This document shows, piece by piece, positions 1 through 41,081 of a stretch of 41,081 nucleotides of DNA. Each line of letters opens with the position of its first letter. Within the stretch, counting starts at the first letter, position 1. Both the position numbers and the translations under genes were made by a program. This stretch comes from an uncultured beta proteobacterium (lineage in GTDB: Bacteria > Pseudomonadota > Gammaproteobacteria > Burkholderiales > Burkholderiaceae_C), in NCBI GenBank assembly GCA_903914175.1, contig CAIWNX010000178.1, forward strand, positions 1 to 41,081, given 5' to 3'. The notes under the pieces were generated by a model. That model saw only the letters and a list, made by a program, of their open reading frames with translations, was not told where the DNA came from and did not search any database.

Positions 1-1479
1 ACCGGCAATGTCGCCGAACAGCACCATCTTGGGCAGGCCGCCGCGTTTGGATTTGGTGGCGTAGCCAACCGCCCGCAAATAGCGGTCATCCAGATGCTCC
101 AGCCCCGCCAGCAACACGCCGCTGCGCGCCGCTTCGGCAAACATGAAGTCCTTGATTTCCACAATGCTGGGAACGGCGTCGCGCGCATGGCCGAAGAATT
201 CCAGGCAAACCGTTCGCACATGGCTGGGCATGCGGTGCACGACCCAGCGCGCGCTGGTGATCAAGCCATCGCAGCCTTCTTTCTGGATACCCGGCAGGCC
301 GCTGAGGAATTTGTCGGTGACGTCCTTGCCCAGGCCTTCCTTGCGGAACGCCGTGCCCGGGATGTCGAGTCGTTCCGTGCGCAACAGCGTCTTGCCGTCG
401 GCCTTGAAATACTTGAGCTCGAAACTGGCCAGCGCCGCGTCATGAATCTTGCCCAGGTTGTGCCCCAGGCGCGTCACTTCCAGCCACTCGGCCTGCGGCG
501 TCACCATGCGCCAGCTCGCCAGGTTGTCCAGCGCCGTGCCCCACAGCACCGCTTTCTTGCCGCCGGCGTTCATGGCGATGTTGCCGCCGATGCACGAGGC
601 TTCGGCCGAGGTCGGGTCCACCGCAAAAACAAAACCACCGCGCTCGGCCGCGTCTGAGACGCGCTGCGTCACAACACCCGCTTCGGTCCAGACGGTTGCG
701 ACGGGCCGCTCGATCCCGGGCAGCGCGACCATCTCGACTTCCGTCATGGCCTCTAACTTTTCGGTGTTGATGACCACACTCTTCCAGGTCAGCGGAATCG
801 CGCCGCCGGTGTAGCCGGTGCCGCCGCCACGCGGAATGATGGTCAGGCCCAGATCAATACAACCCTTGACCAGTCCGGCCATCTCGGCTTCGCTATCGGG
901 TGTCAGAACGACAAAGGGGTATTCGACGCGCCAGTCAGTGGCGTCGGTCACGTGGCTGACGCGTGACAGGCCATCAAACTTGATGTTGTCTTTCGCCGTC
1001 AGGCGGCTCAGTACACGCTGCGTCGTGCGCCGCAGCGTCGCGACCTCGACAAAAGCCGCATCAAACGCCAGCACCGCCTTGTCGGCTGCCACCAGCAATT
1101 CGCCCACCATGGCATCGCGCTCGGGATCGCTCTCGGGCGTGCGCCTTTTTTGCACTTCCGAGAGCCGGTGCTGCAGGGCTTCCACCAGGAGCACGCGGCG
1201 CTTCGGGTTGTCGAGCAAATCATCGTGCAAATACGGATTGCGCTGCACCACCCAGATGTCGCCCAGCACTTCGTACAGCATGCGCGCCGAGCGCCCGGTG
1301 CGGCGTTCCTCGCGCAATTGGTTGAGCAAATCCCAGGATGCACTGCCGAGCAGGCGGATGACGATTTCGCGGTCGGAAAACGAGGTGTAGTTGTACGGAA
1401 TCTCGCGGATACGAGCGTGCGCGTGCGGCACGTGCGCACCAGCGCCAGGCAAAGGATTGAGCGGAGTCGGGAAATTCAT
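1..1479 (-). CDS. DUF3683-type FAD/FMN-binding oxidoreductase (N-terminal part, cut by window edge)
   Basis: This gene is absent from the ORF track because its stop lies outside the window. Reading the minus strand from ATG at 1479 gives 493 open codons to base 1. The protein starts [20 protein letters not shown], and the first ~160 residues resemble the DUF3683 region of large Burkholderiales oxidases. A FAD_binding_4 (PCMH-type) domain follows, with the FAD-pyrophosphate motifs [14 protein letters not shown] and [13 protein letters not shown]. Family members usually run past 1,200 residues and continue into a flavoenzyme C-domain and iron-sulfur modules, so well over half the protein is missing here. 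They are often compared with glycolate or D-lactate dehydrogenases; the substrate cannot be read from this part. A TAATAT hexamer lies 10 nt before the ATG, so the leader may be very short. The family call is firm; the substrate is unknown. Confidence 0.85.
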
Positions 1480-1545
1480 TGGACTGAGGATATTACCGCA
1501 GTGCAACATTCACCTGCGGCCCACATGGAAACTTGCGGGCCGGGT

Positions 1546-2814
1546 TCAAACCAGCCACAGCAAGGGCAACAATCCCAGAACGGACAGACCGATCAGCAGC
1601 CATGCGCTTTGAATGCCGGCCGCACCACGCGACAGGAAGTAGGCGTAGGCACCTTTGGCCACGTTGTTGCTGGCGGCCGCCACCAGTATCCCAATCGCGG
1701 CAACCGAGGGCGGCGTCACAGTCCCGGAGGCCTGCGTCATGCCCATGATGAAGGGATCAATATCGGCAACACCCATCATCGCCGACAGCGTATAAACGCC
1801 AGCGCGCCCGAGGTAGACGGCGGCGAGATGGGTCGCGATCAGCATGGCAAGAAACAGCAGGGTAAACACAAGCGCTGCGCGCAGCTCAAGCGGATTGCGC
1901 GGCGTTGCCGGGTCCTGGACCGCATCGGTGCTGGCATCGCGCCGCTGCGCCCATAACCAGCCAATGCCAATCGCCAGCGCACCCAGAGCAAGGAATGAAG
2001 GCCCCAGCGCATTCATCAGTTCCCGGTTGAACAAAGCCAACAGCACCGCCAGCCGCAGGTACATCACGCCCGATGCAATCAGGATGCCACCGGAAAAAAG
2101 ATGCGGCAGGCTCTCCTTGGCCGAGCGCTTGGCGAGAACCACGGTGGTCACCGTCGACGAATAGGCGCCGCCCAGAATCGAAGCCAGTATCACGCCGCCC
2201 TGACCTTTGGACAGTTTCTGAATGACATAGCTGCCGTAGGAAACCGCACTCACCGCGACCACCACCAGCCAGGTCTTGAACGGATTGATCTGGAACTGGC
2301 TGAAGCCCTCGTTTGGCAGGATCGGCAGGATCACCGCCGTGAGCAGCAGGAACTTGGTGAAGGTGACAACGTCTTCTGGCGTGATGCGCCGCGCCAGCCC
2401 TTCCAGCCCCCCTTTGAGTTCGAGCAGCAGCATGGTGAGCACACCCAGCGTCGTGGCGATCCACAAATGCTGCTGGAATACCAGTGCGCCGATCAAGTAG
2501 GTGATGAGGCCGGCCAGTTCGGTCGTGAGCCCGACCAATTCACCCGTGACCAGTTTGTGCCAGTACGAAAGCATCAGGAATCCGGCGACCGCGATAAATC
2601 CAAGCGCCAGCGGCAGCATCTGACTGCCTGACAAGGCAGCCATTGCGTAGCCGACCAGGCCGATCAGTGGGAAGGTGCGAACCCCACCGAACACAAATAT
2701 TTCAGCGGCCGCCTTTTTCCCCTCGCGCTCAAGTCCGATCAGAAACGAGAGAAAAAGTACCAGAAGGATGTTCTGCGCCTGTGGCGCCAGCCACTCACTC
2801 AGTGCCATGGACAT
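1546..2814 (-). CDS. MgtC/SapB and DUF4010 family integral membrane protein
   Basis: A 422-residue, strongly hydrophobic protein. The first ~130 residues form an MgtC/SapB-like domain, with the family signature FLIGLEREGKK and GGVRTFPLIGLVGY. The rest (about 150-420) is a DUF4010-type block of many membrane helices with the conserved-looking segment GGAYSSTVTTVVLAKRS. The protein should sit in the inner membrane with about 12 helices. MgtC-type proteins are linked to magnesium limitation and pH homeostasis in other bacteria, but the role of the DUF4010 fusion is not established. A GGGGAG ribosome site lies about 10 nt before the ATG at 2814; an in-frame ATG two codons downstream (2808) is equally possible. 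It is 66 bp downstream of the FAD oxidoreductase's start and is read in the same direction. Confidence 0.85.
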   Translation of the reverse strand: MSMALSEWLAPQAQNILLVLFLSFLIGLEREGKKAAAEIFVFGGVRTFPLIGLVGYAMAALSGSQMLPLALGFIAVAGFLMLSYWHKLVTGELVGLTTELAGLITYLIGALVFQQHLWIATTLGVLTMLLLELKGGLEGLARRITPEDVVTFTKFLLLTAVILPILPNEGFSQFQINPFKTWLVVVAVSAVSYGSYVIQKLSKGQGGVILASILGGAYSSTVTTVVLAKRSAKESLPHLFSGGILIASGVMYLRLAVLLALFNRELMNALGPSFLALGALAIGIGWLWAQRRDASTDAVQDPATPRNPLELRAALVFTLLFLAMLIATHLAAVYLGRAGVYTLSAMMGVADIDPFIMGMTQASGTVTPPSVAAIGILVAAASNNVAKGAYAYFLSRGAAGIQSAWLLIGLSVLGLLPLLWLV

Positions 2815-2860
2815 GCTGAATTATCTCCCCCATTTCGCAGCCAGCGCTTGGCTGCTTAGC

Positions 2861-4312
2861 CTAAACGCCGGTGGCCTGTGCCATCAAGGCGCGCCAGCGC
2901 TGGTAACGCGCTTGCAGCGCTGAATCGCTCTGCGCCGGGAAGATTTCCTCATGCGCGCCCTGGTTCCAGTCTGCGGGCCGACCGCAGGCCAGATAAGCGA
3001 TGCCGCGTGCGCTGGCTTCCGGGTCGTCGCGCCGGTGCACCGGCAGACCGCTGCTGCAGGCCAGGCGCTGGCACAGGCCGTCGAGCAGGGAGACGCCACC
3101 GCTGATGCGGATGCGCCGCGCGGCAGGCACATACTGGTTCATGTGATCGATGTTGGCCTGCAGCAAAAAAGCGATGCTCTCGACCACCGCCACGGCCTTG
3201 AGCCAGGGCTCGGCCTCGCCGACAAAGCGCGACTCAAACTCAGGCTGCCAGAAGGGTCCGCCCAGGCCGGCGATGCCGTTAAGAAACAGCGGCGGCGCCT
3301 CGGGCCGCTTCAGCCATAGCGGCAGCTCATGGGTGAGTTGGTCCATGCCAAACTCCTTGCGAACCCACTCCAGCGCGGTACCGGCACCGTTCACATTGCC
3401 TTCGACCATGTAGACCCGGCTCGCACCATCGTCCCGGATGATACCGGTCAACTGGCGTGGCACGTGGCCAGGAAAGTGCGTGAGTGCGCGTTGCACGAAA
3501 GCGCTGGTGCCAATGTTGATATAGGCCGAGTCCGCTTCGGGCCAGCCAAAGGCGAACACGGCAGCCGACTGGTCGCCGTTGACCGCTGTGAGGGGGATGG
3601 CAGCACCCGGCAGATCGAGCGTGCCCCAGGCGTAACAGGTCGGCACGCTACGGGGCAGAAAACCGGCTGGCAGACCGAACAGCGCAAGCAACTCAGGGTC
3701 CCAGTCATGCGTCTGCAAATTCCATAACTGGGTGCGCGCGGCGCACTGCGGGTCGGCCAGAAAAGGCTGCTCTGTGCACAAGCGAAACGCCACAAAGCTC
3801 GCCATCGGACCCCAGCACAGGGTCTGGTTTTCCAGCGCGGCACGCACGGCGGGCAAATGGTCCAGCGCCCAGCGCAATTTGCTGGCGCCGTAGTGTGGCG
3901 AGAGAAAGAGCCCGGTCTTGCGGTGCACGCTATCGGCGTGTGGCTGCAACTGATCAATCCAGGCGTGGGCGCGTCGATCCTGCCAGCTAAATATCGGCGA
4001 CAGCGGCGCACCCGTCAGCCGGTGCCAGCAGATCACGCTGGAGCGCTGGCTGGAAAGCCCTGCCCCCACCACGTCCTGCCGTCGCGCGCCGAGCCCCTGC
4101 AAGGCCTGCGTCGCGGCCACGCGAACCGAGTTCACGATCTCCTCGCCGTCCTGCTCGGCCCAGTCGGCCTGCGGGTAGGTGATGGCGATGTTTGCCACGG
4201 CGCTGGAGAGCGTGCGCCCGTTTCGATCCAACACCAAGGCACGGCTCGCGTGCGTTCCCTGGTCAATGGCCAGGACCAGCGGTTTGCTCACAGCACTGAT
4301 CTGTTCGTCCAT
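2861..4312 (-). CDS. FGGY-family carbohydrate or polyol kinase (glycerol-kinase-like)
   Basis: A protein of 483 residues from the ATG at 4312; the ORF track begins five codons earlier at a TTG. It shows the two-domain FGGY kinase fold: the N-terminal phosphate-binding loop AIDQGTHASRALVLD, the substrate-region segment FSWQDRRAHAWIDQL, and AVNGDQSAAVFAFG, which carries the expected catalytic Asp. The C-terminal adenosine motif is ISGGVSLLDGLCQRLA. Length and order match glycerol kinase (about 500 residues), but the glycerol-kinase signature DQGTTSSR is changed to DQGTHASR and overall similarity looks moderate, so the substrate could be glycerol or another polyol or sugar. It follows a Bug-type receptor and a GntR gene on the same strand, 71 bp downstream of the receptor, suggesting one catabolic unit. 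The family is sure; the substrate is not. Confidence 0.85.
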   Translation of the reverse strand: MDEQISAVSKPLVLAIDQGTHASRALVLDRNGRTLSSAVANIAITYPQADWAEQDGEEIVNSVRVAATQALQGLGARRQDVVGAGLSSQRSSVICWHRLTGAPLSPIFSWQDRRAHAWIDQLQPHADSVHRKTGLFLSPHYGASKLRWALDHLPAVRAALENQTLCWGPMASFVAFRLCTEQPFLADPQCAARTQLWNLQTHDWDPELLALFGLPAGFLPRSVPTCYAWGTLDLPGAAIPLTAVNGDQSAAVFAFGWPEADSAYINIGTSAFVQRALTHFPGHVPRQLTGIIRDDGASRVYMVEGNVNGAGTALEWVRKEFGMDQLTHELPLWLKRPEAPPLFLNGIAGLGGPFWQPEFESRFVGEAEPWLKAVAVVESIAFLLQANIDHMNQYVPAARRIRISGGVSLLDGLCQRLACSSGLPVHRRDDPEASARGIAYLACGRPADWNQGAHEEIFPAQSDSALQARYQRWRALMAQATGV

Positions 4313-4383
4313 GGTCTTGCGTTCCAATCACCACCCATGCCGCACTGTACAACCAACAGCGCCCGATCAAGCCCGCTTCGCGT

Positions 4384-5388
4384 TCACTCCACTGAAATGT
4401 TCTTGGTCTTCACCAGCTTGGCCCACAGCGCCATCTGCGCCTGGATAAATTCACTGGCGGCTTTGGGCCCGCCTTTCTGGATCTCGCCACCCAATTGCGC
4501 GATGCGCGCCTTGACCTCAGGTGCGTCCATCGCCTTTTGCATGGCAGCAGCGACTTTTTCCACGATGGCGTCCGGCGTTCCTTCGGGTGCAAAAACGGCG
4601 TTCCATTCATAGATCTCGGCGCCTGCCAAGCCGGCCTCGGCCAGGGTTGGCACATCGGGCAGCATGGAGGCGCGCTTGTTCGATGTCACAGCCAGCGCCC
4701 GCAGCTTGCCCGATTGCACGTGTTGCAGCGTGGACGCCAGGTTGCCAAAGAACAGCGGCACCTGCCCGCCAATCACGTCGTTGAGTGCCGGGCCACCACC
4801 TTTGTAAGGCACATGCACCATGTCGACCTTGGCCGCCGATTCAAACAGCGCGCCGGCCAGGTGCTGGGCCGATCCATTGCCTGATGACGCGTAGGAAACG
4901 GCGTCCTTGCCGGACTTGGCCAAGGCCGTCAGTTCGGCGATATTGCGGGCCGGGACCTGGGCGTTGACCAGCACCACATTCGGAAACAGGGCGATGACGC
5001 CAATCGGGCGAAAGGCTTTGACGCTGTCGTAGGGTAACTTGGGGTAGAGCGACGGGTTCACCGCAAAGGACGAAGCGTCGAGCATCAGCGTGTAGCCGTT
5101 CGGTGCCGCCTTGGCGACCATGCTGGCACCAATCTGGCCGCCGGCGCCGGGCTTGTTCTCGATCACCACGTTCTGCCCCAGCGCCTCACCCATCTTGGGC
5201 GCTATCAAGCGGGCCATGGCATCGGCGCCGCCACCGGGTGGATACGTCACCACCAGGGTGATGGGACGGGTCGGCCAGGCAGCGACTTGGGCGAAGGCGC
5301 AAGGCGCAGCGGCCAGCAAACCCAATGCGCTCAGCACGGCCAGACGCCGCAAGGAAATGAGAAAGGAGTTAGGACGCGCAGGGATCAT
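4384..5388 (-). CDS. Bug-family tripartite tricarboxylate transporter substrate-binding protein
   Basis: A periplasmic solute receptor of 334 residues from the ATG at 5388, which has GGAG just upstream. The ORF track adds 42 unlikely residues before it. A signal peptide ends near LLAAAPCAFAQ. The mature part shows the TctC/Bug hallmarks: WPTRPITLVVTYPPGGGADAMAR, ENKPGAGGQIGASMVAKAAP, YASSGNGSAQHLAG and VPYKGGGPALNDVIGG. Bug proteins typically bind small carboxylates or similar metabolites. No TctA or TctB membrane genes are nearby, so it must borrow a distant permease or act as a sensor; such orphans are typical of Burkholderiales. It lies between the gntR gene and the FGGY kinase on the same strand, which suggests that its ligand is related to the kinase substrate. 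The ligand is unknown. Confidence 0.9.
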   Translation of the reverse strand: MIPARPNSFLISLRRLAVLSALGLLAAAPCAFAQVAAWPTRPITLVVTYPPGGGADAMARLIAPKMGEALGQNVVIENKPGAGGQIGASMVAKAAPNGYTLMLDASSFAVNPSLYPKLPYDSVKAFRPIGVIALFPNVVLVNAQVPARNIAELTALAKSGKDAVSYASSGNGSAQHLAGALFESAAKVDMVHVPYKGGGPALNDVIGGQVPLFFGNLASTLQHVQSGKLRALAVTSNKRASMLPDVPTLAEAGLAGAEIYEWNAVFAPEGTPDAIVEKVAAAMQKAMDAPEVKARIAQLGGEIQKGGPKAASEFIQAQMALWAKLVKTKNISVE

Positions 5389-5425
5389 TTGAGGCTCCAG
5401 GGTTGAGGATGAGTTGATGTTGGCT

Positions 5426-6163
5426 TTAACGGACCTGTGCCGTGTATTCAAAAGAAAATGCATCGCCCAGTGTGCTGCGCAATTCGACGCAGCGACCAGC
5501 CAGGTCAAAGGCACGCCTTTGCACGCGCACGCAGGGATGACCCTTGTCGAGTTGCAAGCGGCGACCTTGCGTCTGCGTGAGTTGACCGAAGGAGAGCTGG
5601 TCTTGCGCGTGGTGAATCACGACACCACAGACGCGCTGGTACATGGGGTAGAGCAAATCGTCCCAGGCCGCTGTGTCGGATTCGGCCAGCGCTTCGAACA
5701 TGGGCAGGGGCAACACCAGGGTTTCGAGCAGGCAAGGCCTTGCGTCAATGCTGCGCAGGCGTTCCAAGGCAATCACACTGGCGCCGGCCGGCAGGCCCAA
5801 GGCATCGGCTTCGTCGAGGCCCGCCAGGCGGCACTTGCGACTCAGAATTCGCGAGTCGGGTGTCGTCTGAACTTCACCACCTTGGCGGAATCTGAAGAAA
5901 CGCATCATGGACGCGCCACCCAGACCGGAAGTGACGAAAGTTCCCTTGCCATGACGGCGTTCCAGCAAGGCTTCGGAAACCAGCAGCGACAGGGCCTGGC
6001 GGATCGTGCCCAGCGCCACACCGTAGGACTTGGCCAGGATCGCCTCCGGCGGGATCGCTTCACCCGGCACCCATTCGCCTTGCAGAATCCGGCTGCGCAG
6101 CGCAGCCGCCAGCCAGCCGTAGCGGCTTTGTCCGCGCGTGGGTGCTTCAGTTGCTTGCAGCAT
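5426..6163 (-). CDS. GntR-family transcriptional regulator with UTRA ligand domain (HutC subfamily)
   Basis: A 245-residue regulator. Residues ~14-85 form a winged helix-turn-helix typical of GntR, with LRSRILQGEWVPGEAIPPE, the recognition stretch SYGVALGTIRQALSLL and the wing LLERRHGKGTFVT. Residues ~95-240 look like a UTRA effector domain of the HutC subfamily (FRFRQGGEVQTTPDSRI; LSFGQLTQTQGRRLQLDKGHPC). It is divergent from the amidohydrolase, with the two starts 58 bp apart, and upstream of the Bug receptor and FGGY kinase. It therefore probably controls both directions, binding the inverted repeat at 6194-6209. The effector is probably a metabolite of the pathway. No strong ribosome site precedes the ATG at 6163, so the exact start is somewhat uncertain. 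Confidence 0.9.
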   Translation of the reverse strand: MLQATEAPTRGQSRYGWLAAALRSRILQGEWVPGEAIPPEAILAKSYGVALGTIRQALSLLVSEALLERRHGKGTFVTSGLGGASMMRFFRFRQGGEVQTTPDSRILSRKCRLAGLDEADALGLPAGASVIALERLRSIDARPCLLETLVLPLPMFEALAESDTAAWDDLLYPMYQRVCGVVIHHAQDQLSFGQLTQTQGRRLQLDKGHPCVRVQRRAFDLAGRCVELRSTLGDAFSFEYTAQVR

Positions 6164-6186
6164 GGCTGTCTTTTGTTCCGTGGTAA

Positions 6187-6214
6187 TTGCTCTAGTCCTC
6201 TAGATGACTATAAT
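6187..6214 (+). promoter_or_regulatory. Candidate sigma-70 promoter of the amidohydrolase gene
   Basis: A perfect TATAAT lies at 6209-6214, with a TTGCTC at 6187-6192 as a possible -35 box (16-bp spacer). The GTG start of the gene is at 6222, only 7 nt after the -10 box, so transcription would start at or next to the start codon. The boxes are visible in the sequence; the use of this promoter is inferred. Confidence 0.55.
6194..6209. promoter_or_regulatory. Candidate GntR operator, inverted repeat inside promoter spacer
   Basis: AGTCCTCTAGATGACT is an inverted repeat matching its own complement at 14 of 16 positions. It fills the spacer between the proposed -35 and -10 boxes and lies between the divergent gntR and amidohydrolase genes. 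Binding here would block polymerase directly. The symmetry is seen; that the neighbouring GntR protein binds it is inferred from position. Confidence 0.5.
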
Positions 6215-6221
6215 TTAACCC

Positions 6222-7025
6222 GTGGATAGTTCTCTGTCAAATCATTTCGTCGATACCCATTTCCATGCCTTTGATGCCGGCGTGGCAGTCGCCGGTGCGC
6301 GCTACGTCCCCCAATACGACGCCGCTTTGGAGGCCTGGCAAAAGCTCAGCGCACCGCTGGGCGTACAGCGTGGCGTGCTGGTGCAAACCAGCTTCATGGG
6401 CACGGACAACCGCCGTCTGCTCGGTGAACTCAAGCGCCAGCCGCAACTGCTGCGCGGTGTGGCGGTTTTGTCGCCCACAACCGATGCAGCGGAACTGGCG
6501 CGCCTGGACGCGCTGGGTGTGCGCGGCATCCGTTTGAATCTGGCCGGCGCTTCACACGAAATCGACGACTGGCGCAGCGCCAGCAATTTCTGGACTGCCC
6601 TGCTGACCTTGGGCTGGCACCTTGAACTGCACACCGATGTCGGCGCTTTGCCACAGGTGCTGGCGCAACTACCGAGCGAGTTGGCGCTGGTGCTGGATCA
6701 CATGGGCAAACCCGCAGCCGCCTCGGCGGCTGACCCCACGTTCAAGGCGCTGGCCAGGCGATCGCGCCAGGCGCCGGTGCGCGTCAAACTCAGCGGCGCC
6801 TATCGGCTCGAAGGGCGCGAGCCCGGTTCGTTGGCAAAAGCCTGGCTGGGTGAACTCGGTGTTCAGCGTCTGCTCTGGGGCAGTGACTGGCCCTGCACCA
6901 ACCACGAGGCGCACGCCGATTACCCGCAACTGCTGAACGCGCTCTACGACTGGGTCGGAGACGAAGCGGCGCAGCAGATTCTGGTGACCAACCCAGTGGC
7001 GTTTTACTGGCCGGGTGCCGCTTGA
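6222..7025 (+). CDS. Amidohydrolase_2-family metal-dependent hydrolase (lactonase / PDC-hydrolase type)
   Basis: A 267-residue TIM-barrel hydrolase starting at GTG 6222. The family's metal and active-site motifs appear in order: VDTHFHAFD near residue 10 (the HxH pair), LGWHLELHTDV near 135, LVLDHMGKP near 160 and LLWGSDWP with the catalytic Asp near 225. This set fits 2-pyrone-4,6-dicarboxylate hydrolase (LigI), L-rhamnono- or L-fucono-lactonases and related enzymes that open lactone rings. It is divergent from gntR, and the other side carries a Bug receptor and an FGGY kinase, so a sugar-acid or lactone substrate is plausible. No Shine-Dalgarno can exist if transcription begins at the start codon as the promoter suggests. 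The family is secure; the substrate is open. Confidence 0.85.
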   Translation: MDSSLSNHFVDTHFHAFDAGVAVAGARYVPQYDAALEAWQKLSAPLGVQRGVLVQTSFMGTDNRRLLGELKRQPQLLRGVAVLSPTTDAAELARLDALGVRGIRLNLAGASHEIDDWRSASNFWTALLTLGWHLELHTDVGALPQVLAQLPSELALVLDHMGKPAAASAADPTFKALARRSRQAPVRVKLSGAYRLEGREPGSLAKAWLGELGVQRLLWGSDWPCTNHEAHADYPQLLNALYDWVGDEAAQQILVTNPVAFYWPGAA

Positions 7026-7073
7026 TCCGGGCAATGGCCCTGCGCTGTTCGATCTGAATTTCAGCCAGAAGAC

Positions 7074-7889
7074 CTACAGCCCCAGGGATTTTTCCGGCAA
7101 ACCCAGCGCGAGCCCGAGAAGCTGGGTGTAGAGCAGCGTGCGGATGGACGCCTCCGCGGTATCTGCCGGCAGCGCCTGCACGCCGTCAAAGCGCAGATGG
7201 CAGTGCGGGCAGGCGGTGCACATCACTTCGGCGCCACTGGCCAGCGCGTCCGTGATCTTGGCGCGCGTCATTTGCTCTGACAACGGGGTGTTCGCCTCGT
7301 GCAGCGGATCGCCGCAGCAGTCCAGTTTGCGCGGCCAGTCGATCGGTGTGGCACCGGTCAGTCGGATCAGGTCTTCAAAGATCGTCGGCGCCAGCGGGTT
7401 GTCAAAACGTGCCACGTTGCTCGGGCGCAGTGTGTGGCAGCCGTATTGGGCGGCGACGCGCATACCGGTGCGCGGCTCACGCACAGCCTGTGCCAGCGCA
7501 TCAACGCCGATCACACGCGCCAGCAGCGGCAACACGTGCTCGACCTCGGTTGTGCCCGACCAGGTCAAGCCCTCGGCGGCCAGTGCCTCAGTCATGCGTG
7601 CGCGCAGTGCCGCGTCCTCGTCCAGGAAAGCAATCGCATGGCGCAGCGTGCCAAAGCAGCAGGCGCAAGGCGTCAGCACATTGAGGCCGGAGCGCTCGGC
7701 CAGCGCCAGATTGCGGGCAGCGGCCAGCACAAAAGCGTCGCGGCTGACATCGCGTGCCGGATAGCCGCAGCAGGTGAAATCCAGTTCGACCAGCGTGACG
7801 CCCAGGTGTTGCAACACAGCGCGGGTTGAAGCGGCGTAGGCCGGCAGTTGGGATGGGATCTTGCAGCCCAGGAAAAGCGCGTATTTCAT
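7074..7889 (-). CDS. HdrB-like CCG-domain protein, probable catalytic/electron-transfer subunit of the Glp complex
   Basis: The true start is the ATG at 7889, giving 271 residues; the ORF track adds 42 residues. Two cysteine-rich CCG domains are visible. The first is GCKIPSQ, then TCCGYPARD, then TPCACCFG. The second is YGCHTLRPS, then LDCCGDPLHE, then CTACPHCH. This is the pattern of heterodisulfide reductase subunit B and of the C-terminal half of GlpC, where such cysteines bind a special 4Fe-4S cluster. The start overlaps the stop of the upstream iron-sulfur membrane gene by 4 bp (ATGA), so the two should be made together. With glpA and glpB upstream it most likely replaces the CCG half of GlpC, passing electrons from glycerol-3-phosphate oxidation towards quinone. 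That role is inference; the fold is clear. Confidence 0.85.
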   Translation of the reverse strand: MKYALFLGCKIPSQLPAYAASTRAVLQHLGVTLVELDFTCCGYPARDVSRDAFVLAAARNLALAERSGLNVLTPCACCFGTLRHAIAFLDEDAALRARMTEALAAEGLTWSGTTEVEHVLPLLARVIGVDALAQAVREPRTGMRVAAQYGCHTLRPSNVARFDNPLAPTIFEDLIRLTGATPIDWPRKLDCCGDPLHEANTPLSEQMTRAKITDALASGAEVMCTACPHCHLRFDGVQALPADTAEASIRTLLYTQLLGLALGLPEKSLGL

Positions 7890-9607
7890 GAAGCTTCCTT
7901 CTGTCCGCGCACGCTGCCCAGTCGCTGCACCGACAGCGCGCGCAACTCGACCATGATGTCGGCCACGCGGATGCCTTGCGGGCAATGCTCCTGGCACTGG
8001 TAGCAGGTGGCGCAACTCCAGACCATGCGTGAGCCCAGGGTGAGGTCACGCAGACCCAGGCGCAGCAGGTTCATCACCTTCTGCGGCGTCAGATCGACAG
8101 CGCTCCCCGGCTCTGTGCTGTGGGCCACCACCGGACAGACGTTAGTGCAGGTCTGGCACTGCACGCAGTGTGAGAAGCTGGCGCGGTTGGCTGAGAGTGG
8201 CGCATCCAGCGCGTCCGGGTCCGAAAAGCTGTGCGGCCAGACATCGCTGTGCAAGGCATCGGCCCACGCCAAGACCGGGCGTGCTTGCACCCACTGCGCT
8301 GGCGCTGGCAGGCCCGCAGCAGCCAAGTCGGCGCGAGCGGCTGGCCACAGGTCTTGAAGGTCCAACCCCACCGGGCAGACGTTGCTGCAGCGTGCGCAAT
8401 CGGTGCAACCGAAAGCGCCTTCGGCGATGCGCAATGCCTGCTCGCCTGCGTCAGCGGATGGGTCAGCAAACGGCCAGCGACCACGGGCCAGCGCGCCGGT
8501 GGCGCTGAGCTTGTGCGAGGGCAACCAATAGCGGTTGTCCAGATAGCGCGCCGGCGGCGCCACGGCGCAGTGCGCATCGCAAATGCCGCAACCCACGCAC
8601 GCGTCCAATGCCAGTGCGCGCCGCGTTGCACGCGCGGCGCTGGTTAAAGCCTGAGGCGACTTCGCGCCGTTGAGCAACAGATTGATCGGTGCCGCCACAG
8701 CATGGAAAAAGCGCGTGAACGGCAACGTTGCCAGGCCGATGAAACAGGCGAATACGTGCAGGTAGAGCAGCCAGCTTGGCGCCTGCGCGCCGTCGAGCAG
8801 ACGCGCCAATGGCGCCAGCAAGCGCGACAGCGGGTAAGAGACAAAAGCCGATGCGGCCCGGGCGTGGCAGGTTTCGCAATCGGCCTCGTGCAGGGCGCGG
8901 CCCAGCTTCATCACGTCCGGTGCGATCGGCTCCTTCAGATCGTCAAAGGCCACGCCGAACTCGCTAGCCCAGAAAGCGCGCAGCGGCTTGAGCTCGACTG
9001 GATCAGCGCTGCCGTTGAACTCTTTGGCCATGCGATAGAAAACCTGTGGCGAGGCGATCTTGTTCGCTTCGAGCAGAAAACCTGTCAGCAGTACGAAGCC
9101 CAGCAGCACGACGAAGGCCGCCGCCAGAGGTGGGCGTGGCGGTGCAAAACGCGTGCGCCGGCGCCACCGTCCGAAGAGAAAGAGTGCGAGCCCGAGCACC
9201 GTCATGGCACCGAACAGATTGCGCAGAAAGAGGTAGGGGTTGCGCGTGGACTCGTAGCCCGGGAACAGCTTCAAGGTCACGACAGCCGCCAGCGCGTGCA
9301 TCAGCAGCAAGCCCATGAAGCCAACAAACATCAGCAGGTGCGCCAGCCAGCGCGATTTGTCAATGCGGTACAGGCGGCGCTGCAGCAGCACGTCGAGAAA
9401 CAAGGCGCCGCAGACCTGGAACACGCGCCGACTGAAAATTGCCGCTGCCGCGCCGCGTAGCGAAGCCTGCAAACGCTGCGCCAGCGTCACCGTCTGCACG
9501 TCAGGCCCGATACGCAAGCGCAACCACGCAGACATGCGCCAGAGCAGGCCCAGGGCGCACAGCAACAGCGATGCAGAAAGGGCGGTGTGAAAGAGCAGGC
9601 GTGACAT
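7886..9607 (-). CDS. Membrane-bound HdrC-like protein: NarI-type helices, c-haem motif and four cysteine clusters
   Basis: The start is the ATG at 9607 (573 residues), 4 nt after the glpB stop; the track's 55 extra residues are unlikely. The N-terminal half has about five membrane helices (around residues 4-25, 88-112, 130-147, 162-179 and 279-300) with histidines such as H90, H104 and H284 that could hold b-type haem, as in NarI/DsrM-like subunits. Between helices, residues 244-248 read CETCH, a c-type haem attachment motif. The soluble C-terminal half carries four 4Fe-4S cysteine sets: CVGCGICDAHC (337), CTDCARCSNVC (401), CVQCQTCTNVC (481) and CATCYQCQEHC (532). It likely anchors the dehydrogenase to the membrane and passes electrons to quinone. 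E. coli GlpC has neither the membrane helices nor the haem motif. Confidence 0.8.
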   Translation of the reverse strand: MSRLLFHTALSASLLLCALGLLWRMSAWLRLRIGPDVQTVTLAQRLQASLRGAAAAIFSRRVFQVCGALFLDVLLQRRLYRIDKSRWLAHLLMFVGFMGLLLMHALAAVVTLKLFPGYESTRNPYLFLRNLFGAMTVLGLALFLFGRWRRRTRFAPPRPPLAAAFVVLLGFVLLTGFLLEANKIASPQVFYRMAKEFNGSADPVELKPLRAFWASEFGVAFDDLKEPIAPDVMKLGRALHEADCETCHARAASAFVSYPLSRLLAPLARLLDGAQAPSWLLYLHVFACFIGLATLPFTRFFHAVAAPINLLLNGAKSPQALTSAARATRRALALDACVGCGICDAHCAVAPPARYLDNRYWLPSHKLSATGALARGRWPFADPSADAGEQALRIAEGAFGCTDCARCSNVCPVGLDLQDLWPAARADLAAAGLPAPAQWVQARPVLAWADALHSDVWPHSFSDPDALDAPLSANRASFSHCVQCQTCTNVCPVVAHSTEPGSAVDLTPQKVMNLLRLGLRDLTLGSRMVWSCATCYQCQEHCPQGIRVADIMVELRALSVQRLGSVRGQKEAS

Positions 9608-9611
9608 GACG

Positions 9612-10904
9612 CTAGCCAGCCTTGTGCAGTTGCTGCGTGATCTGTTCCACCGCCGCCCAGGCCGTCGCAATCGCCAGGCCCGAGCCGCATTTGGCGCGCA
9701 TCCAGTCCTGCTCGGCCAGGATGGAGCCGATGGCAAACAGGTTGGCCCAGGCTGGTTTCCCACTCGCGTCAAGCGGCCGCCAGGCTTCGTCGGTCAACAA
9801 GCCGGCGCGGTTGATGGCGTGGCCGGTCGGGTCCAGAAAGTCGCGTTGATGCCAGTCCTCGCGCGCAAGGGGTTGCTGCACCGGCAAGCCGAGGATGCTC
9901 TCGCGCACCGATTGGCGGTCGGCCGTCAGTCCGCGTCCGCTAAAGCGCCCGGTGGCCAGCACGACTGCGCCGGCACGGATGCGCTCACCGCCGGGTGCGC
10001 CAACGAGATCCAGCGTGGCGGTGTCGCCATCAAAGTTCAGCGAGCGCACGCTGGAGAGTTGGCGCCGTGTCACACCGCGCGCCGACATGACGGCTTCCAG
10101 CGCGCCCAGCAGGCGCAGACCGGGCACCGATGTCGGCATGGTGGGAATCTCGAACACCGGCACGCCCAAGCCGGCCTCGAAGGCTGCGTGCACCTCGCTT
10201 GATCGACTCAGACCCAGCAGGGCCGCAAGCCCGACGACACGCGCATCACCCAGCAGCGGCTTGATGAGCGCAATCGTGCGCTCGCGTGTTTCGCGGTTTT
10301 CCAGGGCCCGCGCAAGGTGAACGGCGTAGACCTCGGGCACGGCTTCGAAGCCCGGAAACTCGATGCGCTGGTGCCGCAGCGTTGGCCATTCCTGGGCCAG
10401 CGTCTCAACAATCTGGCGTGCACTGAACTCGCGCAGGCCACGGAAGTCCACCAACAGGCACGGCAGTCGCTGCGCCAGCGCAGCAACGCCCGCCACCATG
10501 GTCAGCGGCACGCCGTAACTGGTCTTGACGGTACCAATCGATGTGATCACGTTGCTGTTGTGCTCGCCCATCTGCGCGTAAGGCATCCCGGCAGAAGTCA
10601 GGGCCGCGACAAAGCGCTGGAACGCTGTGCGAATCGCGAGTGGATCGACCTGCGCCAGCGGATGCGCGGGCTGCTCACGCGCGAGTGCTGCCAGTGCCTC
10701 AAAAGGCGACTGCCACAGCCGATGCTGCGCCACCGGCTGCACCGCCAGCAGGTCCAGCAAACCACTGGCAAACAGAATGCCGCCACCGCTGCCGATCTGA
10801 ATGCACGACAAGCCCCGCTCGGCGGCAAACAGCGCCGCCGCCATACCGGCCATGCCGGCGCCGATCACGGCAACGTCGTAGCGCTTGGCTGCTGCGTCGC
10901 TCAC
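9612..10904 (-). CDS. glpB: Anaerobic glycerol-3-phosphate dehydrogenase subunit B
   Basis: An FAD/NAD(P)-binding flavoprotein. The dinucleotide fold is at the N-terminus (DVAVIGAGMAGMAAALFAAERG), and GlpB-type segments follow: GGILFASGLLDLL, MGEHNSNVITSIGTVKTSY and VVLATGRFSGRGL. I choose the GTG at 10904, giving 430 residues, because it overlaps the glpA stop as GTGA and has GAGG eight bases upstream. The ORF track starts 23 codons earlier inside glpA. In E. coli, GlpB forms a catalytic dimer with GlpA, and GlpC anchors it to the membrane. Here it is the second gene of the operon, followed 4 nt later by the membrane iron-sulfur gene. The identity rests on fold, the GlpA neighbour and operon order. 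Confidence 0.85.
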   Translation of the reverse strand: MSDAAAKRYDVAVIGAGMAGMAAALFAAERGLSCIQIGSGGGILFASGLLDLLAVQPVAQHRLWQSPFEALAALAREQPAHPLAQVDPLAIRTAFQRFVAALTSAGMPYAQMGEHNSNVITSIGTVKTSYGVPLTMVAGVAALAQRLPCLLVDFRGLREFSARQIVETLAQEWPTLRHQRIEFPGFEAVPEVYAVHLARALENRETRERTIALIKPLLGDARVVGLAALLGLSRSSEVHAAFEAGLGVPVFEIPTMPTSVPGLRLLGALEAVMSARGVTRRQLSSVRSLNFDGDTATLDLVGAPGGERIRAGAVVLATGRFSGRGLTADRQSVRESILGLPVQQPLAREDWHQRDFLDPTGHAINRAGLLTDEAWRPLDASGKPAWANLFAIGSILAEQDWMRAKCGSGLAIATAWAAVEQITQQLHKAG

Positions 10905-12508
10905 GGCTTGACCTCGCATGCGACAGCGGCAAGCAGCGTCGCCTGGCGCAACTCTTCGCCGAACAGTCCGCAATGCAGCGCTTCAGCCAACTCGGCCTGC
11001 GCCAGTTGTTCGCCCCACAAAATTGGCTGCTGGCCACGCCAGCGCTCGCTGAAGAAATCAACGATCTCGGAGAGTCCCCGTTGCGCCTGAAAATCTCCCG
11101 TTTGATACAGGTGTGCCACGGTGCGCAGACCGCAGAAAGCGCCCTGGCAGGCACCCTTGCCGACGCGGCTGCGCAAGCCGATGTCGGTCAGTGTCGGGGT
11201 ATCGCCGGCGGCGCGCAGCGCCGCGTAAATCGCATCGACAGCACTGCCCTGCACCATCTCGCATTCACACAGCAACGTGTCATCCACTTGGTGCGAACGC
11301 ACCCACTCACGCGCCGAGTGACCCGGCGCGGTCCACGCACTCTCGGCAGCGTGCGGCAACAGCGTCGTCGCGCTAAGGCAAGGCCGCGTTACACCCAGGC
11401 GCTGGCAGACAAGATCGGCGGCGCGTTCGGCCATCAAGCGGCAAGTGGTGAGCTTGCCGCCAGTGAGCGTGGCGAAGTTGTCCAGACCGTGCTCCTCGTG
11501 GTCAAACAGGGCAAAGCCGCGCGAGACGGCGCGGCTGTCGGCACCCGCCGAGCCGAGCAGCGGACGCACGCCGGCGTAGGCGCGGATAAAGCGCGCGCTC
11601 GCCAGTGCCGGCAGCATCGGCGCCGATTCCGCAATGATCAGATCGGCTTCGGCTGTTGTAGGGCGAATGTCGTCCAGTGAATCCACCCGCAATGAGGTGG
11701 TACCAATGATGGAAACCGTGCCACCCGGCATCAGGATGTCGCCGTTGCCGGGCCGGCGCAGACGATTCACGACGCGGCTGGCCAGCCTGGTGTGCGTGAC
11801 CAGCAACGTGCCCTTGGAATACGTCATCGCGATCGACGCACCGGCCAGCAGCGCCACCTCGCGCGCCCAGGCGCCGGCGGCATTGACCACTTGCGTGGCC
11901 TCAATCCGCACCTCATCCCCACCCGCCAGCGACTGAACGCGCACCGCGCAAATGCGTCGCCCGTCGCGCTCGAAGCCAACGACGCGCGTGCGCCGCATGA
12001 GCCGCGCACCCAGACTGCAGGCTTGCGCCATGCTTTCCAGCGAGAGCCGAAACGGATCGATGGCCGCATCGGGCACCTCGAACACCGCAATCGTGTTCTC
12101 GGAGAGCGCCGGCTCCTGTGCGCGTGCGACGGCCACATCAACGGCGCGCGCCGTGATACCGGAGCGCGCGCAGTGCGACGGGAAGTCGGCGATGTAGCGT
12201 TCATCGTCGCCCTGCACGGCGACGAAATAGCCACCCGTGTCCTGGATCGTTTGCGCGGCCACGCGCTTGAGAATGTCGCCCTCGGCGCGGCACTCCATCG
12301 CGGCCCCGGGATCGCCAGCAACATAACGCGCACCGCTGTGCAGCAGGCCATGGTTGCGCCCGGATGCGCCGGCGTTGATGTCGTCCTTCTCGACCAGAAC
12401 GCAGTCAATGCCGCGCAGGGCCAGGTCACGCGCCAGCGCCGTGCCAGTGACGCCACCGCCGATGATCAAGACCTGGGTCTGGATGACAGATGGGAAATAT
12501 AACTCCAT
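10901..12508 (-). CDS. glpA: Anaerobic glycerol-3-phosphate dehydrogenase subunit A
   Basis: A 535-residue flavoprotein that oxidises sn-glycerol-3-phosphate to dihydroxyacetone phosphate. Residues 13-33 hold the FAD loop VLIIGGGVTGTALARDLALR, followed by the GlpA/GlpD signature GASGRNHGLLHSGARYVAGD. VVNAAGAWARE and LTGGKLTTCRLMAE complete the DAO fold. The C-terminus carries a BFD-like domain with C414, C416, C454 and C459 (LLCECEM and GACQGAFCG), as in E. coli GlpA. It matches E. coli GlpA closely along its length as I recall that sequence. It is the first gene of a four-gene operon with glpB and two Hdr-like genes. An AGGGA lies about 10 nt before the ATG. No promoter stands out in the 179-bp gap upstream. 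The ugp uptake genes later in the window would supply its substrate. Confidence 0.93.
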   Translation of the reverse strand: MELYFPSVIQTQVLIIGGGVTGTALARDLALRGIDCVLVEKDDINAGASGRNHGLLHSGARYVAGDPGAAMECRAEGDILKRVAAQTIQDTGGYFVAVQGDDERYIADFPSHCARSGITARAVDVAVARAQEPALSENTIAVFEVPDAAIDPFRLSLESMAQACSLGARLMRRTRVVGFERDGRRICAVRVQSLAGGDEVRIEATQVVNAAGAWAREVALLAGASIAMTYSKGTLLVTHTRLASRVVNRLRRPGNGDILMPGGTVSIIGTTSLRVDSLDDIRPTTAEADLIIAESAPMLPALASARFIRAYAGVRPLLGSAGADSRAVSRGFALFDHEEHGLDNFATLTGGKLTTCRLMAERAADLVCQRLGVTRPCLSATTLLPHAAESAWTAPGHSAREWVRSHQVDDTLLCECEMVQGSAVDAIYAALRAAGDTPTLTDIGLRSRVGKGACQGAFCGLRTVAHLYQTGDFQAQRGLSEIVDFFSERWRGQQPILWGEQLAQAELAEALHCGLFGEELRQATLLAAVACEVKP

Positions 12509-12687
12509 TAACGTGAGTCCCTGGGTGTCGCAGCACTGCGACGGTGCCGGCGGTTCCGTTGAAAACCTGCACGGCTACAGCATAGACCTGTACGGCGCAC
12601 CAGCGTTGATGCACGTCAATCGCGGATGATTGGGTCAAACAACAAGGCGGCAAAAGTGCAGCCTTTTCCTCGCCCTACTCGCCGCGA

Positions 12688-13149
12688 CTACTTGAGCATG
12701 CGGGAAGTGTCGTTGTTATTCAACCAAGTTCGCATCCCGTCGAAACCAGCTTGGTAAACGCCTTCGCCTACCAGCGTGGCAAATTCGGTTTCCCGACCTT
12801 TGGGGGTTGCAAATATTGATGACCAGGTCCAGAAGCAGCGTCCGGTGTCGGTTACGGTTTTGAGTTGCAAAGTGGAGACGTAGCGGTGCAAAGGCAAGCT
12901 GCCGTCCAGGATGCAGTAGCGCAGCAGGTGTTCCTGATCATTCAGGCTAAGCAATTGCTCACGCAGCCGATTGCCGTCGCGCAAAGCAAATTTGCGCACA
13001 CAACCGACTTGACTGCCGCTGTCAGCGCCTTCGATTTCACTGCTTTCAATGGCCGGGTGCCAGTTCACATGGCTGTTGAAATCGCGCAGCACAGACCAGA
13101 GTCGGTAGATCGGCACATCGATTTGCGTTGACCGGATCACCCTTAGCAT
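12688..13149 (-). CDS. SRPBCC-family protein (polyketide cyclase/MxaD-like), copy 1
   Basis: A 153-residue protein of the SRPBCC (START-like) superfamily. It opens with the strand and motif VIRSTQIDVPIYRLWSVLRD, followed by FNSHVNWHPAIESSEIE and ending in GVYQAGFDGMRTW. This matches the Polyketide_cyc2/MxaD-like layout, a helix-grip fold with a hydrophobic ligand cavity and no obvious catalytic residues. It is the last gene of the nine-gene ABC-transporter/Tm-1 operon and lies 16 nt downstream of a clear paralogue (13166-13597). The two share FN..., WHP.I and a QTGF/QAGF-D ending, so they arose by tandem duplication. It may bind the imported ligand or a derivative. The family is clear; the function is unknown. 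Confidence 0.8.
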   Translation of the reverse strand: MLRVIRSTQIDVPIYRLWSVLRDFNSHVNWHPAIESSEIEGADSGSQVGCVRKFALRDGNRLREQLLSLNDQEHLLRYCILDGSLPLHRYVSTLQLKTVTDTGRCFWTWSSIFATPKGRETEFATLVGEGVYQAGFDGMRTWLNNNDTSRMLK

Positions 13150-13165
13150 AGGGATTGGACTCTTT

Positions 13166-13597
13166 TCAGACGCCGCGTTTCAGCGCGTCGAAGCCGGTTT
13201 GGAATACGCCCTGTCCTATCGTCTGCGATAGTTCAACTTCGCGATCTGGTGCGCAGTCAAATTCGGCGCTCCACTCGGCAAAGCTGCGGTCTCCGTCGGT
13301 GACTGGCGTGAGTTTCAACGTGGCCACGTAGTTGCTCACCCCCATCGGGCTTTCGACAATTTCATAAACACAGGTGTAGTCGTAATCCGACAGGCCCAGC
13401 AGACGCTCACGGATCAACCCGCCGTCCGTTGTATGAAAGTAGCGAATGCAGCCAACCTGGTCGCTGGCCATGCTGTTCTCGATGCGCGAGTCTTTGATGA
13501 CGGGATGCCATTTCGGTAGTGCGTTGAAATCACGGATGCGGGCCCAAAGGGTGTCCGCCGGGACATCGATCACGCTTGAAACGTAGACGCGAATCAT
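13166..13597 (-). CDS. SRPBCC-family protein (polyketide cyclase/MxaD-like), copy 2
   Basis: A 143-residue SRPBCC protein and paralogue of the next gene. It starts MIRVYVSSVIDVPADTLWAR, then has DFNALPKWHPVIKDSRIE, a central VGCIRYFHTTDGG strand and the end GVFQTGFDALKRGV. The fold is a helix-grip ligand-binding domain, probably cytoplasmic as there is no signal peptide. The gene starts 10 nt after the flotillin stop and ends 16 nt before copy 1, so all three are co-transcribed. Two adjacent copies suggest either a heterodimer or two related ligands. Nothing in the sequence identifies the ligand. Confidence 0.8.
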   Translation of the reverse strand: MIRVYVSSVIDVPADTLWARIRDFNALPKWHPVIKDSRIENSMASDQVGCIRYFHTTDGGLIRERLLGLSDYDYTCVYEIVESPMGVSNYVATLKLTPVTDGDRSFAEWSAEFDCAPDREVELSQTIGQGVFQTGFDALKRGV

Positions 13598-13607
13598 CTT
13601 GAATCCC

Positions 13608-15302
13608 CTAGTCTTTTGAAGTGTCAGGATTCGGCGCTTCGGAACCCGTGAGCGCAGCGGATGCGATTTGCGTCACATCGCCGGCATTGATTCCGATTTC
13701 CTTGAGCAACTGGTCTACCAATGGCGCTTGGGCGCGATAGCGCAATGCGGAGTTCACCAGGCTGTCAGAAAAACCCGCCTGCCCGGCCTCAGCCCCTCCC
13801 GTTGTGCGACCACCCCCGCCCAAACCATCGACGTGCAGGATCTTGATGCCCTCGATGTGCTCCATTGGTTTGACTGACTCGCGAATGATGGCCTCCACCT
13901 TGTCGAGCAGGCGCAGGCGCAACTTCGTGGTTCGGGCGTCCGGCGAGAGCATGTTATGCGCTTCATTCATGAGATGCTGTGCCTCAGCCTCGATTGCGGC
14001 ACGCACTTTGTAGGCCTGAACCTTGATCGTGTCGGCATCGGCCTCGGCCTCGGCTTGTGCCCGGATCGCGATACCTCGGTCCGCGCTGGCCGCCTTTTCA
14101 GCGCTGGCCGCCATCGTCAGCCGTATGCTGTCGCTCTCTGCGGCCTGCGACGCTGCAATCAAGTCAATCGCTTTCTTGCGCTCGGCCATTTCAATTTCGC
14201 GTGCGGTAAGGACTTTCTCTTCCGCCGTCACGGCCAGCGCGCGCGCCACGTCGGCCGCCGCCTGGGCATCCGATTGGGTCTTGCTCTGCTGTGCGATGGC
14301 GATCAACCGCAATTGCTCGGCCAGTTCGGTGGCTTGCCGGCGGGATATTTCAGCGCCCTGCAGTTCCTGCTCCTTTGTGATCCTGAGCTGCTCGACGGAT
14401 TGCTCGGCACGCATACGCGCTTGCTCCACCGCCAGCTTCGCAGCGATGGTTGCCGTTTCACCTTCCTGGTCCTTCTGGGCTCTCTCACGCGTCAGCTCGG
14501 CCCGTTGATGGGCGCGGGCAATTTCGACTTCGCGCTGCTGACCGATGCGCGCATATTCCGATTCACGGTCAATATCGAGTTGCAGTTTCTCCGCCTCCAG
14601 ATTCTTGTTGCGGATGGCAATCAAGGTGTCCTGTTCGATGTCATTGCGCAGCTTCTTGCGATGCTCAATCTGCTCGGTCAGGCGGGTCAAACCCTCTGCA
14701 TCAAAGGCGTTGCTCGGGTTGAAAAATTCCATTCCGGTCTGGTCGAGTTGGGTCAGCGATGCGGCCTCCAGTTCCAAGCCGTTCTTGGTCAAATCATCGG
14801 CCACGGTCGCGCGCACGTTTTTGACGAAGACACCCCGTTTTTCATGCAGTTCTTCCATCGTCATGGTCGCCGCCACCGTTCGCAAGGCGTCGACAAACTT
14901 GCCTTCCAGCAGTTCCTTGAGCTTTTCTGGCTCCAGGGTTCGCATGCCCAGCGTTTGCGCTGCGTCGGCGACAGCTTCTGGCGTTGCCTGCACGCGAACA
15001 TAAAACTCGGCGATGACATCCACACGCAAGCGATCACGCGTGATCAAGGCCTTGTCGCGTCCCCGGCTGACCTCAAGACGCAAGGTGTTCATGTTGACCG
15101 GGATCACATCGTGAACAATCGGTAAAACAAAGGCACCACCGCCGAGCACCACCTTTTGGCCTCCCAGCCCCGTGCGAACAAAGGCACGCTCCTTGGAACT
15201 TCGAAGATAAAACCAGTGCAATAACCACACTGCGATGGCAACCACCACCGCGATGGCGATGATGCTGATAAGAAATGTTCCGAATTGAGCGCCGGTCATC
15301 AT
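13608..15302 (-). CDS. Flotillin/YqiK-like SPFH-domain membrane scaffold protein
   Basis: A 564-residue flotillin-type protein. One membrane helix lies at about residues 8-30 (FLISIIAIAVVVAIAVWLLHW), then an SPFH/band-7 domain spans about 35-210 (VRTGLGGQKVVLGGGAFVLP; NMNTLRLEVSRGRDKALITRD). A long charged coiled coil rich in Ala, Glu and Arg follows at about 220-440, then a Gly-rich flotillin tail (HVDGLGGGGRTTGG). Such proteins form oligomeric membrane scaffolds. CAGGAG precedes two adjacent ATG codons; the second (15299) has better spacing, so the real start may be one codon in. It lies 31 nt after the PEP-hydrolase-like gene in the same operon. A flotillin inside an ABC-transporter operon is unusual and hints that the complex is organised in a membrane domain. 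Confidence 0.88.
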   Translation of the reverse strand: MMTGAQFGTFLISIIAIAVVVAIAVWLLHWFYLRSSKERAFVRTGLGGQKVVLGGGAFVLPIVHDVIPVNMNTLRLEVSRGRDKALITRDRLRVDVIAEFYVRVQATPEAVADAAQTLGMRTLEPEKLKELLEGKFVDALRTVAATMTMEELHEKRGVFVKNVRATVADDLTKNGLELEAASLTQLDQTGMEFFNPSNAFDAEGLTRLTEQIEHRKKLRNDIEQDTLIAIRNKNLEAEKLQLDIDRESEYARIGQQREVEIARAHQRAELTRERAQKDQEGETATIAAKLAVEQARMRAEQSVEQLRITKEQELQGAEISRRQATELAEQLRLIAIAQQSKTQSDAQAAADVARALAVTAEEKVLTAREIEMAERKKAIDLIAASQAAESDSIRLTMAASAEKAASADRGIAIRAQAEAEADADTIKVQAYKVRAAIEAEAQHLMNEAHNMLSPDARTTKLRLRLLDKVEAIIRESVKPMEHIEGIKILHVDGLGGGGRTTGGAEAGQAGFSDSLVNSALRYRAQAPLVDQLLKEIGINAGDVTQIASAALTGSEAPNPDTSKD

Positions 15303-15333
15303 CGTCTCCTGAAATATGAGTGAATCGTTGCCG

Positions 15334-16164
15334 TTAGCGTTTGATTCTCTTGAATTGTCGCGTCGTCTCCGTCAGCGCCACCTCGGTTGGGAGTCGCTCC
15401 ATACTCGACGCACCGTAGAAGCCGTGGCAGTCAGGGCAATGCTTCAATATGAACTCAGCATCGCTGGGCGTGGCAATCGGCCCGCCGTGACACAGAACAA
15501 TAACGTCCGGATTCACTTTGCGTGCCGCGCTCGCCCAGCGGTTGATCGGGGCAACGCAACCATCGAGCTTGAGCGCCGACTGTGCACCAATGTCCCCGCC
15601 TGTGGTCAGACCCATGTGGCAGACAACAATGTCAGCGCCAGCCCGGGCCATCGCAGTGGCATCCGCTTCGCAAAAGACATAAGGGGTTGTCAACAAATCG
15701 AGCGCCCTGGCCTGGGCAATCAGTTCCACTTCGAGCGCATAGCCCATTCCGGTCTCTTCCAGGTTTGCGCGGAATTTGCCGTCGATCAAACCGACCGTCG
15801 GGAAGTTCTGGATGCCTGAGAAACCCAGATCGATCAGTTTGCGCAGGAAGGGCTCAGCAATCATGAACGGATCGGTACCGCAGACCCCGGCAAGCACCGG
15901 TGTGCGCTTGACCACGGGCAACACCTCGAACGCCATCTCGCAGACGATTTCGTTGGCGTTGCCATAAGGCATCAGACCGGCCAGCGAGCCACGTCCTGCC
16001 ATTCGGTAACGCCCGGAGTTGTAGATCACGATCAAATCAATTCCGCCAGCCTCTTCGCAGCGGGCCGACAGTCCGGTGCCGGCGCCGCCGCCGACGATGG
16101 GTTGTCCGTTTGCGATCATGGAGGCAAACTTGGAAAGAATCTCTGGTCGGGCAATGCGTGCCAT
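15334..16164 (-). CDS. Phosphoenolpyruvate-hydrolase-family TIM-barrel protein (Tm-1 C-terminal-domain homologue)
   Basis: A 276-residue TIM-barrel protein of the PEP_hydrolase family (PF09370). Typical segments are [62 protein letters not shown] and [15 protein letters not shown], ending with [18 protein letters not shown]. The family resembles PEP mutase/isocitrate-lyase barrels, and its chemistry is poorly defined. In plants such as tomato, a barrel of this type is the C-terminal half of Tm-1, whose N-terminal half is a UPF0261 domain. Here the upstream gene, 30 nt away, ends in exactly that UPF0261 domain, so the two proteins very probably work as one unit. An AAGG-type site lies just before the ATG. 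The reaction is unknown. Confidence 0.88.
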
Positions 16165-16194
16165 TGGGGGTACCTTGTGTCGTGAGTAGGTGAT

Positions 16195-18459
16195 TTAGAA
16201 GGTGGAACGAAGTGTCGAGTTGCTGGCGATGGCCGCGGCGGCGCTCACTTCCTTGAACGCTGCCAGCAGTGCTTCTGCAAAGGCCGGATCGTTGATGTTT
16301 TCAGGCCGCCTGATCAATTTTCGATTTATTGTTGGCCGGAAGTTTTTCTCAATTGCAGCAAAAAGTGCGAGGTTCGCATCCGGCATCCAGAACAGTTTTC
16401 CGGGCGCGTCGAGCGCTGATACGCCGCCTTCGGGTAACAGGAAGCGAACCGGTCCCTCCATGGCATTGAGTTTTGCGGCGATGAATTCACCCATCGCCGT
16501 GTTTTCCTCCGGCGTGGTTCGCATCAATGTAACGTTGGCGTTGTGCTTGTAGAGCAGTCGCGACTTGAACTTTTCCGGAACCGTGTCGATCGCGCCGAAA
16601 TTCACCATGTCAAGCGCGCCACACGAACCGACATACGGTATGCGGGTGCGTGCAATGGCATCCATGCGCTCAGGACCGGCAGAGAACACGCCGCCCACCA
16701 GTTCGTCGGCAATTTCGGTGGTCGTGACGTCAATAATGCCGGCCAGTAGGCCAGAGTCTGCAAGCTTTTCCATCGACTGACCGCCGACGCCTGTGGCATG
16801 GAATACGAGGCTGTCGTAGGCGTCCCCGAGGAGCCGCGTCACGCTCTGGACACAGGTCGTTGTCACACCGAACATGGACAGGCCGATGGCCGGGCGCGAT
16901 TGCTCCTCCTGCTTGGGCATATTCATGATCATTCCGGCCAAGGCATGCGCCGCATTGGCAAGAACCTTGGCGCTGATGCGGTTGATGCCTTGGATGTCCG
17001 TCACCGAGTACATCATGCAGATGTCGCTGGGGCCGACATAGGGCCGGGTATCGCCCGACGCCACGGTGGTCAGCATGACTTTCGGGACGCCAATGGGCAA
17101 TGCCCGCATCGCGGGTGTCGCCAACGCACTGGCACCTGAGCCACCTGCCGATATCAAGCCACCGACGTCGCGGCGCGTCAGTATGAATCGTTCAAATGCA
17201 ATTGCCATGGCCGAGACCGCTGAACCGCGGTCATTGGTAAACACAGCACGCTCGCCGTCGGGGTGATGGCGAGCGACTTCGCGCGGATGAACCTGAGCAC
17301 TGGAAATGGCCGTGCTGGTTGACAGGTCAACGGTCACGGTTCTAAGGCCAAGCCTGTCAAGGCATTGACGCAGGAAGAGCATCTCGCGGCCCTTGGTATC
17401 GAAAGTACCGGCGATATAGGCGGCACAGTTTGTCGCACTGGCCACGCTAAAGGCCTGTGGATGCGAAGATGCGCTCGGCCGCTTTTCTACCAAGGGAATT
17501 TCGCGATGAACCGGTTCGATTACGCGATCAACCGCCTCGGCATTCACTACTGCGGCGTTCCAGCGGGTAATTGCGCGCACCGTTCGTACACGATCAGCCT
17601 GCGGGACAAGCGCATTGCTTCCCCCGCGCTTGCCACCGAGGGCCTCTGACGCGCGGCCTGTGGCCGACACCGCAGGCATCCCCGGGTCTGCTTCTTCTTC
17701 GCCCGCATTGACACCTAACAAACGCTGCTGCAATCCACGGTCTTGTGCCAATGAAGCGGCCGGCATGATGCTGGCGATGCGGCCGTTGACCATGACCGCC
17801 ACGGTGTCGGCAACATCCAGCGCCACACCAAGATTTTGTTCAATCAGCAAGACACTGATTCCGCCTTCGGCGACCAGCGCCTTCAACATCGCCGCAACCT
17901 GGTTGACGATGACAGGCGCGAGCCCTTCGGTCGGCTCATCCATCACCAGCAGCTTCGGGTTGAACAGCAGCGCGCGCCCAATCGCCAGCATTTGTTGCTC
18001 GCCACCGGATAGCTGTGCGCCGCCATGGTTGCGACGCTCGGCTAGGCGCGGGAATAACTCGTAAATGCGCGCGACCGACCAGTCACCCCGGCGTGCGGAT
18101 TTTTCGCTGAGCCGCAGGTGTTCATCGACCGAGAGCGAAGGCCATACGCGCCGGCCTTGCGGTACGTAACCAACGCCTCGTTCGGTTATCAAATGGGAGG
18201 GTAGCCCGAGAATGGACTGTCCATCCAGCAAGACATCCCCGCCAGCGGGAATGAGGCCCGTAATGGCATTGCACAGGCTGGTCTTGCCCATGCCGTTGCG
18301 TCCAACCACGGCCAGCACGCCGCTTTGCAAAGTGAGGGACACACCCTGCAAGGCGTGGGCACGACCATAAAAAACATCAAGGGAACGGACTTCAAGAACG
18401 GGATGCGCGGCACCCTTGCCGGAGCTCAGTGCTTTGAGCCATGAAGGACTAGTGACCAT
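16195..18459 (-). CDS. Fusion: LivF-type ABC ATPase with Tm-1-like (UPF0261) domain
   Basis: A 754-residue two-module protein from the ATG at 18459, chosen because GAGGG stands upstream; the track uses a GTG five codons earlier. Residues ~20-250 are a LivF-type ABC ATPase with Walker A GRNGMGKT (53-60), signature [15 protein letters not shown] (150-164), Walker B LLVMDEP and switch LLIEQN. A variable linker spans ~255-345. Residues ~346-740 are a Tm-1-like/UPF0261 domain ([55 protein letters not shown]), a family with a nucleotide-binding Rossmann fold. The gene overlaps livG by 11 bp. Coupling a transporter ATPase covalently to a metabolic-type domain is the most striking feature of this operon. 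The open frame runs through both modules, so it is one polypeptide. Confidence 0.9.
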
Positions 18460-19243
18460 GATGGTGTCCCTCACCCATGTAAATGGCCTGCACTTGTGGA
18501 TCGTTCTGGATTTCGTCGGGGGTTCCGTGCTTCAGGACACGACCGTTATGCATCACCGTGACACGTTCAACAACGCGCAATGCGATATCGAGGTCGTGTT
18601 CGATGATGACGTAGCCGATATGGCGCGGCAATGCGTTCAACAGGTTCACCAGTTCGCGTCGTTCGGCTGGCGACAAGCCGGCGGCTGGTTCGTCGAACAA
18701 AATCAAGCGTGGCGAACCCGCCATTGCCATCCCAATTTCGAGTTGCCGCTGCTGACCATGCGCCAACGCCGACACCTTGGTGTTGGCGAGATGGGTCAGT
18801 CGCGCATGCTCCAACAACGCTTGCGCCGCCGGCCACGAATTGTCATTTCGATCCGTTCGAACAAAGCGAAACCGCCCCTGACTCACGCCCCGAACGGCGA
18901 GGTAAAGATTGTCGAGAACACTCAAGTCTCGAAACAGCAGGGAAGACTGATAGGTTCGACGCAAGCCACGGCGAATGCGCTCATGGACCGCAAGCTCGGT
19001 GACGTCTTCGCCGAACAGCAACACGCGGCCGCTGGTCGGAGGAAAGTCTCCGGTGATGGCGTTGAAAAGGGTGGTCTTGCCCGCCCCGTTGCTGCCGAGC
19101 ACCGCATAGCGCTGCCCGGCCTCAACATTAAAACTAACCTGGTCAATCGCCTTCAAGGCGCCGAAATGACGCGAAACGTTCTGCAACTCAAGCGCATGGC
19201 CAGAGAGAAACCCACTGGTGATGACGGCGTCGGGCAGAGTCAT
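18449..19243 (-). CDS. LivG-type ABC transporter ATP-binding protein
   Basis: A 264-residue ATPase of the branched-chain amino acid (HAAT) ABC class. Walker A is [11 protein letters not shown], Walker B is [15 protein letters not shown] and the H-loop is [13 protein letters not shown]. The signature reads [11 protein letters not shown], the LivG-type variant of LSGGQ. The C-terminus is HHHGH, a short His-rich end of no known meaning. It follows the receptor gene by 48 bp and overlaps the fused LivF gene, so the two ATPases are made together and should form the heterodimer under the LivH-LivM permeases. Similar systems import amino acids, amides, urea or aromatic acids, so the name livG describes only the class. 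Confidence 0.92.
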
Positions 19244-19291
19244 TTAATTCGTCAAGAACGCATGTTGGCTAGAGACCAAGTACCAGAGGGT

Positions 19292-20539
19292 CTATTTGCA
19301 CTCAGGGTTGGTGCGCGAGCCCAAGCCCATTTTGGCAAAGGCTTCATTGCTCATGCCAAGCTGCTGACTGACGCTGGGCATCACCTTGACGACCTTGTTG
19401 AACAAAGTTCCTTCGGCGTTCTTGGCAACTTCGGTCACGAACATGTTGGCCACTGCATTGCGGTTCGCGTCAAGCTTGATATCCCCTGTCGGTGATTTCA
19501 AGGTCATCGTCGCCAGCGCCTTGCGATAGGCCGCATGATTGTTCGACAAATCCCCCTTGACGGCGTCAAGTGCATCGAGCGTGGCTTTTGTGTTCAGGTA
19601 GTAGGCATGGGCAAACAGGCTTGGGCTGGGGAAGGCATCTTTTGAAGACGCCTTGTAGTCAGCAACGAATTTCTTCCAGCCGGCATCATCCCAGTTGTCC
19701 GCAATCGGACCGGCCGACAGGGTGCCGATCATCCCGTCACGACGTTTTCCCTTGAAGCTCAAGACCGTTTGGTCAACGGTGATCGATCCGCCGATCATTG
19801 GCTTATCGCCACCGGACTGCTCATACTGCGATAAGAAATTGACCGCATCCGAACCACCGAGCGCAACGTAGATGGCGTCAATGTCCTTGGGCAGTTTGGC
19901 GATGACGCTGGAATAGTCCTTGGTTCCCAGCGGGACCCAATTCTTGTCGATGACTTTACCGCCGGCCTTGCAGAATTCAACCATGAAGCCCTGCACCTGC
20001 GAATAGGGAAACGAGTAATCCTCAGCGATCACGACCGCCCTCTTGTAGCCTTTGCTGAATGCATAGGTGCCCAATCCGGCTTGCCACTGTGCGCCTTCGG
20101 TCGAGAAACGGAAGAAGTTGGGCGCTGGATCCTGCAAGGTTGTACCCTGCGCGGCTGATGCGCCATTGATAAATGTGACCTTTGATTGGCCTTTGGCATA
20201 TCCTTTGACTGCGATACCCTCGTCGCCCGAAAGAGGGCCGACCAGGATGTCAACCTTGTCCTGCTCGACCAACTTGCGGGCGGCGGCGACAGCCGAGTCA
20301 GGCGTGGCATTCGAGGAACCCTTGATGATCTCGATCTTCTTGCCACCCGCCATGTACTTATGCTCTTTGAGCGCCAGTTCCGCGCCACGCATGCCGTCCT
20401 GGCCCAGCACGGTAAACGGGCCTTCCAGGGTGGCTAGCAAACCAATCTTGATGGTTTGTTGCGCGTGGGCAGCACCGAACAAGGTGCTGATCGCCAAAGC
20501 TGTGGCGCTGATAGCCAAGGGACGAAATACTTGAACCAT
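19292..20539 (-). CDS. LivK/HAAT-type ABC transporter periplasmic substrate-binding protein
   Basis: A 415-residue receptor with a signal peptide ending at FGAAHAQQ. The mature protein starts TIKIGLLATLEGPFTVLGQD and has the Peripla_BP_6 layout: RGAELALKEHK, AARKLVEQDKVDILVGPLSG, then FINGASAAQGTTLQDPAPNFFRF and a C-terminal lobe. It is the only binding protein in the operon, so it sets the imported substrate. The second position of the mature fold lacks a clear leucine/isoleucine-receptor signature and the ligand is unknown. It lies between livM (38 bp upstream) and livG (48 bp downstream); such gaps around a receptor gene are usual and may let it be made in excess. Confidence 0.92.
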   Translation of the reverse strand: MVQVFRPLAISATALAISTLFGAAHAQQTIKIGLLATLEGPFTVLGQDGMRGAELALKEHKYMAGGKKIEIIKGSSNATPDSAVAAARKLVEQDKVDILVGPLSGDEGIAVKGYAKGQSKVTFINGASAAQGTTLQDPAPNFFRFSTEGAQWQAGLGTYAFSKGYKRAVVIAEDYSFPYSQVQGFMVEFCKAGGKVIDKNWVPLGTKDYSSVIAKLPKDIDAIYVALGGSDAVNFLSQYEQSGGDKPMIGGSITVDQTVLSFKGKRRDGMIGTLSAGPIADNWDDAGWKKFVADYKASSKDAFPSPSLFAHAYYLNTKATLDALDAVKGDLSNNHAAYRKALATMTLKSPTGDIKLDANRNAVANMFVTEVAKNAEGTLFNKVVKVMPSVSQQLGMSNEAFAKMGLGSRTNPECK

Positions 20540-20577
20540 AAAAAGATCTCCTAAGTTGATTTGGAAGTGGACTCTGA

Positions 20578-21663
20578 CTAAGGTTTCCCGCGAGGGCCAC
20601 CTATATTTCGCAGGCGCTGCCAGAGTCCAAGCAGGCCATCGGGTGAAAAAAGCACGATGGCGAGGAAAACCCCGCCGATCACCAAGTTAAAGCGTTCGCG
20701 TTCAATCAGATCAATCGCAAAGTTTTGCAGCAAAACAAACACCAACGCGCCAATGAACGGACCGATCGGATGACGAAGACCTCCCAGCACCGCGATGATG
20801 AGGACGTTGATCATCGCGCCCATACTGACGGTTGAAGACGAGATTCGCCCGTTGTAGTAAATGAAGAGCACGCCCGCCGCAGATGCGATGACCCCGCCCA
20901 ATGCATGTGCGGCAACTCGGTGCAGGTTTACATCAAAACCCAGTGCCGCCATGCGCCGTGGATTGTCCCGGATGCCTTGTAGCGCCATTCCAAAAGGCGC
21001 ACGCACGATATAGGTGACACCCGCATAGCCAAGAATCGCCAACGCGAGCGCCAAATAGTAGTAGGGCATTGGGCTGCGCCAATCAAGACCGAACAAAATC
21101 GGCGGCAAGACCTGTTGAATACCCTGGAAACCGTTGAACAGCAGATAGTTCTGCTGCGCAAGATAGTAAAACGCCACACCGATGGCCAGTGTGATCATGA
21201 TCGTATAAATCCCCTCGGTACGGACCGCCAGCATGCCAATCAACGTGGCCGCAAACGTGCCAATCAGGACGGCCAGAGGAATAGCCAACCACCAGGGCCA
21301 ACCGAGGTTGATGCTTTGCGTCGTCGCCCCCGCCGTGCCAATGATTGCCACCGCATAACCGGCAATTCCAGCGACTGTCATTTGCGACAGGGTCACCATG
21401 CCGCCGTAACCCCCCAGCAGGGCGAGTGACAAGGCAAGCAGCCCGAGTACCAAAGTCTGCGCGCCAATCTGGAATATAAAAAATGGATCGGCAAGCCATG
21501 GGTAAAGCAGCAAGGCCGCCAACAGCACCAGATGTGGCCAAAGGAATGCGCCGTCGATCAAGCGGGATGTCGATGCAGGCCTTTGCGGCTGCGCCTGGGG
21601 TGCCGGCACGCCAGCGTCTGCTGTCCTGCCAGACATGGCATGGCGCCACTTTGCAGCACTCAT
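20578..21663 (-). CDS. LivM-type ABC transporter permease
   Basis: A 361-residue inner-membrane permease of the branched-chain amino acid class, with about ten hydrophobic segments after a ~35-residue polar N-terminus. Typical LivM features are LALLGGYGGMVTLSQMTVAGIAGYA, PFGMALQGIRDNPRRMAALGFDV (the cytoplasmic coupling loop) and VLGGLRHPIGPFIGALVFVLL. Its ATG overlaps the livH stop by 4 bp, so the two permeases are translationally coupled. They should form the heterodimeric channel of this importer. Confidence 0.92.
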   Translation of the reverse strand: MSAAKWRHAMSGRTADAGVPAPQAQPQRPASTSRLIDGAFLWPHLVLLAALLLYPWLADPFFIFQIGAQTLVLGLLALSLALLGGYGGMVTLSQMTVAGIAGYAVAIIGTAGATTQSINLGWPWWLAIPLAVLIGTFAATLIGMLAVRTEGIYTIMITLAIGVAFYYLAQQNYLLFNGFQGIQQVLPPILFGLDWRSPMPYYYLALALAILGYAGVTYIVRAPFGMALQGIRDNPRRMAALGFDVNLHRVAAHALGGVIASAAGVLFIYYNGRISSSTVSMGAMINVLIIAVLGGLRHPIGPFIGALVFVLLQNFAIDLIERERFNLVIGGVFLAIVLFSPDGLLGLWQRLRNIGGPRGKP

Positions 21664-22640
21664 GAACGAGACCCCATCAGACCATGCGGTCGAAACGCGA
21701 GCACGATCACCATGATCACGAAAGTGAACACGACACCGTAGGTTGGCGCATAGGCCTGGCCGAACGTTTCAGCCATCCCAATCAACAAAGCACCAACGGC
21801 TGCGCCACTGATGCTCCCCATGCCACCGACGATCACCACCACCAGCGAGGCCAGCAGATAACGCACGTCTTCACCGGGTGCGATGGACAGGGCCGTGCCA
21901 CCCACGACACCCGCGAACCCGGCCAGGCCAGCGCCGATCCCAAAGGTGATCACAAAAAGGCGCTGCACATTCACGCCACTGGCCGACAACATCAACTTGT
22001 CATCCACGCCAGCCCGAACCATCATGCCAACCCGGGTGCGGTTGAGAAACAGCCACAACAAGACACCCATCACGGTCGCGGTGAACAGCACGACGAGCCG
22101 AAAACCGGCGTACTTGTTCACGATTGGCAGGGCGACGGTGGCGGTCAGCCAGGCCGGTGCATCGAACTGGTAAATGTCGCCGCCCCAGAACCAGAGAAAC
22201 AAATCGGCCATGACGATCGACAGACCAATCGTCACGAGCGTTTGTCGCAAATCCTGTCCCTCCATGCGGCGAAAGATAAGTACTTGCATCAGCATGCCGA
22301 ACAAGGCAGAAGACAGAAACCCGGCTGCCAGCGCCACAAACCATGAGCCCGTCAATTCGCCTACGCTATAGCCGACGTAAGCACCCAGCAAATACAAGGA
22401 ACCGTGCGCTAAATTGACGTTGCGCATCAGTCCAAATATCAGGGTAAATCCGGCAGCAACCAGGAAATAAAGTGCAGCCAGCGTCAGGCCGTTCAGAACC
22501 GTCAGCAAGAATAGGCGCGGATTGTCCGACAGGCCCCAAACCGACAAAAGCAGTCCAAGGACGAGCCAGAATAATGACCAGGCCAAAGCCTTGAATCGTT
22601 GGATGAAGGGAGTTCTGTTTGCCACAGGCGCCGATATCAT
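21660..22640 (-). CDS. LivH-type ABC transporter permease
   Basis: A 326-residue permease from the first ATG (22640); the ORF track begins 22 codons earlier at a TTG. LivH hallmarks are LNGLTLAALYFLVAAGFTLI, FGLMRNVNLAHGSLYLLGAY, RVGMMVRAGVDDKLMLSASG (the coupling loop) and LLASLVVVIVGGMGSISGAA. It is the promoter-proximal gene of the nine-gene operon, 288 bp from the divergent tetR. No clear ribosome site precedes either start, so the N-terminus is uncertain. Confidence 0.9.
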   Translation of the reverse strand: MISAPVANRTPFIQRFKALAWSLFWLVLGLLLSVWGLSDNPRLFLLTVLNGLTLAALYFLVAAGFTLIFGLMRNVNLAHGSLYLLGAYVGYSVGELTGSWFVALAAGFLSSALFGMLMQVLIFRRMEGQDLRQTLVTIGLSIVMADLFLWFWGGDIYQFDAPAWLTATVALPIVNKYAGFRLVVLFTATVMGVLLWLFLNRTRVGMMVRAGVDDKLMLSASGVNVQRLFVITFGIGAGLAGFAGVVGGTALSIAPGEDVRYLLASLVVVIVGGMGSISGAAVGALLIGMAETFGQAYAPTYGVVFTFVIMVIVLAFRPHGLMGSRS

Positions 22641-22838
22641 GCAGCCCAGCGCGCAGTCCGCGACGAACGTATTTTCAGTGGTCGATAGAAGTTTCGACCA
22701 ACACAAAAAGGGTTGCGGCGCTGACCACCGCAGCGAAAACTTGCGCGCTTCATTCGCTGTTTCCTACTTCGGTGAAATTTGAGTTAATCTCGGTTCGCTG
22801 CTGCCACATTTAATATGCAACCTGTTTTGGCACGTTTC

Positions 22839-22871
22839 GAGACACATCCCAAAAAATTGGACATGCGTCTC
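22839..22871. promoter_or_regulatory. Candidate TetR operator in the livH/tetR divergent promoter region
   Basis: GAGACACATCC and, 9 bp further on, GGACATGCGTCTC form an imperfect inverted repeat (GAGAC, CAT and CC match their complements, with a small offset) around an A/T-rich centre. It lies in the 288-bp gap between the divergent livH and tetR genes, where a self-regulating TetR protein would bind. The symmetry is seen; the binding is inferred. No sigma-70 box pair in this gap is convincing. Confidence 0.45.
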
Positions 22872-22918
22872 ATTTTCTGAGCCGATGATAGGCGTTAAAC
22901 AACTTAAATACCACCCCC

Positions 22919-22922
22919 GGAG
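22919..22922 (+). promoter_or_regulatory. Ribosome-binding site deciding the TTG start of tetR
   Basis: GGAG lies 6 nt upstream of the TTG at 22929 and supports this unusual start codon. Confidence 0.6.
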
Positions 22923-22928
22923 CGCATT

Positions 22929-23615
22929 TTGACATCAGGGAATACCCGCACTCAACCGACCCTCTCGCCCGAACCTCCGGCACGGGGCGCGGGGGCTCGG
23001 ACTTACTCGCTGTTACTGGCAACAGCAATGGATGTCATCCGCGATGGACACGTGCCCTCCATTGCGGAAGTTGCGGTACGCGCACGGGTTTCGCGGGCTA
23101 CCGCCTATCGCTACTTTCCGAGCAGAAGTGTCCTGATCACAGCCGTGGTCAACACGTCACTGGCGCCGGTGCGGTCCTGGCAATCGAAAAAAATGGATGG
23201 CCATGCGCGCGTTATGGAAATGTTCACCAAGACATTTCCAAGCTTCAAGGAGTTCGAGCCCCAACTGCGCGCAGCGGTTCAACTTTCGCTTGAACAATGG
23301 GCGTTGGAACGTGCGGGTTTGCTGGAAGAAGAGCCGTATCGACGCGGTCATCGCATCGGCATATTGGCACATGCCGTACAGCCTTTTGAAGGCCAACTAA
23401 AGCCCCGCACGCTTGATAAGTTGCGCAAGGCCTTGTCGATCATTTACGGCATTGAACCGCACATGGTGCTGAAAGATATATGGGGGTCAAGCAATCGGGA
23501 AGTAGAGTCGATTGCGCTGTGGATGGCTGATGCGCTGGTTAGCGCTGCCCTTCGAGAGGCAGAGTGCAAACCGATCAAAGCTCCAAAGAAACGCTGGGAC
23601 CCTGATCCAACCTGA
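22929..23615 (+). CDS. TetR/AcrR-family transcriptional regulator
   Basis: A 228-residue regulator. After a Pro/Thr-rich N-terminal tail, residues ~25-75 form the TetR helix-turn-helix (LLATAMDVIRDGHVPSIAEV, then VSRATAYRYFPSRSVLITAV). The remainder is a helical ligand and dimer domain with no family signature that I recognise. The start is TTG at 22929: GGAG lies 6 nt upstream, an in-frame TAA closes the frame at 22905, and the next ATG would remove part of the first DNA-binding helix. It is divergent from the LIV/Tm-1 operon and most likely represses it, releasing when the imported ligand or a product binds. Nothing downstream is on the same strand until ugpB. Confidence 0.88.
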   Translation: MTSGNTRTQPTLSPEPPARGAGARTYSLLLATAMDVIRDGHVPSIAEVAVRARVSRATAYRYFPSRSVLITAVVNTSLAPVRSWQSKKMDGHARVMEMFTKTFPSFKEFEPQLRAAVQLSLEQWALERAGLLEEEPYRRGHRIGILAHAVQPFEGQLKPRTLDKLRKALSIIYGIEPHMVLKDIWGSSNREVESIALWMADALVSAALREAECKPIKAPKKRWDPDPT

Positions 23616-23630
23616 AGTTGACCGCCTTCT

Positions 23631-23837
23631 TCACTTGTCGGCTTGGTCAAACAGGAGTGTGGCGCTCAAGGCCGAACGCATGTCCTGGTCAAGTGTCTGG
23701 ACGCCCTTGAACACAAATGAGCCACCGTTGCGCCACACGGTTTGCGTAGTGGCCAATGATGCGGATGTGCTCGCATCGAGGACACGCACCTCAATGATTA
23801 CCTGCGTGTCGCCACCCACGATGACGGGTATTCCCAC
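23631..23837 (-). pseudogene. C-terminal remnant of an unidentified protein
   Basis: An open frame of 68 codons with a protein-like composition, reading VIVGGDTQVIIEVRVLDAST and ending SALSATLLFDQADK before a stop. It has no plausible start. In frame, it closes at a TGA at 23850-23852, inside a REP-like hairpin. It looks like the last part of a longer, probably envelope, protein whose 5' part was lost when the hairpin sequence arrived. I do not recognise the family. It is convergent with tetR, which ends 15 bp away. It could also be a chance frame, but the alternation of hydrophobic and polar residues argues for a decayed gene. Confidence 0.4.
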
Positions 23838-23844
23838 GTAGATA

Positions 23845-23870
23845 GGGGGTCAAATCTTGCCCCCTTTTTG
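23845..23870 (+). repeat. Hairpin GGGGG...CCCCC followed by T-run (REP-like element or terminator)
   Basis: GGGGGTCAAATCTTGCCCCC followed by TTTTTG can fold into a 5-bp G:C stem with a 10-nt loop and a T-run. This would serve as an intrinsic terminator on the plus strand, 230 bp after tetR. GGGGTCAAATCTTGCCCC-type palindromes also resemble those found beside Y1/RAYT transposases in proteobacteria (recalled, not searched). Confidence 0.45.
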
Positions 23871-23875
23871 TGTTT

Positions 23876-23915
23876 GAAATTTGCCCGGCGCAACACGGGC
23901 TGGGCGCCAAATTTC
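23876..23915. repeat. 40-bp imperfect inverted repeat, REP/BIME-like
   Basis: GAAATTTG at 23876-23883 and CAAATTTC at 23908-23915 are perfect complements enclosing GC-rich inner sequence that can also pair (CCC with GGG). Together with the neighbouring G5/C5 hairpin it makes a compound structured element. It carries no gene. The rest of the interval 23916-24087 shows nothing I can name. Confidence 0.4.
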
Positions 23916-24087
23916 TTATCACAAAGCAAGGCTTCAAGCGTCGCAGCATGCCAACACCGTTTACGCTGGGACGCCGGATTCTGACTGCGACAGCAATGGG
24001 TACGATCATCAAGCTCAGCGGGGCGCCCTGATGAAGACCCGGTTGCGCGGGCGTGCACAATGTGTCCTTAATCAAGCTTTGCGCTGA
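23916..24087. other. Gene-free stretch upstream of ugpB
   Basis: This part of the 541-bp gap between tetR and ugpB holds no convincing gene on either strand. Overlapping ORFs in the track have no protein-like features. It ends at the TTGACA hexamer. Confidence 0.5.
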
Positions 24088-24093
24088 TTGACA
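24088..24093 (+). promoter_or_regulatory. Consensus -35 hexamer upstream of ugpB
   Basis: TTGACA at 24088-24093 is a perfect -35 box, 64 bp before the ugpB start. The best following -10 candidate is CACAAT at 24114-24119, but its 20-bp spacing is too long for a good sigma-70 promoter. Either an activator helps (PhoB would be usual for ugp) or the true -10 is weak. I see no clear Pho box. Confidence 0.35.
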
Positions 24094-24146
24094 TGTTTTT
24101 GCCGCTTTTTCGTCACAATCTGGCGCTATGCTTGGACTTTCTACTC

Positions 24147-24152
24147 AGGAGG
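24147..24152 (+). promoter_or_regulatory. Strong Shine-Dalgarno of ugpB
   Basis: AGGAGG, the full consensus, lies 4 nt before the ATG at 24157. It fixes the ugpB start, 23 codons inside the track's ORF, and indicates high translation, as expected for a periplasmic receptor. Confidence 0.75.
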
Positions 24153-24156
24153 CTAT

Positions 24157-25458
24157 ATGAACTTCAAGATTGCTGCCGTTGCCCTTGCAGCGGCTTTCGC
24201 CGTGTCGGCCCAGGCCCAGACCGAAATTCAGTGGTGGCATTCGATGACTGCCGTCAATGGCGAGTGGGTTAACGACCTGGCCAAGGAATTCAATGCCAGC
24301 CAGAAAGAGTACAAGGTAGTCCCCACGTACAAGGGTAGCTATGCCGAATCCATGACGGCGGCGGTTGCGGCGTTTCGCGCCGGCAATGCGCCCAACATCC
24401 TGCAAGTCTTCGAGGTCGGCACCGCCACCATGATGGCCAGCAAGGGCGCCATCGTGCCGGTCGGCAAGGTGATGACGGACGCCGGTTACAAGTTTGACCC
24501 CACGGTTTATGTTTCTGCCGTGGCCGGCTATTACACGGCGCCGAACGGCCAGATGCTGAGCTTCCCGTTCAACAGTTCGACCACGATCTTCTACTTCAAC
24601 AAGGATGCGTTCAAGGCCGCCGGCATTGACACCAACAAGCCGCCAACCACCTGGCCGGAAGTTGCCTTGGCAGCGGCCAAACTCAAGGCCAGCGGCCACA
24701 AGTGCCCGCTCACGATCGCCTGGCAGAGTTGGACCCAGTTGGAAAGCTTCTCGGCCTGGCATAACGTGGAGTTCGCCAGCAAGTCCAACGGCCTGGCCGG
24801 CATGGATGCGCGCCTGAAGGTGGACTCACCACTGCATGTGCGCCATATTGAAAACCTTGCCAACATGGCCAAGCAGGGCCTGTTCATTTACAAGGGCCGT
24901 GAAAATGTACCGGAGGCGACTTTCATTTCTGGCGAATGCGCCATGATCACCACGTCCGCCGGTTTCTACGGCAACGTTGCCAAGAACGCCAAATTTGATT
25001 ACGCCTTGGCCACCCTGCCCTACTATCCCGACGTTCCCGGCGCACCGCAAAACACGGTGATCGGCGGCGCCAGCCTGTGGGTGATGGCCGGCAAGAAGCC
25101 TGCTGAATACAAGGGTGTGGCAGACTTCTTCAGCTTCATTTCCAAGCCCGAAGTGCAGTCGGCCAGCCACAAGCGCACCGGCTATCTGCCGATCACCACC
25201 GCAGCCTATCAGTTGACGGAGAAATCCGGCTTCTACAAGGAAAAGCCCGGCACCGACATTGCGGTACAGCAGATGATCCGCAAGGTGACCGACAAGAGCC
25301 GTGGCATCCGTCTGGGCAACTACGTGCAGATACGTCAGGTTGAAGACGAAGAGTTGGAACAGGTCTGGAGCGGCAAGAAGTCCGCCACGGAAGCACTGCA
25401 GGCCATCGTCAAACGTGGCAACGAGCATCTGGAACGCTTTCAAAAGGCGAACAAGTAA
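24157..25458 (+). CDS. ugpB: sn-Glycerol-3-phosphate ABC transporter periplasmic binding protein
   Basis: A 433-residue receptor with signal peptide MNFKIAAVALAAAFAVSAQA. It matches E. coli UgpB through much of its length: IQWWHSMTAVNGEWVNDLAKEFN, YKVVPTYKGSY, AAFRAGNAPNILQVFEVGTATMMASKGA, SFPFNSSTTIFYFNKDAFKAAG, VIGGASLWVMAGK and KRTGYLPITTAAY (quoted in parts). It is family-1 extracellular solute-binding in fold and binds glycerol-3-phosphate and, in E. coli, glycerophosphodiesters. It is the first gene of ugpBAECQ. A structured 71-bp gap separates it from ugpA, probably to keep receptor levels above permease levels. Confidence 0.95.
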   Translation: MNFKIAAVALAAAFAVSAQAQTEIQWWHSMTAVNGEWVNDLAKEFNASQKEYKVVPTYKGSYAESMTAAVAAFRAGNAPNILQVFEVGTATMMASKGAIVPVGKVMTDAGYKFDPTVYVSAVAGYYTAPNGQMLSFPFNSSTTIFYFNKDAFKAAGIDTNKPPTTWPEVALAAAKLKASGHKCPLTIAWQSWTQLESFSAWHNVEFASKSNGLAGMDARLKVDSPLHVRHIENLANMAKQGLFIYKGRENVPEATFISGECAMITTSAGFYGNVAKNAKFDYALATLPYYPDVPGAPQNTVIGGASLWVMAGKKPAEYKGVADFFSFISKPEVQSASHKRTGYLPITTAAYQLTEKSGFYKEKPGTDIAVQQMIRKVTDKSRGIRLGNYVQIRQVEDEELEQVWSGKKSATEALQAIVKRGNEHLERFQKANK

Positions 25459-25468
25459 AGTCTGTTTC

Positions 25469-25521
25469 ACTTGCCGGCCTCGGTCTGTCGGGTGACAGCG
25501 GGGCTGTGCTAGCCGACAAGT
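25469..25521 (+). promoter_or_regulatory. Intercistronic stem-loop between ugpB and ugpA
   Basis: ACTTGCCGGC (25469-25478) pairs at 9 of 10 positions with GCCGACAAGT (25512-25521). Inside it a second hairpin forms, CTGTC-GGGT-GACAG (25485-25498). There is no T-run, so it is not a simple terminator. Such nested stems after a receptor gene usually protect the upstream mRNA from 3' exonucleases and allow partial read-through. Confidence 0.5.
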
Positions 25522-25529
25522 CCTGAACA

Positions 25530-26411
25530 GTGGAAAAACGCGTTCAATTTCGCTCAGCCTGGCTGCCTTGGGTGCTGCTGGCGCCCCAGGTCGCCGTCAT
25601 TGGCATGTTTTTCTTCTGGCCTGCAGGCCAGGCCTTGCTGCAATCATTCCAGGTTGAGGACGCATTCGGCACTTCGACGCAGTGGGTTGGAATGGAAAAT
25701 TTCAAGCGCCTGTGGGGCGATGCCAGCTACCTGGCCTCCTTCAAAACCACGGCCATGTTTTCCCTGCTGGTTGCCGTTCTGGGCATTAGCCTGTCCCTGC
25801 TGCTGGCCATTTTTGCCGATCGCGTCGTGCGCGGCGCCATGTTCTACAAAACCCTGCTGATCGTGCCCTACGCGGTGGCACCAGCAGTGGCGGGCGTGCT
25901 GTGGATCTTTATGTTTTCTCCCTCGCTGGGTGTGGTTTCCTATGCCCTTGGGAAACTGGGTCTGAACTGGAACCACCTGCTCAATGAGGGTCACGCCATG
26001 ACGCTGATCGTGATGGCCGCGGTCTGGAAGCAGATCTCCTACAACTTCCTGTTTTTTTTGGCCGGTTTGCAGTCGATTCCGAAATCCTTGATCGAAGCGG
26101 CGGCCATCGATGGCGCCAAGCCCTGGCGGCGCTTCTGGACGATCCAGTTTCCTCTGCTCTCGCCCACCACGTTCTTCCTGCTGGTCATCAACATGGTGTA
26201 CGCGTTCTTCGACACCTTCGCCATCGTCGACGCCACGACGCACGGCGGTCCGGGCCAGGCCACGTCAATCCTGGTTTACAAGGTCTATTACGATGGTTTC
26301 AAGGCGATGGACCTGGGCGGCTCGGCGGCGCAATCAGTGGTGCTGATGACGATCGTTGTTGCCCTTACCGTGGTGCAGTTCCAATTTATCGAAAAGAGAG
26401 TGAACTACTGA
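25530..26411 (+). CDS. ugpA: sn-Glycerol-3-phosphate ABC transporter permease UgpA
   Basis: A 293-residue permease of the MalF/UgpA type with six membrane helices. The start is GTG at 25530 with no strong ribosome site. The coupling (EAA) loop is [20 protein letters not shown], and the end [13 protein letters not shown] is typical of UgpA. It partners UgpE in the membrane and is driven by UgpC. The next gene starts 39 bp downstream. Confidence 0.93.
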
Positions 26412-26450
26412 TGATGCCCCCACGCTTGGCACTTCACGAGGACTCTCGCC

Positions 26451-27302
26451 ATGGTTGAACGCAGCCCGTTTCTGACTTTTCTGGCCCATGCGGTAATGAT
26501 TCTGGGCGTCCTCGTTGTCGCCTTTCCGCTGTATCTGGCTTTTGTCGCGTCCACCCACACGGCGCAGGAAATCGTGCAGGCACCGATGCCCTTGCTGCCG
26601 GGCAGCAATCTTTGGGCAACCTACGAAAAAGCATTGCTGGGTGGCGGTTACGGCGCCGGTTCCAGAGCACCGGTGATACACATGATGTGGGTCAGTCTGG
26701 TCACGGCATTGGTGATCACCTTCGGCAAGATTTCAATATCCTTGCTATCGGCTTTTGCCATCGTTTACTTCCGTTTCCCGTTCAAGAATTTCTTCTTCTG
26801 GGCAATTTTTATCACACTGATGCTGCCAGTCGAGGTGCGCATCGGCCCAACCTACCAAGTGGTCGCCGACCTTGGCATGCTCAACACCTACGCCGGCTTG
26901 ACGATTCCCTTGATCGCTTCGGCGACGGCGACTTTTTTGTTTCGGCAGTTCTTCATGTCAGTGCCTGACGAGTTGACGGAAGCCGCGCGCATGGACGGCG
27001 CCAGTCCGATCCGTTTTTTCATCGATATTCTGGTGCCGCTGTCCAAGACTTCGGTCGCCGCGCTGTTTGTGATTCAGTTCATCTACGGCTGGAACCAGTA
27101 CCTGTGGCCGCTGCTGGCCACAACCTCGGAAAACATGTACCCGGTGGTGGTGGGCATCAAGATGATGGTGGCCGGTGGCGATTCACAAAATGAGTGGAAC
27201 GTGGTGATGGCCACCGCCCTGCTGGCCATGCTGCCGCCAGCCATGGTGGTTATGCTGATGCAAAAATGGTTTGTCAAGGGACTGGTGGACACGGAGAAGT
27301 AA
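26451..27302 (+). CDS. ugpE: sn-Glycerol-3-phosphate ABC transporter permease UgpE
   Basis: A 283-residue permease of the MalG/UgpE type. It has an N-terminal helix ([20 protein letters not shown]), the usual large periplasmic loop and the coupling loop [20 protein letters not shown]. The ending [15 protein letters not shown] is typical of UgpE. GAGGAC stands about 10 nt before the ATG at 26451. It pairs with UgpA to form the channel for glycerol-3-phosphate. Confidence 0.93.
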
Positions 27303-27313
27303 TATGTTTGCGG

Positions 27314-27342
27314 GACAGACCGGAGCGAAGCGGAGCTCTGTC
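27314..27342 (+). repeat. Inverted repeat between ugpE and ugpC
   Basis: GACAGA (27314-27319) and TCTGTC (27337-27342) are perfect complements around GC-rich sequence in the 58-bp gap between ugpE and ugpC. It has no T-run. It could be a processing or stability element, or a remnant of a small dispersed repeat. Confidence 0.35.
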
Positions 27343-27360
27343 GCCAACTGAACAAAAACT

Positions 27361-28400
<1,040 letters not shown>

Positions 28401-28401
<1 letters not shown>

Positions 28402-28455
28402 CTGTCATCCTGGACCTGATCCGGGATCCATGGATTGCGGATCAAGTCCGCAACG
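28401..28455. repeat. Dispersed ~55-bp double-hairpin repeat, copy 1
   Basis: ACTGTCATCCTGGACCTGAT... to ...TCCGCAACG. It forms two hairpins: one around GGACCTGATCC and one TTGCGGA-TCAAG-TCCGCAA. Copy 2 lies at 32013-32066 in inverse orientation and agrees at 51 of 55 positions. It sits between ugpC and ugpQ and is translated in the track's ugpQ ORF as VILDLIRDPWIADQVRND, a familiar spurious peptide of such repeats. Confidence 0.8.
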
Positions 28456-28472
28456 ACAAACCAAGGTTTGAA

Positions 28473-29237
28473 ATGACACTACCCTCCTGGCCCTACCCCC
28501 GCTGGATCGCGCACCGTGGCGCGGGCAATCTGGCACCTGAGAACACGATGGCAGCATTTCGTCTGGGCGCCAGCCACGGCTACCGCATGTTTGAATGCGA
28601 TGTCAAACTCAGCGCCGATGGAGTGCCCTTCCTGATGCACGATGCCACGCTGCAACGCACCACCAATGGTCCGGCGCGCCTGGGTCGCGAGGCCAGCATG
28701 GTCGGCGGTGATCACCCCTGGGCCAGCCTGGCACAACTCGACGCCGGCAGTTGGCATTCGCGTGCTTTCGCTGGCGAGCCCTTGCCCAGTTTCGAGGCCA
28801 TCGCGCGCTACTGCCTTCACAACGGCCATTTTCTGAACATTGAAATCAAACCCACACCCGGGCTCGCACGCCAGACCGGCGAGGTCGTGGCACGCGCCGC
28901 GGCCCGGCTTTGGCAGGGTGCTGACGTACCGCCGCTGCTGACATCGTTCAAGCCCGACGCACTGGCAGCAGCGCGCGAGGCCCAACCCGAACTGCCACGC
29001 GGCCTGCTGCTCGCCACCCTGCCCAAAGGCTGGGTCGAAGCGGCCATCGAACTGGGATGCGTGGCGGTCGTCTGCGACCACGCCCTGTGGGACAAGACCA
29101 GCGTCGCGCAGGCCAAAGGCGCCGGGCTGCGCACCCTGAGCTACACCGTCAATGACGAATGGGCGGCGCAGCGCTTGCTCGACCTTGGCACCGACACCAT
29201 CATCACCGACCGCGTGGACCTGTTCGCTCCGAGCTGA
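28473..29237 (+). CDS. ugpQ: Cytoplasmic glycerophosphodiester phosphodiesterase
   Basis: A 254-residue GDPD enzyme, close to the ~247 residues of E. coli UgpQ, hydrolysing glycerophosphodiesters to glycerol-3-phosphate and an alcohol. Visible motifs are WIAHRGAGNLAPENTMAAF (catalytic His, Glu), ECDVKLSADGVPFLMHDATL (metal-binding Glu/Asp and the second His) and LNIEIKPTP. There is no signal peptide, so it acts in the cytoplasm on diesters imported by Ugp. I start it at the ATG at 28473, where AAGG lies 6 nt upstream. The track's start at 28398 adds 25 residues that are a translated hairpin repeat, although that ATG does overlap the ugpC stop as ATGA. It is the last gene of ugpBAECQ. Confidence 0.92.
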   Translation: MTLPSWPYPRWIAHRGAGNLAPENTMAAFRLGASHGYRMFECDVKLSADGVPFLMHDATLQRTTNGPARLGREASMVGGDHPWASLAQLDAGSWHSRAFAGEPLPSFEAIARYCLHNGHFLNIEIKPTPGLARQTGEVVARAAARLWQGADVPPLLTSFKPDALAAAREAQPELPRGLLLATLPKGWVEAAIELGCVAVVCDHALWDKTSVAQAKGAGLRTLSYTVNDEWAAQRLLDLGTDTIITDRVDLFAPS

Positions 29238-29285
29238 GATTTGCTTTTGCTATGATTTTGTCCTCACCCTGAAGGACCGATCATC

Positions 29286-30401
29286 ATGGCGCTGAACCTC
29301 AAACATCTTGGCCTGGCATGGGCCGCAAGCACACTCGTCTGCATTGGCGCTACCCACGCGGCCGAGCCCAAAGTGCTCAACATCTACAACTGGTCTGACT
29401 ACATTGCCGAAGACACGATACAAAACTTCGAGAAAGAAACCGGCATCAAGGTGCGCTATGACACCTATGACAACAACGAAATCCTGCATGCCAAACTGGT
29501 CGCCGGCAAGACCGGTTACGACATCGTGGTGCCGGGCTCGCACTTTGCCAAGAACCAGATCGAAGGCGGACTGCTGCAAAAGCTCGACCGCAGCAAGCTG
29601 AGCAACTGGGGCAACCTGGACAAGGGCCTGCTGGAGCAACTTGCCAAGCTCGATCCCGGCAACGCCTATCTGGTGGACTGGCTTTGGGGCTACGTCACGG
29701 TCGGCATCAACGTCAACAAGGTCAAGACCGCTCTGGGCAGTATGCCGATGCCGGAAAACGCCTGGAGCCTGCTATTCGATCCGAAATACGTCAGCAAGCT
29801 CAAGAGCTGCGGCGTCAGCGTGTTGGACTCGGCCTCCGAAGTGATGCCTGCCGCGCTGCTCTATGTCGGCAAACCCGCTTACAGCCGCAACGCTGCCGAT
29901 TACGCTGTGGCCGGCCAGATGCTCAAAAGCATCCGCCCCTACGTCACCCGTTTTTCATCGTCGGGCTATATCGAGGAGATGGCCAGTGGCGCGACCTGTC
30001 TGGTAATGGGGTTCTCGGGCGACATCAACATTGCCCGCAGCCGCGCGCTGGAAAACAAGGGCAAGACGCCGATCGTGATTGAAGCGCTGATTCCAAAAAC
30101 CGGCGCCACGCTGTTCTTCGACACCATGGCGATTCCGAAAGATGCGCCACACCCTGAGAACGCCCACCTGTTCATCAATTACATCCTGCGTCCGCAAGTC
30201 CATGCGGCACTGAGCAACAAGGTGTTTTATGCCAACCCGAACGCGGCTTCGCTCAAATTCGTGACCAAGGACGTTGCGGATAACAAGTCCATCTTCCTGG
30301 ACGCCGCAGCAACCAAGACGATGATTGCGCCCGATTCCCTACCGCAGGACCTGCGCCGGGTACAGACCCGCATCTTCAGCAACTTCAAGGCCGGCAAGTA
30401 A
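29286..30401 (+). CDS. PotF/SpuD-type polyamine ABC transporter substrate-binding protein
   Basis: A 371-residue periplasmic receptor with a signal peptide ending at IGATHAAE. The mature start KVLNIYNWSDYIAEDTIQNF is the PotF/SpuD signature, followed by YDTYDNNEILHAKLVAGKTGYDIVVP and the acidic and aromatic residues that hold the amine (SDY, WLWG, FSGD). Such proteins bind putrescine or spermidine. It stands alone: no PotG, PotH or PotI genes flank it. AAGGA precedes the ATG. It lies 48 bp after ugpQ and could be read through from the ugp operon, but TATGATTTT-like sequence just upstream may be its own -10. The exact polyamine is not determined. Confidence 0.9.
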   Translation: MALNLKHLGLAWAASTLVCIGATHAAEPKVLNIYNWSDYIAEDTIQNFEKETGIKVRYDTYDNNEILHAKLVAGKTGYDIVVPGSHFAKNQIEGGLLQKLDRSKLSNWGNLDKGLLEQLAKLDPGNAYLVDWLWGYVTVGINVNKVKTALGSMPMPENAWSLLFDPKYVSKLKSCGVSVLDSASEVMPAALLYVGKPAYSRNAADYAVAGQMLKSIRPYVTRFSSSGYIEEMASGATCLVMGFSGDINIARSRALENKGKTPIVIEALIPKTGATLFFDTMAIPKDAPHPENAHLFINYILRPQVHAALSNKVFYANPNAASLKFVTKDVADNKSIFLDAAATKTMIAPDSLPQDLRRVQTRIFSNFKAGK

Positions 30402-30410
30402 GAAAAGAGG

Positions 30411-30689
30411 TCAAGCGCGCCAGGAGCGCGAGAAAATCCATTGGCTGCTGGCGCAGGCCAGCACCATGCCGGCATAGGTCAGCATCTTGCCGTCATGGCC
30501 GAAAAACCACAGGCCCAGCCCCAGCACCAAACAATTGAGGCCAAAACTCACGGCCACCTGCAAACCATAACTGGCCACGGTTCGCTGGCGCCTGGCGACG
30601 AGCCGGGCTAGCAGCGGCATCAGCACGGCCAGCCACAGGGCCGGTGCCAGCCAGTTCAACACATGGTTCAGAAGATCGGTCGGCGCCAT
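30411..30689 (-). CDS. Small integral membrane protein of unknown function
   Basis: A 92-residue hydrophobic protein from the ATG at 30689 (the track uses a TTG 13 codons earlier). It has three likely membrane helices (LNWLAPALWLAVLMPLLARL; VASYGLQVAVSFGLNCLVLG; LTYAGMVLACASSQWIF) joined by a basic loop ARRQR. No known domain is recognised. It is divergent from hemA, with starts 59 bp apart, and convergent with the PotF-like gene. It looks like a real conserved gene by its well-ordered helices, but the function is unknown. Confidence 0.65.
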   Translation of the reverse strand: MAPTDLLNHVLNWLAPALWLAVLMPLLARLVARRQRTVASYGLQVAVSFGLNCLVLGLGLWFFGHDGKMLTYAGMVLACASSQWIFSRSWRA

Positions 30690-30736
30690 CAATATCCACA
30701 AAAAAGTAATCCGGGCTGCCGGACGCAAGCTGATTT

Positions 30737-30742
30737 TATAAT
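30737..30742 (+). promoter_or_regulatory. -10 box of hemA, implying a leaderless mRNA
   Basis: A perfect TATAAT lies only 6 nt before the hemA ATG at 30749. Transcription normally starts about 7 nt after the -10 box, which is the A of the ATG. No Shine-Dalgarno is present. The -35 region is weak. Confidence 0.55.
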
Positions 30743-30748
30743 CGCCGC

Positions 30749-32008
30749 ATGGCAGTCTGGGCTTTAGGAATCAATCACACGACCGCGCCGCTCGATCTGC
30801 GCGGTCGTTTTGCGTTTGCCGTCGATCAAGTTGCACCCACTTTGCGTGCCTTGCGCGACTCGCTGGCACGCCAACCCGAAGCCGCGTTGATCTCCACCTG
30901 CAACCGCACCGAAATCTATTGCGCCGGCGAAAAACCGCAGCTTGAGCACACGCTGGACTGGCTGGCCCAGTCTGGCGGCGTTTCATCTTCGCTGTTAAGG
31001 TCTCATGCCTATACCCTGGAAGACGGACTGGCTGCGCGCCATGCGTTCCGCGTTGCCAGTGGACTCGATTCAATGGTGCTGGGCGAGCCGCAGATCCTGG
31101 GCCAGATCAAGGATGCCGTGCGCGCCGCCGAAGCGGCAGGCGCCTTGGGCACAACGCTTAGCCAGCTGTTCCAGCGCTCGTTTGCGGTGGCCAAGGAAGT
31201 ACGCACCTCGACCGAGATTGGCGCGCACTCAATCAGCATGGCCGCCGCCGCCGTGCGCTTGTCCGGGCAGTTGTTTGAAGACCTGGGGCAGGTCAAGGTG
31301 CTGTTTGTCGGTGCCGGCGAAATGATTGAGCTCTGCGCCACGCACTTTGCGGCCAAGAATCCGAAGAGTATGTCGATTGCCAATCGCACGCTGGAGCGCG
31401 GCGAAAAGCTGGCCAGCCGTTTTGGTGCGGAAGTGATGCATCTGGCCGAGCTACCAGACCGGCTGCATGAATTTGACGCGGTCATCAGTTGCACCGCCAG
31501 CACGCTGCCCATCATCGGCCTGGGTGCGGTGGAGCGCGCTCTGAAACGGCGCAAGCACCGGCCCATGTTCATGGTTGATCTGGCCGTGCCGCGCGACATT
31601 GAGCTGGAAGTCAAGCGGCTCGAAGACGTTTATCTGTACACCGTGGACGATCTGGCCAGTGTGGTGCAGACCGCGCAGGCTAACCGCCAGGCGGCCGTAG
31701 CGCAAGCCGAAGCCATTGTGGATGCGGGCGTGCAAAGCTTCATGCACTGGGTCGACCAGCGCGGCTCGGTGCCTTTGATCCAGCAACTCAACGCCCAGGC
31801 TGACGAATGGCGCGCCATGGAAATCAGTCGCGCGCGCAAGCTGCTGGCCAAGGGCGAGGACGTGGACGCGGTGCTGGAAGCTTTATCCAAGGGGCTGACG
31901 CAAAAAATGCTGCACGGCGCCATGGCCGAACTGCGTGCCGGCGACAGCCAGGCGCGCGAGCGGGCCAGTTCCGCCATCCAGCACTTCTTTCTGCGCAAAG
32001 AGCGTTAG
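30749..32008 (+). CDS. hemA: Glutamyl-tRNA reductase
   Basis: A 419-residue enzyme reducing glutamyl-tRNA to glutamate-1-semialdehyde, the first committed step of C5-type tetrapyrrole synthesis. The N-terminal catalytic domain has [12 protein letters not shown] and STCNRTEIY with the nucleophile Cys51. The NADPH domain has [18 protein letters not shown], and the C-terminal dimerisation domain is helical. The start ATG follows a TATAAT by 6 nt, so it is probably translated from a leaderless message. It is followed by prfA and prmC, an order common in beta- and gammaproteobacteria, but an inverted repeat copy now lies between hemA and prfA. Confidence 0.97.
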
Positions 32009-32012
32009 CTAT

Positions 32013-32066
32013 CGTTGCGGCTCGACCCGCAATCCATGGATCCCGGATCAGGTCCGGGATGACAGT
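32013..32066. repeat. Dispersed ~55-bp double-hairpin repeat, copy 2 (inverse of copy 1)
   Basis: CGTTGCGGCTCGACCCGCAA... to ...GGGATGACAGT. Read on the minus strand it equals copy 1 at 28401-28455 except for three substitutions and one missing base. Both hairpins are kept: CCCGGA-CCTGA-TCCGGG and TTGCGG-GTCGAG-CCGCAA. It starts 5 bp after the hemA stop, so the hairpins could act as the 3' end of the hemA message. Confidence 0.8.
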
Positions 32067-32098
32067 TAACCACGCATCTTTTGCCTGCCCCTGTACCT

Positions 32099-33199
32099 AT
32101 GAAACCTTTCCTCCGCCAACAACTCGCACGCTACACCGACCGCCTGGGTGAGCTTGAATTTCTGCTCTCGCGCGAGGACATCATGAAGGACATGAAGCAG
32201 TTCCTGGTGCTGTCACGCGAGCACACCGAGGTGGCTGCGGTGGCCACGCGCTGGACACGTTACCAGCAGCGCGAAGCCGATCTGGCCGCCGCGCAGGACC
32301 TGCTGAGCAGCGCGTCAGACGACGCCGACATGGCCGCCATGGCGCAGGAAGAAATCGACGGCGCCGGCGCCGAACTCGCGCAACTCGAAAACGAACTGCA
32401 GCGCATGCTGCTGCCCAAGGACCCGGACGACGCGCGCAACGCCTTCATGGAAATCCGCGCCGGCACCGGCGGCGACGAATCAGCCCTGTTCGCCGCCGAT
32501 CTGCTGCGCATGTACACACGCTACTGCGAACGGCGCGGCTGGAAGACCGAGATCATCAGTGAATCAGCCAGCGAACTCGGCGGCTACAAGGAAGTGGTAA
32601 TTCGCATTGAGGGCGATAACGTTTATGGCGCGCTCAAGTTCGAATCCGGCGGGCATCGCGTGCAGCGCGTGCCGGCCACTGAAACCCAGGGCCGTATTCA
32701 CACCAGCGCCTGTACCGTGGCGGTGTTGGCCGAACCCGACGAGACGGTGGCGATCCAGATCAACCCGGCCGACCTGCGCATCGATACCTACCGTGCCAGC
32801 GGTGCCGGCGGCCAGCACATCAACAAGACCGATTCAGCCGTGCGCATCACACACCTGCCAACCGGTATCGTGGCCGAATGTCAGGACGGCCGCAGCCAGC
32901 ACAGCAACAAGGCGCAGGCGCTCAAGGTGCTGACCGCCCGCATTCAGGAAAAGGACCGTTCCGAGCGCGCCGCCAAGGACGCAGCCGAACGCAAGAGCCT
33001 GATCGGCAGCGGCGACCGCAGTGACCGCATCCGCACCTACAACTTCCCGCAGGGGCGCCTGACGGATCACCGCATCAATCTCACCTTGTACAAGCTGCTC
33101 TACATCATGGAGGGCGACCTGGACGACGTGGTGCAAGCCCTGCAAGCCTACGAAGCGGCAGAGCAACTGGCAGCGCTGGAACTCGGCGCCGGCGCCTGA
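32099..33199 (+). CDS. prfA: Peptide chain release factor 1
   Basis: A 366-residue RF1 starting [12 protein letters not shown] at the ATG at 32099; the ORF track begins six codons earlier at a non-ATG. RF1 recognises UAA and UAG. The stop-codon tripeptide PAT is seen in [16 protein letters not shown], and the catalytic GGQ in [16 protein letters not shown], about 50 residues later. [13 protein letters not shown] is the conserved RF1 entry to domain 2. It lies 90 bp after hemA and 7 bp before prmC, whose product methylates the GGQ glutamine, a standard pairing. Confidence 0.97.
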
Positions 33200-33206
33200 G
33201 CATCCC

Positions 33207-34034
33207 ATGCTGACACTGGCGCAGGCATTGCAGAAGGCACAGGCGCAAAGCCTGAAACGGCTGGACGCCCAGATGCTGCTCATGCACGTGCTGGGTCGGT
33301 CTGCGCACGACCGAGCCTGGCTGCTGGCCCATGACATGGACAGGCTTGAGGCCCCCGCACAAACCAGGTTCGACGCCTGCGTGCAACGCCGCCTCAATGG
33401 CGAACCGCTGGCCTATATCACCGGGCACAAGGAATTTTTCGGACTTGACTTGCAGGTGGACGCGCGTGTGCTGGTGCCGCGCCCCGATACCGAAACCCTG
33501 GTCGAGTGGGCACTGGCCGTGCTTACCGACACACCAGCGGCCAGCGTGCTGGACCTCGGCACCGGCAGCGGCGCCATTGCACTGGCACTCAAGGCCAGCC
33601 GGCCGGACCTGTCGGTGAGCGCCATCGACTTCAGCACGGACGCGCTGGCGGTGGCCCGTTCCAATGCCGCTCGCCTGCAGCTGGCGATTGATTTCCAGCA
33701 CGGCTCCTGGTTTGTGGGCGTCAAGAATCGCTACCAGGTCATCGTCTCCAACCCGCCTTATGTTGCGGCACAGGATCCACATCTGGCCGACCTGACCCAT
33801 GAGCCTTTGCAGGCACTGAGCGCCGGCGTCGACGGGCTGGGCGACCTGCGCCGCATCATCACGCAAGCGCCAGCACACCTGGAAGATGGCGGTTGGCTAT
33901 TGCTGGAACACGGTCACGACCAGGCACAGGACGTACGCGGTCTATTGTTGCAGGCCGGTTTTGACGACGTTCAATCGCGTCGCGATCTCAGCGGCATCGA
34001 ACGCTGTAGCGGTGCTCGCCTGGCGCTGCGTTGA
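33207..34034 (+). CDS. prmC: Release factor glutamine methyltransferase
   Basis: A 275-residue SAM-dependent methyltransferase that methylates the Gln of the GGQ motif in RF1 and RF2. It has the helical N-terminal domain (DAQMLLMHVLGRSAHDRAW), the segment GEPLAYITGHKEFFGLDLQV, SAM motif I VLDLGTGSGAIALAL and the catalytic NPPY (VSNPPYVAAQ). It starts 7 bp after prfA and is convergent with slyD, whose stop is 8 bp away. Family length is about 277. Confidence 0.96.
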   Translation: MLTLAQALQKAQAQSLKRLDAQMLLMHVLGRSAHDRAWLLAHDMDRLEAPAQTRFDACVQRRLNGEPLAYITGHKEFFGLDLQVDARVLVPRPDTETLVEWALAVLTDTPAASVLDLGTGSGAIALALKASRPDLSVSAIDFSTDALAVARSNAARLQLAIDFQHGSWFVGVKNRYQVIVSNPPYVAAQDPHLADLTHEPLQALSAGVDGLGDLRRIITQAPAHLEDGGWLLLEHGHDQAQDVRGLLLQAGFDDVQSRRDLSGIERCSGARLALR

Positions 34035-34042
34035 GCCTGCAG

Positions 34043-34519
34043 CTAATGATGGTGGCCATGCGCACCGTGCACATGACCGTGCGCCACTTCCTCTTCGCTG
34101 GCCAGTCGGACCTCGGTTACCTGAACGTCAAAGCGCAAGGTCATGCCGGCAAACGGATGGTTGCCATCCAGAAACACCTTGTCGCCCTTGACCTTCAAGA
34201 CCGTAAAGACCTGGGCCTGACCTTTTTCATCCTGACCGCGCAACTGACCGCCAACTTTGACGCCTGGCGGAAACTCGGTTTTGGGAATCGCCTGTAGCAG
34301 GCTCTCGTCACGCACGCCGTAAGCATCTTGCGGCTGCAGTTCCAGTGTGATTCGGTGGCCGGCCTCCTGCCCTTCCAGCGCCTCTTCAATCTTGGCAAAG
34401 GTATTGCCATAGCCTCCATGCAAATAGGCCATCGGCTCATCACTTTGTTCCAGCACCTTGCCCAGGCGGTCGCTAATCTTGTAGCGCAGGGTAACGGCGG
34501 TGTTTTTTTCGATTTTCAT
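34043..34519 (-). CDS. slyD: FKBP-type peptidyl-prolyl isomerase with metal-binding tail
   Basis: A 158-residue SlyD. The FKBP domain (YKISDRLGKVLEQSDEP; YLHGGYGNTFAKIEEALEGQ) is interrupted by the IF chaperone flap (about residues 70-125), followed by VFLDGNHPFAGMTLRFDV. The tail HGHVHGAHGHHH is the His-rich metal-binding end, shorter than in E. coli. SlyD speeds proline isomerisation, has chaperone activity and helps deliver nickel. I start at the ATG at 34519, like E. coli; the ATG two codons earlier (34525) is also possible. The 320-residue ORF in the track is an artefact of an open frame upstream. Confidence 0.94.
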   Translation of the reverse strand: MKIEKNTAVTLRYKISDRLGKVLEQSDEPMAYLHGGYGNTFAKIEEALEGQEAGHRITLELQPQDAYGVRDESLLQAIPKTEFPPGVKVGGQLRGQDEKGQAQVFTVLKVKGDKVFLDGNHPFAGMTLRFDVQVTEVRLASEEEVAHGHVHGAHGHHH

Positions 34520-34625
34520 GGGCATGACTGAGTAGTGATCAGGGACGCCTATTCTCACCCCAAAACCAATCAACCCCGAAGGCCAAGCGGCTTGAGCGCC
34601 AGGCAAAACCCTGAAGTGTCCGACA

Positions 34626-35873
34626 ATGCCAGCCAACACCCCTATTTGCCAAATGCCAAACTCCAACCATCGACTCTCCATGACACAGGTTCTCCTGTGT
34701 GGCGCCGCCATTGTCACGCTCTCCATGGGCATCCGGCACGGTTTTGGCCTGTGGCTGCAACCCGTCACCCAAAGCCGGGGTTGGAGTCGCGAAACTTTTG
34801 CTTTTGCCATCGCCATCCAGAATCTGGCCTGGGGCGTTACGGGTATTTTTGCCGGTATGGTGGCAGACCGGCTTGGCGCCTTCAAGGTCATCGTCGGTGG
34901 CGCGCTCCTGTATGCGCTTGGGCTGGTGGGTATGGCCATGGCCACCACGCCGTTGCTTTTTTCGGCTTCGGCCGGCGTCCTGATTGGCATGGCGCAAGCC
35001 GGCACGACCTACGCCGTCATCTACGGGGTGATCGGCCGCAATGTGAGCGCCGACAAGCGATCCTGGGCGATGGGGATTGCGGCAGCGGCCGGCTCGTTCG
35101 GGCAGTTCCTGATGGTGCCGACCGAAGGTTTTCTGATTGGCAGTTTCGGATGGCAGCAGGCATTGATAACTTTGGGGCTTGCCTCGATGCTGATGGTGCC
35201 GCTGGCCTGGGGTTTGCGCGAACCCGGTTTCATCGGCGGCGCGGTGATGCAGCGCGAACAAACCATCATGCAAGCTGTCACTGAAGCCTTCCGCTACCCG
35301 AGCTTTCAACTGCTGATGGCCGGCTATTTTGTCTGCGGCTTTCAGGTCGTGTTCATAGGCGTGCACATGCCAAGCTATTTGCGCGACAAAGGCCTGTCGC
35401 CCCAGGTGGCCAGCTACGCGCTGGCACTGATCGGCTTGTTCAACGTTTTTGGCACTTACGCCTCAGGTGTGCTGGGGCAGCGACTGCAGAAGAAAAACAT
35501 CCTGGCCTTCATTTACATCACGCGGGCAATTGCCATCAGCCTGTTTTTGCTGGCGCCGCTGTCGCCCGCAAGCGTCTATATCTTCTCCAGCGTCATGGGC
35601 CTGCTGTGGCTCTCGACTGTGCCAGTGACCAATGCGACCGTGGCGCAGATTTTTGGCGTGGCGCATCTGTCCATGCTGAGCGGCTTCGTCTTCTTCAGCC
35701 ACCAGATTGGTTCTTTCTTGGGCGTGTGGCTGGGGGGTTATCTGTATGACCGCAACGGAAACTATGACACGGTCTGGTACATCGCCATAGCGCTGGGTGT
35801 GTTGGCTGCGTTGGTGAACCTGCCAATCAAGGAAGCGTCCATCAACCGCAAGGCCGCAGCGCAGGGGGCGTGA
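34626..35873 (+). CDS. Major facilitator superfamily transporter
   Basis: A 415-residue MFS permease with about 12 helices. The loop 2-3 motif is GMVADRLGAFKVIVGG. Other segments are GIRHGFGLWLQPVTQSRGWS at the start and GYFVCGFQVVFIGVHMPSYL opening the second half. The layout resembles OFA/monocarboxylate-type carriers, but the substrate is unknown. The start may be 34626 or the ATG at 34653. It is followed 4 bp later by a 41-codon membrane peptide gene and then a methyltransferase. It is divergent from slyD. Confidence 0.9.
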   Translation: MPANTPICQMPNSNHRLSMTQVLLCGAAIVTLSMGIRHGFGLWLQPVTQSRGWSRETFAFAIAIQNLAWGVTGIFAGMVADRLGAFKVIVGGALLYALGLVGMAMATTPLLFSASAGVLIGMAQAGTTYAVIYGVIGRNVSADKRSWAMGIAAAAGSFGQFLMVPTEGFLIGSFGWQQALITLGLASMLMVPLAWGLREPGFIGGAVMQREQTIMQAVTEAFRYPSFQLLMAGYFVCGFQVVFIGVHMPSYLRDKGLSPQVASYALALIGLFNVFGTYASGVLGQRLQKKNILAFIYITRAIAISLFLLAPLSPASVYIFSSVMGLLWLSTVPVTNATVAQIFGVAHLSMLSGFVFFSHQIGSFLGVWLGGYLYDRNGNYDTVWYIAIALGVLAALVNLPIKEASINRKAAAQGA

Positions 35874-35877
35874 GCGC

Positions 35878-36003
35878 ATGAAACGGTGGCATAGGGCATG
35901 GGCTTATATTGCGGCGCTGTGCGTGCTGCTGGCCGTTTTCTCCCTCTACACGCGTCCTGATTTTCTGGTCACCCTGGCCAATCAGATCTGGGCCTGTTTC
36001 TAA
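35878..36003 (+). CDS. 41-residue single-helix membrane peptide (not in the ORF track)
   Basis: An ATG at 35878, 4 bp after the MFS stop, opens 41 codons to TAA at 36001-36003. The peptide begins MKRWHRAWAYIAALCVLLAV and ends PDFLVTLANQIWACF. It has a basic N-terminus, one hydrophobic helix (about residues 8-23) and a conserved-looking amphipathic tail, the plan of a small inner-membrane protein. The reading frame fills the gap between the MFS gene and the methyltransferase gene (start 36015) almost exactly, with short gaps on both sides. I recall similar ~40-residue proteins in related Burkholderiales, but cannot search. Function unknown. Confidence 0.7.
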   Translation: MKRWHRAWAYIAALCVLLAVFSLYTRPDFLVTLANQIWACF

Positions 36004-36014
36004 CCCTAACGCCC

Positions 36015-36620
36015 ATGCCCGACGCCGCCGCGAACACACTGCCCCACGCTGCAGGGCCCGCCTCTGACTGGGTCCAGCGCTGGACGCACCTGTTGCCAGC
36101 CGGCGCCACGGTGCTTGATGTGGCCTGCGGTCACGGACGCCACATGAAGTGGTTCGCGCAGAACGGTCATCATGTCACCGGGCTTGATCAATCGGTCGCT
36201 GCGATTGAGGCGGCTGGCGCTTTCGGCCAAGCCGTTCTGGCTGATATTGAACACAATTCCTGGCCCCTGATTGAGAACGGCCAAATCCGCCAATTCGACG
36301 CCATTGTGGTCACCAACTATTTGTGGCGCCCGCTGTTTCCGGTCATCCTCCAGAGCTTGGCCTCTGGCAGCGTGCTTATTTATGAAACATTTGCCCAGGG
36401 CAATGAAACCGTTGGCAAACCGTCAAGCCCCGACTTTCTATTGCAACCGGGTGAGTTGCTGCGAGCTTTCAAGGAGCTGCACGTTATCGCTTTTGAAGAT
36501 GGATTCCTTGAAAATCCGCCCCGTTTCGTTCAACGAATGGCAGCAGTCCGGGTCGATCCAGAGACCGCGCCAAGCCAAGTGGCCCGGCGTCATGTACTGG
36601 GCTTCGAACAGTCTCGCTAG
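36015..36620 (+). CDS. Class I SAM-dependent methyltransferase
   Basis: A 201-residue protein. SAM motif I is VLDVACGHGRHMKWFAQNG, then HHVTGLDQS binds the ribose, and QFDAIVVTNYLWRPLFPVI forms the motif IV region with YETFAQGNETVGKPS after it. It belongs to the Methyltransf_11/25-like small-molecule or tellurite-resistance (TehB-like) group; the substrate is unknown. It starts 12 bp after the 41-residue peptide and lies 30 bp before dapA, whose promoter must overlap its 3' end. Confidence 0.88.
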   Translation: MPDAAANTLPHAAGPASDWVQRWTHLLPAGATVLDVACGHGRHMKWFAQNGHHVTGLDQSVAAIEAAGAFGQAVLADIEHNSWPLIENGQIRQFDAIVVTNYLWRPLFPVILQSLASGSVLIYETFAQGNETVGKPSSPDFLLQPGELLRAFKELHVIAFEDGFLENPPRFVQRMAAVRVDPETAPSQVARRHVLGFEQSR

Positions 36621-36650
36621 AATGTCCTTTTACCGCACAAAGACCGTGAT

Positions 36651-37544
36651 ATGACTTCATCCAATCGCCAAATCAGGGGCAGCATCGTGGCCCTCGCGAC
36701 CCCCATGCACGAAGACGGCAGCGTGGACTATCCGACGCTGCGCAAGTTGATCGACTGGCACATCGCCGAAGGCACCGATTGCGTCGGTGTTGTCGGGACC
36801 ACCGGCGAGTCGCCAACAGTCAATGTGCAAGAACATTGCGAGATCATCCGTGTCGCGGTCGAGCAAGCCGCAGGACGGGTGCCGATCATGGCGGGCTGCG
36901 GCGCAAACTCCACGTCCGAAGCGATTGAACTGGCCAAGTTTGCCAAGGCCGTCGGAGCCGATTGCCAGTTGCAGGTGGTGCCGTACTACAACAAGCCAAC
37001 CCAGGAAGGTCAGTATCTGCACTTCAAGGCGATCGCAGAAGCCGTTGATCTGCCGATGGTGCTTTACAACGTTCCCGGCCGCTCGGTGGCGGACATGGTC
37101 CATGACACCGTTATCCGACTGGCGCAGGTCAACGGCATTGTTGGCATCAAGGAAGCCACCGGCAACATTGAACGCGCCCAGTGGTTGATCCGCGAGGCAC
37201 CAAAAGGATTTTCGATTTACTCGGGCGACGACGGGACCGCCGTGGCGCTGATGCTGTGCGGCGGGCACGGCAACGTCAGCGTTTCAGCCAATCTGGCCCC
37301 GCGACTGATGCACGAGTTATGCATTGCCGCCATCGCGGGCGACACCAAGCAGGCCATGGCGATCCAATTTAAATTGTTGCCACTGCACAAGAACCTGTTT
37401 GTTGAAGCCAACCCAATTCCAGTGAAATGGGCCATGGCACGAATGAAACTGTGCGGCCCTACCATGCGACTGCCCATGACACCGTTGACCCAAGCCAACG
37501 AAGCGGTGCTTGAAGGCGCGTTGCGCGCCACCGGTCTGCTTTGA
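36651..37544 (+). CDS. dapA: 4-Hydroxy-tetrahydrodipicolinate synthase
   Basis: A 297-residue TIM-barrel lyase that condenses pyruvate with aspartate semialdehyde in lysine and diaminopimelate synthesis. It has [19 protein letters not shown], the [10 protein letters not shown] pyruvate-carboxylate loop, [12 protein letters not shown] with the catalytic Tyr, LYNVPGRS and [11 protein letters not shown] with the Schiff-base Lys near 162. A TAGAAT at 36618-36623 is a possible -10 box. It is followed by bamC 44 bp on, the usual proteobacterial dapA-bamC pair. Confidence 0.97.
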
Positions 37545-37588
37545 CACGTTAAAGCCGGCCTTACCTACTACCCACGGGGACACTTTCT

Positions 37589-38671
37589 GTGAATCAATTT
37601 TCCAAACTTGCGTTGCTGAGTCTCGCACTGAGCCTGGCTGCATGCAGCACTGTTCTCGAAAACGATAAAGTCAACTACAAAGGCGCCGTCAAAGGCCCCG
37701 CACTCGATGTGCCGCCCGATTTGACCCAGTTGTCCGGTGGCAGTCGTTACACGGTTCCAGGTGCCCCTGTGACCGCGTCGAGTTTCCAAACTTCCAAGAC
37801 CGGCTCCGCGGCGCCCACTGCCATCAATTCAGCAGGCGATGTGCGCATTGAGCGCGTCGGCAACCAGCGCTGGTTGGTGATCAACCGACCAGCGGACAAG
37901 CTTTGGGGACCGGTGCGCGATTTCTGGCAAGAAAATGGCTTCGTGTTAGCGACCGAACAGGTCAACCTGGGAATCATGGAAACGGATTGGGCCGAGAACC
38001 GGGCCAAACTGCCACAAGACTTTATTCGCAGCACGTTTGGGAAAATACTCGATCCCCTGTATTCAACAGGTGAGCGGGACAAGTTTCGCACCCGTCTGGA
38101 GCGCAGTGCCGGTGGGGGCACTGAAGTGTTCATCACGCATCGCGGCATGATTGAGGTTTACAGCACCGCACAAAAAGATTCAACCGTGTGGCAGCCCCGC
38201 GCTGCCGACCCGGAACTCGAAGCAGAGTTCTTGAGCCGTCTCTTGGTCAAGCTGGGGACGACACAAGAGCAATCAAAGACTTTGATGACGGCCGGCCCGG
38301 GCAAGATCAGTTCGCGTGTGGCGGTGGTTGACGGAAAGCCCGTGATCCAAATCGAGGAAAACTTTGATCGCACCTGGCGCCGGGTTGGCCTGTCATTGGA
38401 CCGAACCAGCTTCACGGTGGAGGACCGGGACCGTAGCAAGGGAATTTACTTTGTTCGCTACGTGGAACCCGTAACCGACAAGGCCGAGCCAGGTTTCCTG
38501 AGTTCACTGTTTGGTTCGTCAAAGACAAGTTCAGCGCCGCTGAAATACCGGGTCGCACTTGTTACGCAAGGGTCTACAACAACAGTGTCAGTACAAAATT
38601 CCGACGGATCGCCAGAGACCTCCGGCAACGCACAACGGATACTCAAAGTCATTGCGGATGATCTCCAGTAG
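37589..38671 (+). CDS. bamC: Outer membrane protein assembly factor BamC (NlpB) lipoprotein
   Basis: A 360-residue lipoprotein starting at GTG 37589, with GGGGA about 10 nt upstream. The signal peptide ends in the lipobox LAAC with the lipidated Cys19. The unstructured part (KGPALDVPPDLTQLSGGSRY) matches the BamC stretch that binds BamD, and two helix-grip domains follow (RWLVINRPADKLWGPVRDFW; FDRTWRRVGLSLDRTSFTV). BamC is an accessory member of the beta-barrel assembly machine at the outer membrane. Its length is close to the usual ~345. It ends before a strong shared terminator. Confidence 0.94.
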   Translation: MNQFSKLALLSLALSLAACSTVLENDKVNYKGAVKGPALDVPPDLTQLSGGSRYTVPGAPVTASSFQTSKTGSAAPTAINSAGDVRIERVGNQRWLVINRPADKLWGPVRDFWQENGFVLATEQVNLGIMETDWAENRAKLPQDFIRSTFGKILDPLYSTGERDKFRTRLERSAGGGTEVFITHRGMIEVYSTAQKDSTVWQPRAADPELEAEFLSRLLVKLGTTQEQSKTLMTAGPGKISSRVAVVDGKPVIQIEENFDRTWRRVGLSLDRTSFTVEDRDRSKGIYFVRYVEPVTDKAEPGFLSSLFGSSKTSSAPLKYRVALVTQGSTTTVSVQNSDGSPETSGNAQRILKVIADDLQ

Positions 38672-38756
38672 TCCATCTGCAAGGGAAATTTGGCAAACGC
38701 CGAATCCATTTCCCTAATGAGCAGAAACAGTCCGTAATATTCGAAATGTTCCGACG

Positions 38757-38786
38757 AAAAAAAGCCACCTGACGGTGGCTTTTTTC
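38757..38786. terminator. Bidirectional intrinsic terminator between bamC and the Ala-rich lipoprotein gene
   Basis: AGCCACC-TGAC-GGTGGCT is a perfect 7-bp stem with a 4-nt loop, with an A-run before it and a T-run after it. It can end transcription of bamC on the plus strand and of the lipoprotein gene on the minus strand. Confidence 0.9.
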
Positions 38787-38809
38787 TTCAACAAAGTTGA
38801 AATGCGAGA

Positions 38810-39031
38810 TTACTTCTTCGCAGCGCTGGCAGCAGCTTCCGGAGCAGCAGCTTCCGGAGCAGCGGCGGCAGGAGCCGAAGCAGCAGGAGCGGCGGCTTCC
38901 GATGCGGGAGCAGCGGCGGGAGCAGGAGCAGCAGCAGGAGCGGGAGCAGGTGCAGGCGCTTCTTCTTTTTTACCACAAGCAACCAGAGCGGCGGCAGCGA
39001 TAACGGCGGCCAAAATGAGTGATTTTTTCAT
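38810..39031 (-). CDS. Small Ala/Pro-rich lipoprotein
   Basis: A 73-residue protein with signal peptide MKKSLILAAVIAAAALVAC and lipidated Cys19, then GKKEE and a tail made only of Ala, Pro, Ser and Glu, ending SAAKK. The tail is low-complexity, coded by imperfect GCAGCAGGAGC-type repeats, and probably varies in length between strains. Similar lysine-capped Ala-rich lipoproteins are frequent in Comamonadaceae. It may act as a wall-spanning or spacer lipoprotein, but this is a guess. The plus-strand ORF on top of it (38775-39035) is a shadow. Confidence 0.8.
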   Translation of the reverse strand: MKKSLILAAVIAAAALVACGKKEEAPAPAPAPAAAPAPAAAPASEAAAPAASAPAAAAPEAAAPEAAASAAKK

Positions 39032-39052
39032 TTGAAAAATTACCTAGTAAGT

Positions 39053-39080
39053 TAAAAAAAAACAATTTCCGGAAATTGTC
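39053..39080 (-). terminator. Intrinsic terminator of the RNA helicase gene
   Basis: On the minus strand ACAATTT-CCGG-AAATTGT is followed by nine T bases (39062-39054). This 18-bp perfect palindrome lies ~100 bp after the helicase stop at 39178 and before the lipoprotein gene, so it separates the two transcripts. Confidence 0.75.
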
Positions 39081-39177
39081 AGTGCAGAAATACTGCAACG
39101 ACCAAGCAAAAATGACTCGAGATCTTCTTGCTCAGCCGCGAATTATAAGGCAAAACCCTAAGTCCTCGAAGCACGAA

Positions 39178-41007
39178 TCAGCGTACCGAACGCTTCTTTG
39201 CATCACGTGGCACAAATACCTTGCCACCGTTGCCAGGCTTCACGCCAGTGGGCGCACCAAACGCTGGCTTGCGGACGGCAAAGCCGGCACGGGGCGCAGC
39301 GCCGTCATTATGAGCTCCCGCAAAACGGTCGTTAAAACCACCCTTGCGCTCATAACTGAAACCGTCCCTTGCACCGCCGCTGCGCTCGTCATGCGAACCA
39401 AAACCGCCGTCGCGGCTGTTCTGATAAGCGCCTGGGCCTGCAACACGAGGACCCGCAGCACCACGGTCGGCAAAGCCACCTTTGTTAGGAGCAAAGCCCG
39501 TTGGACGTCGTCCCCCACCAAAATTACGCTCCCGGGAGGGTTGACCACCGGCACCCAGGCGACCGTCACGCGCGCCAAAGTTCGACTGCGGACGCGAGTC
39601 CGGGAAACGTTGCTGCGGCTCTAACCCAGGTACCGTTGCTGCCTTGAATTGTTGATGGGTGTGAAACTCAATATCCATGATCTTGCGCCGATCACGGAAC
39701 TCGGCAAGTGTGATCGCAAGACCGTCACGCCCAGCGCGACCGGTACGACCAATGCGGTGCGTATAGTCTTCGGCCTTCATCGGGAGACCAAAGTTGAACA
39801 CGTGGGTAACCGTGGGCACATCGATACCGCGTGCCGCAACATCGGTCGCCACCAAAATCTGTACCTGACCCTGACGCAGAGCCATCAGCCGGCGGTTGCG
39901 CAAACCCTGGCTTAGTGCACCATGCAAGGCTACAGCCGAAAAACCTTCCTGCTGTAAATCATTGGCCAAGCCATCGCACTCGATCTGGGTGCTGGCAAAG
40001 ACAATCGCCTGATTAATACTGCTGTCACGCAGCCAATGATCCAACAACTTGCGTTTGTGCTGCGCGTTATCGGCCCAGAACAGTTTCTGCTCAATGTTGG
40101 CGTGCTTTTCCTGCGGTGAGTCGATCTGCAAGCGTTGCGGAGTGCGCATCACACGCGTCGCGAGTTGCTGGATGCGCGGTGCAAAAGTAGCACTGAACAT
40201 CATGGTTTGCTTGCGCCCAATGGTCAACTGATTGATTTCTGCCAAGTCATCGGAGAAACCCAGGTCCAGCATCCGGTCAGCCTCGTCAACCACAAGAAAC
40301 TGCACCTGATCGAGCTTGATCTGCATCGAACGTTGCAAGTCAAGTAGGCGGCCCGGCGTCGCCACCACGAGGTTGGCATTCTGCAATTTGGCAATTTGCA
40401 ACTGATACGGCATGCCACCAACAATGTTGGCAATGCGCAGGCCGCGACAATGCTGCACCAGATCAATGGCATCGTGTGCCACTTGCTGCGCCAACTCACG
40501 CGTTGGGCAAACAATCAGAGCGCCTGGGGCGGTTGCGGAGAAATTACGCGGGTTCGTTGGATCCTTGCGTTTCGCTCGCTTGGGAGGTGCCTCCCCTTTG
40601 GCTGCAGCGTCTGCCACGGCTCGGTCGAAATCAGCACGTTCCTTGGCCTCCGCCTGCGCCTGTTGGACCAGCAAGGTATGCAAAACCGGCAACAAAAAGG
40701 CAGCCGTCTTGCCACTGCCGGTCTGGCTCGAAACCATCAAATCAATAAAGCGTGCGGCATCGCCCTCTCCACTGCCGCCCTGCATGGCCAGGGGAATGGT
40801 CTTGGTTTGCACCGTGGTCGGTTGCGTGAAGCCCAGATCCTTCACCGCCTGCAGCAGTTCGGGTGCCAGGCCAAACGTCAGGAATCCGTTGGGAACTTCT
40901 TCAACGAGGTCGGGGGTTTGGACCGGATTTGGGGACCCCTCGAAAGCGTTATTAATAATATTTTCGACAAGCGAAACTTCGCCCGTCGCTTGAATAGCGT
41001 CAGTCAT
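39178..41007 (-). CDS. DEAD-box ATP-dependent RNA helicase, RhlE-like
   Basis: A 609-residue helicase from the ATG at 41007 (the track uses a GTG four codons earlier). All DEAD-box motifs are present: Q motif (GFTQPTTVQ), I SSQTGSGKT (93-101), Ia PTRELAQQ, Ib TPGRL, II DEAD, III SAT, IV IVFASTQ, V ATDVAARGID and VI HRIGRTGRAGRDG. A charged insertion of about 45 residues (115-160, ERADFDRAVADAAAKGEAPP) splits motifs I and Ia. The last ~150 residues are a Gly/Arg-rich RNA-binding tail (NFGGGRRPTGFAP). It unwinds RNA, probably in ribosome assembly, mRNA decay or the cold response. It is followed by its own terminator. Confidence 0.93.
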   Translation of the reverse strand: MTDAIQATGEVSLVENIINNAFEGSPNPVQTPDLVEEVPNGFLTFGLAPELLQAVKDLGFTQPTTVQTKTIPLAMQGGSGEGDAARFIDLMVSSQTGSGKTAAFLLPVLHTLLVQQAQAEAKERADFDRAVADAAAKGEAPPKRAKRKDPTNPRNFSATAPGALIVCPTRELAQQVAHDAIDLVQHCRGLRIANIVGGMPYQLQIAKLQNANLVVATPGRLLDLQRSMQIKLDQVQFLVVDEADRMLDLGFSDDLAEINQLTIGRKQTMMFSATFAPRIQQLATRVMRTPQRLQIDSPQEKHANIEQKLFWADNAQHKRKLLDHWLRDSSINQAIVFASTQIECDGLANDLQQEGFSAVALHGALSQGLRNRRLMALRQGQVQILVATDVAARGIDVPTVTHVFNFGLPMKAEDYTHRIGRTGRAGRDGLAITLAEFRDRRKIMDIEFHTHQQFKAATVPGLEPQQRFPDSRPQSNFGARDGRLGAGGQPSRERNFGGGRRPTGFAPNKGGFADRGAAGPRVAGPGAYQNSRDGGFGSHDERSGGARDGFSYERKGGFNDRFAGAHNDGAAPRAGFAVRKPAFGAPTGVKPGNGGKVFVPRDAKKRSVR

Positions 41008-41081
41008 GAATTTACTCACACGCGAGCGCCGCAGGGTATGCGACTGCTCCGTTAATGGTTAAAAAACATCAACCATCAAAC

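Follow-up and report, generated by a model that had tools for sequence, protein, structure and literature searches.

A four-gene variant of anaerobic glycerol-3-phosphate dehydrogenase in which a membrane protein with a putative haem c and an HdrB-like protein probably stand in for GlpC

In E. coli, GlpC is a single protein with two ferredoxin motifs and CCG domains, and to our knowledge the route from GlpC to quinone is poorly understood, E. coli included. The operon described here raises the question of how electrons leave a GlpAB dehydrogenase that is encoded beside a different set of iron-sulfur proteins. It was found in a freshwater betaproteobacterium, as four genes on the minus strand at positions 7074-12508 of the window, by which we mean the whole stretch of 41,081 nucleotides that was analysed. 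The original prediction had listed these genes as glpA, glpB, a five-helix protein with a CETCH motif and an HdrB-like protein with two CCG domains, and this make-up was borne out. MemC is a name coined in this analysis for the membrane protein.

10901-12508, minus strand: glpA, FAD subunit of anaerobic glycerol-3-phosphate (G3P) dehydrogenase, 535 aa (TIGR03377)
9612-10904, minus strand: glpB, second flavoprotein subunit, 430 aa, GTG start (TIGR03378, NF003725)
7886-9607, minus strand: MemC, 573 aa, predicted membrane b/c-type cytochrome with two 4Fe-4S diclusters (Pfam, alignment, model and Foldseek)
7074-7889, minus strand: HdrB-like protein, 271 aa, two CCG domains (PF02754, twice)

The glpA stop and the glpB start overlap in GTGA, memC lies 4 nt from glpB, and the memC/hdrB junction is an ATGA overlap. 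Both flavoprotein subunits are equivalogs of those in the classical GlpABC known from E. coli and elsewhere: GlpA reached 553.7 bits against TIGR03377 (cut-off, 552.8), and GlpB reached 214.8 bits against TIGR03378 (cut-off, 174.15) and 524.7 bits against NF003725 (cut-off, 345). The C-terminal CxC...Cx4C cysteines of GlpA (C414, C416, C454 and C459), which are invariant across 25 GlpA sequences, form a predicted BFD-type [2Fe-2S] site. In contrast, the classical GlpC is a single chain with a CIKCxxC dicluster at its start, whereas the operon in the window uses the pair of MemC and the HdrB-like protein. No single GlpC-like protein combining a dicluster with two CCG domains was found in the window, and the scores against GlpC models were far below the cut-offs, with 57.5 bits for MemC against NF008369 (cut-off, 278) and 35 bits against TIGR03379 (cut-off, 279.9), and 20.8 bits for the HdrB-like protein against NF008369. 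Neither protein reached any curated NCBIfam cut-off; since MemC thus lacks a curated family name, it is probably annotated in many genomes merely as an Fe-S protein.

A single scan across a collection of species-level genomes yielded 80 related loci; the alignment sample comprised 81 MemC sequences, and the Pfam and model sets comprised 74. Exactly five hydrophobic helices were found in MemC, with cores at residues 4-22, 92-110, 126-144, 161-179 and 280-298, followed by sixteen cluster cysteines arranged as four CxxCxxCxxxC sets. These cysteines were invariant over the 81 homologues, save C535 at 99%. The parts of the protein are as follows.

8669-9607, minus strand: NarI/HdrE/EtfD-like membrane domain, MemC residues 1-313 (invariant His, PF02665)
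8357-8605, minus strand: first (extra) 4Fe-4S dicluster, residues 335-417 (Fer4_7 at 337-414; eight invariant Cys)
7970-8176, minus strand: second 4Fe-4S dicluster, HdrC-like, residues 478-546 (TIGR03290; HdrC chains in the PDB, E 2e-11)

Four histidines, H90 and H104 on TM2 and H284 and H302 on TM5, were likewise invariant in the alignment of 81 sequences. MemC shows the five TM helices with two histidines each on TM2 and TM5 that mark the NarI/HdrE/DsrM type, and the placement of H90/H104 and H284/H302 is what we take to be the pattern of NarI's two bis-histidine haems b. MemC therefore has two predicted bis-His haem b sites on these helices. PF02665 matched 73 of the 74 members, with a best E-value of 2.1e-11. 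The original prediction was right about the cysteine sets, the helices and the CETCH motif of MemC and missed these four NarI-type histidines. As a separate point, selenocysteine at a TGA in one relative (G674, L095) was considered and rejected, the frame being open for 564 aa.

The membrane-embedded pair is of the kind predicted originally as a replacement for GlpC, a two-protein module related to HdrDE and DsrMK. HdrDE, DsrMK, TmcBC and HmcEF likewise join a NarI-like cytochrome b to HdrC/HdrB-type Fe-S and CCG parts; MemC differs from them in that the b part is fused before two diclusters while HdrB is separate. The c haems of such Hdr-like modules reside on separate subunits, namely TmcA, HmcA and DsrJ, and we know of no CxxCH in their b subunits. 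NarI shares the TM2/TM5 histidine pairs with MemC but lacks the haem c loop and the fused diclusters. An AlphaFold model of MemC, cofactor-free and built from 74 sequences, had a mean pLDDT of 85.5 and a pTM of 0.82. In a Foldseek comparison with solved structures, the sole significant match was mycobacterial EtfD (E 3.7e-6), with HdrC chains next and NarI weakly after them; the modelled fold of MemC is thus closest to EtfD, then to HdrC and NarI. EtfD (9ojn; PMC13083937) is an electron wire from the cytoplasm to menaquinone, with haem b, two 4Fe-4S clusters and two CCG clusters. The likeness extends to the five TM helices, the two 4Fe-4S clusters and the two CCG domains, but EtfD is one polypeptide with one haem b, a linear 3Fe-4S cluster and an ETF partner, and no haem c is reported in it. 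The single-chain architecture of EtfD/DgcB was not found in the window, where the CCG domains are on a separate gene, the partner is GlpAB, and an extra dicluster and a CxxCH motif are present.

The feature that sets MemC apart lies between its last two helices.

8777-9052, minus strand: TM4-TM5 loop, MemC residues 186-277, net negative, predicted periplasmic (charge, alignment)
8864-8878, minus strand: CETCH, putative haem c attachment motif, residues 244-248 (CxxCH in 81/81)

The motif is preceded by a G..LH helix (residues 230-243). C244, C247 and H248 were invariant in all 81 homologues, while the residues between the cysteines varied freely (CETCH, CATCH, CADCH, CASCH, CAVCH, CMDCH and others). 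Lys and Arg together number 33.5 per 100 residues in the TM3-TM4 loop, and the mean net charge of the CxxCH loop over the 81 sequences was -7.6, a positive-inside pattern suggesting that the CxxCH loop is periplasmic and the Fe-S part cytoplasmic. Cytochrome c assembly proteins (PF01578) were above the cut-off in 13 of the 13 hosts examined. The demand made at the outset that the CETCH loop face the periplasm to receive haem thus agrees with the charge pattern, with the NarI-like topology and with the assembly genes in the hosts checked. Since the CxxCH motif on the predicted periplasmic side is accompanied by a maturation system, as expected of a c-type cytochrome, MemC is predicted to bind a haem c covalently at its outer face. 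M193 (99%) and W213 of the same loop were invariant or nearly so; apart from the CxxCH motif, M193 alone among the conserved residues of this outer loop could ligate a haem, and our guess is that it may serve as the sixth ligand to haem c. Pfam did not recognise the loop as a class-I cytochrome c domain; Cytochrome_CBB3 matched only 8 of 74 members, with a best E-value of 0.045.

The second protein of the pair matched HdrB in the PDB with an E-value of 5e-49. As in HdrB, it contains two C...CC...CxxC sets (C9, C40, C41, C75 and C78; C151, C191, C192, C227 and C230), both kept in 72 homologues aligned to 5odc_B. Its score against the HdrB equivalog model TIGR03288 was 192.8, below the cut-off of 345.15. 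With all ten cluster cysteines of the catalytic HdrB retained, the protein might carry out disulfide or DsrC-like thiol chemistry, so that G3P oxidation would be linked both to the membrane and to a disulfide in the cytoplasm; relatives of MemC-HdrB in sulfate-reducing bacteria adjoin HdrA, and the electron flow from GlpAB to HdrF proposed by Strittmatter 2009 (PMC2702500) can be counted for it. We consider this improbable, because the Glp operons are without HdrA, DsrC or a known disulfide partner, and because an eleventh cysteine, C77, invariant in the HdrB-like protein, aligns with the position of His583 in EtfD. According to the EtfD authors (PMC13083937), His583 completes a cluster and makes it non-catalytic. 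C77 at the same place would be positioned to complete the cluster likewise, which suits an electron relay rather than disulfide chemistry.

Taken together, these data make it reasonably probable that the operon encodes a membrane-bound G3P dehydrogenase with an electron conduit across the membrane in place of GlpC. GlpA and GlpB would oxidize G3P to DHAP in the cytoplasm, and the electrons would then enter the HdrB-like protein at its non-cubane 4Fe-4S clusters and move on through both MemC diclusters, the HdrC-like one first. From there, they would pass to haem b(P) (H90/H302), to haem b(D) (H104/H284) and finally to the haem c that the periplasmic loop between TM4 and TM5 would bind covalently (C244, C247, H248). 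This order of carriers is taken by homology from EtfD and NarI, and the four proteins would presumably form a complex. What is observed behind the proposal is the gene set, the conservation of the cofactor ligands, the topology pattern and co-inheritance; the four-gene variant names every likely cofactor ligand of a GlpC substitute.

The membrane-embedded, haem-bearing part of the path foreseen originally is supported; an exit to periplasmic cytochrome c is about as likely as the endpoint at quinone. We put the transfer from haem c to a periplasmic c-type carrier a shade above even, and quinone reduction beside haem b(D), which would be the chief alternative or a parallel outlet, a shade below. 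The operon itself has no gene for a periplasmic cytochrome. The membrane potential favours electrons moving outwards from the cytoplasm, so such flow would spend it. Somewhat more tentatively, the enzyme may be a G3P:periplasmic cytochrome c oxidoreductase that bypasses the quinone pool, its b/c conduit belonging to a modular family with HdrA and GlpAB as interchangeable partners. If the exit were indeed a periplasmic cytochrome, the breakdown of glycerol and phospholipid headgroups would be tied directly to cytochrome-based or extracellular respiration, a link that would concern bacteria of anoxic lakes and sulfate reducers.

A G3P:quinone oxidoreductase, with a site beside haem b(D) that would use ubiquinone in the betaproteobacterial hosts, is an equally tentative reading; haem c would then be a side station with a tuning or structural role, like haem c(n) of cytochrome b6f. 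Both EtfD and NarI, which resemble MemC in fold, act on quinones, and Y118, T121, P124 and R129, conserved in the TM2-TM3 periplasmic loop beside haem b(D), would suit a quinone site. E. coli GlpABC, moreover, passes electrons to menaquinone (PMC11962113). This classical acceptor seems to be missing in the betaproteobacterial hosts, where MenD was below the cut-off and PF02621 (futalosine route) was absent, so that their acceptor is probably ubiquinone, which could serve instead, or a c-type cytochrome. In two Spirochaetota hosts, G667 and G669 (L024 and L027), neither MenD above the cut-off nor PF02621 was found either, the completeness of these genomes not being established. Also against a mere side role for haem c is that the CxxCH motif was never lost throughout the Glp clade, that is, among the glpAB-linked MemC.

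The exit through haem c received further support from a MemC paralogue, L102, that is without the residues equivalent to about 194-281 and so without CxxCH. L102 nests within the CxxCH-bearing Hdr clade of the MemC tree, so that the absence of the loop is a loss. Its apparent operon (G684:C14, 7084-12622) also contains HmcA (a 16-haem cytochrome), HmcB and HmcC, all three above curated cut-offs, alongside genes for HdrB and an HdrA-like protein. Supply of an external multihaem cytochrome thus goes with loss of the built-in haem c, which suggests that the haem c of MemC is a port to periplasmic cytochromes, as judged from this single lineage. L182, a truncated second case, starts where its contig does and is no more than compatible with the port reading.

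The search for the same gene order proposed with the original prediction was productive. The order glpA-glpB-memC-hdrB recurred in some 20 independently assembled genomes of four phyla, from freshwater Betaproteobacteria (a Rhodoferax included), Myxococcota, Spirochaetota and Desulfobacterota. The set appears to be a variant of a known enzyme that has gone largely unrecognised. In the window's family, MemC was found in 4 of 301 genomes and GlpB in the same 4; among 369 genomes drawn across the class, MemC was confined to that of the window itself. This patchy occurrence fits horizontal acquisition. A plasmid protein search for relatives gave one weak dicluster match only, and no relative was found on viral contigs. 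Divergence among the four proteins was tightly correlated over 23 loci (r 0.977-0.989), a measure for which common ancestry alone also yields high values. GlpB occurred in 32 of 198 Spirochaetota genomes; the 26 high-scoring GlpB inspected were followed by a classical GlpC-type dicluster protein, one with an ambiguous downstream frame, and MemC came after the four inspected GlpB with low scores. In Desulfobacterota, classical GlpC followed most GlpB inspected.

The other loci of the scan, mainly from Desulfobacterota, had MemC-HdrB but lacked glpAB; behind the pair there was usually an HdrA-like protein, and sometimes MvhD-like or NuoE/NuoF-like proteins as well. Five orphan glpAB pairs of the MemC-associated type (L176-L180), adjoining glycerol kinase or ABC transporter genes, were also found in Desulfobacterota, without adjacent GlpC or MemC. 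Independent occurrence of the Hdr-like genes had been named beforehand as an observation that would count against the idea, and taken literally it is what the HdrA-linked sister clade displays. These cases could mean that the four genes are neighbours by chance, GlpAB using another acceptor and MemC-HdrB having another role. We rejected this as very improbable on gene order, clade and distribution: the identical order with overlapping genes recurs in four phyla, and the two proteins share their genome distribution in the window's family. Moreover, the MemC tree, a quick tree with midpoint root and no bootstrap, separated a Glp clade from an Hdr clade by one partner change (SH-aLRT 98). As the Glp-linked MemC form their own clade, an older shared module is indicated, and accidental neighbourhood is unlikely. 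Judged by phylogeny and gene context, MemC-HdrB is a predicted redox module that was re-coupled to GlpAB and is broader than its use with GlpAB. These results suggest a transmembrane wire with a fixed outer haem that can be attached to different cytoplasmic flavoenzymes.

The original prediction of a GlpC replacement was supported, yet it had overlooked a published precedent. In Desulfobacterium autotrophicum HRM2, HdrF combines membrane helices with HdrC and HdrB domains and is clustered with glpAB; HdrF1/F1' are two genes beside glpAB, for which electron transfer from GlpAB was proposed in the context of sulfate reduction and dicarboxylate transport (PMC2702500). Neither a c haem, nor b-haem histidines, nor a wider distribution were reported for them. 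Compared by description, HdrF1/F1' are likely of the same kind as MemC-HdrB, because Desulfocicer vacuolatum (L025) of the same family has the MemC form. A second precedent is the HotSeep-1 complex (AMM42179-42180), in which an HdrA-linked CCG protein also binds haem c; an exchange of electrons between it and cytochromes of the periplasm was suggested (Murali 2023; PMC10553843). The complex differs in having no GlpAB and, set together by description, is possibly related to the HdrA-linked sister clade of MemC. The open-access literature searched contained these two precedents only, neither with a c haem in a glpAB-linked protein. The operon is thus a real and conserved new variant of both the anaerobic G3P dehydrogenases and the membrane Hdr-like modules, with partial precedent.

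In relatives, the operon adjoins the ugp genes for G3P uptake (UgpB, UgpA and UgpC above the cut-off) and an FGGY kinase. The window itself contains only the kinase among such substrate neighbours.

2861-4327, minus strand: FGGY-family kinase, glycerol-kinase-like (248 bits; GlpK cut-off, 590)

This protein may be a divergent glycerol kinase. The host also encodes full-length GlpD-like homologues below the GlpD cut-off (G000:C173:3278-4687 and G000:C186:3536-4768), and the four-gene enzyme is therefore probably a second, anoxic route of G3P oxidation. Elsewhere in the window, the stretch immediately upstream of glpA (12688-15302) carries, on the glpA strand, a flotillin gene and a tandem pair of Polyketide_cyc2 (START-like) genes. 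A PEP_hydrolase-like gene (15334-16164) adjoins a gene for a 759-aa fusion of an ABC-transporter ATPase with UPF0261 (Tm-1-like) domains (16195-18474).
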